The notes beneath the pieces were generated by a model. It was given only the letters and a program-made list of their open reading frames with translations. It made no database searches and was not told the DNA's origin. Position numbers and translations under genes: made by a program. Below, piece after piece: positions 1 to 64,000 of a stretch of 64,000 bases of DNA. Source of the DNA: Leeuwenhoekiella aestuarii (GTDB taxonomy: Bacteria; Bacteroidota; Bacteroidia; Flavobacteriales; Flavobacteriaceae); assembly GCF_004104055.1 (NCBI RefSeq), contig NZ_QOVJ01000001.1, positions 310,001 to 374,000 of the forward strand, in the 5' to 3' direction. How positions within the stretch are numbered: position 1 is the first letter of the stretch; the number at the start of each line of letters is the position of its first letter.

Positions 1-1
1 A

Positions 2-937
2 ATTCAGGATTTTGATGATGCTGAAGATGATTTACTAAGCAAATCAGACCGGGCAAGTGAAGAGGGCTCTACACGAGGAGGTATTGTTCGTGCTACAAAA
101 GAAGCTGCAATAGCCTTTAAAACAAGAGCTTATTTACATATGAGAAACTGGCAGATGGTAATTACAGAAGGAATGAAACTGAATACAGTTTATACGCTAC
201 CTGCCGATCCCAATACTACGTTCTCTTCCGGTTATGACAACACAGAATCTGTATTCTCGATGGAACATTCTGAAAACAACAATCCAGGCGTGAATGCTGC
301 TTTAGCCTCTCAATACAACAGAAGAGGTCTGGTAGTAGTTAGCCCTATTATCTGGAGAAACCCAGCTTGGCTTACAGATGACGAGCGCAGAACCGAAGGC
401 GGTTTAATAAACACAACTTCAGGAGTGATTTACACAAACAAGTATAAAGATGCTACAAATTATACTGATCCTGCTCCCGTTATTCGTTATGCTGAAGTTC
501 TTTTGAATATGGCTGAGGCTTATGCAAGATTGAGTCCTGCAAATACGAGTGCAGCTCTCAGTTCACTTAATGCTGTTAGAAATCGTTCACTTGCAAATCC
601 TGCAACTCAGGCATATGTCGCCGCAGATTTCACCACACCTGCCTCTTTGGTTAACGCTATTATAACAGAACGTAGAATCGAATTTGTAATGGAAGGAAGA
701 CGCTGGCCAGACATCCACCGTTTACAAAACGATAACCTGGCTCCTGTAAATGGCATTCCTGCAAAAGTTGCCAACGGAACTCCTGCAGAAGCGCTTTACA
801 CTTTAGGAACCGCATATGACGGTCCTTTGGGAGTTGACGCCGTGCCTTACAACGATTTTAGATTTTTATGGCCTATCCCTCAACAAGAAACAAATAACAA
901 CCCTACCCTTGCTGCGCAACAGAATCCTGGATGGTAG
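2..937 (+). CDS. SusD/RagB family outer-membrane nutrient-binding lipoprotein, C-terminal part
   Basis: The reading frame is open from base 2, so the gene is cut by the left edge; the first in-frame ATG at 140 is internal. SusD proteins sit on the outer surface and hand oligosaccharides or other nutrients to a SusC TonB receptor. The visible 311 residues show the conserved C-terminal SusD pattern: an early A-x-A-F-K-T-R-A-Y-L helix, then IRYAEVLLNMAEAYAR, an LNAVRNRS helix, ITERRIEFVMEGRRWPDIHR, and a terminal segment FLWPIPQQETNNNPTLAAQQNPGW. The SusC partner would lie to the left, outside the window. A strong hairpin follows the stop codon, so this is the end of its operon. The substrate cannot be told from this fragment. 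Confidence 0.95.
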   Translation: MQDFDDAEDDLLSKSDRASEEGSTRGGIVRATKEAAIAFKTRAYLHMRNWQMVITEGMKLNTVYTLPADPNTTFSSGYDNTESVFSMEHSENNNPGVNAALASQYNRRGLVVVSPIIWRNPAWLTDDERRTEGGLINTTSGVIYTNKYKDATNYTDPAPVIRYAEVLLNMAEAYARLSPANTSAALSSLNAVRNRSLANPATQAYVAADFTTPASLVNAIITERRIEFVMEGRRWPDIHRLQNDNLAPVNGIPAKVANGTPAEALYTLGTAYDGPLGVDAVPYNDFRFLWPIPQQETNNNPTLAAQQNPGW

Positions 938-979
938 AAATCCCGATTTTGATTTTATAGATTTTTTAAACTAGCCAAA

Positions 980-1014
980 AAACCCGTTTAGCAAATGCTA
1001 AACGGGCTTTTACT
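980..1014 (+). terminator. Rho-independent terminator after the SusD gene
   Basis: A perfect 10-bp stem (983-992 with 997-1006) closes a four-base loop and is followed by CTTTTAC, with an A-run on the left arm. It lies 43 bases after the SusD stop. Since the left arm is A-rich it may also serve polA, which converges from the other strand and ends at 1031. Confidence 0.85.
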
Positions 1015-1030
1015 TTAGTGAAGTTTTTAA

Positions 1031-3883
1031 TTAATGTGCTTCTAACCAGTTTTCTCCTATACCCAATTCTACATCTAACGGCACGTCCATTTTAAAGGCT
1101 TGTTCCATTTCAGATTTGATCATTTTTTTGACGGCTTCCAGTTCAGGTTTGTAGACATCAAAGACCAATTCATCATGCACCTGAAGCAACATTTTAGTTT
1201 TTAGTTTTTCAGCCTTCAGTTTTTTGTGAATGTTGATCATCGCGATCTTGATGATATCTGCAGCACTACCCTGTATGGGGGCGTTTACCGCATTCCGCTC
1301 TGCGGCACCCCGCACCACAGCATTGCCACTGTTGATGTCTTTTAAATACCGGCGACGCCCTAAAACGGTAGAAACATACCCGTTATCGCGGGCAAAATCT
1401 ACCTGCTCACTCATGTAGTTACGCAGTTTTGGGTAAGTTTTATAATAGGTATCGATCAGGTCTTTTGACTCGCTTCGGGACAAATCGGTTTGATTGCTGA
1501 GGCCAAAAGCCGAAACCCCGTAAATAATTCCAAAATTCACAGTCTTCGCATTACTACGCTGCTCACGAGTTACTTCATCAAGCGGCACATTAAAGACTTT
1601 CGCCGCTGTAGACGCGTGAATATCCTCACCATCCTTAAAGGCCTGCATCATCGTTTCTTCCTGGCTCAACGCCGCTATAATACGCAGTTCAATCTGCGAA
1701 TAATCGGCAGCTAGCAATATGTAATCTTCATTACGCGGAACAAATGCTTTACGCACCTGACGCCCGCGCTCGGTACGAATGGGTATATTCTGCAAATTGG
1801 GGTTGTTTGAACTCAAACGCCCGGTGGCAGCAACTGTTTGCATATAATCGGTATGCACGCGACCTGTATTCGGATCAACCTGAGTAGGTAAAGCGTCTAC
1901 ATAAGTACTTTTCAGTTTTGAAAGTCCGCGATAGTCCAGCACGTGCTGAATGATCTCGTGATCGGGAGCCAGATAGGACAACACATCTTCTGCGGTTGAA
2001 TACTGCCCGGTACGCGTTTTCTTGGGTTTATCTACCAGTTTTAATTTATCAAACAGGATTTCTCCCAACTGTTTCGGCGAACCGATATTAAATTCTTCCC
2101 CTGCTTCTTCATAAATTTTTTTCTCTAACGAAAGGATGTCATTATTTAGTTCTTCCGCCAGGCTATTGAGAAATTCTTCATCCAGATTAATTCCTTCAAG
2201 TTCCATATCGGCTAAAACCTGCACTAGAGGAATTTCAATCTCATCAAACAATTTTTGCGTATTGGCTTCCCCCATTTCTTTTTCAAAATGCTCTTTAAGT
2301 TGAAGGGTCACATCTGCATCTTCAACAGCATATTCGGTTTGCTCTTCAAGCGGCACATCTGCCATTGATTTTTGGTTCTTCCCTTTTTTACCGATGAGTT
2401 CTTCAATGGAAACCGGTGTGTAATTGAGATAGGTTTCGGCCAGTACATCCATATTGTGACGCATATCGGGATTGATCAGGTAATGCGCAATCATCGTATC
2501 AAAGAGTTTGCCCTTTACCTCAATACCGTACTTAGCCAGAACTTTGATGTCGTACTTTAAGTTCTGCCCTATTTTCTCAATTTCTTCGCTCTCAAAAAAT
2601 GGACGTAACTCTTCAATCAGTTTTTGCGCTTCTTCTTTTTCCGTTGGAAACGGAATGTAAAAACCTTTAGTCTTCTCCCAGCTGAATGCGATCCCAACCA
2701 GGTCAGCTTTCAACGGATCCAGATCAGTCGTTTCTGTATCAAAACACACTGAAGTTTGCTTCATCAGGTTTTTAAGGAAAAGCTTCGTAGCCATTCCCGG
2801 CGCGACACTTTGGTAAAAATGCTCGGTGTCTTTGATGGTTTTGCGGGCATTGCGCTCTTCAATTTCCATCCCGTCACTGCCATCTGCAAAAAGATTGTAC
2901 TGCCCTGCTCCTGCTGCCGCGGCTTTTTCTGATGAATTCACCAATTTTTTTGCGGTTTCGGTATTGCTCACAGCAGCACCGGTATCACTATCGGCTTCGC
3001 CGGAAAATATCTTGATAAACTGATCTTTTAATCTTCTAAATTCGAGCTCATCAAATAGCTCCTGTACCTTATCGGCGTCCGGCTGAGACAATTCGTAAGA
3101 CTCTGCATGAAATTCCACATCACAATCAATCATAATCGTTGCCAGCTTTCGCGAAAGCCTGCCCAGTTCGGCATTCTCGATTACCTTTTCCTTCATCTTA
3201 CCCTTAAGATCATCCGTATTAGCCAGCAAGCCTTCAAGACCGCCATATTGTTTGATAAACTTCTTGGCTGTTTTATCACCCACTCCCGGAAGCCCCGGAA
3301 TATTATCTGAGGCATCCCCCATCATCCCCAGGTAGTCAATCACCTGCTCCGGGTGTTCCACCTCAAAACGTTTTTGCACTTCAGGAATTCCCCAGATCTC
3401 GATACCGTTACCCATTCGGGCCGGTTTGTACATAAAAATGTTTTCAGAAACCAGCTGGGCATAATCTTTATCCGGAGTCACCATAAAAACCTGAAATCCT
3501 TCTTTCTCGGCTTGTTTTGCCAATGTTCCAATCAAATCATCAGCTTCTACTCCTTCAATCTCAATACACGGTACGTGCATTGCTTTTAAAATTTGCTGAA
3601 TAATAGGCACAGCTATACGGATTGCCTCTGGGGTTTCATCACGGTTGGCTTTATACTCCTCGTATAGTTCCACACGTTCTGAGCTTCCGCCCTTATCAAA
3701 AGCCACGGCAAGATGATCGGGTTTTTCACGTTTGATCACATCAAAAAGCGAATTCACAAAGCCCATTACCGCAGAGGTGTCCTGACCTTTTGAATTTACT
3801 CTCGGATTTTTAATTAGGGCATAATATCCGCGAAAAATTAAAGCATAAGCGTCTAAAAGAAATAAGCGTTTTTGAGTCGACAT
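1031..3883 (-). CDS. polA: DNA polymerase I
   Basis: Family A DNA polymerase for Okazaki-fragment maturation and repair synthesis. The 950 residues hold the three expected parts. The 5'-3' exonuclease comes first (about 1-290, with GVEADDLIG, TPDKDYAQLV and the helix-hairpin-helix GLPGVGDKTAKKFI). The 3'-5' exonuclease follows from about 370 with an intact D-x-E pair (CFDTETTDL), so proofreading is likely active. The polymerase domain occupies the C-terminal 400 residues, with AADYSQIELRIIAALSQE and LQVHDELVFDV. I place the start at the ATG at 3883 (MSTQKRLFLLDAYALIFRGY), the usual start in this phylum. A longer frame begins at 3919 but would overlap the -7 promoter element at 3917-3924. A single-gene unit, convergent with the SusD gene. 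Confidence 0.97.
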   Translation of the reverse strand: MSTQKRLFLLDAYALIFRGYYALIKNPRVNSKGQDTSAVMGFVNSLFDVIKREKPDHLAVAFDKGGSSERVELYEEYKANRDETPEAIRIAVPIIQQILKAMHVPCIEIEGVEADDLIGTLAKQAEKEGFQVFMVTPDKDYAQLVSENIFMYKPARMGNGIEIWGIPEVQKRFEVEHPEQVIDYLGMMGDASDNIPGLPGVGDKTAKKFIKQYGGLEGLLANTDDLKGKMKEKVIENAELGRLSRKLATIMIDCDVEFHAESYELSQPDADKVQELFDELEFRRLKDQFIKIFSGEADSDTGAAVSNTETAKKLVNSSEKAAAAGAGQYNLFADGSDGMEIEERNARKTIKDTEHFYQSVAPGMATKLFLKNLMKQTSVCFDTETTDLDPLKADLVGIAFSWEKTKGFYIPFPTEKEEAQKLIEELRPFFESEEIEKIGQNLKYDIKVLAKYGIEVKGKLFDTMIAHYLINPDMRHNMDVLAETYLNYTPVSIEELIGKKGKNQKSMADVPLEEQTEYAVEDADVTLQLKEHFEKEMGEANTQKLFDEIEIPLVQVLADMELEGINLDEEFLNSLAEELNNDILSLEKKIYEEAGEEFNIGSPKQLGEILFDKLKLVDKPKKTRTGQYSTAEDVLSYLAPDHEIIQHVLDYRGLSKLKSTYVDALPTQVDPNTGRVHTDYMQTVAATGRLSSNNPNLQNIPIRTERGRQVRKAFVPRNEDYILLAADYSQIELRIIAALSQEETMMQAFKDGEDIHASTAAKVFNVPLDEVTREQRSNAKTVNFGIIYGVSAFGLSNQTDLSRSESKDLIDTYYKTYPKLRNYMSEQVDFARDNGYVSTVLGRRRYLKDINSGNAVVRGAAERNAVNAPIQGSAADIIKIAMINIHKKLKAEKLKTKMLLQVHDELVFDVYKPELEAVKKMIKSEMEQAFKMDVPLDVELGIGENWLEAH

Positions 3884-3916
3884 ATCGGGAATGTGTTTGA
3901 TTCTGGAATTGAATTC

Positions 3917-3924
3917 CAAAAATA
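3917..3924 (-). promoter_or_regulatory. Bacteroidetes-type -7 element upstream of polA
   Basis: Read on the minus strand this is TATTTTTG, an exact match to TAnnTTTG, 33 bases before the chosen polA ATG. No clear -33 TTTG is visible. It argues for the shorter polA start. Confidence 0.45.
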
Positions 3925-3987
3925 GGAATTAGTCTTTTGATACGTGATTTTATATCTTAAGCATTTTAAAAATTAAGTTAAAACGGA

Positions 3988-4296
3988 ATGACAAAACCTG
4001 AAAACTATACGCAATTTGAAGATTCACTTCGTGCTGATAAACCAAGGGAAAACTGGCCGGAAACCCTAAAGTCACTTTGGTTTATAGCCAAAGGAGATTG
4101 GGAAGCTTCACACAACATCGCTCAGGACATCAACAGCCCTATGGGAAGTCTTATACACGCACACCTGCACCGCATAGAAGGCGACGACTGGAATGCGAAA
4201 TACTGGTATCGCCAGGCGGGCAGAACGTTTCCCAATGTTTCTTTAGATACAGAACTCAAGCAGCTTGTAGAAAAAGTTTTAATTGAGAAAAAATAA
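3988..4296 (+). CDS. Conserved small hypothetical protein
   Basis: Encodes 102 residues without signal peptide or membrane segment, so probably cytoplasmic. It is acidic to neutral, rich in Trp and His, with a central HIHAHLHRIEGDDWNAKYWYRQAGR stretch resembling a short helical-repeat (TPR-like) fold. I recall similar orphan proteins beside polA in flavobacteria but cannot give a function. It is divergent from polA (105 bases between starts) and shares a bidirectional terminator with sucB. Start ATG 3988 chosen because the frame is closed shortly upstream. Confidence 0.8.
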   Translation: MTKPENYTQFEDSLRADKPRENWPETLKSLWFIAKGDWEASHNIAQDINSPMGSLIHAHLHRIEGDDWNAKYWYRQAGRTFPNVSLDTELKQLVEKVLIEKK

Positions 4297-4300
4297 AAAA

Positions 4301-4328
4301 ACCTCACAGCTTTTAAAAGCTGTGAGGT
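4301..4328. terminator. Bidirectional terminator between the small hypothetical gene and sucB
   Basis: A 28-base perfect palindrome (14-bp arms 4301-4314 and 4315-4328) flanked by an A-run on the left and a T-run on the right, so it can end transcription on both strands. It separates the convergent gene ends at 4296 and 4365. Confidence 0.9.
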
Positions 4329-4364
4329 TTTTTTATTTCAGAGTATTTCGCAGATGCAAAATTT

Positions 4365-5657
4365 CTACATTTCTAAAGCTTTAAGCACATTGTTATCCAT
4401 CAATAATTCTTCAGGATTTTCTAATGCTTCTTTAACAGCAACCAGAAATCCAACCGATTCTTTTCCGTCAATAATACGGTGATCGTAAGAAAGTGCTACA
4501 TACATAATAGGTGCAATTGCAATACCACCATCACGTACAATAGGGCGTTCTACAATGTTGTGCATTCCTAAAATAGCAGATTGAGGAGGGTTGATAATAG
4601 GCGTTGAAAGCATACTTCCAAATACACCTCCGTTTGTAATCGTAAACGTACCACCGGTCATCTCATCAACTGTAATCTGACCATCACGGGCTCTTAAAGC
4701 CAAACGCTTAACTTCAGACTCCACACCACGAAAACTTAGATTTTCAGCATTTCTGATAACAGGAACCATCAATCCTTTTGGACCAGAAACTGCTATAGAA
4801 ATATCTTTATAGTCATACGTCAACATTTCTTTACCGTCAATCATCGAGTTCACTGCAGGATACATTTCTAATGCACGCACACAAGCCAATGTAAAAAACG
4901 ACATAAACCCAAGACCTACACCATGTTTCGCTTTAAAGTCTTCTTTGTATTTATTACGCAGTTCAAAAATAGCAGACATATCCACTTCGTTAAAAGTAGT
5001 AAGCATTGCAGTCTCATTCTTTACCGAAACCAGGCGCTCTGCAACTTTGCGACGTAACATAGACATTTTAGAACGACTCTCACCACGGCTTCCGGTTCCC
5101 GGAGTACCCATAGAAGGTTTTGCATTTACGGCATCGTCTTTTGTAATACGACCGTCACGACCAGTACCTTTTACATCTTTTGCATCAATACCTTTTTCAT
5201 CTAAAGTCTTTTTAGCTGCCGGAGAAGGTGTTCCTGTTGCGTATGATTTTTTATCCTGAGACTGACTAGGTGTACTAGACTTAGAAGGCTCTTCCTTCTT
5301 AGCATCACCCTTCTCATTAGTATCTTCCTTTTTGGCGTCTTTTTGAGCCAATTCTTTTTCGGCATCTCCCCCACTTCCTTCATCTCCAGAAGCTTTCTTA
5401 TCACCACCACCTGGTTTAGGCGCATCGGTATCAATAAGGCAAACCACCTCACCTACAGCAACAGCATCGCCCTCTTCGGCTTTTAATGTGATGATCCCAC
5501 TCGCTTCAGCAGGCAATTCTAAGGTTGCTTTATCGCTATCAACTTCAGCAATTGCCTGATCTTTTTCTACATAATCTCCATCTTCAACAAGCCATTGTGC
5601 GATTTCAACTTCGGTGATCGATTCTCCCGGTGATGGGACTTTCATTTCTAAAGCCAT
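4365..5657 (-). CDS. sucB: 2-oxoglutarate dehydrogenase E2, dihydrolipoyllysine succinyltransferase
   Basis: E2 core of the 2-oxoglutarate dehydrogenase complex in the TCA cycle; it transfers the succinyl group to CoA. The 430 residues give a lipoyl domain (1-75; lipoylated Lys43 in EVDSDKATLEL), a charged Lys/Glu/Asp-rich linker (about 85-140), a peripheral-subunit-binding domain (about 143-180, with GTGRDGRITKDDAV), and the acyltransferase domain ending with the HxxxDG motif (His393, Asp397). It follows sucA by 48 bases on the same strand, a two-gene operon. The E3 gene is not in the window. Confidence 0.97.
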   Translation of the reverse strand: MALEMKVPSPGESITEVEIAQWLVEDGDYVEKDQAIAEVDSDKATLELPAEASGIITLKAEEGDAVAVGEVVCLIDTDAPKPGGGDKKASGDEGSGGDAEKELAQKDAKKEDTNEKGDAKKEEPSKSSTPSQSQDKKSYATGTPSPAAKKTLDEKGIDAKDVKGTGRDGRITKDDAVNAKPSMGTPGTGSRGESRSKMSMLRRKVAERLVSVKNETAMLTTFNEVDMSAIFELRNKYKEDFKAKHGVGLGFMSFFTLACVRALEMYPAVNSMIDGKEMLTYDYKDISIAVSGPKGLMVPVIRNAENLSFRGVESEVKRLALRARDGQITVDEMTGGTFTITNGGVFGSMLSTPIINPPQSAILGMHNIVERPIVRDGGIAIAPIMYVALSYDHRIIDGKESVGFLVAVKEALENPEELLMDNNVLKALEM

Positions 5658-5705
5658 AATTCTCTTGTATTAACTTTTATTCTATCGCTTTCGCGAAATT
5701 TTCTT

Positions 5706-8465
5706 TTATTGGTTATTTGAATTTTTATCAAACACGTCATCAATTACGCGCTGATGTCTTCTCTTAAAACGTACAGAACTTCCTGCGGCAGGTGCCCCGT
5801 AAAACTTACGGCTGCAAATTCTGAATTTTTGCGCTTCAGGTAAATGCATCAATAAGTGACCATAAGCTCCCATATTACGTGGCTCTTCTTGAGCCCACAC
5901 AACATCGTCTGCATTTTTATATTTTTCTATAGCCGCTCTAATTTCATTTTTAGGAAGTGGAAACAACTGTTCTACTCTAACTAAAGCAACATCATCACGA
6001 CCTAACTCTTCGCGTTGTGCCAGCAGATCATAATAGAATTTACCGGTTACAAATACGAGTGTTTTTACGTTATCTACTTTTACTTCTGAATCATCTATAG
6101 TCATCTGGAAACTTCCGTTAGCCAACTCTTCTTTTGTAGAGATAACTTTAGGGTGTCTCAACAAACTTTTTGGAGTAAAAACAATAAGCGGCTTTCTAAA
6201 GTTAGTCTTTAATTGACGACGTAGTAAGTGGTAGAAGTTTGCGGGTGTAGTACAATCTGCAACGTACATATTATCTACTGCACACAGCTGTAAGTAACGC
6301 TCCATACGTGCCGAAGAGTGTTCTGCTCCCTGACCTTCATAACCATGAGGCAATAACATGACCAGACCGTTTTGAAGTTTCCATTTATCTTCTGCAGCAG
6401 AAATGTATTGATCTAACATAATCTGTGCTCCGTTGCTGAAATCACCAAACTGCGCCTCCCAGATAGGTAGCGTTTTTGGACTCGCCATGGCATACCCATA
6501 ATCAAAACCTACAACGCCATACTCAGAAAGTAGCGAGTTGAAAATATACATATGCCCTTGCTCTCCTTCGAGATTATTAAGCAATACGATTTCTTCTTCG
6601 CTATCTTCTACTTTAGTTACCGCGTGACGGTGTGAGAACGTACCACGCTCTACATCCTGCCCGGTCATACGCACATCAAAACCTTCTTTGAGTAACGAAC
6701 CGTAAGCCAGTAATTCTGCAAGACCCCAGTCTATTTTATTATCATCAAAGTACATCGCGCGACGTCCTTCAATAATCTTATTTATTTTACGCAAGAACTT
6801 TTTATCTTCCGGAAGCTTTGTGATTGACTTCGCAACTTCTGTAAGACCCTCAAGATCAAAAGTGGTATCTACGGGCTTCATCATTTCATCTTCAGTGGCA
6901 GGCTCAAAACCTTCCCACTCGTCCTGCATAATAGCCGTTATACGTGTAGTATCTTCTTCACGAGATTTTTCTAACTTCTCTTCGAGTTTGTCTTTATATT
7001 CCTCTTCCAGCTGCTTAACATAATTGTCATCAATCACGCCTTCAGACTTTAAACGATTTGCATATAGATCTCGAGCATTATCGTGCTTAGCAATTGCTTT
7101 GTATAATTTAGGCTGTGTAAAACGCGGCTCATCACCTTCGTTATGTCCGTATTTACGATATCCCAAAAGGTCAATAAATACATCACGGCCAAATGTCATT
7201 CTGAAATCTAGTGCAAAAAGCGCTGCGTGCACTACTGCTTCTGCATCGTCTGCATTCACATGAAGCACTGGCGACAAGGTGGTTTTAGCAACATCTGTAC
7301 AATAGGTTGAAGAACGCGCATCCAGATAATTTGTGGTGAAGCCTATCTGGTTATTGATCACAATATGAATAGTACCTTTTGTAGTGTACCCATCTAATTG
7401 TGCCATTTGTATCACTTCATAAACAATTCCCTGCCCTGCAATTGCAGCATCACCGTGCACAACAATAGGTAGAACCTCTTGCGGATTGTCAAAGTGATGA
7501 CGGTCTTGTTTTGCTCTAGAAATACCCTCAACTACAGCACCCACAGTCTCTAAGTGAGACGGGTTTGGCGCAATATTGATGTTGATCTCTTTTCCGCTAT
7601 CAGTAAGGCGACTTGAAGTCCAACCTAAGTGATATTTTACATCTCCGTCAAAAACTTCCTGATCGTAATCTTTACCATCAAACTCACTAAAGATGTCTTT
7701 AGCATTTTTCCCGAAGATATTTGTTAAGGTATTTAAACGACCCCGGTGAGCCATACCCATCACAAACTCTTTTACACCAAGATCTGCGGCAGCTTCAATA
7801 ATCGCATCTACAGCCGGAATAAAACTCTCACCTCCTTCTAAAGAGAAACGCTTTTGACCTACATATTTTGTATGCAAAAAGGTTTCAAAAGAAACAGCTT
7901 CATTTAATTTTTTTAGAATCTTCTTCTTAGTCTCTGCAGAAAAATCAGGATGATTATCATTGATATTGAGTTTATCCTGAATCCACTGAATCTCTTCAGG
8001 TTTTCTAATAAACATATATTCTACACCAATAGATTCACAATAAATCTTCTCAAGATGTATAATAATTTCTCGAAGCGTAGTAGTCCCAATACCCAATATT
8101 TCACCAGCAGTAAAAGTGGTATCTAAGTCATTCTGACTCAATCCAAAATTTGCCAACTCTAATGAAGGAGTATATTGTCTACGATCACGCACGGGATTTG
8201 TTTTAGTAAACAAATGCCCACGAGTTCGATAACCGTCAATTAGTTTTACAACCTGAAATTCTTTTTGAAGGTTTTCAGGAACACCCGAACTGGTAGGTTG
8301 AGGAGCAACATCTGGTGCTAAACCACTTTCTTCTATTCCAAAGTCAAATCCCTGAAAAAAAGCTCTCCAACTGGGTTCTACACTATCAGGATGCTGTAAA
8401 TATTTATCGTATAGTTCTGCGAAGTATGCAGTATTTGCTGCATTTAGAAATGAAAATCTATCCAT
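5706..8465 (-). CDS. sucA: 2-oxoglutarate dehydrogenase E1 component
   Basis: Thiamine-diphosphate-dependent decarboxylase of 2-oxoglutarate. The N-terminus (MDRFSFLNAANTAYFAELY then HPDSVEPSWRAFFQGF) is the short E2-binding region typical of E1o. Further on are GMAHRGRLNTL, the TPP-binding segment VHGDAAIAGQGIVYEV with VINNQIGFTT, the LPHGYEGQGAEHSSARMER segment and the C-terminal QEEPRNMGAYGHL. Length 919 residues fits the family. The start at 8465 is preferred over the in-frame ATG at 8531 because the family begins there and a -7 element lies at 8507-8514. First gene of sucA-sucB. Confidence 0.97.
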   Translation of the reverse strand: MDRFSFLNAANTAYFAELYDKYLQHPDSVEPSWRAFFQGFDFGIEESGLAPDVAPQPTSSGVPENLQKEFQVVKLIDGYRTRGHLFTKTNPVRDRRQYTPSLELANFGLSQNDLDTTFTAGEILGIGTTTLREIIIHLEKIYCESIGVEYMFIRKPEEIQWIQDKLNINDNHPDFSAETKKKILKKLNEAVSFETFLHTKYVGQKRFSLEGGESFIPAVDAIIEAAADLGVKEFVMGMAHRGRLNTLTNIFGKNAKDIFSEFDGKDYDQEVFDGDVKYHLGWTSSRLTDSGKEININIAPNPSHLETVGAVVEGISRAKQDRHHFDNPQEVLPIVVHGDAAIAGQGIVYEVIQMAQLDGYTTKGTIHIVINNQIGFTTNYLDARSSTYCTDVAKTTLSPVLHVNADDAEAVVHAALFALDFRMTFGRDVFIDLLGYRKYGHNEGDEPRFTQPKLYKAIAKHDNARDLYANRLKSEGVIDDNYVKQLEEEYKDKLEEKLEKSREEDTTRITAIMQDEWEGFEPATEDEMMKPVDTTFDLEGLTEVAKSITKLPEDKKFLRKINKIIEGRRAMYFDDNKIDWGLAELLAYGSLLKEGFDVRMTGQDVERGTFSHRHAVTKVEDSEEEIVLLNNLEGEQGHMYIFNSLLSEYGVVGFDYGYAMASPKTLPIWEAQFGDFSNGAQIMLDQYISAAEDKWKLQNGLVMLLPHGYEGQGAEHSSARMERYLQLCAVDNMYVADCTTPANFYHLLRRQLKTNFRKPLIVFTPKSLLRHPKVISTKEELANGSFQMTIDDSEVKVDNVKTLVFVTGKFYYDLLAQREELGRDDVALVRVEQLFPLPKNEIRAAIEKYKNADDVVWAQEEPRNMGAYGHLLMHLPEAQKFRICSRKFYGAPAAGSSVRFKRRHQRVIDDVFDKNSNNQ

Positions 8466-8506
8466 TTTATAAGTTAAATCTGTCGATTTTTTAAGCAATA
8501 ATTTGT

Positions 8507-8514
8507 CAAAAATA
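8507..8514 (-). promoter_or_regulatory. -7 element upstream of sucA
   Basis: TATTTTTG on the minus strand, an exact TAnnTTTG match, 41 bases before the sucA ATG. No convincing -33 element is seen. Confidence 0.45.
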
Positions 8515-8630
8515 CAATATTTACCCTCCACAAGACGTGTCCTTATCTATTTTTATGCCTATCATTAACATTTTAAAATCAGGATTTAACATCTATATAA
8601 CAGATATGCAAATTCTACAAAGACTACTTT

Positions 8631-9146
8631 ATGAAATCGATTGCTACGTTAATAATTACGATACTTTTTATAACGCTATTTTCAAATGAATCAACAGCTC
8701 AGTTTGCGCGATCTAATTTTTGGGATCGGGTAGCTATTGGAGGTGGTCTTGGTTTAAATTTTGGTCAGGATTATTTTGCCGCTAATATTTCTCCAAGTGC
8801 AGTCTATAATTTCAATCCATATTTCGCTGCAGGACCAGGCTTGAGCTATTCGTATATAAAAAATGGAAGCTACAAATCGTCAATTGTAGGAGGTAGCATT
8901 ATCGCATTAGCAAATCCGTTGCCAATATTGCAGCTTTCTGCAGAGTTTGAAGAACTGTATGTGAGTCAAAAAGCAAATCTTGATGGCGGCACTTTTAAAG
9001 ATGATTTCTGGAATTCTGCTCTTTTCCTGGGAGCTGGTTATCGTTCTGGACCTGTTACAATAGGCGCTCGCTACAATGTTTTATTTAAAGATGATAACCT
9101 CATCTACACCAGCGCCATACAACCGTTTATTCGTTTCTATTTTTAA
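8631..9146 (+). CDS. Small outer-membrane beta-barrel protein
   Basis: 171 residues with a signal peptide (hydrophobic about 5-17, likely cleavage after STAQ). The mature part alternates hydrophobic and polar residues with repeated Gly-aromatic turns (GGGLGLNFG, GPGLSYSY, GAGYRSGPVTIGARYNV) and ends in IRFYF, an aromatic terminus expected for insertion by BAM. This fits an eight-strand OmpA/OmpW-like porin-fold protein; function unknown. It is divergent from sucA, and its last 66 bases overlap the 3' end of the convergent gene at 9081-9476. Confidence 0.8.
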   Translation: MKSIATLIITILFITLFSNESTAQFARSNFWDRVAIGGGLGLNFGQDYFAANISPSAVYNFNPYFAAGPGLSYSYIKNGSYKSSIVGGSIIALANPLPILQLSAEFEELYVSQKANLDGGTFKDDFWNSALFLGAGYRSGPVTIGARYNVLFKDDNLIYTSAIQPFIRFYF

Positions 9147-9476
9147 AAAAACCTTCATAAACTCTCGTTCTAAGATCAATTCTGAAACAGCAAGGGCAAA
9201 TTCATGAACTTCTTGCTGCGGTAACTTTTTGATTTTTGATTCGGAAACGTCAATGGTATAAAGCAAATTGAGGTACACTTCAAAATCTGAGACTATTGTA
9301 GCATACAGACTTGCAGTTAAATTACGCACTAAAGCTTCAGCAGATACATCTTCACCAAACTGGTCAGCAATTCCGGCACGCAAAAAATCTTTGTTAAGTT
9401 GAATGATCAGATCTTTATACAATTTGGCATCTTCTGCCTTCTGTAAAATCTGAATTCCTGCTTCCATCTTTTGCAA
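9081..9476 (-). CDS. Conserved hypothetical protein downstream of the polyprenyl synthetase
   Basis: 131 residues, mostly predicted helical, with no signal peptide, membrane segment or known motif that I recognise. It begins 4 bases after the polyprenyl synthetase stop and is almost surely co-transcribed with it. The C-terminal 22 codons overlap the end of the outer-membrane protein gene on the other strand. The sequence (QKMEAGIQILQKAEDAKLY..., EFALAVSELILEREF) looks like a well-kept cytoplasmic helical protein. A link to isoprenoid metabolism is only suggested by position. Confidence 0.75.
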   Translation of the reverse strand: MQKMEAGIQILQKAEDAKLYKDLIIQLNKDFLRAGIADQFGEDVSAEALVRNLTASLYATIVSDFEVYLNLLYTIDVSESKIKKLPQQEVHEFALAVSELILEREFMKVFLKIETNKRLYGAGVDEVIIFK

Positions 9477-9480
9477 ATTG

Positions 9481-10461
9481 TTAAACCGATCTATACATCA
9501 AAGCTTGTGCAAACTCGCGTAAGTTCTCTTTATTTTCTTCTTTCACGTCTAACTCATCGAGTACTTTAAGCGCCTGATGGGTATAACTTTCTATCTCTTT
9601 CTGTATTGCTTCAGAAGCTCCCGATTCAACAAAAAGCTGTTTTACTGTTTCAACCTTTTCTGATGGATCTTGTGGATTTATAGTAAATAAATGCTGTAAT
9701 TGAATGCTTTGTGCAGGATCTAATTTTTCTAATGCAGTAAGATACAGAAAGGTCTTTTTATTTTCGATTATATCTCCTCCCACTTGCTTACCAAAGGTTT
9801 TAGGATCACCAAAAGCATCTAAATAATCATCCTGTAATTGAAATGCAATCCCTAAATCACGCCCAAACTCATAAATACGATCACAATTGATCTTTGTGGT
9901 TTCTGCAACAATTGCTCCCATTTTTAAAGCCGCTCCCACTAGCACAGCGGTCTTATATTCAATCATTTTTAAATATTCAGGAAGCGTAACATCATCACGT
10001 GTTTCAAAATCTACATCATACTGCTGTCCCTCACAAACCTCTATCGCCGTTTTACTAAAAAGCTTTGCCAACTCTCTGAAAATTTCTCCTTCATAATTTT
10101 CAAATAATTGGTACGCATTAATAAGCATAGCATCTCCAGAAAGAATACCGGTATTTACATCCCATTTTTCATGCACAGTATCCTTACCTCGTCGCAAGGG
10201 AGCATCATCCATAATATCATCGTGAACCAGCGAAAAATTATGAAAAACCTCTACGGCTAATGCAGCATCTAACGCTTTTTTATGATCAGATTCAAATATA
10301 TCAGTTGCCATTAAGGTCAAAACCGGTCGCAAGCGCTTCCCTCCTAACTGTAGAATATAATTGATGGGGTCGTACAAATTCTTAGGCTCTCGCTCTGTAA
10401 TTTTACTATTTAAGTACTCAACAAACACTTCTGTGTATTGATCAATGCGCAGCATACTCAT
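9481..10461 (-). CDS. Polyprenyl synthetase (all-trans isoprenyl diphosphate synthase)
   Basis: Adds isopentenyl diphosphate units to an allylic primer to make the chain used for menaquinone or related lipids. The 326 residues show GGKRLRPVLTL (substrate binding), the first Asp-rich motif in LVHDDIMDDAPLRRG (DDxxD type) and the second in FQLQDDYLDAFGDPKTFGK with the following GGDIIENKKTFL. Chain length cannot be set from sequence alone. The start at 10461 (MSMLRIDQYTEVFVEYLN) is acceptable; the inner Met three codons in is equally possible. It leads a two-gene operon and is divergent from the TetR efflux operon. Confidence 0.93.
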   Translation of the reverse strand: MSMLRIDQYTEVFVEYLNSKITEREPKNLYDPINYILQLGGKRLRPVLTLMATDIFESDHKKALDAALAVEVFHNFSLVHDDIMDDAPLRRGKDTVHEKWDVNTGILSGDAMLINAYQLFENYEGEIFRELAKLFSKTAIEVCEGQQYDVDFETRDDVTLPEYLKMIEYKTAVLVGAALKMGAIVAETTKINCDRIYEFGRDLGIAFQLQDDYLDAFGDPKTFGKQVGGDIIENKKTFLYLTALEKLDPAQSIQLQHLFTINPQDPSEKVETVKQLFVESGASEAIQKEIESYTHQALKVLDELDVKEENKENLREFAQALMYRSV

Positions 10462-10570
10462 AAAATTTTCAGCTAAAATAAGACACTAAATCTGAACTCA
10501 ACTCTCAAAGTCTTATGAAGCTGCACGAATACCATAAAGTTATCTCATCATTAAATAAATAAAAAACTTT

Positions 10571-10598
10571 GGAAACTTATTAAGTTTTTAAAGTTTCC
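10571..10598. promoter_or_regulatory. Palindromic operator, probable TetR binding site
   Basis: GGAAACTT (10571-10578) and AAGTTTCC (10591-10598) form a perfect inverted repeat with a 12-base spacer. It lies just upstream of the -7 element at 10603-10610, where a bound repressor would block RNA polymerase. Spacing and size (28 bp) fit a TetR-family autoregulatory site. Confidence 0.6.
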
Positions 10599-10602
10599 GT
10601 TA

Positions 10603-10610
10603 TATATTTG
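10603..10610 (+). promoter_or_regulatory. -7 element of the efflux operon
   Basis: TATATTTG matches TAnnTTTG exactly. Its last base is nine bases before the regulator ATG at 10620, so the transcript would have a leader of only a few bases. Confidence 0.55.
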
Positions 10611-10619
10611 CCTTCGATT

Positions 10620-11225
10620 ATGAAGAATGAAATTTTAAAAAATGCAACGCAATTATTTTTAAGTCAAGGATTTAAAAGCGTTACTATGGATGATATCGCC
10701 ACACATATGGGGATATCAAAAAAAACAATTTATGCAAATTATGCTCATAAAACCGAGTTAGTACATGCTGCTGGCTTTGAAATATTGAATAATATTCAAT
10801 GTGGTGTACAAAATTTACTCACCGAACACATGAATCCTATTGAAGAGCTTTATGAAATAAAAAAATATGTTATACAACACCTAAAGGGAGAAAAAAATTC
10901 ATCCATTCAACAGCTTATAAAGTATTACCCAAAAATCTCCGCAGAATTACGTGCTACTCAAACCGAGTTTATTCGTGGCTGTATGAAGAAAAATATCACT
11001 CGGGGGATTGAACAGGGCCTTTTTAGAAAAAATCTGGAAGTAGAATTTGTATCTCGAATGTATCAGGTAGGGATAACGAATATCAAAGACGAAAGCATTT
11101 TTCCTCCAGAAAAATTTCCACACGTTGCTTTACATGAGATGTATTTAGAATACCATTTACGCGGCATTATAACTCCTGAAGGCAGAAAAATTCTCAATCA
11201 ATTAATTCATTCAAATCAAGACTAA
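10620..11225 (+). CDS. TetR/AcrR family transcriptional regulator
   Basis: Likely repressor of the downstream efflux genes. Residues 1-47 hold the TetR DNA-binding domain (ILKNATQLFLSQGFKSVTMD, then DIATHMGISKKTIYANYAHK). The remainder is a divergent helical ligand-binding domain. Start at 10620 (MKNEILKN) chosen over a longer frame at 10608, which would begin inside or next to the -7 element. The stop and the start of the next gene share one base (TAATG), so this is the first gene of a four-gene operon. The inverted repeat 22 bases upstream is a likely autoregulatory operator. Confidence 0.92.
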   Translation: MKNEILKNATQLFLSQGFKSVTMDDIATHMGISKKTIYANYAHKTELVHAAGFEILNNIQCGVQNLLTEHMNPIEELYEIKKYVIQHLKGEKNSSIQQLIKYYPKISAELRATQTEFIRGCMKKNITRGIEQGLFRKNLEVEFVSRMYQVGITNIKDESIFPPEKFPHVALHEMYLEYHLRGIITPEGRKILNQLIHSNQD

Positions 11226-12604
11226 TGCGAAAATCACTCCTCCTTTTTACTTGTGCTCTGGGCCTATATTTCCCGGCAAAAGCTCAAGATTCAACAGAGG
11301 TACAATCTTATGCACTCAGTTTACAAGAAGCTATTACTTATGGCCTTGAAAACAGTTATACTGCAAAAAATGCACAAACAGATGTGGAGATTGCTTTAAA
11401 ACAAAAATGGGAAATCATCGCTCAGGGATTGCCTCAAATCTCTGGTGAAATCACCTATCAAAATCAGTTAATACAGCCAACCTCTTTTATACCTGCTCAA
11501 TTTTTTGATCCAGACGCAGAGCCCGGAACCTTTACTCCGGTGCAGTTTAGCCCTAAACAAAGTGCTTCTGCTACAGCCACCTGGAATCAATTGATATTTG
11601 ACGGCTCCTATATCGTAGGCGTTCAGTCTGCAAAAACACTTTTACAGATTTCTGAAAATGCCAAAGTAAAAACAGATCTCGAGGTTAAACAAAGTGTAAT
11701 TGAAGCCTATGGTAATGTCTTACTTGCTCAGGAAAGTATTTCAATTTTTCAGAAGAACTTAAAAACCATAAATAAAAATCTAAACGATACCCGTAAGATT
11801 TTTGAAAATGGTCTTGGTGAAGAAGAGGATGTAGAGCAATTACAAATCACAGCTTTAGGCCTGGAGACGCAGCTTAATAATACGGTACGTCAACTGGCTA
11901 TCGCATACGATATGCTCAAGCTTACTTTAGGGATACCTATTGATAGTAAACTTGAAGTTACAGATAAACTTGAAGATTTGACCATGCAGTATTATGACCT
12001 TAACTTACTTACGCAAACTATAGAACCCGAAAAAAATATAGATTTTCGTATTGCTCAAGATCAAACCAATTTGGCAGAGACCGAAGTTAAGCTCGAGAAA
12101 AGTAAAGCGCTTCCCCGCTTGAGTGCTTATGTAAATTATGGAGCTTCAGGAGCGAGTAATGAGTTTACGTTTCTAAGTGATGAGCAACGCTATTTTGAGC
12201 AATCTGTTCTAGGCGTATCACTTAGCGTACCCATTTTTAGCAGCGGGATGCGTGCAGCTAAAACCGCTCAAAAAGAATTGGCTTACAAACAAAGTCTTGA
12301 AGACCTCGAGCAAGCCCGCAATCAAATCAAACTTCAGATTGCAACAGCTCGTAATGACTACCAGTTTGCATTGGATAATTATGCTACCCAAGAAAAAAAT
12401 CTTGCACTTGCAGAACGTATAGAAAACAAGAACTCTATTAAATTTTTTGAAGGTATTGCCAGTAGCTTTGAACTAAGCGAAGCACAATCTCAACTCTATC
12501 AGGCGCAGCAAGATTATTTACAAGCTATGTATGATGTTATTGCCAACAAAGCAGCATTAGAAAAAGTTTTAGACACTACTATTTACAAACCAAAAGAAGA
12601 CTAA
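11225..12604 (+). CDS. TolC-family outer-membrane efflux protein
   Basis: Outer-membrane channel of a tripartite efflux pump. Signal peptide about 1-20 (LLLFTCALGLYFPAKAQ). The 459 residues contain two OEP repeats: long helices rich in Gln/Ala/Glu (SVIEAYGNVLLAQESI, NGLGEEEDVEQLQI; later TARNDYQFALDNYATQEKNLALAERIENK and FEGIASSFELSEAQSQLYQA) and beta segments (PQISGEITYQNQL, LPRLSAYVNYGASG). It overlaps the regulator by one base and precedes the adaptor by 19 bases, so it is co-regulated with them. Confidence 0.93.
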   Translation: MRKSLLLFTCALGLYFPAKAQDSTEVQSYALSLQEAITYGLENSYTAKNAQTDVEIALKQKWEIIAQGLPQISGEITYQNQLIQPTSFIPAQFFDPDAEPGTFTPVQFSPKQSASATATWNQLIFDGSYIVGVQSAKTLLQISENAKVKTDLEVKQSVIEAYGNVLLAQESISIFQKNLKTINKNLNDTRKIFENGLGEEEDVEQLQITALGLETQLNNTVRQLAIAYDMLKLTLGIPIDSKLEVTDKLEDLTMQYYDLNLLTQTIEPEKNIDFRIAQDQTNLAETEVKLEKSKALPRLSAYVNYGASGASNEFTFLSDEQRYFEQSVLGVSLSVPIFSSGMRAAKTAQKELAYKQSLEDLEQARNQIKLQIATARNDYQFALDNYATQEKNLALAERIENKNSIKFFEGIASSFELSEAQSQLYQAQQDYLQAMYDVIANKAALEKVLDTTIYKPKED

Positions 12605-12623
12605 CCTCAGACACCTAATACCT

Positions 12624-13802
12624 ATGAAAAATATATTCACTATAGCATTTGTAACTCTTTTGCTTGTTTCCTGTGGAGGCAAAGAAGAATCTGTTGATGC
12701 AATTATTGAAAAAGGAGATTTGAGTGCGATGCGCGCAAAAAAGACCGAATTACTGGCTCAACAAAATGAGTTGAAAGCAGAAATTGACTCACTTAATGCT
12801 GCAATAGAAAAACAAGACGTTAAGAAGAAAGCTGCTTTAGTCACCACAACTACGCTTAAAGACACTTTATTTAAGCACTATTTTGAAGTGCAGGGTAATG
12901 TAAATACAGATCAGAATATCATTCTTTACGCTGAATATACCGGTGTACTTACACAACTATATGTAAAAGAAGGGCAACGGGTTTCTAAAGGGCAACGTTT
13001 AGCACGTATAGACGATGGTGGCTTGAGTAGCGAGCTGGCTCGCCAAGAGGCACAAACCGCTTTAGCAAAAACGACCTACGAACGTCAAAAAAGACTTTGG
13101 GATCAACAAATAGGTTCAGAAATCAGCTATTTAGAAGCAAAATCCAATTATGATGCTATGCAAGCCGCAACAGATCAATTGCGTTCACGAATTTCTAAAA
13201 CAGTAATTACTGCACCTTTTTCTGGAGTTGTTGACAATACCTTAGCAGATCAGGGACAGGTTGTAAATGCCGGGCAGACCGGAGTTTTACGTCTGGTAAA
13301 TCTTAGCGATATGTATGTGGAAGCTTCAATCCCGGAATCTTTTTTAGGTAAAGTTGAAGAAGGCACCGAAGTAAAAATCAGACTGGCTTCAATAGGTAAA
13401 ACCTACGACGGAAAGATCAGACAGGTAGGAAACTTCGTTAGTCCAGATAACCGGACCTTTGATGTTAAAATTTCAATACCAAATCCCGATAATGCGGTAA
13501 AGCCCAACCTGATTGCGACGGTTATGGTTAATGACTATGCTGTAGAAAGTGCCATAGTCATCCCAGAAAATGTAATTCAGCAAAATGCAATGGGTAACAG
13601 CATCACTTATGTATTTGATGAGCAGACAGATGGTACTGCTGTTGCTAAACAGGTTCAGATAGAAGAAGGTTATAGCGATGATCAGTCTGTAGAAATCACA
13701 TCTGGTCTGCAAGCCGGTGATCAGCTTATAATAGAAGGTGTACGCTCGTTGAGAGATGGCCAGCCTGTAGAATTAAAAGACAAATCTTCAAACAACCAGT
13801 AA
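12624..13802 (+). CDS. RND efflux periplasmic adaptor (membrane fusion protein)
   Basis: Joins the RND pump to the TolC-like channel. Lipoprotein signal with lipobox LLVSC (Cys17), so probably anchored to a membrane by lipid. Residues about 30-70 form a charged coiled coil (MRAKKTELLAQQNELKAEID), followed by the barrel-sandwich half-motif (TDQNIILYAEYTGVLTQLYV), a helical hairpin (about 130-190), the second half-motif (TVITAPFSGVVDNTLADQGQ), and beta-barrel and membrane-proximal domains. The extra N-terminal coiled coil is common in Bacteroidetes adaptors. One base separates its stop from the pump gene start. Confidence 0.93.
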   Translation: MKNIFTIAFVTLLLVSCGGKEESVDAIIEKGDLSAMRAKKTELLAQQNELKAEIDSLNAAIEKQDVKKKAALVTTTTLKDTLFKHYFEVQGNVNTDQNIILYAEYTGVLTQLYVKEGQRVSKGQRLARIDDGGLSSELARQEAQTALAKTTYERQKRLWDQQIGSEISYLEAKSNYDAMQAATDQLRSRISKTVITAPFSGVVDNTLADQGQVVNAGQTGVLRLVNLSDMYVEASIPESFLGKVEEGTEVKIRLASIGKTYDGKIRQVGNFVSPDNRTFDVKISIPNPDNAVKPNLIATVMVNDYAVESAIVIPENVIQQNAMGNSITYVFDEQTDGTAVAKQVQIEEGYSDDQSVEITSGLQAGDQLIIEGVRSLRDGQPVELKDKSSNNQ

Positions 13803-13803
13803 A

Positions 13804-16800
13804 ATGGCAAAAAACACCTATAAAGAATTTGGTATATCATCGTGGGCAATAGACAATAAGATGACGGTATATGTTATTACCGCCATCATCTTATTGAGTG
13901 GTCTTGCTGCCTACTACAGTATGCCTCGAGAAGCGTTCCCTGAGATTATAGAAACCAAGATTTATGTGAGTTCTGTAAACCCGGGTAACGCTGCAGAAGA
14001 TGTTGAAAAATTCATTACAGAACCTCTTGAAGAAGAGTTTAATGATATTGCCGGTGTAAAAGAGATCACCTCTACTACACTTCAGGATTACAGTATCATT
14101 ATCGTAGAATTTGAAGAAGATGTTGATGTAAACGTTGCCAAAACCAAGGTTAAAGATAAGGTTGACCTTGTAAAAGCAGAGACCACCTGGCCTACCTTAG
14201 ATAACGGTGCCAAAGTGGAACCCAATATTTTTGACCTCAACATTTCTGAAGAGCAGCCTATTTTAAACATCAACCTTACGGGAGATTTTCAGGTGCAGCA
14301 ATTAAAGGATTATGCAGAGCATCTTCAGGATAAGATCGAATTGCTTCCGCAGATTAAAGAAGCAACCATACGGGGTGCTGAAGAACAGGAAGTTGAAGTA
14401 GCTGTTGACATTTATAAAATGACTGCTTCTAAAGTAAGTTTTGATAATATTTTAAATGCAATTAGATCAGAAAACAATACCATCTCTGCGGGTAACGTAA
14501 TTTCAGACGGACTGCGTAAAAACATTCGGGTTCTGGGAGAGATTAAAAACCCAAAAGAACTCAACAATATCGTGGTGAAGCGCGATGGTGGAAACATTTT
14601 CTTAAAAGATATTGCTACGGTTCGCTTTAAAGAAAAAGATGCAACCACTTTTGCACGTGAATATGGCCAACCGGTTGTTATGCTTGACGTTAAAAAGCGT
14701 GCCGGTAAGAATATGATCGAGGCAGTAGAGTCTATTAAAAAAATCGTAGCAGAAGAAAGTGACAACTATTACCCGGAGTCTTTGCACATAAGTCTTACGA
14801 ACGACCAGTCTATCAAAACTGAAAATCAGGTTGATGATCTGGTAAACAACATCATTTTTGGTGTGATCCTCGTAGTGATAGTACTCATGTTTTTCTTAGG
14901 ATTTAGAAATGCATTATTTGTAGGTTTTGCGATTCCGCTTTCTATGTTCATGTCACTTACCATCCTATCTGCGCTAGGATTTACATTAAATACCATGGTG
15001 CTTTTTGGGTTGGTTATGGGACTCGGTATGCTGGTAGATAACGGTATTGTGGTTGTAGAAAACGTGTATTCGCTGATGGATCAGGGTATGTCACGCATCA
15101 AAGCTGCAAAACAAGGTGTTGGGGAGATTGCATGGCCTATCATCGCTTCTACAGCGACCACCCTTGCAGCCTTTTTCCCCTTAGGATTATGGCCCGGAAC
15201 CATAGGTAAGTTTATGATTTACTTCCCTATTACCCTTTCTATTGTTTTGAGTTCGTCGCTTTTTGTAGCCTTGATCATCAACTCGATGTTGACCTCTCGC
15301 TTTATGAAATTAGAAGAGGAAGAACTTACTAAGAAAAAGCTGGTACGCTACAGCCTGGTTTTAGCCGGAGTAGGAGTTATTTTATTGATTGCCGGTTTTG
15401 TTATGGACTCTGGTGGTTTCCGTGGAATAGGAAATTTGATGCTATTAGCTGCTATTTTGCTTTGGGCATACAAGTACTTCCTTGCCGGTGCAGTACGTTA
15501 CTTTCAGTTTAAATCCCTTAGAGATCTTGAGAATCTTTATGAGCGCTTCTTAAAATATGCGCTTCGCGGAAAGAAAGCTTACGTATTTTTCTTCGGAACT
15601 TTTGCAATGTTGATCCTATCTTTTATTCTTATCGGGTTAGTTCAGCCTAACGTGTTATTTTTCCCCGAAAATGAACCCAATCAGATCATTACGTATATAG
15701 AATATCCTGAAGGAACAGCGATAGAAAAAACAAATGAGCTTACCAAAAAAGTTGAAGAACGCATTTTTGATGCGATCAAAAAATATGAGGATAAAGACGG
15801 ATACAACTATATGGTTGAATCTGCTATTTCTCAGGTAGGTCAAGGTGCCGGAAACCCACAAACCGATGGTGGACAGAGTAACGAAATGCCACATAAAGGT
15901 AAAGTAACGCTCTCTATGCGTGATTTTAAATTGCGCCGTGGTGTTAAAAGTAGTACTGTTTTATCAGAAGTACGCGATGCTGTTAAAGGGTTCCCGGGTG
16001 CATCTGTAACGGTTGAAAAAGATGCTGCAGGACCTCCGGTAGGATACCCTGTAAACATTGAGATTAGCGGTGAAGATTATGAGCAAATGTTAATTGCTGC
16101 AGAAAATATGCGCTCCTATATAGAAGATCTGGGCATTGGCGGTATCGAAGAATTGAAGCTTGACATAAACCGCTCTAAAGCAGAATTGGGCGTCACCGTC
16201 AACCGTGAAAAAGCAGGGCAATTGGGTATTTCCACAGTGGCTATTGGTCAAACGTTAAGACGTTCTGTTTACGGTGAAGAAGCTTCGACTTATAAAGAAG
16301 GGGATGATGATTATGAAATCAATGTGCGTTTTAATAAAGAATACCGTTATGATGAGAATGCGTTGTTCAATCAGCCGGTAACCTTTAGAAACAATCAAGG
16401 TGAAATTATACAAGTCCCCATCTCTGCATTAGTAGACACCAAAGCAACTTCTGCATTTAGTGCAATAAAACGTAAAGATCTTAAACGTGTAATCACCTTA
16501 TATTCTAACGTATTACAAGGCTATAATGCTACCGAAATTGTAAACCAGCTCAAGCAAGAGTTATCCGGTTATGATTTACCTACCGGTACTTCATTCAGTT
16601 TTACGGGTGAGCAAGAAGAGCAAGCTGATAACATGAGCTTCTTATTGATGGCTTTAGGTATCGCTATGGGCTCTATCTTACTGATTCTGGTAGCTCAGTT
16701 TAACTCCCTTTCAAAACCGATTATCATCTTGATGGCAGTTATATTGAGTTTAGTAGGTGTGTTCTTAGGTCTCATCATTTTTAATATGGACTTTGTAATC

Positions 16801-17310
16801 CTGATGACGATGATGGGTATTATTTCTCTGGCAGGTATTGTTGTGAATAACGCCATCGTGTTGATCGATTACACACAAATACTCATTGACCGTAAAAAAG
16901 AAGAGTTGGGCTATGAGGAAGATGACTTATTAACCCGTGAAGAGTACTTTAAACTTACGGTTGCTGGTGGGAAATCCCGTTTAAGACCCGTACTACTTAC
17001 AGCAATCACAACCGTACTTGGTTTGATTCCGCTCGCGGTAGGACTCAACATTGATTTCTTTGGTCTATTTACAGATTATGATCCCGGAATCTATATTGGT
17101 GGAGATAACGTGATTTTCTGGGGACCACTCGCTTGGACGGTTATTTTTGGTTTGGTTTTCGCAACCTTCCTGACCTTAGTAATCGTACCGGTAATGTTCT
17201 ATTTAACAAACCGAGCGAAAGTTAGATTCAACGACAAGAAAAAAACACGTAAAAAGCAGAAAGAGCAGGCAAAGCTTGAAGCTGCTAACAATAATACTAG
17301 TGAAAATTAA
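13804..17310 (+). CDS. RND-family efflux pump inner-membrane transporter
   Basis: Proton-driven transporter of the AcrB/HAE1 type, 1168 residues, longer than AcrB (about 1050). It shows the N-terminal helix followed by YYSMPREAFPEI, porter domains, a first membrane block with LFGLVMGLGMLVDNGIVVVENV (the Asp of the proton relay) and a second with MMGIISLAGIVVNNAIVLID. Extra length comes from an insertion between membrane halves (about 500-560, hydrophobic, LVLAGVGVILLIAGFVMD and LLLAAILLWAYKYFL), a segment near the C-terminus (about 1075-1105) and a basic tail. Substrate unknown; the operon context suggests a drug or toxic-compound exporter under TetR control. Confidence 0.95.
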   Translation: MAKNTYKEFGISSWAIDNKMTVYVITAIILLSGLAAYYSMPREAFPEIIETKIYVSSVNPGNAAEDVEKFITEPLEEEFNDIAGVKEITSTTLQDYSIIIVEFEEDVDVNVAKTKVKDKVDLVKAETTWPTLDNGAKVEPNIFDLNISEEQPILNINLTGDFQVQQLKDYAEHLQDKIELLPQIKEATIRGAEEQEVEVAVDIYKMTASKVSFDNILNAIRSENNTISAGNVISDGLRKNIRVLGEIKNPKELNNIVVKRDGGNIFLKDIATVRFKEKDATTFAREYGQPVVMLDVKKRAGKNMIEAVESIKKIVAEESDNYYPESLHISLTNDQSIKTENQVDDLVNNIIFGVILVVIVLMFFLGFRNALFVGFAIPLSMFMSLTILSALGFTLNTMVLFGLVMGLGMLVDNGIVVVENVYSLMDQGMSRIKAAKQGVGEIAWPIIASTATTLAAFFPLGLWPGTIGKFMIYFPITLSIVLSSSLFVALIINSMLTSRFMKLEEEELTKKKLVRYSLVLAGVGVILLIAGFVMDSGGFRGIGNLMLLAAILLWAYKYFLAGAVRYFQFKSLRDLENLYERFLKYALRGKKAYVFFFGTFAMLILSFILIGLVQPNVLFFPENEPNQIITYIEYPEGTAIEKTNELTKKVEERIFDAIKKYEDKDGYNYMVESAISQVGQGAGNPQTDGGQSNEMPHKGKVTLSMRDFKLRRGVKSSTVLSEVRDAVKGFPGASVTVEKDAAGPPVGYPVNIEISGEDYEQMLIAAENMRSYIEDLGIGGIEELKLDINRSKAELGVTVNREKAGQLGISTVAIGQTLRRSVYGEEASTYKEGDDDYEINVRFNKEYRYDENALFNQPVTFRNNQGEIIQVPISALVDTKATSAFSAIKRKDLKRVITLYSNVLQGYNATEIVNQLKQELSGYDLPTGTSFSFTGEQEEQADNMSFLLMALGIAMGSILLILVAQFNSLSKPIIILMAVILSLVGVFLGLIIFNMDFVILMTMMGIISLAGIVVNNAIVLIDYTQILIDRKKEELGYEEDDLLTREEYFKLTVAGGKSRLRPVLLTAITTVLGLIPLAVGLNIDFFGLFTDYDPGIYIGGDNVIFWGPLAWTVIFGLVFATFLTLVIVPVMFYLTNRAKVRFNDKKKTRKKQKEQAKLEAANNNTSEN

Positions 17311-17333
17311 TTTTAAGTTTTAGTTAGATTTGA

Positions 17334-17362
17334 AAAAGCAGAAGCTCTAGGCTTCTGCTTTT
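17334..17362 (+). terminator. Terminator of the efflux operon
   Basis: A 12-bp stem (17334-17345 with 17351-17362), five-base loop, then a T-run. It sits 23 bases after the pump stop. The A-run on the left suggests it can also serve the convergent LRR gene ending at 17379. Confidence 0.85.
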
Positions 17363-17378
17363 TTGTTTTCTGAATAAT

Positions 17379-20216
17379 TCAGCCTTGAATAATCATTGTC
17401 AATTCCTTTATCGTTTGCTTCTTTTTGGGTGTCAAATCCGCTTTATCTAACCACATTTCAAAAAGCTTAAAACTCCAGGATTGAAAATCAGTTTGCTCTT
17501 TCTGAAAGGTATCTTCAAAGCTATTTATCTCCTTAGCAGAATCTTCTTCTTGAATTATGCTCAACACCAGATTGAAATACTTCATCAACACCATACTTGA
17601 ATAATCCATATCATTTAGAGGCTGAAGTTCTAAGAGATAATTCCTTGCTTCGGTAAATTCATTTGCTATAATATAAAGCTCAACTAAGCTTAGATCATAG
17701 CCATAATCAAGCAGCTTATTATTTTTTCTAAATTCTATTTGATTTTTATAAGAAGTAATGCCTTTTTTAAACAAAATTGCGCTTAGTGAGTCTTTTGATG
17801 CGGATTTTGCCAAAAGAGCAGCTTTACCATAATCATTATCCCAACCCTGATCACTTATAAACAAATAATCTTTTATAGCGGCAATCGTGTCGCCCGTTTT
17901 AAGATAAGCTTCTGCCCTATTTCTAAATTGTGGGATTAAAAAATTTAACACTCTAATTGACTCTGTAGTATCGTTTACTATAGAACGTGTAAAAAAATCT
18001 ATCGCTTTAGTGTACTCCTTATTGCGCATCAAAGCCTCAGCGTAATCATCTTTTCTTATTTTACTCATAGCGTATGAGCTATCAATCTTTATTGCTTTTT
18101 TAAATAAAGGGTATATCGTGTTTTTAGCATTTGTATAACTCCTATTATATGCGTTTTCTAAAAAAGCCTGAGACATATTTTGGGTTTTAGGAATCTCTTC
18201 CCATTTTAAAAAACCCTTTTCTTCATAAAATGCCAGAAGTTGTTCTCTAGTTCTGAAACTGTAATTTAGCTTATCTTCACTGCTTAATTTAAATGAGAGT
18301 GATTTTAAAAAAGGAGATTTTACGATTCCTTTAGGGATACTTTCAAGATTATTATTCGTCAGCTGTAGATTTTCCGCATAAAAAGACTGCCACCCTACTT
18401 CAGGTAGTTTACTAATTGCACAATTTCTCAACTTTATGGTGTACCTGTAAGACTTTAAATTGAACAGTATTTTAAAAATATCTTCAACTTGAAGAGATTT
18501 CTGATTCTCAAAATCCAACATCTTCAGATTTTTCAGACTTGAAAGACTGACAGGAAGTTCTTGGAAATCATTATTAGATCTCATTATCCTTAAAGAATCA
18601 CTTTCGTAAGACGAATCAAGTGATTTAAATGACGAAATCTTCGTGCTATCGCGTCCACCGAGATAAATTGATCTAAGCTTTTTTAGATTTCCTAACTGAG
18701 AAGGTAAATGCTTCAATTTATTTTGCTGTATCTCTAATTTTTCAAGATTTACGAGTTCTGTAAATGATGAAGGCAACTCGATCAAAAAATTACTATAAAG
18801 CGGAAAAGTTTTTAAGTTGGAAAGGCTTCCAATATTCTCGGGTAAATGAGTCAAATCATTTTCGGCAAGATCAAGGCTCTCTAATTTCTTAAGTTCTGTA
18901 ATTGAATCCGGCAAAGCGCAGATAATGTTTTGTCTTAGGTTGAGATTAGTTAACTGTTTTAGTCTGCCAATAGTTTTTGGCAATATATTTATTGAATTAT
19001 TTTCTAAACCAAGTTCTTGTAAACCATTTAAGTTACCTATGCTGGCCGGAATTTCCGTAAGCAAATTGTTATTGAGATAAAGTTTTTCTAACAATTTTAA
19101 CTTCCCCAATTCTGATGGAATGACCTTAATGTGGTTGTAGCTTAACCTTAGTTCTTTTAAGACTTTCAGGTCGAAAATTGATTTATTCAATATTTTTAAA
19201 CCATTATATCCCAAATCAAGCTTTTGTAACTTTTTCATTACCGACAGATCGCCCTCAATGCAAATAGGCTCTCCTTGATGATGAAATACAAGTGATTCTA
19301 AATTTTTTAGATTATCATAATTAGTGGAACCCGATCTAATCCTCAAATTCTGAAGATTGAGACTTCGTAAATTATTATTTTCTGAGAATGCATCAAACAA
19401 GCATTGTAAACTATCCAACGAAAAATTAAAAAGAGTTAATTTTTCTAAGTCTTTAAAATTTTTAAGAAACCCTACCTGCTCTAAAGAGAAAGAACCAAAA
19501 CTAATTTGTAAGTCCTTTAATTTAGGAATTGTAGCTAATTTTGAAAGTATTTCTATTGGGTTTTCATAGCCCTCAATAACCAAGACAATGCTTTCCAAAT
19601 CTTTCATTTCAGAAAGATCACTGGGCAGAATTATTTTCTTAAAACCATTAATTCTAAAACCTCTTAATCCTTTTAACTCTAAAAGGATTTGAGGTAGTTC
19701 AATTTCTTCAGTTATAAAACCAAGTTCTAAATACTGAATATTTGAATTGTGCTTGATACTTTTAAATAAAGCATCATAATCTATATCGAATGTACCATCA
19801 AACTTTAAAAACCGAAGGTTTTCAAGCTCATCCAAAAAATCAAAAGATTTTAAAATTGGCAAAGAATCACTTCCTCGAAATAAATTTTTAGATCGTATTT
19901 CCAGATACTCAATATTATTAAGCTTTTTCAAGCTTTTCATATTCAAATGAAGCTCCTCGTCGCTTCCGTAATCTAACGAAACAAACCTTATTTTTTCTGG
20001 GTTGAAAATTGTATCTGGATAACGATCATATACAGTTCTTTCAAAATTTAATACTTGATTTGCTTCATTATTATTAACAAATCGTATTGATTCAGGTGTA
20101 TTTCCGAAGAAACCTAATTGATGAAACAGATCATTAATACTAAGCTCCTTCTCTTGAGCAAAAATTATACTCATCATCAAAAAAAATACACATGATAGTT
20201 TGTTTCTTAGTAACAT
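17379..20216 (-). CDS. Secreted leucine-rich-repeat and TPR protein
   Basis: 945 residues with a signal peptide (hydrophobic about 9-18, ending FAQ). Residues about 45-620 contain many LRRs of the LxxLxxLxLxxN type, most regular at about 310-500 (LEKLYLNNNLLTEIPASIGN, LTNLNLRQNIICALP, LESLDLAENDLTHLPENIGS). The C-terminal part (about 690-900) is helical with TPR-like features (YAEALMRNKEYTKAIDFFTRS, FRNRAEAYLKTGDTIAAIKD). No C-terminal sorting domain, lipobox or catalytic domain is seen. Such proteins usually mediate protein contacts at the periplasm or surface; the partner is unknown. I prefer the Met at 20216 over 20231 because it gives a compact signal peptide. It is transcribed alone. Confidence 0.85.
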   Translation of the reverse strand: MLLRNKLSCVFFLMMSIIFAQEKELSINDLFHQLGFFGNTPESIRFVNNNEANQVLNFERTVYDRYPDTIFNPEKIRFVSLDYGSDEELHLNMKSLKKLNNIEYLEIRSKNLFRGSDSLPILKSFDFLDELENLRFLKFDGTFDIDYDALFKSIKHNSNIQYLELGFITEEIELPQILLELKGLRGFRINGFKKIILPSDLSEMKDLESIVLVIEGYENPIEILSKLATIPKLKDLQISFGSFSLEQVGFLKNFKDLEKLTLFNFSLDSLQCLFDAFSENNNLRSLNLQNLRIRSGSTNYDNLKNLESLVFHHQGEPICIEGDLSVMKKLQKLDLGYNGLKILNKSIFDLKVLKELRLSYNHIKVIPSELGKLKLLEKLYLNNNLLTEIPASIGNLNGLQELGLENNSINILPKTIGRLKQLTNLNLRQNIICALPDSITELKKLESLDLAENDLTHLPENIGSLSNLKTFPLYSNFLIELPSSFTELVNLEKLEIQQNKLKHLPSQLGNLKKLRSIYLGGRDSTKISSFKSLDSSYESDSLRIMRSNNDFQELPVSLSSLKNLKMLDFENQKSLQVEDIFKILFNLKSYRYTIKLRNCAISKLPEVGWQSFYAENLQLTNNNLESIPKGIVKSPFLKSLSFKLSSEDKLNYSFRTREQLLAFYEEKGFLKWEEIPKTQNMSQAFLENAYNRSYTNAKNTIYPLFKKAIKIDSSYAMSKIRKDDYAEALMRNKEYTKAIDFFTRSIVNDTTESIRVLNFLIPQFRNRAEAYLKTGDTIAAIKDYLFISDQGWDNDYGKAALLAKSASKDSLSAILFKKGITSYKNQIEFRKNNKLLDYGYDLSLVELYIIANEFTEARNYLLELQPLNDMDYSSMVLMKYFNLVLSIIQEEDSAKEINSFEDTFQKEQTDFQSWSFKLFEMWLDKADLTPKKKQTIKELTMIIQG

Positions 20217-20315
20217 AATATAGAATCTCACTAATTAAATCCTTTTAAAACTACAATTTAAAATATTAGGCAATCTTTATTTTTAGATTAAGAAGGTCTT
20301 ACTTAAATATCTTCT

Positions 20316-20323
20316 TAAATTTG
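20316..20323 (+). promoter_or_regulatory. -7 element upstream of aspS
   Basis: TAAATTTG, an exact TAnnTTTG match ending 18 bases before the aspS ATG. No obvious -33 element. Confidence 0.5.
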
Positions 20324-20341
20324 CACCTCAAATAATCAAGC

Positions 20342-22090
20342 ATGTACAGAACGCACAATAACGGAGCTTTACGCGCCGAACATATAAATGAAACGGTAAC
20401 GCTTGCCGGATGGGTACAAAAGTCCCGTGATAAAGGTTTTATGATCTGGCTGGATTTACGCGATCGCTACGGCATTACCCAACTTATTTTTGATGAAGAG
20501 CGTACCCCTAAAGACGTGATGGATCTCGCTAAAACCTTAGGCCGTGAGTTTGTGATTCAGGTAACCGGTAAAGTGATCGAGCGCGAGTCTAAGAATGCGA
20601 AGATGGCTACTGGTGATGTGGAGCTTTTAGTAGAAAAACTTGAGGTTCTCAACCAGGCAAAAACGCCACCTTTCACGATTGAAGATACAACTGATGGCGG
20701 GGAAGATCTACGCATGAAATACCGCTATCTCGACATTCGTCGTAATCCGGTAAAAGAGAAACTCATCTTTAGACACAAAGTGAGTATCGCCGTGCGTAAT
20801 TACTTATCTGAGCAAGGCTTTATAGAGGTTGAAACGCCTTACCTAATAAAATCCACGCCAGAAGGTGCCCGTGATTTTGTGGTGCCCAGTCGTATGAATG
20901 AAGGGCAATTTTACGCCCTTCCACAATCGCCACAGACTTTTAAGCAATTGCTTATGGTAGGTGGTATGGATAAGTATTTTCAGATTGTAAAATGCTTTAG
21001 AGACGAAGATCTGCGTGCAGATCGCCAGCCGGAATTCACACAAATTGACTGTGAAATGGCATTTGTAGAGCAGGAAGATATCTTGAATATTTTTGAAGGA
21101 TTAACCAAACATCTTTTAAAAGAGGTAGTAGGTTTTGAGATCGAAAACTTCCCGAGAATGACCTACGACGAGGCGATGGCAAAATACGGTAACGACAAGC
21201 CGGATATTCGTTTTGGGATGGAATTTGGCGAACTCAATACCGTTGCACAACACAAAGAATTCAAAGTATTTAATGATGCCGAATTGGTAGTAGGTATTGC
21301 AGTTCCCGGTGGTGCGAGCTATACCCGAAAAGAGATCGACAAGTTGATTGACTGGGTTAAACGACCACAAGTTGGAGCATTAGGAATGGTCTATGTAAAA
21401 TGTAATGAAGACGGAAGCTTTAAATCTTCAGTTGACAAATTTTACGATCAGGAAGATCTGACAAAATGGGCAGAAGCTACCGGAGCTCAACCCGGGGATT
21501 TAATCTGTGTTCTTTCCGGCGAAGCCTTTAAAACGCGTACGCAATTGAGCGCATTACGAATGGAACTGGCAACCCAATTGGGATTACGCAAATCAGACGA
21601 ATTTGCTCCGCTTTGGGTAGTAGATTTTCCACTCTTAGAATGGGACGAAGAGACTGAACGCTATCATGCGATGCACCATCCCTTCACCTCTCCCAAGCCC
21701 GGTCAAATGGAATTGCTGAACACCAATCCCGGTGACGTAAAAGCAAACGCTTACGACCTGGTTTTAAATGGAAACGAAATAGGCGGTGGCTCTATACGTA
21801 TTCACGATAAAGAGACCCAGTCTAAAATGTTTGACTATTTAGGCTTTACCAAAGAAGAGGCTCAGGCGCAGTTTGGCTTCCTGATGGATGCTTTTCAATA
21901 CGGTGCTCCGCCACACGGAGGTCTGGCCTTTGGCCTTGACCGTCTTGTTGCCATTTTAGGTGGCCAGGAAACCATACGTGACTTTATTGCATTCCCTAAA
22001 AACAACGCCGGTCGCGATGTGATGATAGATGCTCCGGCTAAGATTGACGAGGAGCAATTGAAAGAATTGAATCTAAAAATCACCTTGTAA
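20342..22090 (+). CDS. aspS: Aspartyl-tRNA synthetase
   Basis: Class II synthetase charging tRNA-Asp. 582 residues: N-terminal OB-fold anticodon-binding domain ([24 protein letters not shown], about 1-110), catalytic core with motif 2 ([21 protein letters not shown]), the bacterial GAD insertion (about 275-410), and motif 3 ([18 protein letters not shown]). Length is normal for bacterial AspRS. Whether it is discriminating or also charges Asn cannot be judged without knowing if the genome has AsnRS. The gene is alone, with a long non-coding stretch after it. Confidence 0.97.
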
Positions 22091-22152
22091 GTGCACGTCA
22101 AAGTGTTTTAAGGCTTAGAGAATTATATACATATAAGATTCTACTATTTAAA

Positions 22153-22257
22153 GTAAACTACCTCAGAGCAAGCCGGTCTGCCGACAAAGGCAGGCCCATG
22201 AAACATTGCTTGAAAACGAATTTTCAATTTCTTCGAAGCAAGCCTCGGAATAGTAAA
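22153..22257 (+). repeat. REP-like dispersed repeat, copy 1
   Basis: Left end CCTCAGAGCAAGCC, then a small hairpin CTGCC-GACAAA-GGCAG, an AT-rich middle, and right end AAGCAAGCCTCGG. Related copies are at 29885-29990 and, as a left end only, 43691-43732. All three lie between genes. The loop sequence is kept while the stem bases differ between copies. Confidence 0.7.
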
Positions 22258-22275
22258 CCCTTTGGCGGTGCCAAT

Positions 22276-22315
22276 AAAAAAGAGGCTTTCTTAAGATTAA
22301 GACCGCCTCTTTTTT
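22276..22315 (+). terminator. Terminator-like hairpin after aspS
   Basis: 11-bp stem (22276-22286 with 22305-22315) with A-run before and T-run after, 186 bases past the aspS stop and just after the REP-like repeat. Could work on both strands. Confidence 0.75.
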
Positions 22316-22543
22316 TACATCAAGTCATTAGAAATCTAGCCTAGCTGTTGTGTTTAAATAAACGGGTAGTAAATCTGCACCAATCAGAATGCTGCATTTT
22401 CACTCCTTTAACCCTCCTTATTCTAAGCTATTAGACAATCCCAATAGCTCCATAAAAACATTACGGATAATTTAGGTATACGTATAGGTAATCCAAAAGT
22501 CAGTCTATACTCCAACCATATTCACACACAGATTTTGTGGTAA

Positions 22544-22587
22544 AGTGTGGTTGGAGTGTGGTTGCACTGTGGTACCAGTGTGGTTGC
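22544..22587 (+). repeat. Four tandem 11-bp repeats
   Basis: Units AGTGTGGTTGG, AGTGTGGTTGC, ACTGTGGTACC and AGTGTGGTTGC follow each other without a gap. The period of 11 bp is close to one helical turn, so all copies face one side of the DNA, as for iterons or phased regulator sites. Just upstream CCAACCATATTCACAC looks like a degraded inverted copy. Confidence 0.8.
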
Positions 22588-22819
22588 ATTATGCTTTTAC
22601 TGGGAAGAAATTAGCCTTCATTTTAAAGTATGCAGTTTCTAACTCAGGCTAAATCACAACTCCACTACTACACATTAAAGACCTATGTTCTACAAAAATC
22701 GTAGAGAAGTGTACGCAGTGTAGTATCTGTTTGAATTCGCTCTGAAATCATCAGCAGCAATCAAAATTCAGCCCTAGAGTAGAGCAACTCCCAGGCAAAG
22801 GCATAGCAAAGCCTAGGAT

Positions 22820-22841
22820 AGTGTATGAAGAGTGTATGAAA
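22820..22841 (+). repeat. Tandem pair of 11-bp repeats sharing the AGTGT start
   Basis: AGTGTATGAAG followed directly by AGTGTATGAAA. Same unit length and same first five bases as the array at 22544-22587, 230 bases away and about 95 bases from the 3' end of the XRE gene. Confidence 0.65.
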
Positions 22842-22935
22842 ACCACTTTAAAAAACGTATAAAATTAAGATTTTCTTAACAATAGACCTGATTGCTAGCT
22901 AATCAGTTCAAGTATCGTGCAAACTTTAAAGAAAG

Positions 22936-23343
22936 CTATTTCTTTTTAATCAGTTCTTCTAAATAAGAAAGCTTATCTCGCTCCGCTTGAACAAGGCGCT
23001 CATATAATTTCTTATTTTCTTCGTAAGCTTCAACAAGTTTGTCTAAAGGATTGAATGTTGCATACATACCTTGATAAAAGCTATTACCCTGAGATACACT
23101 ATTATCATAAAAATTATTAAAATAATTGATGCCATTTTCCTCTGAAATATTTTCAATAGTTTCCGAAGTAACATCAAGGACTTTTGCCACCTTTTCTAAT
23201 GTTTGATTCTCTAAGGTTTCACTCTGTTCGATGTGGGACACACTTTGCTGGCTAATACCTAATTCTTCCGCAAGGCTTTCTTGCTTTGTCCCACGAAGTT
23301 CTCTGATACGCGCGATTTTACGTCCTATAGGATAGGTTTTAGT
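22936..23343 (-). pseudogene. XRE-family HTH regulator lacking a canonical start codon
   Basis: The frame from 23343 encodes TKTYPIGRKIARIRELRGTK, then QESLAEELGISQQSVSHIEQ, a complete Cro/C1-type HTH, then a linker, and a C-terminal coiled coil (EENKKLYERLVQAERDKLSYLEEL). Relatives usually begin Met at the position of Thr here, but the codon at 23341-23343 reads ACT, and an in-frame stop lies three codons further upstream (TAG-AGC-GTT-ACT). The only NTG codon, GTG at 23239-23241, falls inside the HTH recognition helix and would give a 101-residue protein without a working DNA-binding domain. So it is either a decayed gene or starts at a rare codon. The rest of the frame is intact, suggesting recent decay. 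It is followed by the 11-bp repeat region. Confidence 0.65.
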
Positions 23344-23448
23344 AACGCTCTAAACTAATACAATAAGATCACGCTTACATTTAGATAAAGCCTTCGCATA
23401 GCCCGTTCCTTGAATAGTCTAATTGGTTTAGTTATAATGTTGAAAAAA

Positions 23449-23475
23449 AAAGACCGCTCTAATGGAACAGTCTTT
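23449..23475 (-). terminator. Second terminator-like hairpin behind the beta-helix gene
   Basis: On the minus strand AAAGACTGTTC pairs with GAGCGGTCTTT (with G-T pairs) across a five-base loop, and a long T-run follows. It lies just past the stronger hairpin at 23507-23530, forming a tandem terminator. Confidence 0.6.
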
Positions 23476-23506
23476 TATTTTGACTTAAGAAATAGCTGAA
23501 TAAAAA

Positions 23507-23530
23507 AGGTCCGAACAATGTCCGGACCTT
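23507..23530 (-). terminator. Terminator of the TonB receptor/beta-helix operon
   Basis: 8-bp stem AAGGTCCG/CGGACCTT with an eight-base loop and a T-run on the minus strand, 25 bases after the stop at 23555. Confidence 0.8.
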
Positions 23531-23554
23531 TCATCTATAGCTAATTCAAATAAA

Positions 23555-25510
23555 TTATAATCTTGCTTCAATCCAAGTCCAAGTAGAAATATCAACTTGT
23601 GTACCCGAATCATAAGCCGTGTTTAAAACGCCAGCAGCACCATCGATCAACACATTGCTTAATGGACCACTATCTTTCATATCTATGTTTGTATCATACC
23701 CACCAAGATAAAGATTAGTGATCGTTGCTCCAGATTCTTTTTTAAACTGCAAAGCAGTACCTCCTTGGGTAGATATCGCAGTTACGTTTACAAATTTCGG
23801 ATTGTTGTTTGTTCCATCACCTTCAAAAGCAGTTGAAAAACCTTCTTCTGTATGGCTAATATATACGTTAGTTAACGTACCATTCCATCCTTCAGTCCAA
23901 TCTACAGAGTCATCTTGGTCATTTTCAAAATATAAGTTCGTTGCAGAAACTGTTCCTCCAAAGAATTCAACACCATCATCTGCACCGTTGATTACAGCAA
24001 CATTTTCTACAGTTGTTCTAGAACCTACTGCATAAAAAGAAACTCCATTGTATTGAGACTCTGAATTGATCTGAGCACCTGTACCTAAAATCACTAAATT
24101 TTTAATACTACCTGAAGAATCTTCATCGTCAGTACCTCCATAGATAAACCCACCAACTTCAGCGGTTGCGTCAACACCTTCAGAAGTAGTTGCTTCACCA
24201 CATATAGTAAGGCCACCCCAATCTCTAGGTTGTGCATTCTGAGAAGACATTACAACTGGGTTGTCAGCAGTACCTTGAATATCAATCAAACCACCTTTTA
24301 AAACAGCGATATAAACTGAAGTACCACCATCTGCAGCAGTGATTTTGGTACCTGCTGGGATGATCAATTTACCACCATCTTGCACAATATAAGAACCATC
24401 CAGTAAATATGATTTTGAAGCATCTAGAGTTACTGTAGAAGTTACATCACCGGATAATGCAACTACTTCATCAACAGTTAAATTCGAAGCCACCCAAAAG
24501 AATGAATCAATATCTACTGTTGGTTGAGCGATATAACTTAGATCAGGATTACCAGCCTCACCTTCAATAATCACGTTAGCTAGATCTCCATCATCTTTCA
24601 TATCTATTGAAGTCTCATACCCCGTAAGAGAAAGTCCTGTAATGGTTGCTCCAGACTCTTTTTTAAACTGTAATGCAGTACCCCCCTGAGTTGAGACAGC
24701 TGTTACGTTGACAAATTTTGGATTATTGTTTGTTCCATCTCCTTCAAAAGCAGTTGAGAAACCAGCTTCTGTATGTAAGATATAAGCGTTAGTTAACGTA
24801 CCGCTCCAACCCTCTGTCCAGTCTACTGAATCATCTTGATTGTTTTCAAAATACATGTTAGTTGGAGAAACTGATCCTCCAAAAAATTCAACACCATCGT
24901 CTGTACCGTTAAGCATTGCTACGTTTTGAATTGAAGTTCCACTACCTACAGAGTATAAAGTAAGCCCGTTATACTGTGATTCTGCATTGATTTGTGCACC
25001 TGCATAATTAATGATCAGGTAATTAATACTACCGCTTGAATCATTGTTATTAGTACCACCATATTTAAAACCACCAACCTCAGCAGTTGCGTCAACACCT
25101 TCGGAAGTAACAGCATTTCCTAATAAAATAAGTCCACCCCAGTCTCCAGGAGTTTCGTTGGCAGAAGTCATCACAACAGGGTTAGAAGCTGTACCTGCAA
25201 TATTTATTTCAGCTCCTTTTTCTACAACAATAAATACATCAGTTCCTTTATTAGCAGTAATTCTAGTGCCTGCAGGTATAGTAAGTGTTGAACCTGATTT
25301 CACATAAAGACTCCCTACTAATGCATAAGCTACATCTGTATCTAATGTGGTGTCTTCAGCTATATTTCCCGAAAGGTCAGACTCCGTAGTGCCTTCTCCA
25401 TCGCCACCTCCTTCTATGATAATGTCTCCACCATCATTAGAACAACTAAAGGTAACTGCTGCAAGAACTGCAAGGCTCAGGAGCTTAATTTTTAAAAAAT
25501 TCTTTTTCAT
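23555..25510 (-). CDS. Lipoprotein with two tandem beta-helix domains
   Basis: 651 residues. Lipobox AVTFSC puts the lipid on Cys23, then an acidic Gly-rich spacer suits an outer-membrane-anchored lipoprotein exposed at the surface. Residues about 47-345 and 350-650 are two copies of a right-handed beta-helix-like domain, each with LTIPAGTxI, NPVVMTSANxxPGDWGGL, TSEGVDATAEVGGFxYGGT, DDGVEFFGG, DSVDWTEGW and a fully identical STAFEGDGTNNNPKFVNVTA. Such proteins have often been given misleading transporter names. The gene follows a TonB receptor by 34 bases and probably helps it bind a ligand; the ligand is unknown. Confidence 0.85.
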   Translation of the reverse strand: MKKNFLKIKLLSLAVLAAVTFSCSNDGGDIIIEGGGDGEGTTESDLSGNIAEDTTLDTDVAYALVGSLYVKSGSTLTIPAGTRITANKGTDVFIVVEKGAEINIAGTASNPVVMTSANETPGDWGGLILLGNAVTSEGVDATAEVGGFKYGGTNNNDSSGSINYLIINYAGAQINAESQYNGLTLYSVGSGTSIQNVAMLNGTDDGVEFFGGSVSPTNMYFENNQDDSVDWTEGWSGTLTNAYILHTEAGFSTAFEGDGTNNNPKFVNVTAVSTQGGTALQFKKESGATITGLSLTGYETSIDMKDDGDLANVIIEGEAGNPDLSYIAQPTVDIDSFFWVASNLTVDEVVALSGDVTSTVTLDASKSYLLDGSYIVQDGGKLIIPAGTKITAADGGTSVYIAVLKGGLIDIQGTADNPVVMSSQNAQPRDWGGLTICGEATTSEGVDATAEVGGFIYGGTDDEDSSGSIKNLVILGTGAQINSESQYNGVSFYAVGSRTTVENVAVINGADDGVEFFGGTVSATNLYFENDQDDSVDWTEGWNGTLTNVYISHTEEGFSTAFEGDGTNNNPKFVNVTAISTQGGTALQFKKESGATITNLYLGGYDTNIDMKDSGPLSNVLIDGAAGVLNTAYDSGTQVDISTWTWIEARL

Positions 25511-25544
25511 AATTGAAAATGTTTAATTAGAATCTGTTTATTAG

Positions 25545-28370
25545 TTATAAAGAGTATGTTAAGCCAAGAGAAAATGTGCTTCCTAAACTATACGATCTAA
25601 CAATCTGATTGGTCTCGATGTTAGTGGTACTAGGCTTTACAAGCTGAGTCCTTTTTATCTCTGGGTTTAATAAATTCAGTGCTCTTAACTGAAGTTGCCA
25701 GTTTTTAGCAAATGTTTTTGAAACTATAGCATTCAGCGTTACATAACCTACTTCGATTATTGCATCATTGTAATTGATATCACTCTCTGTCTGAATCTCT
25801 GGAGCTCCTAAAGCGAGGATACTGTTTGAAGCGTAATTAGCAACTAAACTTGCATCAAATGGATTCTCTGAATTTGTAGTAAAGTTTAAGTTTGCATTAA
25901 ATATATAATCTGATGCACCCTGTAAACCTTCTTCAGTAAGGCCTTTGTATCTAAAAGTTCTGATGAAATTTCCGTTATCATCATAAATTTCTTTAAGATC
26001 TTGTTTATGCCACATACGCGTTGCATTAAGTCCTAATCTTAAATTAGAACCATCGTCGTCATCACTTTTGTAAAGGTTAACACGAGTTTCTAACTCTATA
26101 CCATAAATATCTGCTTGGTTACCTGCATTAAAATAAGAGAATACTCCGGCAGAACCGCGATCTTGCACTTTATTAATGGGATCTTCAATCAATTTATAAA
26201 AGCCTGCAACCGAAAACAATTGATCTGCTGACGGGAACCATTCGTATTTAAGGTCTAAATTATAGTTTGTAGATGCTTTTATGTCTGGATTACCTCTGGT
26301 GATCTGACCTGTTGGAGATACATACTCAAAAGGAGCGATCTCTTTAAATTCAGGAAGCGTTATTGTACGGCTTGCAGCAACACGTAAGCTTTGATCCTCA
26401 TTAAGATTATATTTAAAATTTCCTGTTAAATATAGATTATCATACTCTTGTAATGAATTACCAGTACGACCCGGTATGTTATTTACATCATAAGCAACAT
26501 TGATATAATCTCTCTGATATCTGGCACCAACATATGCGCTATATTTTTCACGCTCAAAGTTAAATGCTGCAAAAGCCGATTTAGAATCTAATTCTGCATC
26601 GTACAAATCTGTTGGAATTACATTGAATTGTAATACCCCGCTTTCAAAGTTAGCAGTAGTAAAGATCGCTCCCAGATCATCAATTGAAGTGGGGTTAATT
26701 GCGTTTGTACTTCTTTCAGTAATCCCTAAGAATTGCGAACGGAAACCACGTTGCTTATTTCTATAATTTAAGCCTAAGGTTAGCTTAGCTTTTTGAGATT
26801 CTGTATCTAATAAAGTAATCTCATCTTTTACAAGACCAGCATACTCTACATCATCTATATATTGAAACGTTTTACGTTGTTGAAAACCGCCGTTACGACC
26901 CAACTGAACAATATCGTCATTAAAATTAACCTCATTACGGATACGATTAGGTTCATTAGCATAAACCACATTAAACCCTAATCCCCAATTTAACTTGTTG
27001 CGCTCAGAGAAATCATGTTCACCAAATAATTGATTAACCCACATTGAAGTTTGCTTCGTATTTTGATCTCTTATAAACTGTGATAATCCTTCTTCAGGAG
27101 CAGTCTCTTCAAAAATGGTTCCTTCACCATTTCTACCTCCTTCATAAACCTCATCAGAAAGCTTATTAACAAAAAGAGATACATACTTAAAGCTATTATT
27201 ATCGTTAAGTTTAAAATCTACATTACCCATAGCGGTAGTGTAAACGGTTCTGTTGTAGTTTGTAGCATCAGTAATAGTATCATCTATAAAGTTTGATCTA
27301 AACTGTCTGAATAAACCTTGACGGTATTTAAAATCCGTACTTTGAGATGCTGTTACAAAAACTTTAAGCTTTTCTCCTATTTTCTTACCTAGACTTATGG
27401 CAAAACGATGGTTTAAAGGTGTGTTTACTGAACTAGGATTCCAGCTTTGCTGAGTTAATCTTGGGTAAGCTTTATACGTAACCAAGTTGGTATACTGCGA
27501 AGGCAGGGTGGCACTTGTATAACCTTGACCTTGTAAATAACCTGCTTGAAAGTCGGCTTGATTAGCGGAAACTTTAAAGTTATCAAAAACTCCACTTTTA
27601 GCTACGTTTGTATTTATTCCTCCACGCACTCCTACACTCAGTTCTTGAGTGCCACTCAATTCTTTTGAAGTTATATTCACAGTTCCTGAAGCTTGATCTG
27701 CAGATTCTGTAGATGCATACGTTTTACTTACACTCAAACTCTGAATAACGCGTGTATTGAATAAACTTAAATCAATATTCTTTCGCTCAATATCATCAGA
27801 TGGAACCGGTAATCCGTTCATTGTTGTATATAGGTAGCGATCTCCCAAACCTCTAATGAATACATCACCCGAAGCTTCACTACTAGTCACACCAGAGATT
27901 TTAGTCGTAGCTGTTGCAGCATCAGTAATACCTTGTTTTGCTAATTGTTGAGCACCTATGCTCTCTTTAATTTCTATCGCATTTTTTTGCTCCATCAAGA
28001 GTGCTGTTTCCCGTTCTCTACTGGTCTGCACCTGTATTAAAACTTCATCAAGTGCTGCTGCACTGGCTCCAAGAGCAGTGCTCACATTGGTAAATTTACC
28101 TGTCTCTACTACTACATTAGGTACTGTTACGGGTTCATACCCTACGAAGCTGAATTCGACTTCATAAGTACCTACTGGCACATTTTCAATGATGTATTTG
28201 CCATCAAAGTCTGTCGTCCCCCCTTTAGTGGTTCCTTTAATTATAACATTTGCAAAGGGAAGCGGCTCATTATTCATTTCTTTATCTGAGAGCGTCCCTT
28301 CTATCGTACCGGTTTGCCCGAATGTCACTGCTGATAGCATAAACATTAAAAGACCTAAAATTTGTTTCAT
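25545..28370 (-). CDS. TonB-dependent outer-membrane receptor
   Basis: 941 residues from MKQILGLLMFMLSAVTFGQ (signal peptide). Residues about 20-110 form a carboxypeptidase-regulatory-like domain (GTIEGTLSDKEMNNEPLPFA, FDGKYIIENVPVGTYEVEFS), then a plug with GVTSSEASGDVFIRGLGDRY, and a long beta-barrel to the C-terminus (SYSLGSTFSLGLTYSL, ending in Leu rather than Phe). The longer frame at 28394 would put a basic stretch before the signal peptide, so I start at 28370. It is first in an operon with the beta-helix lipoprotein, an arrangement similar to SusC/SusD. Substrate unknown. Confidence 0.92.
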   Translation of the reverse strand: MKQILGLLMFMLSAVTFGQTGTIEGTLSDKEMNNEPLPFANVIIKGTTKGGTTDFDGKYIIENVPVGTYEVEFSFVGYEPVTVPNVVVETGKFTNVSTALGASAAALDEVLIQVQTSRERETALLMEQKNAIEIKESIGAQQLAKQGITDAATATTKISGVTSSEASGDVFIRGLGDRYLYTTMNGLPVPSDDIERKNIDLSLFNTRVIQSLSVSKTYASTESADQASGTVNITSKELSGTQELSVGVRGGINTNVAKSGVFDNFKVSANQADFQAGYLQGQGYTSATLPSQYTNLVTYKAYPRLTQQSWNPSSVNTPLNHRFAISLGKKIGEKLKVFVTASQSTDFKYRQGLFRQFRSNFIDDTITDATNYNRTVYTTAMGNVDFKLNDNNSFKYVSLFVNKLSDEVYEGGRNGEGTIFEETAPEEGLSQFIRDQNTKQTSMWVNQLFGEHDFSERNKLNWGLGFNVVYANEPNRIRNEVNFNDDIVQLGRNGGFQQRKTFQYIDDVEYAGLVKDEITLLDTESQKAKLTLGLNYRNKQRGFRSQFLGITERSTNAINPTSIDDLGAIFTTANFESGVLQFNVIPTDLYDAELDSKSAFAAFNFEREKYSAYVGARYQRDYINVAYDVNNIPGRTGNSLQEYDNLYLTGNFKYNLNEDQSLRVAASRTITLPEFKEIAPFEYVSPTGQITRGNPDIKASTNYNLDLKYEWFPSADQLFSVAGFYKLIEDPINKVQDRGSAGVFSYFNAGNQADIYGIELETRVNLYKSDDDDGSNLRLGLNATRMWHKQDLKEIYDDNGNFIRTFRYKGLTEEGLQGASDYIFNANLNFTTNSENPFDASLVANYASNSILALGAPEIQTESDINYNDAIIEVGYVTLNAIVSKTFAKNWQLQLRALNLLNPEIKRTQLVKPSTTNIETNQIVRSYSLGSTFSLGLTYSL

Positions 28371-28556
28371 CAATAATCGTATTTTGTGCTGCAAAGATGT
28401 TTCTTAAGAAGCTGTAGCCGGTTAATCCAATGTTATGAATTCGTAATGCCAGAGTTACATCATGGTTATCTTAATGTTAAGTGATTTTTGAGCAAGCGCT
28501 AAATCATTAGATTAAAATTTGGCAATACTGTATCTTGCCAAAAATTGCCTATTATG

Positions 28557-29888
28557 ATGAACTGGGAACATTTGCTCTCTCTAAAGAGACAGGGAGACAC
28601 CGCAAAAAGACTGCGTATCGAACAGGATGATACCCGTCTTGGATTTGAAGTAGATTATGACCGGATTATATTTTCTACGCCCTTTAGAAGCCTTCAGGAT
28701 AAGACGCAAGTCATCCCCCTTTCTAAAACAGACTTTGTTCATACACGCTTAACACACAGTATGGAAGTTTCGGTTGTGGGACGTTCACTGGGGAGAATGG
28801 TGGGCAAACAACTCCTTGAGAAATACCCGCATCTGGAACAGGTTTACGGCTATCGCTTCAATGATTTTGGGGCTATTGTTGCTGCTGCGGCACTGGCTCA
28901 CGATATCGGGAATCCACCTTTTGGGCATTCGGGAGAGAAGGCGATTGGGGAGTTTTTCAAATCGGGTTATGGTAAACGGTACAAAGACAGTTTAACCGAA
29001 AAAGAATATCAAGACCTCATCAAGTTTGAGGGTAATGCTAATGGCTTTAAGGTGCTCTCCCAAAGCAAACCGGGAGCTCAGGGGGGCTTGAGACTTTCGT
29101 ATGCGACTCTGGGTGCTTTTATGAAATATCCAAAAGAGTCGCTTCCGCACAAACCCACAGATCACATTGCAGATAAAAAGTACGGCTTCTTTCAGTCTGA
29201 AAAAGAACTTTTTGCTGATGTCGCTCAAGAACTCGGCTTGTTGAACAGAAGCGAGACTGATGATTTAAGTTGGTCACGCCACCCTCTTGCTTATCTCGTT
29301 GAAGCGGCAGATGATATTTGCTACACCATTATTGATTTTGAAGACGGTATAAATTTAGGACTCATCCCTGAAGAGTATGCGTTGGAGTATATGGTTAAAC
29401 TCGTTGGCAACACCATAGACCGTAACAAATACAATGCGTTGCAGGAAACTTCAGATCGGGTGAGCTACTTACGCGCACTTGCGATAGGCACATTGATTAC
29501 TGAAAGTGTTGAGACCTTTATGAAGTATGAAGAAGAGATTCTCGCCGGTACGTTCAGTCAATCTTTAATAGACAAAAGCAGTTATCAGGCACAAATCACC
29601 GACATCATCAACCTCAGTATCAATCGCATTTACAACAGCCGCGAAGTGATCGAAAAGGAAATTGCCGGTTATGAAATCCTTTCTACACTCCTTGAAGCAC
29701 GTTGCAAGGCACTAGACAATACAGATACCCATTACAACCAACTCATTCAGCAGCTTCTGGCTCCGGTAGATAAATCTGAAAATACGTTGTACGAAAACCT
29801 CATTCAGATTTGTGCCGAAGTCTCAACAATGACAGACGGTAAGGCCTTACGCAATTACAAAAAGATAAAGGGATTGGATATTAAGTAA
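28557..29888 (+). CDS. dgt: Deoxyguanosinetriphosphate triphosphohydrolase-like HD protein
   Basis: dNTPase that splits dGTP or other dNTPs into deoxynucleoside and triphosphate. The metal-binding HD motifs are visible: RLTHSMEVSVVGRSLG (first His), ALAHDIGNPPFGHSGEKAIG (His-Asp), and a later Asp in YLVEAADDICYTIIDFEDGI. About 444 residues, the length of the long Dgt group. Two adjacent ATGs occur at 28554 and 28557; I use the second, while a TTG nine bases before the first is an unlikely start. Divergent from the TonB receptor. Apart from dNTP balance, such enzymes can restrict phage, but nothing here points to that. Confidence 0.9.
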   Translation: MNWEHLLSLKRQGDTAKRLRIEQDDTRLGFEVDYDRIIFSTPFRSLQDKTQVIPLSKTDFVHTRLTHSMEVSVVGRSLGRMVGKQLLEKYPHLEQVYGYRFNDFGAIVAAAALAHDIGNPPFGHSGEKAIGEFFKSGYGKRYKDSLTEKEYQDLIKFEGNANGFKVLSQSKPGAQGGLRLSYATLGAFMKYPKESLPHKPTDHIADKKYGFFQSEKELFADVAQELGLLNRSETDDLSWSRHPLAYLVEAADDICYTIIDFEDGINLGLIPEEYALEYMVKLVGNTIDRNKYNALQETSDRVSYLRALAIGTLITESVETFMKYEEEILAGTFSQSLIDKSSYQAQITDIINLSINRIYNSREVIEKEIAGYEILSTLLEARCKALDNTDTHYNQLIQQLLAPVDKSENTLYENLIQICAEVSTMTDGKALRNYKKIKGLDIK

Positions 29889-29990
29889 ATTACCTTGGGG
29901 CAGGCCTGTATACCGACAAAGGTACGCCCGCAAAGCATTAAAGAAAATAGTTTTTGACTTCGAGACAAGCCTCAGAGCATGTAAAGCTCG
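29885..29990 (+). repeat. REP-like dispersed repeat, copy 2
   Basis: Sits exactly between the convergent dgt and dxs genes, starting at the dgt stop. Left end ACCTTGGGGCAGGCC, hairpin TACC-GACAAA-GGTA, right end GACAAGCCTCAGAGC. Compared with copy 1 the loop GACAAA is the same but the stem changed on both arms. Confidence 0.65.
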
Positions 29991-30002
29991 ATTGTCGAAT
30001 AA

Positions 30003-31769
30003 CTAATCCAGAAGCGACTGAATATTTTCTTTTAAACTTTCAAAATCCAGACCTAATGCCTGTTGCAGTTCTTCCGTGGTGCCCTGTTCTATAAACTGAT
30101 CAGGTATTCCGAAGATTTCCAACTTGCCTGTATAGCTTTGACGTGTAGCTTGTTCAGCAATAGCGCTTCCAAAACCACCGGATTGTACCCCGTCTTCTAA
30201 GGTTATGATTGTGTTATACTTTTTAAAAACCCGCTTGAGCATCACGAGATCTAGCGGCTTTACAAAACCAAAATAATACACAGAGATTTTCCCCTTAAAT
30301 ACCGCTGCAAGTTGCAGGGCTGTTTCAGTAAAATTACCGGTAGCTAAAATGGCCAGTTGTGAGCCTTTAATCAAGTGTTCTGCTTTTCCGAGTTCCAGTT
30401 GCTCAAAAGGATTCTGCCAGTCCAATTCCAATCCCCGTCCTCTGGGATACCGAATTGCGATGGGCAATTCGAGACCCAATTGCGCCGTATACATGATATT
30501 CCGTAAGCTTGCTTCATTCCGCGGAGCGAAAATTATAAGATTGGGAATACAGCGTAAATAGGCCAAGTCAAAAACGCCGTGATGCGTTGCACCATCGGCA
30601 CCTACTAATCCCGCCCGATCCACACAGAAAATAACCGGAAGTTTTTGCAAAGCCACATCGTGAATCAACTGATCGTACGCGCGTTGCAAAAACGTAGAAT
30701 AGATTGCGCAAAACACAACACCTCCTGAGGCGGCTATCCCGGCTGATAAGGTCACTGCGTGTTGCTCTGCAATCCCCACATCAAAAGCACGCTCCGGAAA
30801 TTGCTGCATCATATATTTTAAAGAACTACCCGTTGGCATTGCCGGAGTAATCCCTATAATTTGCTTGTTCTTTTTTGCCAATTCAACTAAAGTCAGTCCA
30901 AAAACATCCTGATATTTAGGGGGCTGCGGATGGGTATTCTTAGGCTTCAACTCCCCCGTTAGTGCATCAAACTTTCCAGGGGCATGATAAACAACCTGAT
31001 CAGCTTCGGCTTGCTTGAGACCCTTCCCTTTTGTAGTAATTACGTGCAAAAACTTAGGCCCCTTTATTTTTTTAAGTGTCTTGAAGATCTCAAGCAACTT
31101 CTCCATATCGTGCCCGTCTACAGGACCAAAATAATTGAAGTTTAAAGCTTCAAAAATATTCTCTTGCCGCTGACTGCCCGTTTTAACATTCGTGAGGTAA
31201 TTCTTAAGCGCGCCCACACTGGGGTCGATCCCGATAGCATTATCATTAAGGATCACCAGCAAATTCGCATCGCTATCCCCTGCGTGATTCAAAGCTTCAA
31301 AAGCCATTCCGCTGGCAATAGAAGCGTCTCCTATTACAGCGATGTGATTGCGTGCTGTATTCCCTTGAATTTTGGAAGCAATTGCCATACCCAGCGCTGC
31401 AGAAATAGACGTACTCGAGTGGCCTGTTCCAAAAGCATCGTAACTATTTTCCTGCATCTTAGGGAAACCACTCAAACCGTTAAACTGCCGGTTGGTATCA
31501 AAATTATCGCGCCTTCCGGTAAGAATTTTATGGCCGTATGCCTGATGCCCCACATCCCAGATCAATTTATCATCGGGAGTACTAAAAGCATAATGCAAAG
31601 CCAGCGTGAGCTCTACAACTCCCAGGCTGGCACCCAGATGTCCTTCTTTTGTCGCCACAATATCAATGATAAAACGACGCAATTCTACAGCGACGACGTG
31701 CAACTGTTCAACAGAAAGTTCACGTAAATCAGCAGGATCATCTATCGTTTCTAAAAGCGGATAACTCAT
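30003..31769 (-). CDS. dxs: 1-deoxy-D-xylulose-5-phosphate synthase
   Basis: First enzyme of the MEP isoprenoid pathway, joining pyruvate and glyceraldehyde 3-phosphate with TPP. 588 residues: EGHLGASLGVVELTLALHYA, LIWDVGHQAYGHKILTGRR, GTGHSSTSISAALGMA, the TPP motif GDASIASGMAFEALNHAG ending in NDN, and the transketolase-type second half with VGIAEQHAVTLSAGIA and DGATHHGVFDLAYLR. Complete. A -7 element abuts the start codon, so the mRNA may be nearly leaderless. Divergent from tadA. Functionally linked to the polyprenyl synthetase at 9481-10461 through isoprenoid supply, though they are not neighbours. Confidence 0.96.
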   Translation of the reverse strand: MSYPLLETIDDPADLRELSVEQLHVVAVELRRFIIDIVATKEGHLGASLGVVELTLALHYAFSTPDDKLIWDVGHQAYGHKILTGRRDNFDTNRQFNGLSGFPKMQENSYDAFGTGHSSTSISAALGMAIASKIQGNTARNHIAVIGDASIASGMAFEALNHAGDSDANLLVILNDNAIGIDPSVGALKNYLTNVKTGSQRQENIFEALNFNYFGPVDGHDMEKLLEIFKTLKKIKGPKFLHVITTKGKGLKQAEADQVVYHAPGKFDALTGELKPKNTHPQPPKYQDVFGLTLVELAKKNKQIIGITPAMPTGSSLKYMMQQFPERAFDVGIAEQHAVTLSAGIAASGGVVFCAIYSTFLQRAYDQLIHDVALQKLPVIFCVDRAGLVGADGATHHGVFDLAYLRCIPNLIIFAPRNEASLRNIMYTAQLGLELPIAIRYPRGRGLELDWQNPFEQLELGKAEHLIKGSQLAILATGNFTETALQLAAVFKGKISVYYFGFVKPLDLVMLKRVFKKYNTIITLEDGVQSGGFGSAIAEQATRQSYTGKLEIFGIPDQFIEQGTTEELQQALGLDFESLKENIQSLLD

Positions 31770-31773
31770 AAAA

Positions 31774-31781
31774 CAAAGGTA
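31774..31781 (-). promoter_or_regulatory. -7 element abutting the dxs start codon
   Basis: TACCTTTG on the minus strand with only four bases between it and the dxs ATG. If it is used, transcription would start at or very near the start codon. Confidence 0.5.
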
Positions 31782-31865
31782 GCCGAACTAACAGAAATAA
31801 TAAGTTGGTCTTTTAAAAATGATACTGCAAAAAACTTTTTATCTTCATTCTTTAAAAGCAAGACT

Positions 31866-32321
31866 ATGGCTCTGATAGAACCCTTTGATGATGAGTATTT
31901 TATGAAAAAAGCACTGCTGGAAGCAGAGACCGCTTTTGATCTGGGAGAAATCCCCGTGGGAGCTGTTATCACTGTAAACAACACCATAATAGCCCGTGCG
32001 CACAACCTTACGGAACGCCTTAATGATGTAACGGCGCATGCAGAAATGCAGGCCATCACAGCGGCGGCTAATTATTTAGGTGGAAAATATTTAACAGATT
32101 GCACCTTGTATGTGACTCTAGAACCTTGCCAAATGTGTGGGGGAGCTTTGTATTGGAGCCAACTTTCACGCCTGGTATATGCAGCAGCTGACCCGAATAG
32201 AGGGTACAAAAATCTGGGAACCCACCTGCATCCTAAAACCCAGGTCACAAGCGGTATTCTGAAAACGGATGCCAGTGCTTTACTGAAACGCTTTTTTATA
32301 CAACGCCGTAACCTGAATTAG
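31866..32321 (+). CDS. tadA: tRNA-specific adenosine deaminase
   Basis: Deaminates A34 of tRNA-Arg(ACG) to inosine. 151 residues with the cytidine-deaminase fold: zinc ligand and catalytic residues in TAHAEM (His58, Glu60) and EPCQMC (Cys88, Cys91), GEIPVGAVI near the N-terminus and the DPNRGYKN segment. Length and motifs are those of TadA, not of a free-base deaminase. Start ATG 31866. It is followed by the cNMP/CBS protein after 7 bases, so those genes probably share a transcript. Confidence 0.93.
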   Translation: MALIEPFDDEYFMKKALLEAETAFDLGEIPVGAVITVNNTIIARAHNLTERLNDVTAHAEMQAITAAANYLGGKYLTDCTLYVTLEPCQMCGGALYWSQLSRLVYAAADPNRGYKNLGTHLHPKTQVTSGILKTDASALLKRFFIQRRNLN

Positions 32322-32328
32322 ATCTTTT

Positions 32329-34233
32329 ATGAAAAATACTATTGCAGAACGTGTTGCCGATTTTTTAAAGCGGTACCCTCCTTTTCAGTTTTTAGAACCG
32401 GATAGCTTGTTGCAAATAGCCGGACAGGTTCAGGTGCTTTATTTTGAGAAAGATAAACCCATTTTTAAAGAAAAAGACACCAATCACACGATGTTCTATG
32501 TGGTAAAAGATGGTGCAGTTCGCTTGTTTAGAACCGTAGATAACGAACCCAAGATTGCAGATATCTGTGATGAAGGAGACCTTTTTGGACTGCGCCCGTT
32601 GATCACAAAAGAAGACTACGAACTTTCTGCTTCTGCAAATGAAGAGTCCATTCTCTATGGAATTCCCATAGACCTGTTTTTACCTATCGCATTAGAGCAT
32701 AAAGAGGTGAGTAATTTTCTCATCGCTACCTTTGCTTCTAATGTGAGCGACCCCTACTCGCTGGAAGAAAGCGGCAAATTGTTTACGGAATATTCGGTAG
32801 AGCGTAATAGTGAGATTTTTGATCTTCAAAAAGCGCGCTATTCTAAAAATATTCTCACGTGCAGTCCAGATACGACAATACAGGTTGCAGCAAAAAAGAT
32901 GAGCCACCGCAACGTGGGTTCGATCGTAGTAATTGACGCTGAAAAGCCCGTAGGTATCATCACAAACCGTGACCTCCGTGACCGTATCGCTACAGGAGCG
33001 CACAGCATTACAGATCCGGTTACTAAGATTATGAGTACTCCGGTACGTTGTTTTCAGAAAGACCCTACCGTTGCGCAAGCACAATTGATCATGCTTAAGA
33101 ATGAAGTCAATCATTTGTGTATCACCGAAGACGGAACACCAGATTCTAAATTACTCGGTTTGATCACCGAACACGACATCGTGGTTTCTTTTGCGAATAA
33201 CCCCGTCGTGCTTTTGAAAGAAGTAAAACTGGCAAAACGTACCAAAAGATTGCGTGATGTACGCTTGAAGGTATCCCGATTGCTAAAAAAGTATTTAGAT
33301 CAAAACCTTCCGTTATCACAGATTCTCAATATTCTTAACGAGATCAATTATGCGATTGCAGTACGTGCTCTAGAGCTATCCCTCAAGAAGATGGAAACCC
33401 CGCCTCCTTGTAAATTCGCCTGGTTGGCGTTGGGAAGTCAGGGACGTAAAGAGCAGTTATTATTTACCGATCAAGATAATGCAATCGTTTTTGATAACGT
33501 GCCGGAAGAAGAATACGAAGCCACCCAAGCCTATTTCATCAAGTTAGCCCGTATTGCCACACGTGCGATGCATAAAGTGGGCTATGCCTATTGTCCGGCA
33601 GATATGATGGCGAGCAATCCCAGATGGTGCCAGTCGCTCTCCGAATGGAAAAAACAATACGATATCTGGATTACAGATCCTTCCCCGGAAACCCAATTGC
33701 TATCTGCTATTTTCTTTGATTACAGTTATGTATTTGGTGATACCCAACTGGTAACCAGGCTTTCTGATAACATATTACTAACCTTAGATAAAAACCCCAT
33801 GTTTTACCGGGTAATGGCAAAAGATGCCATACGCAGTCCGTCTCCGCTTGGGTTTTTTAGACAGTTCTTAGTTGAAGAAAGTGGAGATCACAAAGACTTT
33901 TTTGATGTAAAAGCCCGGGCATTAATGCCGTTAATTGATGCCGCCCGTGTCTTGAGCCTCAATCATAAGTTACGCAACATCAACAATACAGCAGGTCGGT
34001 TTGAGCGCCTAGCCGAACTCGAAGCAAATAATAAAGAGATCTACGAGAATTGCTCCTATGCCTTTAAAGCCTTACTGAAATTCAGAACCAAACAAGGGAT
34101 CTTACATGATGATTCCGGGAGGTTTATAGAACTCGCGACCTTAAGCAAAGCCGAAAAACTCAAGTTGAAGCGCTGTTTCAAATCCATTCATGACATCCAG
34201 GAGTTGCTCACGCTTCGCTATAATCTCAAGTAG
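32329..34233 (+). CDS. Cyclic-nucleotide-binding/CBS/DUF294 nucleotidyltransferase-like protein
   Basis: 634 residues in four parts: a cNMP-binding domain (about 15-130), paired CBS domains (about 165-295; MSHRNVGSIVVIDAEKPVGI and LGLITEHDIV), a DUF294 nucleotidyltransferase-like domain (about 320-460) with the GSQGRKEQLLFTDQDNAIVF signature that keeps both Asp residues, and a DUF294 C-terminal substrate-binding domain. The layout resembles GlnD-type transferases governed by small-molecule binding. The target is unknown. In many marine bacteria it is paired with the same exonuclease as here, which starts 2 bases after this stop. Confidence 0.9.
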   Translation: MKNTIAERVADFLKRYPPFQFLEPDSLLQIAGQVQVLYFEKDKPIFKEKDTNHTMFYVVKDGAVRLFRTVDNEPKIADICDEGDLFGLRPLITKEDYELSASANEESILYGIPIDLFLPIALEHKEVSNFLIATFASNVSDPYSLEESGKLFTEYSVERNSEIFDLQKARYSKNILTCSPDTTIQVAAKKMSHRNVGSIVVIDAEKPVGIITNRDLRDRIATGAHSITDPVTKIMSTPVRCFQKDPTVAQAQLIMLKNEVNHLCITEDGTPDSKLLGLITEHDIVVSFANNPVVLLKEVKLAKRTKRLRDVRLKVSRLLKKYLDQNLPLSQILNILNEINYAIAVRALELSLKKMETPPPCKFAWLALGSQGRKEQLLFTDQDNAIVFDNVPEEEYEATQAYFIKLARIATRAMHKVGYAYCPADMMASNPRWCQSLSEWKKQYDIWITDPSPETQLLSAIFFDYSYVFGDTQLVTRLSDNILLTLDKNPMFYRVMAKDAIRSPSPLGFFRQFLVEESGDHKDFFDVKARALMPLIDAARVLSLNHKLRNINNTAGRFERLAELEANNKEIYENCSYAFKALLKFRTKQGILHDDSGRFIELATLSKAEKLKLKRCFKSIHDIQELLTLRYNLK

Positions 34234-34235
34234 TT

Positions 34236-34901
34236 ATGTACATTCCTTTTTTCAGCAAAAAGCAAGATCCGCCAGAATTCTATAAAGCCTATGCTGCACA
34301 ATTTTCGAAGACAAATACCGCAGACTTTGATACCGCGCGGTTTATAATCTTTGATACCGAAACCACAGGGACCAATGCCCGGGAAGACCGGATGTTGAGC
34401 ATTGGTGCATTAGAATTGACCGGCAACCAGATCAATCTTGCCAGTAGTTTTGAACTCTATGTGAAACAAGATATGTTTAGTGAGGAAGCCGCTGCAATAC
34501 ACGGGATCTTAAGAGAAAACAGAAAATACAAGAAGGTAACCGAAGAAGAAGCTGTAAAAGCGTTTTTGAAATTTATAGGTACCGATATTTTAGTAGGTCA
34601 TCACGTGGGTTTTGATGTAGGAATCATCAATTATGCCCTCAAGCGGCTAGGAGCACCTAAACTAAAGAATAAATTTACAGATACCGGCGCACTCTACAAA
34701 CGCACGGTTCATCTGGTAAACATCACAAACCCGGATAAAGTATACACGCTAGACGATTTGTGTGAAGAACTCAATATTTCGCGTACTGACCGACATAAAG
34801 CAATGGGAGATGCCTACATAACTGCTTTAGCATTTTTAAAAATTCTATCGCGACTGAAGGGAAACAAGAAATTAAAATTGAAGAATATTCTTCTTAATTG
34901 A
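34236..34901 (+). CDS. DnaQ-like 3'-5' exonuclease
   Basis: 221 residues of the DEDDh family (DNA polymerase III epsilon type). Catalytic motifs: Exo I FDTETTGT (Asp, Glu), Exo II GHHVGFDVGIINYAL (Asp), Exo III HKAMGDAYITALAF (His and Asp). There is no polymerase alpha-binding tail to speak of, so it is more likely a stand-alone nuclease than the replicative proofreader. Tight coupling to the DUF294 gene suggests a joint function. Its last 8 bases overlap the convergent gene at 34894-35478. Confidence 0.9.
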   Translation: MYIPFFSKKQDPPEFYKAYAAQFSKTNTADFDTARFIIFDTETTGTNAREDRMLSIGALELTGNQINLASSFELYVKQDMFSEEAAAIHGILRENRKYKKVTEEEAVKAFLKFIGTDILVGHHVGFDVGIINYALKRLGAPKLKNKFTDTGALYKRTVHLVNITNPDKVYTLDDLCEELNISRTDRHKAMGDAYITALAFLKILSRLKGNKKLKLKNILLN

Positions 34902-35478
34902 AACGAATAGCGCTTGTAGATTGTTTAGAAAGACTTGTAAAATTATCTATTAGCGTATAATGAGAGAGCTCAGAGTCAAGCAACAATTTTCTGATTTTTG
35001 TTGCATACGGAGTTTTCTCGTCTGTGATCAATTTTTGTAAATGAGTTTCAAAAGTAGAATACAGAAGCTGTATCATTCTGGTTTTGATGCCTGAATCTCT
35101 ATAATGTTGTAAAAACTTTTTACAACAGGATAAAAACAACTGCGGATGCTCGATCAAGGTATCAATAACCGTATTGAGGTAGTGTAAAACCGCCACACCT
35201 TCTTGTTCTTCAACCTGAAGTTCAACGTGCTCTGACGAAAGATTATCTTTAAAAAGCCACAAGTTGTTTTTTATAAAGTCGGTATGGTTACGGGTGCTTT
35301 TGTAATAGACATCAAGACCCAATGCCGTAGTCATCACAAACACATTCTCACCAATTGTATTGATAAGAAAGTGTCTAAAATTTTTTTCAGCATCAGCATA
35401 TAGTACAGGAGTTCTCTTAAAACCACTGTTTCTAAATCTCACCGAGTACAATTCTTCTACTACTTCAGGGTGTAGCAT
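34894..35478 (-). CDS. Hypothetical protein paired with an ankyrin gene
   Basis: 194 residues, no signal peptide, no family I can name. The first part (FRNSGFKRTPVLYADAEKNF, RHFLINTIGENVFVMTTALG, LDVYYKSTRNH) looks like a mixed alpha/beta domain; the C-terminal half is helical and leucine-rich. It overlaps the ankyrin gene by 14 bases (its start lies inside the 3' end of that gene), so the two are translationally coupled and probably make interacting proteins. Confidence 0.7.
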   Translation of the reverse strand: MLHPEVVEELYSVRFRNSGFKRTPVLYADAEKNFRHFLINTIGENVFVMTTALGLDVYYKSTRNHTDFIKNNLWLFKDNLSSEHVELQVEEQEGVAVLHYLNTVIDTLIEHPQLFLSCCKKFLQHYRDSGIKTRMIQLLYSTFETHLQKLITDEKTPYATKIRKLLLDSELSHYTLIDNFTSLSKQSTSAIRFN

Positions 35479-35944
35479 GCTTTAAAATATTTTCTATTTG
35501 AGAGAGTCCCTGCATCCGCGCATGGTCTTCTGCTGTAAGATCTCTGGAATCTTTAAGTAAAGGATCTGCTCCTTGTTTCAGCAATAATTCCACCAGCTCT
35601 TTTTGATTAAAGGTAGCTGCATAGATAAGCGCAGTCGCACCATTAAAATTTTGCACATTCACATCTGCTCCTTTATTGATCAACAGTCTAGCCACCTCAA
35701 CATATCCCTTGAAGCAAACTCCCATCAAGGCAGTGTTTCCAGATGCATCCTTAGCATCTATCTCAGCACCACTGTCTATAATAAGTTCACTTACATCAAT
35801 ATACCCATAATAGCTTGATAAAAGCAAAGGGGTTGACCCGCGTTGATCTTTAGCATTTATAAGTTGAGGGTTTTCAGACAATAATTCTTTAATAGTGGTT
35901 GTATCTTCAGAACGTATCGCATTAAATAAAGAATCTTGTTTCAT
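35465..35944 (-). CDS. Ankyrin-repeat protein
   Basis: 159 residues from MKQDSLFNAIRSEDTTTIKE. Four to five ankyrin repeats are clear (RGSTPLLLSSYYGYIDVSEL, SGNTALMGVCFKGYVEVARL, NGATALIYAATFNQKELVEL, each followed by LI..GA or LLKQGADP). Cytoplasmic adaptor. The longer frame to 35992 adds a hydrophobic-basic stretch that would be unusual before the first repeat, so I start at 35944. In other bacteria small ankyrin genes sit beside catalase genes; no catalase is here. Confidence 0.88.
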   Translation of the reverse strand: MKQDSLFNAIRSEDTTTIKELLSENPQLINAKDQRGSTPLLLSSYYGYIDVSELIIDSGAEIDAKDASGNTALMGVCFKGYVEVARLLINKGADVNVQNFNGATALIYAATFNQKELVELLLKQGADPLLKDSRDLTAEDHARMQGLSQIENILKHATP

Positions 35945-36270
35945 CTCGTTAAAATAATATATTTTTTTCAAAAAAATACGCGGTAAATTCACAATATTTC
36001 ACCACGCCGTCATTAATTTTCAGCTATAACTTTTTCTTCCGGAAGCTTATCCGATTATTTTACCTAAATACTAATAGTTCAACGAGTTCTTTAAGCTCTT
36101 TGAGAAAATCACCAACTGCTAATTTAGTATCGATTACTAGGATGATTGCTTCACTAAATATCAAAGTTAGCTATAGATTCTTCTGATTTTGTTAGAGAAT
36201 GATTAAAAGATTAGATTTATACATCAACAGAAACTATTTAGCTTTTTATTTTTACTACTAATCCTATACT
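35945..36270. other. 326-base intergenic region between the ankyrin and serine-hydrolase genes
   Basis: AT-rich and divergent, so it must carry two promoters, but I find no exact TAnnTTTG before either gene; TATTTTTA near 36246 before the hydrolase is the nearest. No repeat or gene seen. Confidence 0.5.
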
Positions 36271-37434
36271 ATGAAGTATTTCCGGTTACTGCTTCTTTCT
36301 GCTATTTCTTGTTGCAACTGTCTTTCTTTTGAAGTTGCTGCTCAGGAAGTTTATTTTCCTTCCTTTGGAGCCCGGTGGGAAACTTATACGAACACTGACA
36401 AGGTTTTTTCTGAAGAATCTTTGCAGGAAGCTGTTGCTTTTGCATTAGCACATGAATATTCAGGATCCCGTGATTTGAGACAGGCTATTCTAAAAGGCTT
36501 TGAACGCGAACCTTATCACGAAATTCTGGGACCTACAAAAAAGCGCGGTGGTCCCGCAGGAATGATTCTTAAAAACGGCTATCTCGTAACCAGCTGGGGA
36601 GATACCCAACGGGTAGATATGACCTTTAGCGTTACCAAAAGCTTCCTTTCTACAACTGCCGGACTTGCAATAGATGCCGGTATCATCGCTGATGTGAAGG
36701 ATCCTGTTAGTCATACGATCTGGGACGGGACTTTTGAAGGGGACCACAACAGCAAAATAACCTGGAAACACTTACTGGAACAGAATTCTGACTGGAGTGG
36801 TCAACTCTGGGGCGGTAAGGACTGGGCAGATCGCCCGCCACGAGAAGGTAATATTGATGCCTGGAAAAACCGCGAACTGCAAGAGCCTGGCACTTTCTTT
36901 GAATACAACGATGTGCGGGTCAACGTTCTTGCCTATGCTCTTACACAAACCTGGCGCAAACCGCTTCCTCAGGTTTTAAAAGAACAGATTATGGATCCCA
37001 TAGGCGCTTCTACCACATGGCGTTGGTTTGGCTATGACCAAGCATGGACGACCATAGACGGTCTACACATGCAGTCCGTAACAGGTGGTGGTCACTCCGG
37101 TGGTGGAATGTTTATCAGTGCAGAAGACATGGCGCGTTTTGGATTGCTGTTTCTCAATAACGGTATTTGGAACGGCAAACGCTTGCTATCCGAAAATTGG
37201 GTCAACGCGGTGCAACAACCGTCTGCACCAAATCCCAATTACGGATATATGTGGTGGCTGAATCAACCCGGACCCCGACATTGGAAGAACCTACCGGAGC
37301 ACTTGTATTATGCTGCAGGTTTTGGCGGTAATTTTATTGTTATTGATCAAGAGAACGACTTAGTGATTGTTTTACGCTGGTTAGAGCCTGGTCAAATTGA
37401 GGCGTTTTTAGAGTTGGTTTATGGGGTGAAGTGA
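36271..37434 (+). CDS. Serine hydrolase of the beta-lactamase class C/penicillin-binding-like family
   Basis: 387 residues with a signal peptide (LLLLSAISCCNCLSFEVAAQ), so periplasmic or secreted. Catalytic SxxK at Ser120-Lys123 (SVTK), a YxN-type motif in EYNDVRVN, and the third box HSGGGMFIS in place of KTG. Hydrophobic packing around these fits an esterase, peptidase or amidase of the PF00144 family more than a drug-resistance beta-lactamase. Monocistronic; substrate unknown. Confidence 0.88.
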   Translation: MKYFRLLLLSAISCCNCLSFEVAAQEVYFPSFGARWETYTNTDKVFSEESLQEAVAFALAHEYSGSRDLRQAILKGFEREPYHEILGPTKKRGGPAGMILKNGYLVTSWGDTQRVDMTFSVTKSFLSTTAGLAIDAGIIADVKDPVSHTIWDGTFEGDHNSKITWKHLLEQNSDWSGQLWGGKDWADRPPREGNIDAWKNRELQEPGTFFEYNDVRVNVLAYALTQTWRKPLPQVLKEQIMDPIGASTTWRWFGYDQAWTTIDGLHMQSVTGGGHSGGGMFISAEDMARFGLLFLNNGIWNGKRLLSENWVNAVQQPSAPNPNYGYMWWLNQPGPRHWKNLPEHLYYAAGFGGNFIVIDQENDLVIVLRWLEPGQIEAFLELVYGVK

Positions 37435-37447
37435 TCTAAAGACTTGA

Positions 37448-37488
37448 GATTTTAGAATTAAGACAAAAGATAATAGAAGAAAGAGAAA
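37448..37488 (+). repeat. 41-base repeat, copy 1
   Basis: GATTTTAGAATTAAGACAAA then AGATAATAGAAGAAAGAGAAA. A second copy with few changes is at 40008-40048, inside the repeat mosaic. Confidence 0.7.
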
Positions 37489-37562
37489 GTACCTCATCCC
37501 ACAAGACTAAATCTGGAATTGAAGACCAGCTTTAGAAAATTTAATCTCGATTATCGAATAAA

Positions 37563-37964
37563 TTATTCCTTCCAATAATCCACGACCAGAACATCTTCTA
37601 AAACCGGACCTAACATCGCACCAAATTCTTGATGCTTGGGATGCACTAAATAACTATCCCGATCTTGCTCACTCGTAAAGGTAACAAAAAAGCAATGCGT
37701 AAAGCCTTTATTTAAATTTTCCGGACTGTTGTTGAGACCCCACTCGAAAGCTTTGATTTCATCGATTTCAACAGCCAGATTGGCAAAGGCGGCTTCTACT
37801 TTTTCAACTTCAGCGGGTTTCGCGGTTTCTTTAAAACTGAATAAAACAACATGGCGCAACTGCTCTTCGGTTTGCTTTGTAACTGCTTCTTTAGCTTCTG
37901 AATTCATGTCTTTACAGCTGGTAAAAATGAGTAAACCTATTAAAAGGTAACATGTGTTTTTCAT
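37563..37964 (-). CDS. Dabb (stress-responsive A/B barrel) domain lipoprotein
   Basis: 133 residues. Lipoprotein signal with lipobox IFTSC (Cys17), then one Dabb domain from about 37 (LRHVVLFSFKETAKPAEVEK, FEWGLNNSPENLNKGFTHCF, YLVHPKHQEFGAMLGPVLED, VLVVDYW). Dabb proteins form dimeric alpha/beta barrels and may bind small molecules or act as cyclases; being lipid-anchored points to the cell envelope. Twenty bases separate it from the upstream small gene, so co-transcription is likely. Confidence 0.85.
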   Translation of the reverse strand: MKNTCYLLIGLLIFTSCKDMNSEAKEAVTKQTEEQLRHVVLFSFKETAKPAEVEKVEAAFANLAVEIDEIKAFEWGLNNSPENLNKGFTHCFFVTFTSEQDRDSYLVHPKHQEFGAMLGPVLEDVLVVDYWKE

Positions 37965-37984
37965 GATTTAACTTTAATTCTTTC

Positions 37985-38212
37985 TTACTGGTCTACGGCT
38001 ATATCCGTTTTATCAATGATCTCCTGAGCTCTTTCAAAGTCAGCTTTATAAACATATAACTCTATATCATTCTGCGGAATTCCAAAACCTCCCAATCTAG
38101 CTGATTCAACGTGATCCTTTATACGTGTTGAAATGTTTTCTTGATCCAATAGGAACGCAATTCGATTAATTATAATCGAAGTATTGGTCATTATTTTTAA
38201 GTAATCTTCCAT
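37985..38212 (-). CDS. Small DUF2007-like protein
   Basis: 75 residues with no signal peptide. The pattern (INRIAFLLDQENISTRIKDH, then FGIPQNDIELYVYKADFERA, QEIID) fits the DUF2007 family of small putative signalling proteins that bind through a ferredoxin-like fold. Function unproven. Probably first gene of a pair with the Dabb gene. Confidence 0.7.
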   Translation of the reverse strand: MEDYLKIMTNTSIIINRIAFLLDQENISTRIKDHVESARLGGFGIPQNDIELYVYKADFERAQEIIDKTDIAVDQ

Positions 38213-38365
38213 ATTCTAAAGCTTAAATTTTAAAAAACCTATGCGGGTCTCCCCCTATTCTGAATATAGAAATTTAGGACTTTCTACGCGTATAATTCAG
38301 CTTAACGATTAATTTAATCGTACTAAACACTATGTTTTAACTCCTCAACACTACCCATATATGCT

Positions 38366-38869
38366 TTAAGACAAGGGGCACCCGTTGTACAAGGCTACCA
38401 CTTTTTTGAAATCGATCGAAGTGTTCAGTTCGTAGAAATACTTCAACTGCCATTTTTGAGTGCGTACCGCTTGTTTACTTTGCGCGGTGTCCCAGCTGGG
38501 GTATACTCTAAATGCGCGTTTACCTGCTTGCGTTGCTGATGAGATGATCCCTTTTTCAAGCAGTACTTCTTTTGGAAATACAAATTGACCCCAAGCCTCT
38601 GCTGTGTTTACATTGACCACATACAAATCAACAGGATCCTTTGCATCAAACGGCTCAATGGGTCCGTTACCAGTACGTTTCCAGAACGTCACAAATTGGC
38701 CAACTTTCTTAGGCGTAACTTTTGAGCTTCTGCTTACGATCCGTGTTCCGTTCAATTTATAACGGCACGCATCATATTCCTTACTTTCAGGCTCCATAAA
38801 AAATTCTGAAATCTCCAGCGAACATTTATCATAAACTTCCGTTTTTAGGGTATTCAGATTGTTATCCAT
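38366..38869 (-). CDS. MepB-like protein
   Basis: 167 residues. The family signature is clear: ACRYKLNGTRIVSRSSKVTP, KKVGQFVTFWKR, WGQFVFPKEVLLEKGI, GKRAFRVYPSWD and a terminal QKWQLKYFYEL. MepB is a poorly understood cytoplasmic protein found in the mepRAB efflux locus of staphylococci; here no MepA or MepR partner is near, so that role should not be assumed. Monocistronic, upstream of the repeat mosaic. Confidence 0.85.
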   Translation of the reverse strand: MDNNLNTLKTEVYDKCSLEISEFFMEPESKEYDACRYKLNGTRIVSRSSKVTPKKVGQFVTFWKRTGNGPIEPFDAKDPVDLYVVNVNTAEAWGQFVFPKEVLLEKGIISSATQAGKRAFRVYPSWDTAQSKQAVRTQKWQLKYFYELNTSIDFKKVVALYNGCPLS

Positions 38870-39121
38870 GCAATTATGATTCCTTTTTATAAAGCGCTTT
38901 TCAGTGACCTAAACTTCTTTTTCTAGTAAACCCTTTAGAGTGCTAATCTATACGTTAATAAATAACAATCTATCGCATTCTTAGGTTTAAAGATAGCCTT
39001 TGCTACCCTATTTTTTAAGAATATCAACAACTCAAACTCGTGCTTTTTTTTATAACTATCCTGTCAAATCTGATTTCTCTGTGGGTGCGCGATTCCAATC
39101 GCGTATTCTTAGAAGAGTTTT

Positions 39122-39217
39122 TAATACCCAAAGGTTCTACGAAATCAAAACACCCTCGGTTATAGGAATAGCTGCAGGAAGTTCCGAAGGACAGGAGCGA
39201 TAGCAACGTTGAACTGA
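39122..39217 (+). repeat. Module B1 of the repeat mosaic
   Basis: Carries CCCTCGGTTATAGGAATAGC, then TGCAGGAAGTTCC, GAAGGACAGGAGCGATAGCA and GTTGAACTG, matching B3 base for base over long stretches. A related end CTAAGCGAGTGAGC follows at 39300. Confidence 0.75.
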
Positions 39218-39326
39218 AAAGATCATAATTAATAAGCTTTCTTTTTTGCATCGCCCAAAAAAGAAACCGACTTTAGGAGGTTCACGAACACCATAACCAA
39301 CTAAGCGAGTGAGCTAAACAAAAAAG

Positions 39327-39463
39327 TCTAGGCTTATTTTTAGATCCTTGAAAACTACGCAAACGCCTTTGCCTGCGGATAGCAAACCGCTGCGCTAAGC
39401 TATCCTCCGCTGCCCACCGCTGCGGCGCCCGCTTGTTTTACTACAGATCTAAAAAGTAGGCCG
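39327..39463 (+). repeat. Module A1, 137-base near-identical repeat
   Basis: Begins TCTAGGCTTATTTTTAGATC and ends AAAAAGTAGGCCG. Copy A2 is exactly 520 bases downstream with only about three differences. Inside, GCGGATAGC and GCTATCC(T)CCGC can pair across a CG-rich loop. Confidence 0.9.
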
Positions 39464-39483
39464 CTGTACTATGTTATTAAAAA

Positions 39484-39770
39484 TTACCCATACCCGAAGG
39501 GTTACAAGAATCTAATCTTCCCTCGGTTCAGAATAGCTGCGAGGGCAGAGCGTTAAAAAAAGGTCTCGTAGACCTTTTTAGCGAATGAGCCAGGTGGCGC
39601 GTGGGCTTTGGAAGGGAATACTTTACTTTAATTAAAATTCACTCTTAGAAAAATTGGAGTAAAGACGCGGAGCTGACAAAGCGGTTTTTGCCTGATAAGG
39701 CAAAAAATTCCTAAGCGAGGGGGTCTTTTCTTTTGTTACTTTTCTTTGGACAAGCAAAGAAAAGTAAGAA
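39484..39770 (+). repeat. Module B2 (two parts) with three hairpins
   Basis: First part ACCCATACCCGAAGGGTTAC ... CCTCGGTTCAGAATAGCTGC; then a perfect hairpin at 39557-39579 (AAAAAGGTCT-CGT-AGACCTTTTT), a second at 39685-39706 (TTTTTGCCT-GATA-AGGCAAAAA) followed by ATTCCTAAGCGAG, and a third at 39736-39767 (TTACTTTTCTTTG-N6-CAAAGAAAAGTAA). Confidence 0.75.
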
Positions 39771-39846
39771 ACACGAATTGAAAATATAAACTTTTATTCA
39801 AACTCCTGTTCATTTTTTCCATCGATGAAAAAACGAACCAAAAAAA

Positions 39847-39983
39847 TCTAGGCTTATTTTTAGATCCTTGAAAACTACGCAAACCCCTTTGCCTGCGGAT
39901 AGCAAACCGCTGCGCTAAGCTATCCTCCGCTGCCCACCGCTGCGGTGCCCGCTTGTTTTACTACAAATCTAAAAAGTAGGCCG
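39847..39983 (+). repeat. Module A2, second copy of the 137-base repeat
   Basis: Matches 39327-39463 except for about three substitutions (for example CGCC to CCCC near the fortieth base). Such high identity in non-coding DNA means recent duplication or gene conversion. Confidence 0.9.
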
Positions 39984-40007
39984 TTACTGGCAATCGATTA
40001 AACATTA

Positions 40008-40048
40008 GATTTTAGAAGTGAAATAAGAGATAATAGAAGAAAGAGAAA
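40008..40048 (+). repeat. 41-base repeat, copy 2
   Basis: GATTTTAGAAGTGAAATAAG then AGATAATAGAAGAAAGAGAAA, matching 37448-37488 with a few substitutions. Confidence 0.7.
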
Positions 40049-40049
40049 T

Positions 40050-40258
40050 CACCCATACCCTAAGGGGGTTAAAGAAATCACAATTCCCTCGGTTCAGAAT
40101 AGCTGTAGGAAGTTCCAAAGGACAGGAGCGGTAGCGACGCGGAACTGACAAAGCAGTTTTCGCGGTAGCGAAAAATTCCTAAGCGAGAGGCTCTTTTCTT
40201 TTGTTGAGCCTGCCCTGAGCGATAGCCGAAGGGTTTCTTTGGAGAAGCAAAGAAAATG
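40050..40258 (+). repeat. Module B3 with two hairpins
   Basis: The fullest B copy: CCCTCGGTTCAGAATAGCTG, AGGAAGTTCC, GGACAGGAGCGGTAGCGACG, GGAACTGACAAAGC, a hairpin at 40157-40174 (TTTTCGC-GGTA-GCGAAAA), ATTCCTAAGCGAG, and a closing hairpin at 40234-40255 (TTTCTTTG-GAGAAG-CAAAGAAA). Confidence 0.75.
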
Positions 40259-40374
40259 AACAAACATGAATAGAAGTTAGAATTACTCAATTCAACATTA
40301 GAAAATTAACGCAAACCCTTAATCTAAACGCTCTACGCGATTGATGATAATGGCACTGCTAGAGAGTAAGTTTT

Positions 40375-40791
40375 TTATATGTTACTCAAATAACTTTTAG
40401 CATCTCGCAAATTAAGTTCAGTCTCATCTGCTGCGCGACTCCTTCGTGTTTTAGGAAATACCGGTTCATCCAATTGGTCAAGAGCTACCAAAAGTTGAAA
40501 AAGTGTAGTTTCATTATTATTCGCTGCTACTTCGATACCTAACCAATCTCTAAAAAGCGGAAGGAGCGCTCTATTATTACTTTTTGATAATGCCCAATAC
40601 ACCCCAACACGTTCCTCATCATTTCTATACAAGCCAGAATCTACGCCCTTGATCATTAGTTGTTCCAATTCGGCAGGCTGGTAGTGCTTTAGTTCAGATG
40701 CTGCAATGGTATCGTTCTCAAAATCACCATGCACAACACCATTAACCCTTTCAAAGATAAAGGCAGCTTCTAAAACTTGATCCCTGTTCAA
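40375..40791 (-). CDS. Hypothetical cytoplasmic protein
   Basis: 138 residues, acidic, helical, no signal peptide or membrane segment. Sequence runs such as ELKHYQPAELEQLMIKGVDS, VGVYWALSKSNNRALLPLFR and TLFQLLVALDQLDEPVF suggest a HEAT- or immunity-like helical repeat, but I do not recognise a family. Surrounded by repeats on one side and small accessory genes on the other, so probably accessory. The 3' flank (40339-40386) resembles the 3' flank of the gene at 41269. Confidence 0.65.
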   Translation of the reverse strand: MNRDQVLEAAFIFERVNGVVHGDFENDTIAASELKHYQPAELEQLMIKGVDSGLYRNDEERVGVYWALSKSNNRALLPLFRDWLGIEVAANNNETTLFQLLVALDQLDEPVFPKTRRSRAADETELNLRDAKSYLSNI

Positions 40792-40851
40792 ATATATGTC
40801 CTATCTTCTTATAGCTATGGTTGATATCTTGTGTTGTACATACACTTAAAT

Positions 40852-41139
40852 TTACAATATCCCAATATTAATCAAGCCTCCCAGGAGAATTAAACAAAGC
40901 ATAAGTGCATAACTTCTCGCTACAGCCAGATTTCCCCTTAATACTCGAAATCCCAAAAACCCATTAAGCAGGCTGAGTAATACATTTACAAAAATGACCC
41001 AGTCGGGATACCTAAAAGCAAAAAGGACATCGGTATAGTGATACCTGTAATACAGCCTGCTCATTTCAAAAATCCAATACATTGAAATCAGCATTTGAAT
41101 CAAACCCAAAACTATGGGAACGTTCTTTTTGAGCAACAT
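40852..41139 (-). CDS. Small integral membrane protein
   Basis: 95 residues with about three hydrophobic helices (VPIVLGLIQMLISMYWIFEM, WVIFVNVLLSLLNGFLGFRV, ARSYALMLCLILLGGLINIG). No charged catalytic motif. Function unknown. Start ATG 41139 follows a normal spacing from other genes; no operon partner is obvious. Confidence 0.65.
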   Translation of the reverse strand: MLLKKNVPIVLGLIQMLISMYWIFEMSRLYYRYHYTDVLFAFRYPDWVIFVNVLLSLLNGFLGFRVLRGNLAVARSYALMLCLILLGGLINIGIL

Positions 41140-41268
41140 AGGGTACTATAGGTTTTAATTTTTTATTTAATCTAACCCGTATCTTTTAAAAGCGCCTCCG
41201 TGCGATTGATGATAAGGATACTGCTGGTGAGTATTTTTTATAGTTGCTCATTTGATTGTATTTTCCTT

Positions 41269-41751
41269 TTACAAGCTAATAACTCCGTTTTCTATAGTGA
41301 AGCGATACAGAACCGAAGAATCTACCGGAGTACCTTTGTAAGTCCCGGGTTTCCAGTCTTTCATTTTAGAAAATACCGCTACAATTTGCTGATCGAGTTC
41401 AGGGCTTTGGGTTTTGTTATCGATCTGGCAACGCACCATCGTTCCCTCACAGTTTACGATTAGATTCACCATACCGGTATCGCTATAGTTGGGCTTATCT
41501 TTTATAAAGGTTACTTCAGCATTTAGCGCTTCCGAGAGTTGCTTTTTGGTTAGTGGCGGTTGCGCTTTAACCTGTCCGTTACCTTCAAAAGGCAGCAACG
41601 CCAGTATTTTGGAGTTGTCACACACCCCGGGTATGGGTTCGTCTACCTGCATCGTTGCCATAAAATTGCCCAGACCAGAAGTACGTGGCTTTGAGGATGC
41701 GCATGCTAGTAGCAACGGTAATACAAGTGCCGAAATAAACATTTTTTTCAT
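41269..41751 (-). CDS. TonB C-terminal-like lipoprotein
   Basis: 160 residues. Lipobox LLLACASS (Cys17). Residues about 80-155 resemble the TonB C-terminal fold: SDTGMVNLIVNCEGTMVRCQ, SPELDQQIVAVFSKMKDWKP, then GTYKGTPVDSSVLYRFTIEN. There is no N-terminal membrane anchor and Pro-rich stretch as in a real TonB, so energy transduction is unlikely; such stand-alone domains are common secreted proteins in Bacteroidetes. Function unknown. Confidence 0.75.
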   Translation of the reverse strand: MKKMFISALVLPLLLACASSKPRTSGLGNFMATMQVDEPIPGVCDNSKILALLPFEGNGQVKAQPPLTKKQLSEALNAEVTFIKDKPNYSDTGMVNLIVNCEGTMVRCQIDNKTQSPELDQQIVAVFSKMKDWKPGTYKGTPVDSSVLYRFTIENGVISL

Positions 41752-41814
41752 AGGCTATCGCGTTTTGAGTGTGGGATAATTTTAAACATCGGTTCAATCA
41801 ACACAGTGTTAATG

Positions 41815-41885
41815 CTAGGCTCCCGTTATACAACGGGACAAGCTGTACCGGCCGCAGGAACGCTAGTTATTGGCAGTAGTATTTT
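41815..41885 (-). other. Possible cassette-type boundary, 3' side
   Basis: Read on the minus strand after the gene at 41886: ACTGCCAATAACTAGCGTTC, a GC-rich stretch, then the hairpin CCCGTT-GTAT-AACGGG. The core CGTTGTATAA resembles CGTTGTGCATAAT at the 5' side of the same gene. This looks like a gene-cassette end, but no integrase is in the window. Confidence 0.4.
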
Positions 41886-42500
41886 TTATTCCGTTGTCCA
41901 TTTATCTCTTCTTTTCTCTTGGTCATTTTGTGAGAGATAATGAATAGCAATCAACAACTGAATATTGGGATTGTTCAAATCAAAGTCGTTTGGGTTTTTG
42001 TAAATCCGTTGTTGAAGTAAACCCATTGATTCAAAATCGCCCGCAGCAATAAGACTTTCAGCGTATTCTTTTATTTCCGCATTATCTTTTCCGAGTTCAG
42101 TCAAATATTTTTGATATTTTCCATTGTATTTTAAACCTATACTTTTTAATTCTAATCCAGTTTTTGGGTAAGTCGCTTTTCCAAATTCCCATATTTCATT
42201 AAATGTAGATTTGGAAATCGAATTATAAAGTTTCTTTTGTTTTTCAAAATCTATTTTTTTTGAAATCGGTTGCCAACCATATTCTAATAATTCAGGTAAT
42301 ATTTTAGAAAAGCAACTTTTAAAGTCTGAGTTTTTATTATCACAGATTTGATTTTTAAAAAAGTTAGTTATTTCATTTAGGTCATAGATTTGTTCGGTAG
42401 AAAAATTGTCTTTTAATTCAGTCGCAGCATATTGAGCTTTACAAGAAAAACTCATTTGTAAAATTGTACATCCAATTATCAATATTATCGCTTTTTTCAT
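41886..42500 (-). CDS. Hypothetical secreted protein in a cassette-like setting
   Basis: 204 residues from MKKAIILIIGCTILQMSFSC, a signal peptide with possible lipid attachment at Cys20 (the lipobox is weak). The rest is helical and charged, with no known domain; the C-terminal QLLIAIHYLSQNDQEKRRDK suggests a helical bundle. The frame can start three codons earlier at 42509, but that ATG lies in the boundary motif CGTTGTGCATAAT. Low GC and flanking motifs suggest it moved as a unit. Confidence 0.65.
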   Translation of the reverse strand: MKKAIILIIGCTILQMSFSCKAQYAATELKDNFSTEQIYDLNEITNFFKNQICDNKNSDFKSCFSKILPELLEYGWQPISKKIDFEKQKKLYNSISKSTFNEIWEFGKATYPKTGLELKSIGLKYNGKYQKYLTELGKDNAEIKEYAESLIAAGDFESMGLLQQRIYKNPNDFDLNNPNIQLLIAIHYLSQNDQEKRRDKWTTE

Positions 42501-42539
42501 ATTATGCACAACGTGTTTGCTATGGTTTCGTTTTTTTAT
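42501..42539 (-). other. Possible cassette-type boundary between two small genes
   Basis: Minus strand: CCATAGCAAACACGTTGTGC then ATAAT, directly before the ATG at 42500 and after the stop of the gene ending at 42540. A similar GAGTTGTGGTGCATTT lies upstream of the latter gene near 43113-43130. Confidence 0.4.
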
Positions 42540-43061
42540 TTATCGTAATCCTTTTGTTTTTAAATCAGCATAAACTTCTTGAGTTCCATGAATTTCTTTT
42601 CCGAACATAATGTTTATATCGTATTCAATTCTGTATTCGTTCAACACTTGGTCAATTCTATCTTTTTTGTATTTTGCAGCTCCAATATCCTGTCGGTGTT
42701 TGTTTAAAGTTCCAAAAGCCATTCCAAGTGGTGCAAGGCCAACTCCCATAACTATTATAGGTACTGTTGAAATAACTCCGCTATCCAAAGCATATTTGCC
42801 TAACAAATATCCGCCCATAATTACTGCAATTCCAATTATAAGGAAAACAGCAAAATATATGTAAGTCAAAGTTTTTTTTCGTTTAAAGTTTTCGTATTCA
42901 ATGTTTACTGATTTGAGTTTGTTTTCAAACTTGTCAGTCAGTTTAATTGTTGCACAAGTTTTATTAAATTGAGGCTTCCGGTCAGTTAATCCACAAGTTG
43001 TGCCTATTTTCAAATCAGTTTTCTGATTATCGCACAATTCACAATGCCTGGTTAAATCCAT
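42540..43061 (-). CDS. Zinc-ribbon-like membrane protein
   Basis: 173 residues. The N-terminus carries RHCELCDN plus later Cys residues (GTTCGLTDRKPQFNKTC) that may bind a metal, then a coiled region (KFENKLKSVNIEYENF) and two membrane helices (about 70-115: YIYFAVFLIIGIAVIMGGYL and VISTVPIIVMGVGLAPLGMA), then a charged C-terminal tail. I recall similar proteins in flavobacterial accessory regions without a known function. Probably inner membrane with both ends in the cytoplasm. Confidence 0.65.
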   Translation of the reverse strand: MDLTRHCELCDNQKTDLKIGTTCGLTDRKPQFNKTCATIKLTDKFENKLKSVNIEYENFKRKKTLTYIYFAVFLIIGIAVIMGGYLLGKYALDSGVISTVPIIVMGVGLAPLGMAFGTLNKHRQDIGAAKYKKDRIDQVLNEYRIEYDINIMFGKEIHGTQEVYADLKTKGLR

Positions 43062-43279
43062 CTAATTTTAAGGTCAGTTTAGTTCGATTTTCAATTTAAT
43101 GTGTTTCGGTCAAAATGCACCACAACTCGTTTTATCCACATTAAATATAGCCATATCCCTCAAAATTTACGAGATAGCATCACTTTTTGACGGTGCTATC
43201 CGTTGAGATCTGATAAGATTTTGTAAGATACGGTACACTAAAAACTGACTCATCTCGCTGAGTACTGGTCCCCAGGCTG

Positions 43280-43296
43280 CCGCCAGTCTGTGGCGG
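43280..43296 (+). repeat. REP-like hairpin, left side of the RAYT remnant
   Basis: CCGCCA-GTCTG-TGGCGG. Its core CCGCCAGTCTGTG occurs again in reverse orientation at 43861-43873, so the two bracket the transposase remnant as an inverted pair. Confidence 0.7.
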
Positions 43297-43323
43297 GTGG
43301 TTAGCAATACGCGTATTGATCTA

Positions 43324-43690
43324 TTAACCCATAAATCCCATGGCATCTGTTTTGATAACCGTAGGATCATCCTGAAAATTTCTGGCACTGGAGTACTTCC
43401 AAGCTATAGGATTGGTAACAAAACCAGATTTCACCAGATTGTTATGAATATATTCCAGTTTTTGTTTGATGACTTTACTCCTCCAAAGTTCAATGCGTTT
43501 ATTGTGATGCTGCCAAAATGGATGTTTGAGTAACATTACCTTTATTTCCGGCAGCCCTTTCAAACATCCAAAGAAGCCATTCTTTGCTACGTTCCTGTGA
43601 CTTTTCTAAAATAGCCTCAATCACTGCTTTTGATGTAAATTTTTTAAAATCTCTTATCAAACCTGAAGGATCATCATGTGCAGACAGAAG
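43324..43690 (-). pseudogene. REP-associated tyrosine transposase (RAYT, IS200-like) remnant, frameshifted
   Basis: Two frames together give the C-terminal half of a Y1/RAYT transposase. The first part reads GLIRDFKKFTSKAVIEAILE then KSQERSKEWLLWMFERAAG; after a one-base frameshift near 43530-43555 the second reads PFWQHHNKRIELW, KVIKQKLEYIHNNLVKSGFV and WKYSSARNF. These are hallmark RAYT segments. The N-terminal half with the HUH motif is absent; the fragment begins next to the REP-like end at 43691. So it is doubly broken and cannot be active. RAYTs process REP sequences, which fits the inverted REP pair around it. Confidence 0.85.
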
Positions 43691-43732
43691 TTAACTACCT
43701 CAGGGCAAGCCTGTCTGTCCGACTAAGGCATC
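43691..43732 (+). repeat. REP-like dispersed repeat, copy 3 (left end only)
   Basis: TAACTACCTCAGGGCAAGCC then TGTCTGTCC-GACTAA-GGCA. Matches the left ends of copies at 22153 and 29885, but the middle and right end are missing; it joins directly to the RAYT remnant. Confidence 0.65.
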
Positions 43733-43860
43733 AATCCAATGGACGGTAGCCAAGGAAACGCAATAGGGCGCTGTAGGGTTGTGAACTTTATAAGTGCTAC
43801 GCATCCTATTAAGATCAGGTTTTAGTGGCTCTGTTAACGCGCTTTATAAGCGCCACCAGT

Positions 43861-43873
43861 CACAGACTGGCGG
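43861..43873 (-). repeat. REP-like end, right side of the RAYT remnant
   Basis: CACAGACTGGCGG, the exact reverse complement of 43280-43292. The surrounding CCAGT-CACAG-ACTGG can form a hairpin. It lies 21 bases before the stop of the HhH gene. Confidence 0.7.
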
Positions 43874-43893
43874 TAGCGGGGGTCTACTTAATT

Positions 43894-44529
43894 TTAAAAT
43901 TCCAATACATTTTGAAATGAGTTACCTGACATATAGTTCCAGATACTATAATCTATATCTCTTCTAGAAACATTTAGCATATCCGCTGTAAATTCTACTA
44001 TTCGTTTAGCGCTTTGGTAACTATTGTAATCAATTTCAGCTTTATTCAAAAAATTAATGATATGTCTATCAACCGCAATTGTTTCAACATGCATAAGCTT
44101 AAAGAAGTAATCAATTGTTTTGTCACCAATTCCCGGTATAGATTTAAAATATTTTAAATTTGAACTATCATTTAAATAATCTAGTAATTCACTGGTAGTT
44201 TGTATAGAGCTTTCATCTAGAAAATTAATGACTGATTGAAATCTTTTTAATTTTATATGATTCTTCCAATTCAAAAAACTTTCTAAACCAACACTATTGA
44301 TTGTAAAAATTAAATTTTCAAGGTTATCAGCTTCTTCAAAATTGTTGTACACTCTTAAAACTCTGGGCAAAACCACTGTTTTATAATTCAAACCGGCTTG
44401 TAAAATAATATCCGTCAAGACAGCTCCTAGATGGTTATTATAGAAACAAATATTGCTTCTAATTAAACTAAAGTCATGTTTACCCTCTATAAATTGAATT
44501 AATTTATTTATTTCAATATTTTGACTCAT
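43894..44529 (-). CDS. HhH-GPD (endonuclease III/OGG-like) protein
   Basis: 211 residues. The C-terminal half has a helix-hairpin-helix with GPD-type active site: SIPGIGDKTIDYFF places Lys137 where endonuclease III has its catalytic Lys, and AVDRHI places Asp154 as the catalytic Asp. So it could be a bifunctional base-excision glycosylase/lyase, or a relative using the fold on another nucleobase substrate. No iron-sulfur Cys cluster follows, unlike Nth. It is last in the operon; its ATG overlaps the stop of the QueC-like gene (ATGA). HhH/OGG-like proteins accompany QueC-like proteins in type IV CBASS, which supports a common pathway. Confidence 0.8.
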   Translation of the reverse strand: MSQNIEINKLIQFIEGKHDFSLIRSNICFYNNHLGAVLTDIILQAGLNYKTVVLPRVLRVYNNFEEADNLENLIFTINSVGLESFLNWKNHIKLKRFQSVINFLDESSIQTTSELLDYLNDSSNLKYFKSIPGIGDKTIDYFFKLMHVETIAVDRHIINFLNKAEIDYNSYQSAKRIVEFTADMLNVSRRDIDYSIWNYMSGNSFQNVLEF

Positions 44530-45155
44530 TCACTTAGTCTTTTCAAAGCTTCTAATCTATCAACGCAATTTGGACAAGCACCACAAGGTACATCCGGAGA
44601 TGCCTGACAAGAAAAGGTTTTGCCTATTGGGGCTCCTAATTCAATTCCTAATTTCGCGACTTCAAATTTAGAATAATCTCTGAAGGGCATCTCGATTTTA
44701 ACAGAGCCATAGTCTTTAAGAAGACTTTCCAAATTATTAAAAAAATCGTTTGAACAATCAATTTCTTTTGCGTGATTGCTGTTGATAAATGCAGAATATA
44801 CGTTGTTCAAGCCTAATGTTCTAGCAAATGAGGCTGCAACGGTCAATATTAAAACATTCCGATATGGTATATATAAATCATCAGCAGTTATACTTTCTTC
44901 CCAAAGATTAGAAGCCTTTATGAATTTAGAATTTGAATATTTATAAATATCTGAAATATCTAATATTTCAATTTTACTTACGTATTGCTCAGGAAGTACT
45001 TTATTCAACCGATCTAATTCAGTCTTAAAACAATGCTGACCATAATTAATTATCAATGGAACAAATTCAACACATTTTTTCATAAATAAGTAACATAGAG
45101 TAGTCGAGTCTAAACCTCCAGAAACTAAAATCACTCCCTTTTTAAAGTCTTGCAT
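44526..45155 (-). CDS. QueC-like 7-cyano-7-deazaguanine synthase family protein
   Basis: 209 residues, an adenylating PP-loop enzyme. The PP-loop SGGLDSTT begins at residue 12; the substrate-binding segment IPYRNVLILTVAASFA matches VPGRN in QueC; zinc ligands are Cys183, Cys191, Cys194 and Cys197 (CQASPDVPCGACPNC). Real QueC turns carboxy-deazaguanine into preQ0. No queD, queE, queF or folE gene is near, and the neighbours are not queuosine genes, so a specialised role is more likely. In type IV CBASS a QueC-like enzyme (Cap9) is reported to attach a deazaguanine to an N-terminal glycine. A possible substrate lies two genes upstream at 46443-46808. Its start overlaps the PfkB-NDT gene by 25 bases. 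Confidence 0.88.
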   Translation of the reverse strand: MQDFKKGVILVSGGLDSTTLCYLFMKKCVEFVPLIINYGQHCFKTELDRLNKVLPEQYVSKIEILDISDIYKYSNSKFIKASNLWEESITADDLYIPYRNVLILTVAASFARTLGLNNVYSAFINSNHAKEIDCSNDFFNNLESLLKDYGSVKIEMPFRDYSKFEVAKLGIELGAPIGKTFSCQASPDVPCGACPNCVDRLEALKRLSE

Positions 45156-46450
45156 ATTTTAGAACTTTTAATAAATGTTTCACAAATTATTTCATCCATA
45201 TTGTTTGTTACGAGGCTGCAAGAGTGTGTTAACATACAATTTTGAGCTAAGTTAAATGGATCGTAGAGCAAAACTGGTATTTGTTTTTCAGATGCAATTC
45301 CAATTTCAACTAGGGTTCCAGGGTCATTATATAACAATACACAAATGACAATTTTACATTTATTCAAAAGTCTAATATCTTCGTTGTAATACTGTTGCTT
45401 CTGTTGTGAAGAATCACTTTCTTTCATTTGACCATTTACTTTTATTGGTCTTATTGGTGAAAAATTATGATATAGTAAACTTTTTTCTAAGGTATCGATC
45501 AAACTAGTATCAACAAAGTCAAAATCAGGAGCCGCAATATAAATATTAATATCTTTTCTATTTTCCCAATTCAATATAGTGCCTTGTAGACCTACTAAAT
45601 CATTAGTAGGTATTTTTAAAATTTTTTCAACTGAATTTTTAAAATTCATTGGGAATGTTGTGCTTGCATATTCCGCAGCAACAAAAGAAGCTAAGGCTAG
45701 ATTCTCATCAACCTTACTATAAATAGCAGATTCAAAAATTGCATTAAAAACATCACCTACTCCTACCGAATGTTGAATGGGCATGGTTTGAGAAGAAACT
45801 TGATGGACTTTATCTTCAATAAAATCATAAAGCCTTGTTCCGCCTCTATTTTCTTTTAAAACTAGTTTTTCGCATAGTCTTTCAAATAGTGAAGCAAAAG
45901 TTTTAAAATCAAAATTATTGGTCTCTATATATTTTAAAAAAATCTTACTTGATGTTGATATAAATATATTTTTGAATTTAAAATTGAGAGCACATAAATC
46001 TTCTAGACTTAAATTTGCTACTTCAAGACTAATTGGATATACTCCCAGTTTTCCTAGAATTCTTGAAATATCATATTCCCCTGAAGTAATTAGAAAACTG
46101 TCGCATTTTGGCGACTCGAAATCCAAGTAATTATATCTGTTATTTTCTCTTAAGATTAAATCATATCCTTGATCACCAATTTCTCGAGCTTCCTCAATTA
46201 AAATTAAATTAGGAGCATTTAATGTGTCTGCAACTTTAAATAGTTTTGGGCTATCGTAATGATCAAAATAATTATGTATACGTTCATCAAGATATTTGGG
46301 AGAAATATATCCAAGACTGTAATTTGCCGAGATTGCCCATAGACCTCTTGCAGAATGTGATACTCCTCCGAGTCTCATCTTCAAATTTTCGTCTTTATTT
46401 TTTAGAGTCACATCAACTAAAATATCTCCTATTAGGCAAATATTATGCAT
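45131..46450 (-). CDS. PfkB-type kinase fused to a nucleoside 2-deoxyribosyltransferase-like domain
   Basis: 439 residues from MHNICLIGDILVDVTLKN. Residues 1-290 are a ribokinase/PfkB fold: start motif CLIGDILVDV, LGGVSHSARGL, and the anion-hole/catalytic GVGDVF with Asp233. Residues 300-439 resemble nucleoside deoxyribosyltransferases: INIYIAAPDF at the base site, a nearby LLNKCKIVICVLL strand, and DPGTLVEIGIA with the candidate nucleophile Glu382. I do not know this fusion from housekeeping metabolism. It could phosphorylate a nucleoside and cleave or exchange its base, making or destroying a modified base or nucleotide. The ATG at 46450 overlaps the previous stop by eight bases; the frame to 46462 is less likely. 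Confidence 0.8.
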   Translation of the reverse strand: MHNICLIGDILVDVTLKNKDENLKMRLGGVSHSARGLWAISANYSLGYISPKYLDERIHNYFDHYDSPKLFKVADTLNAPNLILIEEAREIGDQGYDLILRENNRYNYLDFESPKCDSFLITSGEYDISRILGKLGVYPISLEVANLSLEDLCALNFKFKNIFISTSSKIFLKYIETNNFDFKTFASLFERLCEKLVLKENRGGTRLYDFIEDKVHQVSSQTMPIQHSVGVGDVFNAIFESAIYSKVDENLALASFVAAEYASTTFPMNFKNSVEKILKIPTNDLVGLQGTILNWENRKDINIYIAAPDFDFVDTSLIDTLEKSLLYHNFSPIRPIKVNGQMKESDSSQQKQQYYNEDIRLLNKCKIVICVLLYNDPGTLVEIGIASEKQIPVLLYDPFNLAQNCMLTHSCSLVTNNMDEIICETFIKSSKICKTLKRE

Positions 46451-46808
46451 TTGGCGAAACATTTATGATAATTGAATTAATTGGTGTTGTTGATGTGTTT
46501 GAGACTAATCCAGAATAGGTATTTTCTGTCAAACATTGACGTAAATAATTATACTTGGTTGGTAGATTTCCAATTTCCTCATTATCTATTAAGGCAACTA
46601 TTCTGTGCCCATTGAACTCTATAATTGCTTCCGTATTAACGTTAGGTAGATGCTGTTTTGAACTAAAATATTGAGATGAATCAACATCTTCTAACTCCGT
46701 CCTAAATGCTCTATTGCATTTGTTTTCTAACGATTCTCCACCTTGCTTAGAATCACCCCCTGAAAATCCCTGATAATCAGTAAAATTACCTGACCCTGTA
46801 CTGCCCAT
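46443..46808 (-). CDS. Small protein with Met-Gly start and Gly/Ser-rich tail
   Basis: From the ATG at 46808 it has 121 residues and begins MGSTGSGNFTDYQGFSGG, so Met removal would expose Gly. After the flexible tail (to about residue 27) comes a compact, probably beta-rich domain (TEAIIEFNGHRIVALIDNEE, IGNLPTKYNYLRQCL, INSIIINVSP). An in-frame ATG at 46859 would add 17 residues and bury the glycine; conservation should decide. The family is not one I can name, but short Gly-tailed proteins beside QueC-like genes (QatB type) are known, and this is the best candidate substrate of the QueC-like enzyme. Its stop overlaps the start of the PfkB fusion. Base composition is AT-rich like the rest of this operon. 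Confidence 0.65.
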   Translation of the reverse strand: MGSTGSGNFTDYQGFSGGDSKQGGESLENKCNRAFRTELEDVDSSQYFSSKQHLPNVNTEAIIEFNGHRIVALIDNEEIGNLPTKYNYLRQCLTENTYSGLVSNTSTTPINSIIINVSPNA

Positions 46809-46899
46809 TGATTTAGTTTTTAAATTATTAATTATTTTTTGGTTAGATGTTTGTGACATTTATTTGAGAAAAGAAAATCCTTTCTACAGTAGAGTTTTA

Positions 46900-47835
46900 T
46901 TAATTATCCCTTTGGTCGTAAATTTTTAGTGGTGAATCTGTCTTATAAAGTACTTTACCAGAAGGAACTACTTTACTAGAACCATTTAAATGCGTTTCTT
47001 GGTCATCAAAAAATATATGAGCCCCAAAAGCTTCCAATACTTTATCTTTTGATAACCCTCCCATAAAATATGCTTCATCTACATATACGCCCCAATGTCT
47101 TAAAGTTTTTACTACTCTCATATGACTTGGAGCATTTCTCGCAGTTACAATAGCTATTCTGAGAGGGGTAAGCTCTATTGTTGTCGGTAAAAATTCTTGA
47201 ATTTTTGACAATTTTCTCAATAACTCTGCAAAAGGGCCATCATTTAAGGGAACGTCCTCATTTTTTGATTCATGCTCATGAAATGCATCAATACCTTTCT
47301 CTTTATAAATTTGCTCTGATTCTTCTGAAAAAACGACTGCATCTGCATCAAAAGCAAATTTAACTCTATCAACCTCTGGCATATAGTTTTTAGGAGGATC
47401 ATAAATTAAAGCCGTAGCGCAATTAGATGTATCGCTCAATTTCTGAACATCCTTCTCATCTTTTGAAAGAAATAAATCAACATCAAATGCATCTATAAAA
47501 GGAGATAGAGGTTCACCTCCTGAAAATGCACATCTAGTAATTGAAAGATTAAAATGTTTAATTGACTTTAAAACTCTCACCCCCGTTTCAGGACTATTTC
47601 TTGACATCACTACCACCTCTACAATTTGCTTAGATGCAATATCATTTAACTTAAGTAGACTTTTAATCAATGGAAATGCCGTGCCCTCACTAAGTAATTC
47701 ATCCTCATGCTCAAGCTGATATTTTCTAAAGGCAGCTATATTTTCATTTTTAAATATTTCATTTTCCTTTTCCAAATTAAATAAAGCTCTTGATGATACA
47801 CCAACCACTAGTATTTGAGAAAAATCTAAAGGCAT
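46900..47835 (-). CDS. Cytosolic 5'-nucleotidase (cN-I-like family)
   Basis: 311 residues of the bacterial 5'-nucleotidase family (PF06189 type), HAD fold. Motif I is AFDADAVVFS (Asp163, Asp165), followed by the long cap region (EKGIDAFHEHE), TARNAPSHMRVVKTLRHWGV, and FFDDQ with the metal-binding Asp pair near 277-278. It removes phosphate from nucleoside monophosphates, often IMP, GMP or AMP. It stops 91 bases before the Met-Gly start of the next gene (41 if the longer start is used) and reads the same way, so it may feed nucleosides to the PfkB/NDT and QueC-like steps. It could also be an unrelated neighbour. Confidence 0.9.
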   Translation of the reverse strand: MPLDFSQILVVGVSSRALFNLEKENEIFKNENIAAFRKYQLEHEDELLSEGTAFPLIKSLLKLNDIASKQIVEVVVMSRNSPETGVRVLKSIKHFNLSITRCAFSGGEPLSPFIDAFDVDLFLSKDEKDVQKLSDTSNCATALIYDPPKNYMPEVDRVKFAFDADAVVFSEESEQIYKEKGIDAFHEHESKNEDVPLNDGPFAELLRKLSKIQEFLPTTIELTPLRIAIVTARNAPSHMRVVKTLRHWGVYVDEAYFMGGLSKDKVLEAFGAHIFFDDQETHLNGSSKVVPSGKVLYKTDSPLKIYDQRDN

Positions 47836-48247
47836 ATAATTAAATTTTATTGTTAAATAGAGAGCGAATTCTAAATAATCACACGAATAATATTCGTTAT
47901 AAAAATTTAAATCAAATACTCCCCCTAAATCTACCCCAAAATCCCCAAACCCCTTTACACAATTCTGTAATTAGCAATCCATAAGCCGCTAAACCCTACA
48001 ATTTGGGGGTATTTCCCCTCGGGTTTGCTTCGCCCTTTATCCATTGATCACCCATAGTTTCTCCATTGTTTTACCATTAAAGCCCAGTGTTTATGGGTTA
48101 TTAATGGAGGATCAATGGACAATCTATGCGTAAACCCCTAACAATACCCCTAAAAAAGCCGCAGCGGTGCAGGTGTCAAAAACGTGTTAAACCCCAACGG
48201 CTTGTTGCGCAACCTTCATAACTTTATACTTTAATACACTAAGATTT
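47836..48247. other. 412-base intergenic region upstream of the nucleotidase and the YagU-like gene
   Basis: Divergent promoter region for both sides. It contains a dyad ACGAAT-AAT-ATTCGT (47883-47897), close to the nucleotidase start and a possible operator, a C/G-rich stretch with short runs (47930-48020), and a long-range inverted repeat TCCATTGATC (48040-48049)/GATCAATGGA (48110-48119). No gene seen. Confidence 0.6.
48040..48119. repeat. 80-base inverted-repeat structure
   Basis: Perfect 10-bp outer arms 60 bases apart. Inside are ACCCATA/TATGGGT and CTCCATT/AATGGAG pairs that cannot both form with the outer stem in simple nested order, so alternative foldings exist. It is between the deazapurine-type operon and core genes, so it could be an insertion or recombination site. 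Confidence 0.6.
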
Positions 48248-48757
48248 ATGAGCAACGCACTGGAAGCCTGGTTAGAAAAAGATACGTTTACTTCTAATGT
48301 AAGCCGCGGGTTGATTTCCGGGGTTTTGGGAGGTATTGCCGGAACCGTGGTAAAATCTGCTATTGAAAAAGTACTGCCGGTACGCAAACCCAATACGCGT
48401 TCTGCTCAGGTTAAAATGGTAGATGATCTCTCGATGCAATTAACGGGAGAACGCATCAGCGAAAGCAATCACGAACTCGCAGAGCAATTGGTGAATATTC
48501 CGTTTGGGGCCAGTCTGGGTGCTACTTATGGTTATGCGAAACGCGATAAGCTCGATACCAATATTCTAGACGGTTTGGCCTATGGCGCAACCACCTGGGT
48601 AGGTACGCACGAGACTTCGTTACCCCTATTGGGTCTTAAAGACAATCCTACGGAAATTCCGGTAAGAATACAGATCAACGAGTTGATCGCCCATGCAGCC
48701 TTTGGGATCACGACCGAAATCGTACGGGGTATTATTGCAAAAAAACTCAGGGAGTAG
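48248..48757 (+). CDS. YagU-like (DUF1440) inner-membrane protein
   Basis: 169 residues. An N-terminal amphipathic part, then SRGLISGVLGGIAGTVVKSA, SLGATYGYA, LDGLAYGATTWVGTHE and INELIAHAAFGITTEIVRGI, the glycine-rich helices of DUF1440 proteins, which insert in the inner membrane; E. coli YagU has been tied to acid survival. Probably a small integral membrane protein. It stands alone, 190 bases before the next gene on the same strand. Confidence 0.7.
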   Translation: MSNALEAWLEKDTFTSNVSRGLISGVLGGIAGTVVKSAIEKVLPVRKPNTRSAQVKMVDDLSMQLTGERISESNHELAEQLVNIPFGASLGATYGYAKRDKLDTNILDGLAYGATTWVGTHETSLPLLGLKDNPTEIPVRIQINELIAHAAFGITTEIVRGIIAKKLRE

Positions 48758-48947
48758 CATAATGTCCTAACTTGCATACCTAAAGAACCGCCTCAAAATA
48801 AGGCTGTAAAGCGTATATAAAACTACCAAACAGAGTTTGCTGAAGCTTTAGGCTTCTACCCGCTTTGACGGATCAGGAAGTTGAATACCGCTTAAAACAG
48901 GTTTACCCGATCATCGGGAAGGCGTACACTCCAGAAGCACGGGACTA

Positions 48948-51119
48948 GTGAATTTAAAAGAGTATAGCGCAAAGATTCTCCGTTTTATCAACAGCACCGA
49001 TTTCACTAAAGCGCTGTTGATAACCGCTGGTTTAGTGATTCCTATTTTAACGGGCTATCTTTTAGACGCACTCAGCGTGGGACTCGCCATAGGTACCGGG
49101 GTCATGTTTAGTTCGCCAAGTACCGTAACCGGAAGTCTGAAAAACAAACGCATCGGTATTGTAATTTCGGCTGTGCTGGGCGCACTCATCAGCCTTATAG
49201 GCAGTTATATTCCTCAAGTATACTGGGTACAATTACCCTATCTGGGGATCAGTATGTTTGCCCTTTCGCTGCTTTCGGTTTACGGGTTTCGAGCATCGCT
49301 CATCGGTTTTGCCGGACTCTTTGCTGTGGTCTTGAGCTTTGCGAATTTATCAGCCTCCGGTTTAAGTCCGGTAGAACGTTCTGTGTTCATTTTAATAGGG
49401 GGAATCTGGTATTTGATACTCACCCTTATCCATGACTTCATCGCCCCTAAAAAACAAATAGAAGAGCTTTTAGAAACAGCAGTAGCCTTGTGCGCCGGTT
49501 ATATTGAAGCACGCGGCGAATTCTTAAAGCAAGCTACCGATCGGGACACCGGACTCAATCGCTTATTTACCATTCAAAGCGAGTTTAATGAGCATCTGGA
49601 AAAATTAAGGGAGATCTTACTCATCAACCGACATGCTTCCGGAACCTCCAGCTATTACCGAAAGCGCTTTCTCATCTTAGGCGAACTCGTAGATCTATCG
49701 GAGCTCTCGCTTACCAGTCCCATTCCGCCGCGCAAAATGCATGACGTTTTAAAAAATTATCCCGAACAACTGGAAGCCTTTATTCAGCTGAATAAAGCGC
49801 AAAGCGAAAGTTTAAAACGCATCGCCCATACCAATCTTAAAAAACACGATGTTAATTTAAGTCCGCTGGACACTGCCTTAAAAAACACGGCGCAAGCTCT
49901 GGAGCGCTACCTGGAAAACAACGCGTGGGACAGCAACTACCTGGTGATTAAGAACCTGTATGAATTACAGGAAAAACAAGCACAGCGCATTCTGAGCATT
50001 GCAGACCTTCTGGACCGCAACAAGAGCGTCAAAAGCATCAATTCTGATGCTTCTAAAGAGGCTGAACATTATATAACCAGGCAAGATTACAGCTTTCAAT
50101 TGATCCTGCAGAACCTCAACCGGGACTCCCCCATCTTCCGGCACGCCTTGCGCATAGCCGTCACTGCAATACTGGGTTTTGGGTTAGGCAGCTTTTTTGA
50201 CGTTCAAAACCCGTATTGGATTTTACTCACCATTGTGGTGATTATGCGCCCCGGTTATGGCCTCACCAAACAACGTTCTAAACACCGTATCATCGGCACG
50301 CTCCTTGGCGCCGCGGTAGCTACGGGGATTGTTTATGTTTTTCAGGATGATAAAATGCTCTTTAGAATTCTGGCTATTTTAAGCTTTATTTTGGCTCAGG
50401 CCTCTTTGCAAAAAAACTACCGTACGGCTGCACTTTTTATCACCTTGAGTATCATTTTTGCTTATGCCCTTTTAAAGCCCGATGTGCTTTTGGTAATTCA
50501 ATACCGAGTGATCGACACCGCTCTGGGCGTAGTTCTTGCTGCACTGGCCAATGCTTTTTTATGGCCAACGAAAGAAGCCAAAACCCTTAAACAAAACCTT
50601 GCAGAAAGCCTGACAGCCAATCGCGATTACTTAAAAGCGATAGAAGTGCATTACGAGACTAAAGAAGCGATTGCGCTACACTATAAAATGGCTCGTAAAA
50701 AAGCATTTTTAGCAACTGCTGCTTTAAATGCGGGCGTACAACGCTTATTACAAGAGCCTAAAAGAACAGAAAAACTCACCGGGCAACTTTATGAACTGGC
50801 CGTACTCAATCACGCTTTTATAGGTGGATTAGCCTCGATAGGTACCTATCTTCGGGGGCACAATGTAACCCGTATGGATGATGCTTTTCACAACTATACC
50901 GCACCTATTTATCAGAATATGGATACGGCCATACACCTGCTGGAGCACAATACCAGCAATGCTGAAATGGTCACCGATACCGAAGCGTATTTTGGAAACT
51001 TATCATTTAAAGAAAAGAACGAGCAACTTTTTGAAACCCATATTCTCAGCGAACAATTAGAATCGCTTAAAAAACTGAGCGAGCAGTTTAACAAACACTT
51101 GAAAAATTTAAAAGGCTAG
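48948..51119 (+). CDS. FUSC/YccS-family inner-membrane protein
   Basis: 723 residues with two clusters of membrane helices: about 20-165 (ALLITAGLVIPILTGYLLDA, IGIVISAVLGALISLIGSYI) and about 400-535 (LRIAVTAILGFGLGSFFDVQ, NPYWILLTIVVIMRPGYGLT, RIIGTLLGAAVATGIVYVF), each followed by a helical cytoplasmic domain. This is the YccS/YhfK layout related to aromatic-acid exporters; transport role likely but substrate unknown. The first codon is GTG; no ATG occurs until well inside the first membrane helix group, so GTG 48948 is the sensible start. The upstream 90 bases hold a short frame ending in TAG that overlaps this start (noted separately). Confidence 0.88.
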   Translation: MNLKEYSAKILRFINSTDFTKALLITAGLVIPILTGYLLDALSVGLAIGTGVMFSSPSTVTGSLKNKRIGIVISAVLGALISLIGSYIPQVYWVQLPYLGISMFALSLLSVYGFRASLIGFAGLFAVVLSFANLSASGLSPVERSVFILIGGIWYLILTLIHDFIAPKKQIEELLETAVALCAGYIEARGEFLKQATDRDTGLNRLFTIQSEFNEHLEKLREILLINRHASGTSSYYRKRFLILGELVDLSELSLTSPIPPRKMHDVLKNYPEQLEAFIQLNKAQSESLKRIAHTNLKKHDVNLSPLDTALKNTAQALERYLENNAWDSNYLVIKNLYELQEKQAQRILSIADLLDRNKSVKSINSDASKEAEHYITRQDYSFQLILQNLNRDSPIFRHALRIAVTAILGFGLGSFFDVQNPYWILLTIVVIMRPGYGLTKQRSKHRIIGTLLGAAVATGIVYVFQDDKMLFRILAILSFILAQASLQKNYRTAALFITLSIIFAYALLKPDVLLVIQYRVIDTALGVVLAALANAFLWPTKEAKTLKQNLAESLTANRDYLKAIEVHYETKEAIALHYKMARKKAFLATAALNAGVQRLLQEPKRTEKLTGQLYELAVLNHAFIGGLASIGTYLRGHNVTRMDDAFHNYTAPIYQNMDTAIHLLEHNTSNAEMVTDTEAYFGNLSFKEKNEQLFETHILSEQLESLKKLSEQFNKHLKNLKG

Positions 51120-51122
51120 TTT

Positions 51123-52259
51123 TTAGATCGAATTGAGAATCGCAGCGGCTTTAAGCAGGGTTTTTTCTTCCTTAGCAAAGCAAAAACGCAGCAATTGATC
51201 GTCTTTCCCATCCACGTTAAATACTGAAACCGGAATACTTGCGAGTCCGTTTTCTTTAGTCAGGCGTTCTGCAAATTCGGGTGCAGGTTCTTCTGTAATT
51301 GCACTGTAATCCAACACTTGAAAATAAGTTCCCGCTGAAGGGGTAAATTGAAATCGCGAGTCTGCAATCGCCTCGATAAATACATCCCGCTTTCGTTGGT
51401 AAAACGCGGCCAGATCCAAATAATGCCGGGATTCTTCTAAATAGGTTGCCAAAGCGACCTGCGTAGGATGATGCACACAAAACACGGTGTTCTGATGTAC
51501 GTTCCTGAATTCGTGCATCAATGCTTTAGGTGCCAGGCAATAACCGATTTTCCAACCGGTGGTGTGAAAGGTTTTGCCAAAGGAAGCGGTGATCAGGGAA
51601 CGCTCTGCCAATCCCGGAACGCTTACGACGCTTTGATGCTGCTGGTTATCAAAAACAATATGTTCGTACACCTCATCACTCAAGATCAGGATATCTGTAC
51701 CCCGCACTAATGCTTCCAGACGTTCTAAGTCGGCTTTCTGAAAGATCATCCCACTGGGATTGTGCGGATTGTTGATGATCAACATTCGGGTTTTTGGGGT
51801 AATAGCCGCTGCTACCGCATCCCAATTGATCGTAGTATACGGCGCTTCTAACTGCACCGGAACCGGAACACCCCCCTGTACTAAAATCGTAGGTTCGTAC
51901 GTATCATAAGCCGGTTTCAATACAATTACCTCATCATCACGATGCACAAATGCGGTAATAGCCACATACAAGGCTTCAGAAGCACCCACGGTCAGGGTGA
52001 TTTCAGATTCCGGATCGTAATACTTACCCCTTAGTTCCTGAACCAATGCTGCAATCTTTTCGCGTAGGCGTAAATTACCCGCTAACGGGGCATACTGATT
52101 GTGACCCGCTTGCATCGCTTCGGTTACCAGTTGGATCAAAGCCGGATCGGTATCAAAATCAGGAAATCCCTGAGAGAGGTTGAGCGCACCGTACTCGGCT
52201 GCCAGTTTACTCATCACTGCAAAGATAGAAAGCTTGCTATCGGGTAGTTTACTACGCAT
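51123..52259 (-). CDS. PLP-dependent aminotransferase, methionine aminotransferase type
   Basis: Class I fold-type aminotransferase of the YbdL/kynurenine-aminotransferase group, 378 residues. Visible: LNLSQGFPDFDTDPALIQLV, the cofactor/carboxylate loop VGASEALYVA, INNPHNPSGMIF (Asn), LSDEVYEH (Asp and Tyr) and the Schiff-base Lys in TASFGKTFHTTGWKIGYC. Likely acts on methionine or a similar hydrophobic/aromatic amino acid, perhaps in methionine salvage. The upstream DUF3109 gene ends on its first base (TAATG), so they are co-translated. Convergent with the FUSC gene, 3 bases apart. Confidence 0.92.
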   Translation of the reverse strand: MRSKLPDSKLSIFAVMSKLAAEYGALNLSQGFPDFDTDPALIQLVTEAMQAGHNQYAPLAGNLRLREKIAALVQELRGKYYDPESEITLTVGASEALYVAITAFVHRDDEVIVLKPAYDTYEPTILVQGGVPVPVQLEAPYTTINWDAVAAAITPKTRMLIINNPHNPSGMIFQKADLERLEALVRGTDILILSDEVYEHIVFDNQQHQSVVSVPGLAERSLITASFGKTFHTTGWKIGYCLAPKALMHEFRNVHQNTVFCVHHPTQVALATYLEESRHYLDLAAFYQRKRDVFIEAIADSRFQFTPSAGTYFQVLDYSAITEEPAPEFAERLTKENGLASIPVSVFNVDGKDDQLLRFCFAKEEKTLLKAAAILNSI

Positions 52260-52831
52260 TAGTCTTTTCTAAAGTGGTCTGCTACCGCTTCCAACTCTTC
52301 ATACCATTGCTCACCAAATTTACGGATCAATGCATCTTTAGTAAACTTATAAACCGGTACTTGCAGTTCTTTACCCAGGCTGCAGGCATCATCACAAATA
52401 GGCCATTTGTGGTAATTTACTGCCGTAAACTTTGAATACTCCTGCAAACGCACAGGATACAAATGACACGAAATAGGCTTTCTAAAGTCAACTTCACCGG
52501 CATTAAACGCATCTTCAATACCGCAAGATGCAACCCCTTCCTTGGTAAAGGTTACGTATGCACACTCAGCCCCGTTAACTAAAGGAGTTTCCAACTCCTC
52601 TAAATCGGTTTCAATATGCGTGCCTTGTGCCTCGATAGCCGCAATGCCTTCTTCCCGTAAAAAGGGTTTGACTTTAGGATAAATAGCTTTAAGAATAGCT
52701 ACTTCGTTAGGTTCTAAAGGAGCCCCCGCCTCACCGGCAACACAACACTCCCCTTTACACGCGGAAAGATTACACACAAAATCCTTTTGAATGACCTCTT
52801 CTGAAACTATGGTTTGATCTATTTGAAACAT
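52259..52831 (-). CDS. DUF3109 family protein
   Basis: 190 residues from MFQIDQTIVSEEVIQKDFVC. Cys-rich N-terminus CNLSACKGECC, followed by EPNEVAILKAIYP, then GIEDAF and KPISCHLYPVRL with another Cys pair and CDDACSLG. The Cys pattern could bind zinc or an iron-sulfur cluster; function is unknown though the family is widely kept in Bacteroidetes. The frame can be extended five codons to 52846 but that runs into the -7 element at 52836-52843, so I use 52831. First of a two-gene operon. Confidence 0.92.
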   Translation of the reverse strand: MFQIDQTIVSEEVIQKDFVCNLSACKGECCVAGEAGAPLEPNEVAILKAIYPKVKPFLREEGIAAIEAQGTHIETDLEELETPLVNGAECAYVTFTKEGVASCGIEDAFNAGEVDFRKPISCHLYPVRLQEYSKFTAVNYHKWPICDDACSLGKELQVPVYKFTKDALIRKFGEQWYEELEAVADHFRKD

Positions 52832-52835
52832 AGCG

Positions 52836-52843
52836 CAAAGATA
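52836..52843 (-). promoter_or_regulatory. -7 element abutting the DUF3109 start
   Basis: TATCTTTG on the minus strand, four bases before the ATG at 52831, the same spacing as before dxs. It would give a leaderless or nearly leaderless mRNA. Confidence 0.5.
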
Positions 52844-53004
52844 CATTTTCTACAGAAGTGCGTCTGCGCATGAGCGCTTAAGATACTGCCCGATTTTAAA
52901 TCATATAACAATCGCATTTTAAGGGGGTTTTAAGCGAAAAACCTTCAGGTTATCTCTATGTTAAATCTAGCCGTTAAACTTATTATATATCAAATAAATA
53001 GATG

Positions 53005-53012
53005 TAATTTTG
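53005..53012 (+). promoter_or_regulatory. -7 element upstream of the MarC-type gene
   Basis: TAATTTTG, an exact TAnnTTTG match 25 bases before the ATG at 53038; a purine-rich AAAAAAAGGAACG lies just ahead of the start. Confidence 0.5.
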
Positions 53013-53037
53013 CGCCCTCTTTAAAAAAAGGAACGAT

Positions 53038-53610
53038 ATGGCATTTGATATTAAAGAAATCGTAACGGCAACGATGATCTTGTTTGCAATTATTGATATC
53101 ATCGGTAGCATCCCCATCATCATTGGTTTACGTGAAAAAGTAGGACACATTCAGAGTGAGAAGGCTTCTATTGTAGCTGCCGTTCTTATGGTATTGTTTT
53201 TATTTGTGGGTAAAGAGATCCTTACTTTAATAGGTATTGACGTAAACTCGTTTGCAGTAGCAGGTTCGTTTATTATTTTCTTCATTGCTTTAGAGATGAT
53301 CTTGGGTATTTCACTTTATAAAGACGATGCTCCGGAGACTGCCAGTGTGGTCCCCCTTGCCTTCCCACTCGTAGCCGGTGCCGGCACCATGACCTCCTTA
53401 CTTTCGATGCGTGCAGAGTATGCCGTAGAAAACATCATTGTGGCGATCATCATCAACATTCTTTTTGTGTATGCCGTCTTGAAAGCATCGGGAAGAATCG
53501 GAAAAATCCTAGGAAAACAGGGAATTAATATCATACGCAAAATCTTTGGTGTAATTTTGCTGGCGATGGCTGTAAAGCTGTTTACAACAAATATTCAAGG
53601 ACTTTTTTAA
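53038..53610 (+). CDS. MarC-family integral membrane protein
   Basis: 190 residues, six hydrophobic helices (FAIIDIIGSIPIIIGLREKV, VAAVLMVLFLFVGKEILTLI, VAGSFIIFFIALEMILGISL, PLAFPLVAGAGTMTSLLSM, IIVAIIINILFVYAVLKASG, IIRKIFGVILLAMAVKLFTT). This is the MarC/UPF0056 pattern with the PLAxPLxAGPG-like segment. Early claims linking MarC to antibiotic resistance were not upheld; the function remains open. Followed after 9 bases by a small membrane protein. Confidence 0.9.
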   Translation: MAFDIKEIVTATMILFAIIDIIGSIPIIIGLREKVGHIQSEKASIVAAVLMVLFLFVGKEILTLIGIDVNSFAVAGSFIIFFIALEMILGISLYKDDAPETASVVPLAFPLVAGAGTMTSLLSMRAEYAVENIIVAIIINILFVYAVLKASGRIGKILGKQGINIIRKIFGVILLAMAVKLFTTNIQGLF

Positions 53611-53619
53611 ATACACCCC

Positions 53620-53841
53620 ATGAAAATCGCACTTTATATCATACTTGGCCTGGCAAGCGCATTGCTTATTTTTAATCTTACTAAAATTGATTATAGTGCT
53701 CCGTTTGAAGGAAATAGTATGGTAGGCGTTATTTCAGTTATCGCGTGTCTGTGTGCTATTTTGCTGGTTGTAATCCTGATGATCTCCAGAAAGATTGCTG
53801 TTAAAAACAAAGAATTAAAAAGAAAGCCCAAGAACCAATAA
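53620..53841 (+). CDS. Small two-helix membrane protein
   Basis: 73 residues with two hydrophobic helices (ALYIILGLASALLIFNLTKI and SVIACLCAILLVVILMISRK) and a basic tail. Very likely co-transcribed with the MarC-type gene. No named family; similar small proteins recur after marC in flavobacteria as far as I recall. Confidence 0.75.
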   Translation: MKIALYIILGLASALLIFNLTKIDYSAPFEGNSMVGVISVIACLCAILLVVILMISRKIAVKNKELKRKPKNQ

Positions 53842-53858
53842 ACGCAGGGTTGTTCTCT

Positions 53859-54152
53859 TTAAAGTAGCGTGACCAAAGTAGGATTTATAAACTCATATAC
53901 GATACCGGCTAAAAAAGTAAATATCGCCAATACCAAAAAGATCTTGTGTAGTTTTTGAAAAACCAAAGTCCGCTTGAGCTTTTTGCGCATCTTCCGGTTT
54001 TCTATCTTAAGCATCTGCTCTTTGATCTCTTCTTCGGAAAGATAAAATGGACTCACAGAAATACCACTGGAAATCAATATGTTTGCACTGTTATCTAGCA
54101 ATCTAAAAATCGCTGCAATGCAAAAGACAAATATGGAAGCTATGATAACCAT
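53859..54152 (-). CDS. Small membrane-associated protein behind the CtpA-type protease
   Basis: 97 residues: N-terminal hydrophobic helix (MVIIASIFVFCIAAIF), a charged middle with a helical acidic/basic segment (YLSEEEIKEQMLKIENRKMR), and a second helix (IFLVLAIFTFLAGIVYEF). Unknown function. Its ATG overlaps the protease stop by one base (TAATG), so it is the third gene of a tight operon. Confidence 0.75.
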   Translation of the reverse strand: MVIIASIFVFCIAAIFRLLDNSANILISSGISVSPFYLSEEEIKEQMLKIENRKMRKKLKRTLVFQKLHKIFLVLAIFTFLAGIVYEFINPTLVTLL

Positions 54153-55741
54153 TACTCGTTTCTACTTAAGGCTATTATTTTCTGAATAGCTGCATCTTCT
54201 TCATTAATAAGTTTTTCAAAAACCGTATTACCAAAAAGTTGCTGCGCCATTACGGCCTTAAGATACCGCTTTAAATCATTTTTGTAATCTTTTACCCGAA
54301 TTTTAAGATTTCTACGGTTCATATACGTTACAAAATCCTGAATACTGGCATCAGATATAGTAACCTCCTCATTAAAAGCCTCTAACGACAGACTGTTGTA
54401 ATACGGGCGGCGCTTTTCAATCAATTCAAAAATAAAGCGCGACATATATCCCGCGCGCAACGCATAGGTAATCGCTTCTTTCTCATAATTAGTATCCTTC
54501 GGGATAAACACATCCGGGATGATACCGCCACCTCCGTAAACCACTTTTCCTCCCGGAGTTACATACCGCAGACTGTCTGCTACGGTGATGCTGTCTACAC
54601 TTTGCATCTCCCCGTTTTTATAGCGCGATAAGTAATCTTCATAGTAGGCTTTATTACCATCTGCATACGGGCGTTGAATGCTTCTGCCTGTAGGGGTATA
54701 GTACCGTGCAATAGTCAGGCGCACAGCACTACCATCACCCAACTCCATCTCGCGTTGCACCAGTCCTTTACCAAACGAGCGTCTTCCTACAATGACACCC
54801 CTGTCGTTATCTTGCAAGGCACCTGCAACAATCTCACTGGCCGAAGCAGAGTTCTCATTGATCAGGACATATACCTTACCTTGCTCAAACTCCCCTGCAT
54901 CAGTAGCATACGCATTTTCTATTTTTCCCGTTTTGTTTTTAGTAAACAGAATGAGTTTATCTTCCTTTAAAAACTGATCGGCTATTTGTTCTGCCGCCGA
55001 AATATACCCTCCCGGATTACCGCGCAAATCTAAGATCAACTCTTTAGCTCCTTTCCGCTTCAGCGAAAGAATGGCTTTTTCAAACTCCTGAGGTGTACTT
55101 TCGGCAAATCGATTGATTTTGATATAGCCCAGCGTGTCGGTTGCCATATACGAAGCATCAACGCTTTTTAAAGGCACAACGGCACGGGTCACCGTAAAAT
55201 CTAATAAACCCTTAACTCCGGGGCGCTTTACTTTAAGAGCCACCTTAGTGTTCGCCTTGCCTTTTAACTGGTTGGTAATCGAATCATCAGCAACAATAGC
55301 ACCCGTTAAGGGTTGTCCATCTGCCGCTACAATACGATCGCCACCTCGAATACCTACTTTTTCACTAGGCCCGCCGGGAATGGCTTGTATGACAGCTATA
55401 CTGTCTTTAAAATTGTAAAAGCTGATCCCGATGCCTACGAAGTCTCCTTTCATACTCTCGTTCACCTGCTGCAATTCGCTCGGGGGAATATACACGGAAT
55501 GCGGATCGAGATTCTCCAGAATTCCATTTACAGTAACTTCAACAATAGAATCGGTATTTATAGGATCTACATACTCATAGTCGATGTAATCAATGAGCCG
55601 GTTGAGTTTTTCTTTCTTGGAGTTCCCCCCTAGAATGTTGGTGGGATTGTTGCTGTAATTAAACTGACTGCCAATGTAGATGCCCAAAGCGACAGCGACG
55701 CAGAAGAATATGGGTAGGTATTTTTTTTGGTAACCTGCCAT
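54152..55741 (-). CDS. S41-family C-terminal processing peptidase (CtpA type)
   Basis: 529 residues. N-terminal signal/anchor helix (FFCVAVALGIYIGSQF), a CtpA N-domain, a PDZ domain (about 90-165; KGDFVGIGISFYNFKDSIAV, PSEKVGIRGGDRIVAADG), the tail-specific protease domain with LRGNPGGYIS, the catalytic Ser in NENSASASEIVAGALQD and the Lys in RRSFGKG, then a helical C-terminal domain. Works in the periplasm, cutting proteins from their C-terminal ends. Operon: dCMP deaminase, this gene, small membrane protein, with one-base overlaps on both sides. Confidence 0.95.
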   Translation of the reverse strand: MAGYQKKYLPIFFCVAVALGIYIGSQFNYSNNPTNILGGNSKKEKLNRLIDYIDYEYVDPINTDSIVEVTVNGILENLDPHSVYIPPSELQQVNESMKGDFVGIGISFYNFKDSIAVIQAIPGGPSEKVGIRGGDRIVAADGQPLTGAIVADDSITNQLKGKANTKVALKVKRPGVKGLLDFTVTRAVVPLKSVDASYMATDTLGYIKINRFAESTPQEFEKAILSLKRKGAKELILDLRGNPGGYISAAEQIADQFLKEDKLILFTKNKTGKIENAYATDAGEFEQGKVYVLINENSASASEIVAGALQDNDRGVIVGRRSFGKGLVQREMELGDGSAVRLTIARYYTPTGRSIQRPYADGNKAYYEDYLSRYKNGEMQSVDSITVADSLRYVTPGGKVVYGGGGIIPDVFIPKDTNYEKEAITYALRAGYMSRFIFELIEKRRPYYNSLSLEAFNEEVTISDASIQDFVTYMNRRNLKIRVKDYKNDLKRYLKAVMAQQLFGNTVFEKLINEEDAAIQKIIALSRNE

Positions 55742-56181
55742 TATTCGTCAATATTTTCAATACAAGCTACCTGTACTCCCGCGCGTTTTAAGAAATCAAT
55801 TCCGCTGGGATCTTTATAGGCTTTATTAAAAACCACCCGTTTGATACCCGCCTGGTGCACCAGTTTACTGCATTCGGTGCAAGGAGACAAGGTAATGTAA
55901 AGGGTAGCCCCCACACAAGCCTGTGTAGAAGAAGCTACTTTGAGTATTGCATTGGCTTCCGCATGAAGCACATACCACTTGGTATAGCCCTCTTCATCTT
56001 CACATACATTTTCAAAACCCGTAGGGGTACCGTTATAGCCGTCAGAGATGATCATCTTATCCTTAACGATAAGCGCGCCCACTTGTTTTCTTTTACAGTA
56101 AGAAAGTTTTGCCCATTCGCGTGCCATACGTAAATAAGCGATATCGTACGTGCGTTGTTTATCTGAAGTAATTAAAGACAT
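55741..56181 (-). CDS. Deoxycytidylate (dCMP) deaminase
   Basis: 146 residues. Zinc-dependent deaminase: HAEANAIL (His73, catalytic Glu75) and PCTECS (Cys101, Cys104), with SDGYNGTPTGFENVC and the KRKQVGALIV segment typical of dCMP deaminase/ComEB. It turns dCMP to dUMP for dTTP synthesis; dCTP and dTTP act as regulators in this family. First gene in the operon with the CtpA-type protease, whose start it overlaps by one base. Confidence 0.93.
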   Translation of the reverse strand: MSLITSDKQRTYDIAYLRMAREWAKLSYCKRKQVGALIVKDKMIISDGYNGTPTGFENVCEDEEGYTKWYVLHAEANAILKVASSTQACVGATLYITLSPCTECSKLVHQAGIKRVVFNKAYKDPSGIDFLKRAGVQVACIENIDE

Positions 56182-56268
56182 ATATTTATAAAACCGTACT
56201 TGAAGTACAAGCTGTTAAGCTTGCGAAGATAAAAAACTTAAGGTGCATAACATCCTCTAAAAAATGCT

Positions 56269-56853
56269 TTACCACGGATAATTAGCCATTAACATTGGGA
56301 TTACCATACCGATGACCACTGCCGAAATAAACAAACACCAGTCTCTCCTTGAAAATCTAAAGATCGTCTGACAGATAAAACCTAAGATCAAAACAACCAA
56401 TACAATGATGATCTGAGCAGCTTCGATACCCAATCCGAATTCTAACAGCGGTAAGATTTTACTTGATAAATGCGCGGTCAACGATTTAAAAAAGGACGAG
56501 AAGCCTAACCCATGTATGAGCCCAAAGAAAAGTGCTGTAATAAACAATACGCCCAGTTTATCTTTATGAGCTCCTCTGCCGGCGGTAAATACATTGTATA
56601 ACGCCGAGACAAAAATGGTAACCGGGATCAAAAACTCTATAATCCCCCGATCTACACTAACAACGCCATAAACAGCCAGAATCATTGCGGTCATATGACC
56701 TACTGTAAACAACGTAACCATTAAGAGCACACGCCTCCAATCTTTAAAGACATAAGGCACCGTCAATACAATTAGAAATAAAACATGGTCGTACGCCTTG
56801 TAGTCTAAAACATGCTCTAGACCTATTTTAAAATAAAACCAAAAATCTGACAT
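56269..56853 (-). CDS. HupE/UreJ family membrane protein
   Basis: 194 residues from MSDFWFYFKIGLEHVLDYKA. Metal-binding-type His near the N-terminus (GLEHVLDYKAYDHVLF), six or seven membrane helices, TVGHMTAMILAVYG and LFFGLIHGLGFSSFFKSL, the two His-containing HupE signatures. HupE/UreJ proteins are thought to transport nickel or another metal; no hydrogenase or urease gene is here. The longer frame to 56877 would include the -7 element, so I start at 56853. Confidence 0.88.
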   Translation of the reverse strand: MSDFWFYFKIGLEHVLDYKAYDHVLFLIVLTVPYVFKDWRRVLLMVTLFTVGHMTAMILAVYGVVSVDRGIIEFLIPVTIFVSALYNVFTAGRGAHKDKLGVLFITALFFGLIHGLGFSSFFKSLTAHLSSKILPLLEFGLGIEAAQIIIVLVVLILGFICQTIFRFSRRDWCLFISAVVIGMVIPMLMANYPW

Positions 56854-56874
56854 AAATAAAACTTGCAATTTCAC

Positions 56875-56882
56875 CAAAACTA
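56875..56882 (-). promoter_or_regulatory. -7 element upstream of the HupE-type gene
   Basis: TAGTTTTG on the minus strand, an exact TAnnTTTG match 21 bases before the chosen ATG. Confidence 0.5.
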
Positions 56883-56982
56883 CAATTATTTCCCAAAGTT
56901 GCTGTGTTAAACGTTAAACTATGTCTAAACAGAAATCTAAAAAATTAAGGCTTTCGTAATTTCATTTTTTAAAACCAAACCT

Positions 56983-57432
56983 ATGCATCGCTTCTCCAAA
57001 CTTATAGCGCCCGTATTTCTCACACTCCTACTCGTAAGTTGCGGTGCAACACCCGGGTTTACCTCCAGTCAGGATACCACATTACCCAATGCACCAGACT
57101 ATACGTATATAGATACGAAAGGCAATGTGTATTCCATCAGTACCAAAAAGCTCATTTACGATCCGGTTTCTGAAGACAATACGATAGACGGTTTGGATGA
57201 TGAAGGCAGGCATCTGGAGTTGAATATAGCGCTTAATGATTATGCAAAAATGGCTGCCGCTTGTGAACAACAGTTAACCACTCCTCAGAAAGAACTTCCT
57301 GCGAATTATACCGGTTATGTGATTCCCACATTAACCCGAAAAACCGCTGAAGAAACGGAGCAAATCGACCTCAGCATCAAAGCGGTAGACGAACTGGATT
57401 ATATCATAAAACCCTTTTTAAAAGATGAATAA
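56983..57432 (+). CDS. Hypothetical lipoprotein upstream of the YihY gene
   Basis: 149 residues with lipobox LLVSCGA (Cys20). Short acidic mature part without known domain; it has the segments PDYTYIDTKGNVYSISTKKL and HLELNIALNDYAKMAAACEQ. Divergent from the HupE gene. It overlaps the YihY-type gene by eight bases, so the two are co-translated and may work together in the envelope. Confidence 0.75.
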   Translation: MHRFSKLIAPVFLTLLLVSCGATPGFTSSQDTTLPNAPDYTYIDTKGNVYSISTKKLIYDPVSEDNTIDGLDDEGRHLELNIALNDYAKMAAACEQQLTTPQKELPANYTGYVIPTLTRKTAEETEQIDLSIKAVDELDYIIKPFLKDE

Positions 57433-58435
57433 ACCCAAAAACCCCATACTCAAAAAAGGGTTTGAGTTTTTCATCTTTATGAAAAATACCTATCTGGCCT
57501 GGGATCGTAACGATCCCTTTGCCAAGAGTGCCATCATTGCCTATTACACCTTGTTCTCGCTACCTTCACTCCTCATGATTGTCACCTCAATCGCAAGCGC
57601 GTTTGTAGGTACAAAAGCGGTACAGGGGCGTATTCACGATGAAATCGCCCGTTTTATCAGTCCGCAAGTAGCCGTTTCTATTGAAGAAATGATAGGCAAT
57701 GTCACCTTACAAGATGATAACTGGATCACGCTGATCATCAGTATAGCTGCATTGATTTATGGTGCAACCGGAGTCTTTTTTCAGATGAAGAAGACGATGA
57801 ATACCATCTGGAATGTCACTGAAAAAAACCAAAATTTCAAACGCATGCTCATCAACCGGGCTATTGCTTTTGGGATGGTTTTGGTTTTAGGTTTTATGCT
57901 TTTGGTAGCCTTTGTAGTAACCATATTACTCAACTTACTCACCGATTATCTGGCGCAGTTCGCCCCCGTAATTACAGTCATTTTTGCCGATGCACTACGC
58001 TTTTTGATTTCGTTTATATTCATCGCATCACTTTTTGCAGCAATCTTTAAGATTTTGCCTGATGTCAAAATGGGTTACAAGACCACCGTTTTAGGAGCAA
58101 GTATTACGGCGATTCTTTTTCTAATAGGAGAAAGCCTGTTGGGCTATTATTTTTCCAGTAGTAATCCTGCTTCGGTATATGGTGGCGCGGCGTCTATTGT
58201 ACTTATGCTGCTCTGGGTAAACTACACCTGCCTGATCTTGTTTTTTGGGGCTGAAATCACCGTACAATATGCATTGGTTAAAAAGCATAAGATCGTACCG
58301 AGTAAGCACGCAGAATTTGCGCATACTGAAGAAACCAAAGCCCTGCGCGAGAAACAAAAACAGCTTGATGCCGATAAAAAAAAAGCGATCGAATTAGCAA
58401 CCAATCCTGAAGAACCTAAGGATCCTAATTCTTAA
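57425..58435 (+). CDS. YihY/virulence factor BrkB-family inner-membrane protein
   Basis: 336 residues. Six hydrophobic helices; IIAYYTLFSLPSLLMIVTSI, YGATGVFFQMKKTMNTIWNV, LPDVKMGYKTTVLGASITAI and VYGGAASIVLMLLWVNYTCL with LILFFGAEIT are the family signatures. A charged Lys/Glu-rich tail follows (REKQKQLDADKKKAIELATN). Formerly annotated as ribonuclease BN by mistake. Role unknown, perhaps lipid or envelope-related transport. The last 11 bases overlap the convergent endonuclease gene. Confidence 0.9.
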   Translation: MNKPKNPILKKGFEFFIFMKNTYLAWDRNDPFAKSAIIAYYTLFSLPSLLMIVTSIASAFVGTKAVQGRIHDEIARFISPQVAVSIEEMIGNVTLQDDNWITLIISIAALIYGATGVFFQMKKTMNTIWNVTEKNQNFKRMLINRAIAFGMVLVLGFMLLVAFVVTILLNLLTDYLAQFAPVITVIFADALRFLISFIFIASLFAAIFKILPDVKMGYKTTVLGASITAILFLIGESLLGYYFSSSNPASVYGGAASIVLMLLWVNYTCLILFFGAEITVQYALVKKHKIVPSKHAEFAHTEETKALREKQKQLDADKKKAIELATNPEEPKDPNS

Positions 58436-59486
58436 CCTTGCGAATCAAACACACATAAACCGGAAAGTGGTCGCTGTAGCCACCAGTGTACATTCCGTTT
58501 GCAAAACTTCTAAACGGATAATCTTTATAGGCGCCACCTGGGGTCTGTAAAAACTGCTTGTTAAAAATACCCGCTTTATAATATTGAAAGCTGTCGTAGT
58601 CTTTTTTCAGCCAGGCCGAAGACAGTAAGATCTGATCAAAAAGATTCCAGCTGTCCCGATACGCAAGCGTGCCCAAACCCTGCTTTGCTAAAGCTTCCAT
58701 CGGATTATAAACATCTTTAAGTCCCACGTGTTTCCGCTTTGCTTTTGCTTTTAAACCCTTCTTTACACTTTTATCTTTAGGATCATCATTAAGATCCCCC
58801 ATGGTTATGATTTTAGCATAGGGTTCCTGACTCAAGATCGAATCAATGATCTTTCGGTTTAAAACAGCCGCTGCAACACGTCTGGCCTGGGTACGGGCTT
58901 CTCCTCCGCTTCGGGAAGGCCAGTGATTTACAATAATATGTACCCGCTCTCCGACGAGATTACCACTCACCAGTAATTGATCTCGGGTATAAATGCGTTT
59001 GTTTTCTCGTTCTGGATCCACGAGTTTTAGCTCATAAGCTTTACTGATAATAGGCTGAAAAACAGTTTTATCATACAAGAAACCCACATCTATACCCCGT
59101 CGATCGGGAGAATCGTAGTGTACGATTCCGTAGTCTGTTTTTTGCAATACCGGTTGACTGACCAGATCTTCAAGAACCTTACGGTTTTCAATCTCTGCAA
59201 CCCCCAGAACCGCTGGTCCGTTTTCAGCTTCGGGAGGTCCTATTTGTGCAATCACCTCAGCCATTTTTGAAAGTTTATCTTCATAAATAGCTTCCGTCCA
59301 CCGGTCTTTGCCTTCGGGAGTACGATCGTCATCAAAGGTTATGGGATCATTTTCGGCATCAAAAAGGTTTTCCAAATTGTAAAATCCCACCGTAACCAGC
59401 TGATAATCTTCAGGCTCCTGACTAAAAACCCACAGATTTGGGTTAAGAATGAACACAATAAGAACACTTAATCGATTTTTTAACAT
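58425..59486 (-). CDS. Secreted endonuclease/exonuclease/phosphatase family protein
   Basis: 353 residues with signal peptide (SVLIVFILNPNLWVFSQ). EEP-fold motifs: FYNLENLFDAENDP, VLGVAEIENRKVLEDLV (Glu), IIVNHWPSRSGGEARTQARR, MGDLNDDPKD (Asp, Asn) and YSDHFPVYVCL (Asp-His). Active in the periplasm or outside, probably as a nuclease or phosphodiesterase. It is divergent from a TonB receptor and a DUF5689 lipoprotein, a combination that I have seen as a recurrent locus in flavobacteria and that may scavenge DNA or phosphate. Confidence 0.9.
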   Translation of the reverse strand: MLKNRLSVLIVFILNPNLWVFSQEPEDYQLVTVGFYNLENLFDAENDPITFDDDRTPEGKDRWTEAIYEDKLSKMAEVIAQIGPPEAENGPAVLGVAEIENRKVLEDLVSQPVLQKTDYGIVHYDSPDRRGIDVGFLYDKTVFQPIISKAYELKLVDPERENKRIYTRDQLLVSGNLVGERVHIIVNHWPSRSGGEARTQARRVAAAVLNRKIIDSILSQEPYAKIITMGDLNDDPKDKSVKKGLKAKAKRKHVGLKDVYNPMEALAKQGLGTLAYRDSWNLFDQILLSSAWLKKDYDSFQYYKAGIFNKQFLQTPGGAYKDYPFRSFANGMYTGGYSDHFPVYVCLIRKVKN

Positions 59487-59576
59487 AACACACCTAAAAT
59501 CAAACTGTTAAGTTAAACTAATTTTTAATTTAGATGTGTACGCCCCCGCTGAAAAACTGATTAATTCTTTTTCATT

Positions 59577-62417
59577 GTGTACAAAATACTATTTTTTATA
59601 ACGCTAGTACTCAGCATAAAAACGGGTCTATCGCAAGAGATTCGCATCAGCGGAAACCTTAAAGACGCGACAACTGCTGCAGCTATTCCAGACGTCGTGG
59701 TCCGTATTCTAAAAACGGACATACAAACGTTAACCACCCCAGACGGAAGCTTTGAATTGAAAGGCAAACTCCCCGATGGAAATCAAACCTTGGTGTTTTC
59801 AAAGCAAGGCTATCTCGGGCTTCGGTTACCCGTAAGCCTTCATGAAAATCAGAAGTTGTATTTAGAGTATATCCCTTTAGAGGTAGATCTTGCTGAGGCG
59901 AATCAAAGCCTAACCTTAATCAGTCTTTCTGATATGCAGCTCAACGAAGATGAAGCTGCGCGTGATAATGTGGTTTCCGGACTTTTAGGTGCTACGAATG
60001 ACGTATTTAGCAATGCGGCAGCTTTTGACTTTAGCGCTACCTTTTTTCGGCCCCGTGGTTTAGACAGCAAGTACAGCAGGGTGCTCATCAATGGTGTTGA
60101 ACTCAACAAATTCAATACCGGGAGACCGCAATGGAGCAATTGGGGTGGACTCAATGATGTCATGCGCAATCGGGAGTTCAGTCCGGGAATTACTGCTAAC
60201 GATTATACGTTTGGCGCAGCGGCAGGAACACTTCATTTTAATATGCAAGCTTCATCCTATCGCCGTGGCGGGCGAATCTCCTATGCTTATGCCAATCGTA
60301 CCTATACCGGCAGAGCGATGGCGAGTTATACTAGTGGAGTTACTCAATCAAATTGGGCCTATTCCGTTTTGGCATCCAGTAGATTTGGGAAACAAGGTTA
60401 TGTTGATGGGACGCTTTACGACGCCAACGCTTTGTTTATAGGGATCGAAAAAATACTTACTGAGCAACACAGCATCAACCTGTCCTTGTTGTATACACCC
60501 AATCGTCGCGGAAGAAGTACTGCATTAACTCAGGAAGTAATTGATCTGAAAGGAAATAAATACAACCCCAACTGGGGTTTTCAAAAGGGTGCACTGCGCA
60601 ATGCCAGACTCAGAGAGATTCAAGAACCTCTTGCTATTTTGACGCACAACTGGAAGCTTCATACGAAAAACACCTTAACAACCAGTGTGGCGTATCAATG
60701 GGGGAAAACCAAAAACTCACGCATCGATTACACCGGAAGCACGCTTGTGATCAATACGAATGGTCAGGAAAGCTTTTTAGGAGGTGCTCGCAATCCCGCA
60801 CCCAATTACTATCAAAATTTACCCAGTTATTTTCTCCGGTTTGATAATCCTACAGCCGCACAATACCAACAAGCGTATTTAGCTCAGGAAGAATTTACTA
60901 CAGATGGCCAGTTGGATTGGGAAGCTTTATATAAAGCCAATCAAACTGCAGCAACAACCGGACTCAACACCATTTACGCCCTACAAAACGATGTAAATAG
61001 TGATCACTTAATTCAAGCCTCAAGTATATTAAACAGTAGGTTTTCTGAACATCTTGATCTGGATGCCCGCCTTTCAATTGCTCAGTTGAATAGTGCGAAT
61101 TATGCAGAAATCGATGATCTTTTAGGGGGAAGTGTCTGGCTTGATATAGACAGTTTTGCCGAGGATGATAATACTACCGGTGGAGATCTTGCTCAAAGCG
61201 ACCTCCAGCATCGCAACAGACTGGTTACCGAAGGAGATCGCTACAAATACAATTATTCGATTCTTGCTTTTAAAGCTTCAGCATTTACACAACTTCAAGG
61301 TAGTTACAACCACTTTGACTTTTATACGGGTTTGCAACTTACACAAACCAACTATCAGCGAGAAGGTTTGTATGAAAACGGATATTATCCCGGCACACAA
61401 TCTTTAGGCAAAAGTGAAGCAGTCCATTTTACGACTCTCGATGCCAAAGGTGGGTTTACGTATAAATTCAACGGGAAACATTTTGCACAATTCAATGCCG
61501 GGGTGCTGGCTCAACCCCCTACTACAAACACCGTATTTACCAATGCCCGGCAAAACAACGCTGTTATCGAAAACCCTTTAGCAGAAAACATTTTGAATAT
61601 GGATGCCAGTTACATCTATCGAAGTGCATTGTTTAAAGCACGATTAACAGGCTACTATCTCGATTTTACGAATGGAAGCGAAGTCTCGTATTTCTACACG
61701 CAGTCTTTGCAAAACCCCGTGATTGAAAACGGCAATGCCCTGGTACAAGAAATCACGACCGATATCTCTCGTCAAAACCTAGGGATAGAATTGGGTGCCG
61801 AATTCAAAGTATTGCCCACCCTTTCATTTAAAGTCGCAGCTGCCCTAAGTCAACATACGTACACGGGTAATCCCAAGGTTTATTACACCACTACTTTAGT
61901 TAATGACCCCCTTGTTTTTGGAGACGGCCGGGTAAAGCTTAAAAATTACCACGTTTCCGGGGGACCCGAGCAAGCACTGCAGCTAGGTTTTGATTATCGG
62001 GACCCGGATTTCTGGTGGTTGGGTGGCAGTTTAAACCGGTTTGCGAATGCGTATGTAGACGTGAGTTATTTGCGCCGGTCTGCTGCATTTAGCTCAGACT
62101 ATGACGGACTCCCTGTTAACGACTACAATCCTGAAATTGCTGCAGGATTCCTGCAGCAAGAACAACTCGACTCGTATTATTTGATCAATCTCGTGGGAGG
62201 AAAATCATGGCGCATCAAAGACTATACCCTTGGCTTTTTTGCTTTGGTCAATAATCTGTTGAATACCCGATATAAAACCGGTGGTTTTGAAGATTCTCGC
62301 ATTGGTGATTATCGAAGTCTTCAGGAAGAACAAAACAGGCAAACACCCTTGTTTGGCAACCGCTACTTTTTAGGCTATGGAACAACCGTATACGCCAATT
62401 TTTACATTCGGTTTTAA
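59577..62417 (+). CDS. TonB-dependent outer-membrane receptor
   Basis: 946 residues. Signal peptide (LFFITLVLSIKTGLSQ), a carboxypeptidase-regulatory-like domain (about 20-105; ISGNLKDATTAAAIPDVVVR, LPDGNQTLVFSKQGYLGLRL), a plug (RPRGLDSKYSRVLINGVELN) and a long barrel ending in YANFYIRF, a proper C-terminal Phe. The only start in place is GTG at 59577; the next in-frame ATG is far inside. It leads an operon with the DUF5689 lipoprotein 35 bases after its stop. Substrate unknown; the nearby nuclease suggests nucleic acid or phosphate uptake. Confidence 0.9.
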   Translation: MYKILFFITLVLSIKTGLSQEIRISGNLKDATTAAAIPDVVVRILKTDIQTLTTPDGSFELKGKLPDGNQTLVFSKQGYLGLRLPVSLHENQKLYLEYIPLEVDLAEANQSLTLISLSDMQLNEDEAARDNVVSGLLGATNDVFSNAAAFDFSATFFRPRGLDSKYSRVLINGVELNKFNTGRPQWSNWGGLNDVMRNREFSPGITANDYTFGAAAGTLHFNMQASSYRRGGRISYAYANRTYTGRAMASYTSGVTQSNWAYSVLASSRFGKQGYVDGTLYDANALFIGIEKILTEQHSINLSLLYTPNRRGRSTALTQEVIDLKGNKYNPNWGFQKGALRNARLREIQEPLAILTHNWKLHTKNTLTTSVAYQWGKTKNSRIDYTGSTLVINTNGQESFLGGARNPAPNYYQNLPSYFLRFDNPTAAQYQQAYLAQEEFTTDGQLDWEALYKANQTAATTGLNTIYALQNDVNSDHLIQASSILNSRFSEHLDLDARLSIAQLNSANYAEIDDLLGGSVWLDIDSFAEDDNTTGGDLAQSDLQHRNRLVTEGDRYKYNYSILAFKASAFTQLQGSYNHFDFYTGLQLTQTNYQREGLYENGYYPGTQSLGKSEAVHFTTLDAKGGFTYKFNGKHFAQFNAGVLAQPPTTNTVFTNARQNNAVIENPLAENILNMDASYIYRSALFKARLTGYYLDFTNGSEVSYFYTQSLQNPVIENGNALVQEITTDISRQNLGIELGAEFKVLPTLSFKVAAALSQHTYTGNPKVYYTTTLVNDPLVFGDGRVKLKNYHVSGGPEQALQLGFDYRDPDFWWLGGSLNRFANAYVDVSYLRRSAAFSSDYDGLPVNDYNPEIAAGFLQQEQLDSYYLINLVGGKSWRIKDYTLGFFALVNNLLNTRYKTGGFEDSRIGDYRSLQEEQNRQTPLFGNRYFLGYGTTVYANFYIRF

Positions 62418-62452
62418 TGATCGCTTTCGCGGAAGCATAAAATAACAGTATT

Positions 62453-63859
62453 ATGAAAGCTCTTACTTATTTAAATATTCTACTCGTTTTAAGCACACTA
62501 AGCTGCGTCACCAATGAATTTGAAGTTCCAGATACTTCACTACCAGAGGTGGTACCGGAAGGTACCGAGGTACCTATTACTTCTGTAATTAACAATCTTA
62601 CCCAAAGCACAGAACCCATTATCGAATATGAAGACTCAGACACCTACCTTACCGGTTATGTAATCAGCAGTGATGTGGCGGGTAATTTTTATCACGAACT
62701 GGTCATACAAGATGCTCCTGAGAATCCACAGGGGGGAATCACCATTCAGCTGAATCAAAACGCCATCTATACCCTTTTTGAACCCGGTCGTAAAGTCTAT
62801 GTTTATCTTGACGGACTCGCAGTCACAACTGAAAATGGCATTGTACAGCTGGGCATACGAGACGGTAATGGGATCACTGATATTCCGAATTCCTTAATCG
62901 CTAAACATATTTTAAGAACCACCGAGGTTGCAACGCTAGTACCACTACCCCTTTCCATCGCCGACTTTTCTGAAGGCTATGAGAATTTATTCATCAGTCT
63001 TGAACATGCCCAATTTAATCGGGATGAAGTCTTGAGGGAGTCTATAAAAACCTTCGCCGGGGAGGTGACCGATGAATTTGATGGTATTAGGCTTTTAGAG
63101 ACCTGCGATGCACGAGGCAGAACCCTGGTTAGCACCAGTACGTTTGCCAAGTTTAAATCTGTTGCACTCCCCACAGGAAGCGGAACCATTCAAGGAGTAT
63201 TGAGTCGGGATTTTTACGATGACTTTTACATCATTCGCATCAACACCACAGCAGCTATTGATTTTACCAATGCTGAGCGGTGTGATCCTGTCGAACTCAA
63301 ATGTGGTCTTGCAGAAGTTTTAGGAACAGCACTTCTTTTTGAAGATGACTTTAGCGAACAAACCCGTAATAATCCCATAGAAGGCAACGGCTGGACCAAT
63401 TTTATAGAGTATGGGATTCAAGCCTGGGAAGCGTATACCGCAACCGGTAATAATGCTTCACAGGGAGTTTCTGCACGTATTGATTCGTATCAATCTGGTG
63501 ATGCTCTGAGTGTTTGTTGGTTGGTCACACCGGCAATTGATTTAGCTTCTAACACCCATGTGAGAATCAGGTTTGAAACCAGTAGTAGTTTTGCAGACGG
63601 TAGTGATCTTGAAGTGTTGTTCAGTTCAGATTGGGATGGCGATGCAGCAACAATCACTCAGGCCAACTGGTCTATTCTGGGTGACGCATTTGTAATTCGT
63701 GATCAGGATTTCTTTGGAGATTGGTACAGTTCTGGCATCGTGAATTTATCTTGTGCTACCGGTGAAACCGGTTATGTAGCTTTTAAATATACCGGCAGTA
63801 CACATGATGACTTTGATGGAACCTATCAGCTTGATAACATAAGTATTACGGCAGACTAA
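62453..63859 (+). CDS. DUF5689 lipoprotein with a jelly-roll C-terminal domain
   Basis: 468 residues. Lipobox STLSC (Cys18). Residues about 40-280 form the DUF5689 OB-like domain (TYLTGYVISSDVAGNFYHEL, DAPENPQGGITIQL, GRKVYVYLDGLAV, RDFYDDFYII). Residues about 295-468 look like a choice-of-anchor J/jelly-roll module (LFEDDFSEQTRN, WLVTPAIDLASNTHVRIRFE, YQLDNISITAD). Surface-exposed partner of the TonB receptor, probably binding the ligand. It contains no C-terminal sorting domain of type IX secretion. Confidence 0.88.
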   Translation: MKALTYLNILLVLSTLSCVTNEFEVPDTSLPEVVPEGTEVPITSVINNLTQSTEPIIEYEDSDTYLTGYVISSDVAGNFYHELVIQDAPENPQGGITIQLNQNAIYTLFEPGRKVYVYLDGLAVTTENGIVQLGIRDGNGITDIPNSLIAKHILRTTEVATLVPLPLSIADFSEGYENLFISLEHAQFNRDEVLRESIKTFAGEVTDEFDGIRLLETCDARGRTLVSTSTFAKFKSVALPTGSGTIQGVLSRDFYDDFYIIRINTTAAIDFTNAERCDPVELKCGLAEVLGTALLFEDDFSEQTRNNPIEGNGWTNFIEYGIQAWEAYTATGNNASQGVSARIDSYQSGDALSVCWLVTPAIDLASNTHVRIRFETSSSFADGSDLEVLFSSDWDGDAATITQANWSILGDAFVIRDQDFFGDWYSSGIVNLSCATGETGYVAFKYTGSTHDDFDGTYQLDNISITAD

Positions 63860-63901
63860 GCAATAAAAATGCTATTTTTAGAAAACTAAAACCTGCATAT
63901 T

Positions 63902-64000
63902 TTGATTAAAACTACCCTACTCAGTTTACTTCTTAGTTGTTGTATTGCCTGTAATTCTAAACAAGATACAACTCAAAAAACTCCTCGGTTTACAGCAGAA
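63902..64000 (+). CDS. Lipoprotein, N-terminal fragment cut by the window edge
   Basis: Frame beginning with TTG at 63902: the residues IKTTLLSLLLSCCIACNSKQ form a short lipoprotein signal with a lipobox before one of three Cys. There are 33 codons to the window end with no stop. It follows the DUF5689 gene by 42 bases in the same direction, so it is likely part of the same operon. Too short to name. Confidence 0.55.
   Translation, partial: MIKTTLLSLLLSCCIACNSKQDTTQKTPRFTAE

Follow-up and report, generated by a model that had tools for sequence, protein, structure and literature searches.

A conserved four-gene cassette that may represent a third QueC-based protein-nucleobase conjugation system

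Protein-nucleobase conjugation is a recently recognized chemistry, shown in type IV CBASS and proposed for Qat. Type IV CBASS encodes a CD-NTase, which carries an MGG tail and acts as the acceptor, together with the QueC-family enzyme Cap9, the TGT-family protein Cap10, and the HhH/OGG-like protein Cap11; Cap9 and Cap10 are described in PMC11996544. In Qat, according to PMC13279940, QatB combines a disordered N-terminal tail, MGTS, with a helical core, while QatC, at about 400 aa, is extended at both its N and its C terminus and has a Thr/Thr base site and changed base-recognition residues. Another branch of the QueC family, cluster 4, was proposed by Libby et al. 2026 to function in purine salvage; its motifs are a zinc motif, CH(x)5CxxCxGCxK, and YGQ(x)6E, and the accessible part of that report names no tailed partner (PMC13329287).

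An earlier note on the window, the whole 64,000-nucleotide stretch of Leeuwenhoekiella aestuarii DNA analyzed here, had placed five ORFs on one strand, at positions that we confirm (Table 1). Four of them are a real unit, which spans 43894-46808 on the minus strand and encodes a tailed protein, a PfkB-NDT fusion, a QueC-like enzyme, and an HhH-GPD protein. The HhH and QueC genes overlap by 4 bases, the QueC and PfkB-NDT genes by 25 bases, and the PfkB-NDT and small genes by 8 or 20 bases, depending on whether the kinase starts at 46450 or at 46462. A genome scan yielded 74 loci, from several phyla, of which 66 have the same order (tail-NDT-QueC-HhH) on a single strand, as do 13 of 15 loci from a viral collection, near-copies being included in both counts; plasmid-collection loci L009-L011 have this order too, and in loci L051, L063, and L066, NDT and QueC are fused in one ORF. 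The earlier note had proposed a QueC-based system separate from CBASS and Qat in which a Gly-tailed protein is the acceptor. Our results support this proposal, gene order being conserved across several phyla, and the first outcome that the note had named as refuting it, genes that do not co-occur elsewhere, did not arise. The window's form of the cassette was present in 2 of 395 Bacteroidota genomes, and a distant-mode search with one Kosakonia query found no match in 5,426 E. coli genomes. Our literature search returned no description of the four-gene cassette, an earlier mention beyond its reach being possible.

Table 1. Features of the cassette and its upstream neighbor, in window coordinates
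Feature	Position	Strand	Remarks
HhH-GPD DNA glycosylase/lyase-like protein	43894..44529	-	211 aa; profile and fold
QueC-like enzyme	44526..45155	-	209 aa; PF06508, 5.7e-37
PfkB-like kinase fused to NDT-family domain	45131..46462	-	443 aa; start 46462 or 46450
Tailed protein, predicted HIRAN fold, putative acceptor	46443..46808	-	121 aa; ORF open up to ATG 46859
Conserved tail codons MGSTGSGNFTDY, predicted acceptor end (Gly2)	46773..46808	-	88-sequence comparison
5'-Nucleotidase PF06189, PADLOC candidate PDC-S08; neighbor only	46900..47835	-	HMM, 6.4e-120

The fifth ORF, which encodes a nucleotidase as the earlier note had recognized, lies upstream at a distance of 91 bases from 46808 and 40 bases from 46859. 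A phmmer search (E ≤ 1e-4) found this gene at none of the other loci compared (L002 being the window's own locus); with no partner role conserved among these loci, the nucleotidase was rejected as the core component that it had been taken for.

The "Gly-tailed protein" of the earlier note keeps its conserved tail, but its start is most likely the ATG at 46808 rather than that at 46859, which is possible, and its C-terminal part resembles a HIRAN fold in Foldseek. An upstream in-frame start is absent from 43 of the 88 extracted sequences and present in 45, the window among them. Across the 88 (window included), M1 is found in 87, G2 in 88, S3 in 86, D11 in 82, and Y12 in 87, figures to be read with the extraction pattern, which itself required [MV]G[ST] and, loosely, F/L/I and Y/L. 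Loci L060 and L100, whose sequences depart from this pattern, were not taken in, and since alignment A5 omitted L096 (GTG start), the "invariant" M1 of that alignment is by choice. AlphaFold assigned a pLDDT of about 50 to residues 1-30 and of at least 95 beyond them. The top 12 Foldseek matches all belonged either to the HIRAN domain of HLTF or to lp_0118, also a HIRAN protein (probability 1.00; E values of 2.7e-3 to 1.5e-2, none ≤ 1e-3), and a PDB sequence search gave four matches, the best with an E value of 0.01 and none convincing. Judging from the model, the protein most likely consists of a disordered N-terminal tail followed by a HIRAN-like fold. The HIRAN domain of HLTF binds DNA 3' ends.

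The QueC-like identity proposed for the second gene in Table 1 is borne out by its HMM match. The enzyme shares with canonical QueC the family PF06508, the SGGxDS loop, and four Cys but, to judge from motifs and phylogeny, is not a housekeeping QueC. YxQ(x)5E occurs in 58 of 58 system QueCs (window included) and in only 1 of 25 canonical QueCs from carrier genomes, whereas the canonical YxQxHxxE occurs in none of the former and 24 of the latter. Likewise, all 25 canonical QueCs and none of the 58 system QueCs contain YxDC, which is replaced in 56 of the 58 by [EA][IV]D[CA] (EIDC type). The base-stacking Tyr of QueC and Cap9 is a Glu in the window's enzyme, and the residue with which Cap9 reads the guanine edge, an Asp, is retained (D133 in 93 of 94 aligned rows, 5 of which are the sister form described below). 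In a tree sampled without QatC, window-type QueCs formed their own clade with support of 100/99, the bootstrap not having settled and long branches meeting; the tree contains one long-branch Cap9 and therefore does not place Cap9 closest to any one group. The zinc spacing of the window's QueC, C(x)7CxxCxxC, was rejected as a sign of Cap9 kinship because it recurs in 8 of 25 canonical rows.

In the PfkB-NDT fusion named in the earlier note, the NDT domain is backed by PF05014 (9.8e-12), but PF00294 (PfkB) does not reach the kinase part at E ≤ 1, and the PfkB assignment draws on motifs and weak sugar-kinase matches (NCBIfam KDG kinase, 0.001; 5-dehydro-2-deoxygluconokinase, 0.028; ribokinase, 0.059). 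Counted from 46459, residues G11, D16, D236 (GVGD), and E385 (GTLVEIG) are invariant in 30 aligned sequences, the window included. The HhH-GPD protein, weakly matched by single sequence (Pfam, 0.082; NCBIfam, 0.002), is better matched by profile (8-oxoG glycosylase/AP lyase, 8.8e-6) and by fold: its model (pLDDT 94.1) finds MagIII, endonuclease III, archaeal Ogg, and MutY as best Foldseek matches (probability 0.99-1.00; best E value 1.4e-3, TM about 0.5, rmsd 6-11 A). The putative catalytic residues pointed out earlier, Lys137 and Asp154, are each present in 81 of 81 sequences (L070, with a split HhH ORF, omitted), and the protein as modeled has this catalytic Lys and Asp in a predicted HhH-GPD fold. 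It matched no PADLOC family at E ≤ 1.

The cassette resembles type IV CBASS in several respects. Its glycine tail is similar to that of a cyclase encoded beside a QueC in locus L270 (N terminus MGGSGGGFFS), the YxQ(x)5E spacing is common to all system QueCs and the single Cap9 sequence compared, and PfkB-NDT and the predicted HhH-GPD protein stand in places parallel to those of a base-exchange enzyme and an HhH protein. However, the window cassette has neither a CD-NTase nor a TGT-family Cap10; the acceptor would be a HIRAN-type protein, the base-exchange place is held by PfkB-NDT, and the Tyr-x-Asp-Cys of the Cap9 base site is missing. No CD-NTase was found among the five genes, the two genes just downstream (Pfam), or nine further neighbors (PADLOC). 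On the Cap9 side, querying the plasmid collection with a fragment of Cap9 turned up 19 records, of which 1 was followed, and a viral scan gave 1 partial match. With Qat, as portrayed in PMC13279940, the cassette has in common a QueC-family enzyme and a partner with a disordered N-terminal tail, the QatB tail MGTS being similar to that of the window's protein, but the enzyme is about half as long as QatC and the tailed-protein model is beta-rich and HIRAN-like, unlike the helical core of QatB. Neither the QatA ATPase nor the QatD TatD nuclease was found among the five genes or nine window neighbors.

A sister form of the cassette connects it to cluster 4. A related tailed protein is present in 17 of 17 QueC-bearing loci examined, its tailed domain being related to the window's (hhalign probability 96.8, E 3e-10). 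The QueC of this form has the zinc spacing C(x)6CxxCxxC in 16 of 16 rows and fits the cluster 4 zinc motif, e.g., in L007. The likeness to cluster 4, as set out in PMC13329287, includes a QueC beside a PF00294-PF05014 protein; on the other hand, where the cluster 4 motif is YGQ(x)6E, the sister-form rows have YGQ(x)5E, and the window's own QueC, with its C(x)7 spacing, departs from the cluster 4 zinc motif. A VUT transporter lies near the sister form on two plasmids from Rhodobacterales that closely resemble each other, where an additional ORF separates it from queC; it was therefore not counted as evidence and was rejected as a component.

Going beyond the observed gene content, gene order, tail, predicted folds, and motif changes, we consider it reasonably likely that the cassette is a third system in which a QueC-family enzyme conjugates a nucleobase to a protein, probably an anti-phage one and a new arrangement of chemistry so far known from two anti-phage immune systems; the defense role itself is speculative. 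In favor of this reading are the conserved gene order, the NDT-QueC fusions, the tail with its likeness to the cyclase and QatB tails, the YxQ(x)5E motif, the retained Lys and Asp of the HhH protein, the tailed protein of the sister form, and the flanks described below. Removal of the initiator Met from the small HIRAN protein would free Gly2. By homology, the QueC-like enzyme would activate a guanine-like base by adenylating its carboxylate, and attack by the amine of Gly2 would yield an N-terminal nucleobase amide, as with Cap9; the likeliest base is 7-carboxy-7-deazaguanine (CDG) or something closely related to it. More speculatively, PfkB-NDT could act where the TGT-family Cap10 does in type IV CBASS, its NDT domain moving or removing a deoxyribosyl group and its kinase domain phosphorylating a hydroxyl of the base's sugar. 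Equally speculatively, the HIRAN fold would hold DNA, at ends or at sites of damage, while the HhH-GPD enzyme would excise a base and might cut the strand; the output would therefore be aimed at DNA.

The base is uncertain: a QueE-like match, weak in a single case, was found in 38 of the 51 carrier genomes, and the other 13 have none, so that a recognized CDG maker is missing there. A VUT-family gene is present in 12 of these 13, so that QueE or VUT is found in 50 of 51 carriers. VUT proteins are known in connection with later intermediates, preQ0 among them, and the presence of QueE or VUT may merely mirror ordinary queuosine synthesis or salvage. Conjugation at the tail could be right with a substrate other than CDG: PfkB-NDT might make or trim some other carboxylated molecule (a base, nucleoside, or nucleotide), which would be joined to Gly2. 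We think this rather unlikely: the lost stacking Tyr, the 13 carriers, and the similarly altered base-recognition residues reported for QatC in PMC13279940 speak for it, while the retained guanine-edge Asp and the QueE-like matches in 38 genomes speak against it. Quite unlikely, in our estimate, is a cassette that builds a protein-linked deoxynucleotide, QueC placing the deazaguanine on Gly2, NDT contributing deoxyribose from deoxyguanosine, and PfkB the phosphate; the DNA-end-binding HIRAN protein would then carry a nucleotide that could be incorporated into phage DNA or trapped there and be recognized by the HhH-GPD protein, with recurrent neighbors (dGTPase, NUDIX; here, the 5'-nucleotidase) supplying donor nucleosides or nucleotides.

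Salvage of purines or deazapurines, as proposed for cluster 4 by Libby et al. 2026 (PMC13329287), would suit a kinase, an NDT, and a QueC, all from metabolic families, and nucleotide-handling neighbors such as dGTPase and NUDIX. We nevertheless hold it improbable for this cassette, in which the conserved tailed HIRAN-type protein and the DNA-glycosylase-type partner would have no obvious place, which is rare, and whose flanks match more defense models than control stretches do (144 flank proteins matched 208 PADLOC families, and 143 control proteins matched 46). Counting against the conjugation reading itself are the loss of the stacking Tyr, the 13 carriers lacking a QueE-like match, and fold matches that are modest and never reach an E value of 1e-3; in addition, among nine window neighbors within about 8 kb, none matched PADLOC at 1e-5, and an effector gene is not evident in many loci.

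It is very improbable that the QueC-like gene is the genome's substitute for a housekeeping QueC. The earlier note had seen no queD, queE, or TGT gene, and none adjoins the cassette in the window, but the genome elsewhere encodes two QueD-type (PTPS) proteins, one QueE-like protein, and a sole TGT match, on contig C3 (the window lies on C1), which would suit such a substitute. That note had counted a housekeeping grouping in a genome with no other queC against its own proposal; there is indeed no second PF06508 match at E ≤ 0.001, but the enzyme falls in its own clade. Moreover, PF06508 at E ≤ 1e-15 is absent from 58 of 60 genomes of the window's family, the exceptions being the window's genome and G461, whose match equals the G404 system copy in place and E value, and 25 of 51 carriers have a canonical QueC (at least 185 bits) beside the system copy; on these grounds, together with tree and motifs, this reading was rejected. 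Just as improbable is a nucleotide-depletion defense in which NDT and kinase destroy deoxynucleosides and the tail is a scaffold or regulator: 13 loci, counting near-copies, have a dGTPase-like gene next to the core and a NUDIX gene lies near it in four Bacillota loci, but the former are a minority, and QueC and the conserved tail would be left unexplained.

The conjugation reading predicts an adduct at Gly2, a requirement for host queE, and dependence on Lys137 of the HhH protein. If it is true, a QueC group labeled as purine salvage would join the conjugation module, and the cassette would add a third architecture, spread over several phyla, in which the acceptor is of HIRAN type, NDT takes the place of TGT, and the partner is of glycosylase type; protein-nucleobase conjugation would thereby become a general module.

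The four-gene core, a tailed HIRAN-fold protein followed by PfkB-NDT, a QueC-like enzyme and an HhH-GPD protein, recurs as a unit. A single scan of the genome collection with a kinase-NDT alignment (two peptide patterns, 123 stretches) yielded 74 loci, and in 66 of them, near-copies counted, the four genes lie in one order on one strand. Of the remaining eight, L051, L063 and L066 have NDT fused to QueC and lack an HhH match, L064 likewise lacks the HhH match, and in L022, L072, L079 and L080 genes are missing or cut. The order is kept in 13 of 15 viral loci; the other two are short of the HhH match only, and their sequence ends close behind QueC. Phyla represented among the genome loci, some of them assigned from the genus name, are at least Bacteroidota, Pseudomonadota, Bacillota and Acidobacteria; a Cloacimonadota MAG and a species of Mycoplasmatota also carry the cassette. 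Copies in the plasmid collection come from Neotabrizicola, from Cupriavidus and from Proteus, the last as two chromosome-sized records. Strand, overlaps and motifs of the five ORFs in the window agree with the earlier note, which had also made the nucleotidase a component; that assignment was abandoned, since no relative of the gene occurs in the other loci searched.

The ORF of the small gene is open to 46859, but the start common to its relatives is the ATG at 46808, from which the protein reads MGSTGSGNFTDY. Among 88 tailed sequences, extracted by a pattern that itself demanded [MV]G[ST] and, loosely, F/L/I then Y/L, the start codon is ATG in 87 and GTG in one; no further in-frame start lies upstream in 43 and no further ATG in 69, the window's gene being one of the 19 with an upstream ATG. 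Within the limits of that pattern, glycine occupies position 2 in 88/88, serine position 3 in 86/88 and tyrosine position 12 in 87/88. The pattern missed two loci: L060, where the frame ahead of the tail is unclear, and L100, which is truncated by the start of its contig. The protein is bipartite, with a tail of ~30 residues predicted to be disordered (pLDDT about 50) and a confidently modeled beta-rich domain (block means 95-98). Its best 12 Foldseek matches come from structures of the HIRAN domain of HLTF, in some cases with DNA present, and of lp_0118, which we take to be a HIRAN protein (probability 1.00, E 2.7e-3 to 1.5e-2, TM 0.49-0.58 by query length); none of these 12 reached E 1e-3.

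A QueC tree of 100 rows (58 of this form, thinned from 88; 16 of the sister form; 25 canonical QueCs of carrier genomes; one Cap9) placed this form in one clade (100/99) and the sister form in another (100/99). The branch that sets the canonical rows apart is weak (45/89), and deeper claims are limited by long branches and a bootstrap that was still unsettled. In this form, YxQ(x)5E is present in 58/58, YxQxHxxE and YxDC in 0/58, and C(x)7CxxCxxC in 58/58; the canonical counts are 1/25, 24/25, 25/25 and 8/25, respectively. Thus, the first three motifs separate the two groups, whereas zinc spacing does not. In E. coli QueC, the substitutions Y35A (in YxQxHxxE) and Y131A (in YPDC) eliminate function (PMC13329287). 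The Cap9 of L270, whose operon also encodes a protein annotated as a CBASS cyclase, shares YxQ(x)5E with this form but retains YxDC, which this form's QueC lacks. That cyclase begins MGGSGGGFFS, the tail of this form is mostly MGS[TS]GSGxFSDY, and the sister copy L190 starts MGGSGGGFSPS. The proposed separateness from CBASS and Qat was upheld, the cassette being neither by the features compared.

The window's genome encodes two QueD-type proteins, a QueE-like protein and TGT, with no second QueC; PF06508 QueC at E<=1e-15 is absent from 58 of 60 genomes (this one and 59 more of its family). Among 51 carrier genomes (from 49 of the 74 loci, plus the window's genome and G025), a QueE-like match at 1e-5 is present in 38 (only weak in G429) and absent from 13; 12 of these 13 carry a VUT-family gene, and G440 has neither. 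7-Carboxy-7-deazaguanine is therefore a plausible base for most carriers, and for a quarter of them it is unproven.

The sister form comprises 17 loci (L004-L008, L179-L188, L190, L191; L181 is a near-copy of L180), each with a cluster-4-like QueC, PfkB-NDT and a small tailed protein; L189 has NDT alone. The small protein mostly starts MSG, with MTG in L185 and MGG in L004, L183 and L190. Profiles of this form's tail and HhH missed the L004-L008 proteins, and hhalign related the two tail families (probability 96.8, E 3e-10). Partners vary: an OGG-like HhH, often a SagB-like ORF (labeled by eye), a dGTPase gene overlapping queC in Moraxella, and TIR genes near queC in Halorubrum. Kinase-NDT matches occur in 7 of 395 Bacteroidota genomes, the window's counted (two of this form, five sister). 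For the sister form, 6 of 398 Pseudomonadota genomes match at 1e-40. Cluster 4 QueC has been interpreted as purine salvage (PMC13329287). A small protein with an MSG, MTG or MGG tail, accompanied by an OGG-like HhH and frequently by a SagB-like gene, speaks against a pure salvage role.

Selection reduced the 306 flank proteins to 198, and PADLOC at 1e-10 was run on the first 144 of these (loci L012-L068), with 143 of 164 proteins from 19 stretches of carrier genomes as controls. The flanks matched 208 PADLOC families versus 46 for controls, counts of families rather than proteins and hence supportive only. Among the matches listed, 25 families per set, flanks include models for GajA and GajB (Gabija), HamB (Hachiman), AriA and RT-Toprim, and controls mostly single-member reverse transcriptase models. 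The dGTPase model PDLC02374 has 7 members in flanks versus 1 in controls, and phmmer placed dGTPase relatives beside the core in 13 loci, near-copies counted. These loci belong to unrelated lineages, and sister locus L179 also has a dGTPase-like gene next to its core. In the window, PADLOC at 1e-5 matches none of nine neighbors within about 8 kb, and no defense island is visible around the cassette.

Positions of the cassette and of features seen in the window and at related loci
Feature	Sequence	Position	Strand	Remark
Cassette	window	43894-46808	minus	
Nucleotidase gene	window	46900-47835	minus	upstream of tailed gene
dGTPase homologue	window	28503-29885	plus	PADLOC 9e-66; about 14 kb from cassette
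GC-rich palindrome-like motif, two copies	window	43250-43890		downstream of cassette
Apparent broken transposase remnant	window	43250-43890		by eye
One QueC flanked by two tailed proteins and two PfkB-NDT matches	L191	5402-9336		sister form
NUDIX gene	L051, L063, L064, L066 (Bacillota)	about 7045-7557		directly upstream of core; loci without HhH match
Upstream pair in common, 159-172 aa and 430-449 aa genes	L012, L013, L015, L023 (Bacteroidota)	about 5764-7610		
Upstream pair, 159-172 aa and 430-449 aa genes	L003			PIN and ABC-type ATPase, by eye
dGTPase relative	L019, L028, L032, L042, L052, L053, L054, L056, L064, L068, L073, L082, L084	<=0.9 kb from core	core's strand in L019, L028, L032, L064, L073	

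The enzymes keep their key residues: Glu385 of NDT and Asp16 and Asp236 of the kinase, presumably catalytic by their families, are invariant in 30 aligned sequences, and HhH Lys137 and Asp154 are kept in 81/81 (L070 dropped). The HhH model (pLDDT 94.1) best matches MagIII, endonuclease III, an archaeal 8-oxoG glycosylase and MutY, weakly (best E 1.4e-3, rmsd 6-11 A). What PfkB-NDT would do to a conjugate, and how the cassette would hit DNA, we can only infer. Given the free glycine tail, the fixed gene order and a QueC with Cap9 spacing and none of the canonical motifs, N-terminal conjugation of the tailed protein is the best reading, and a reasonably probable one.
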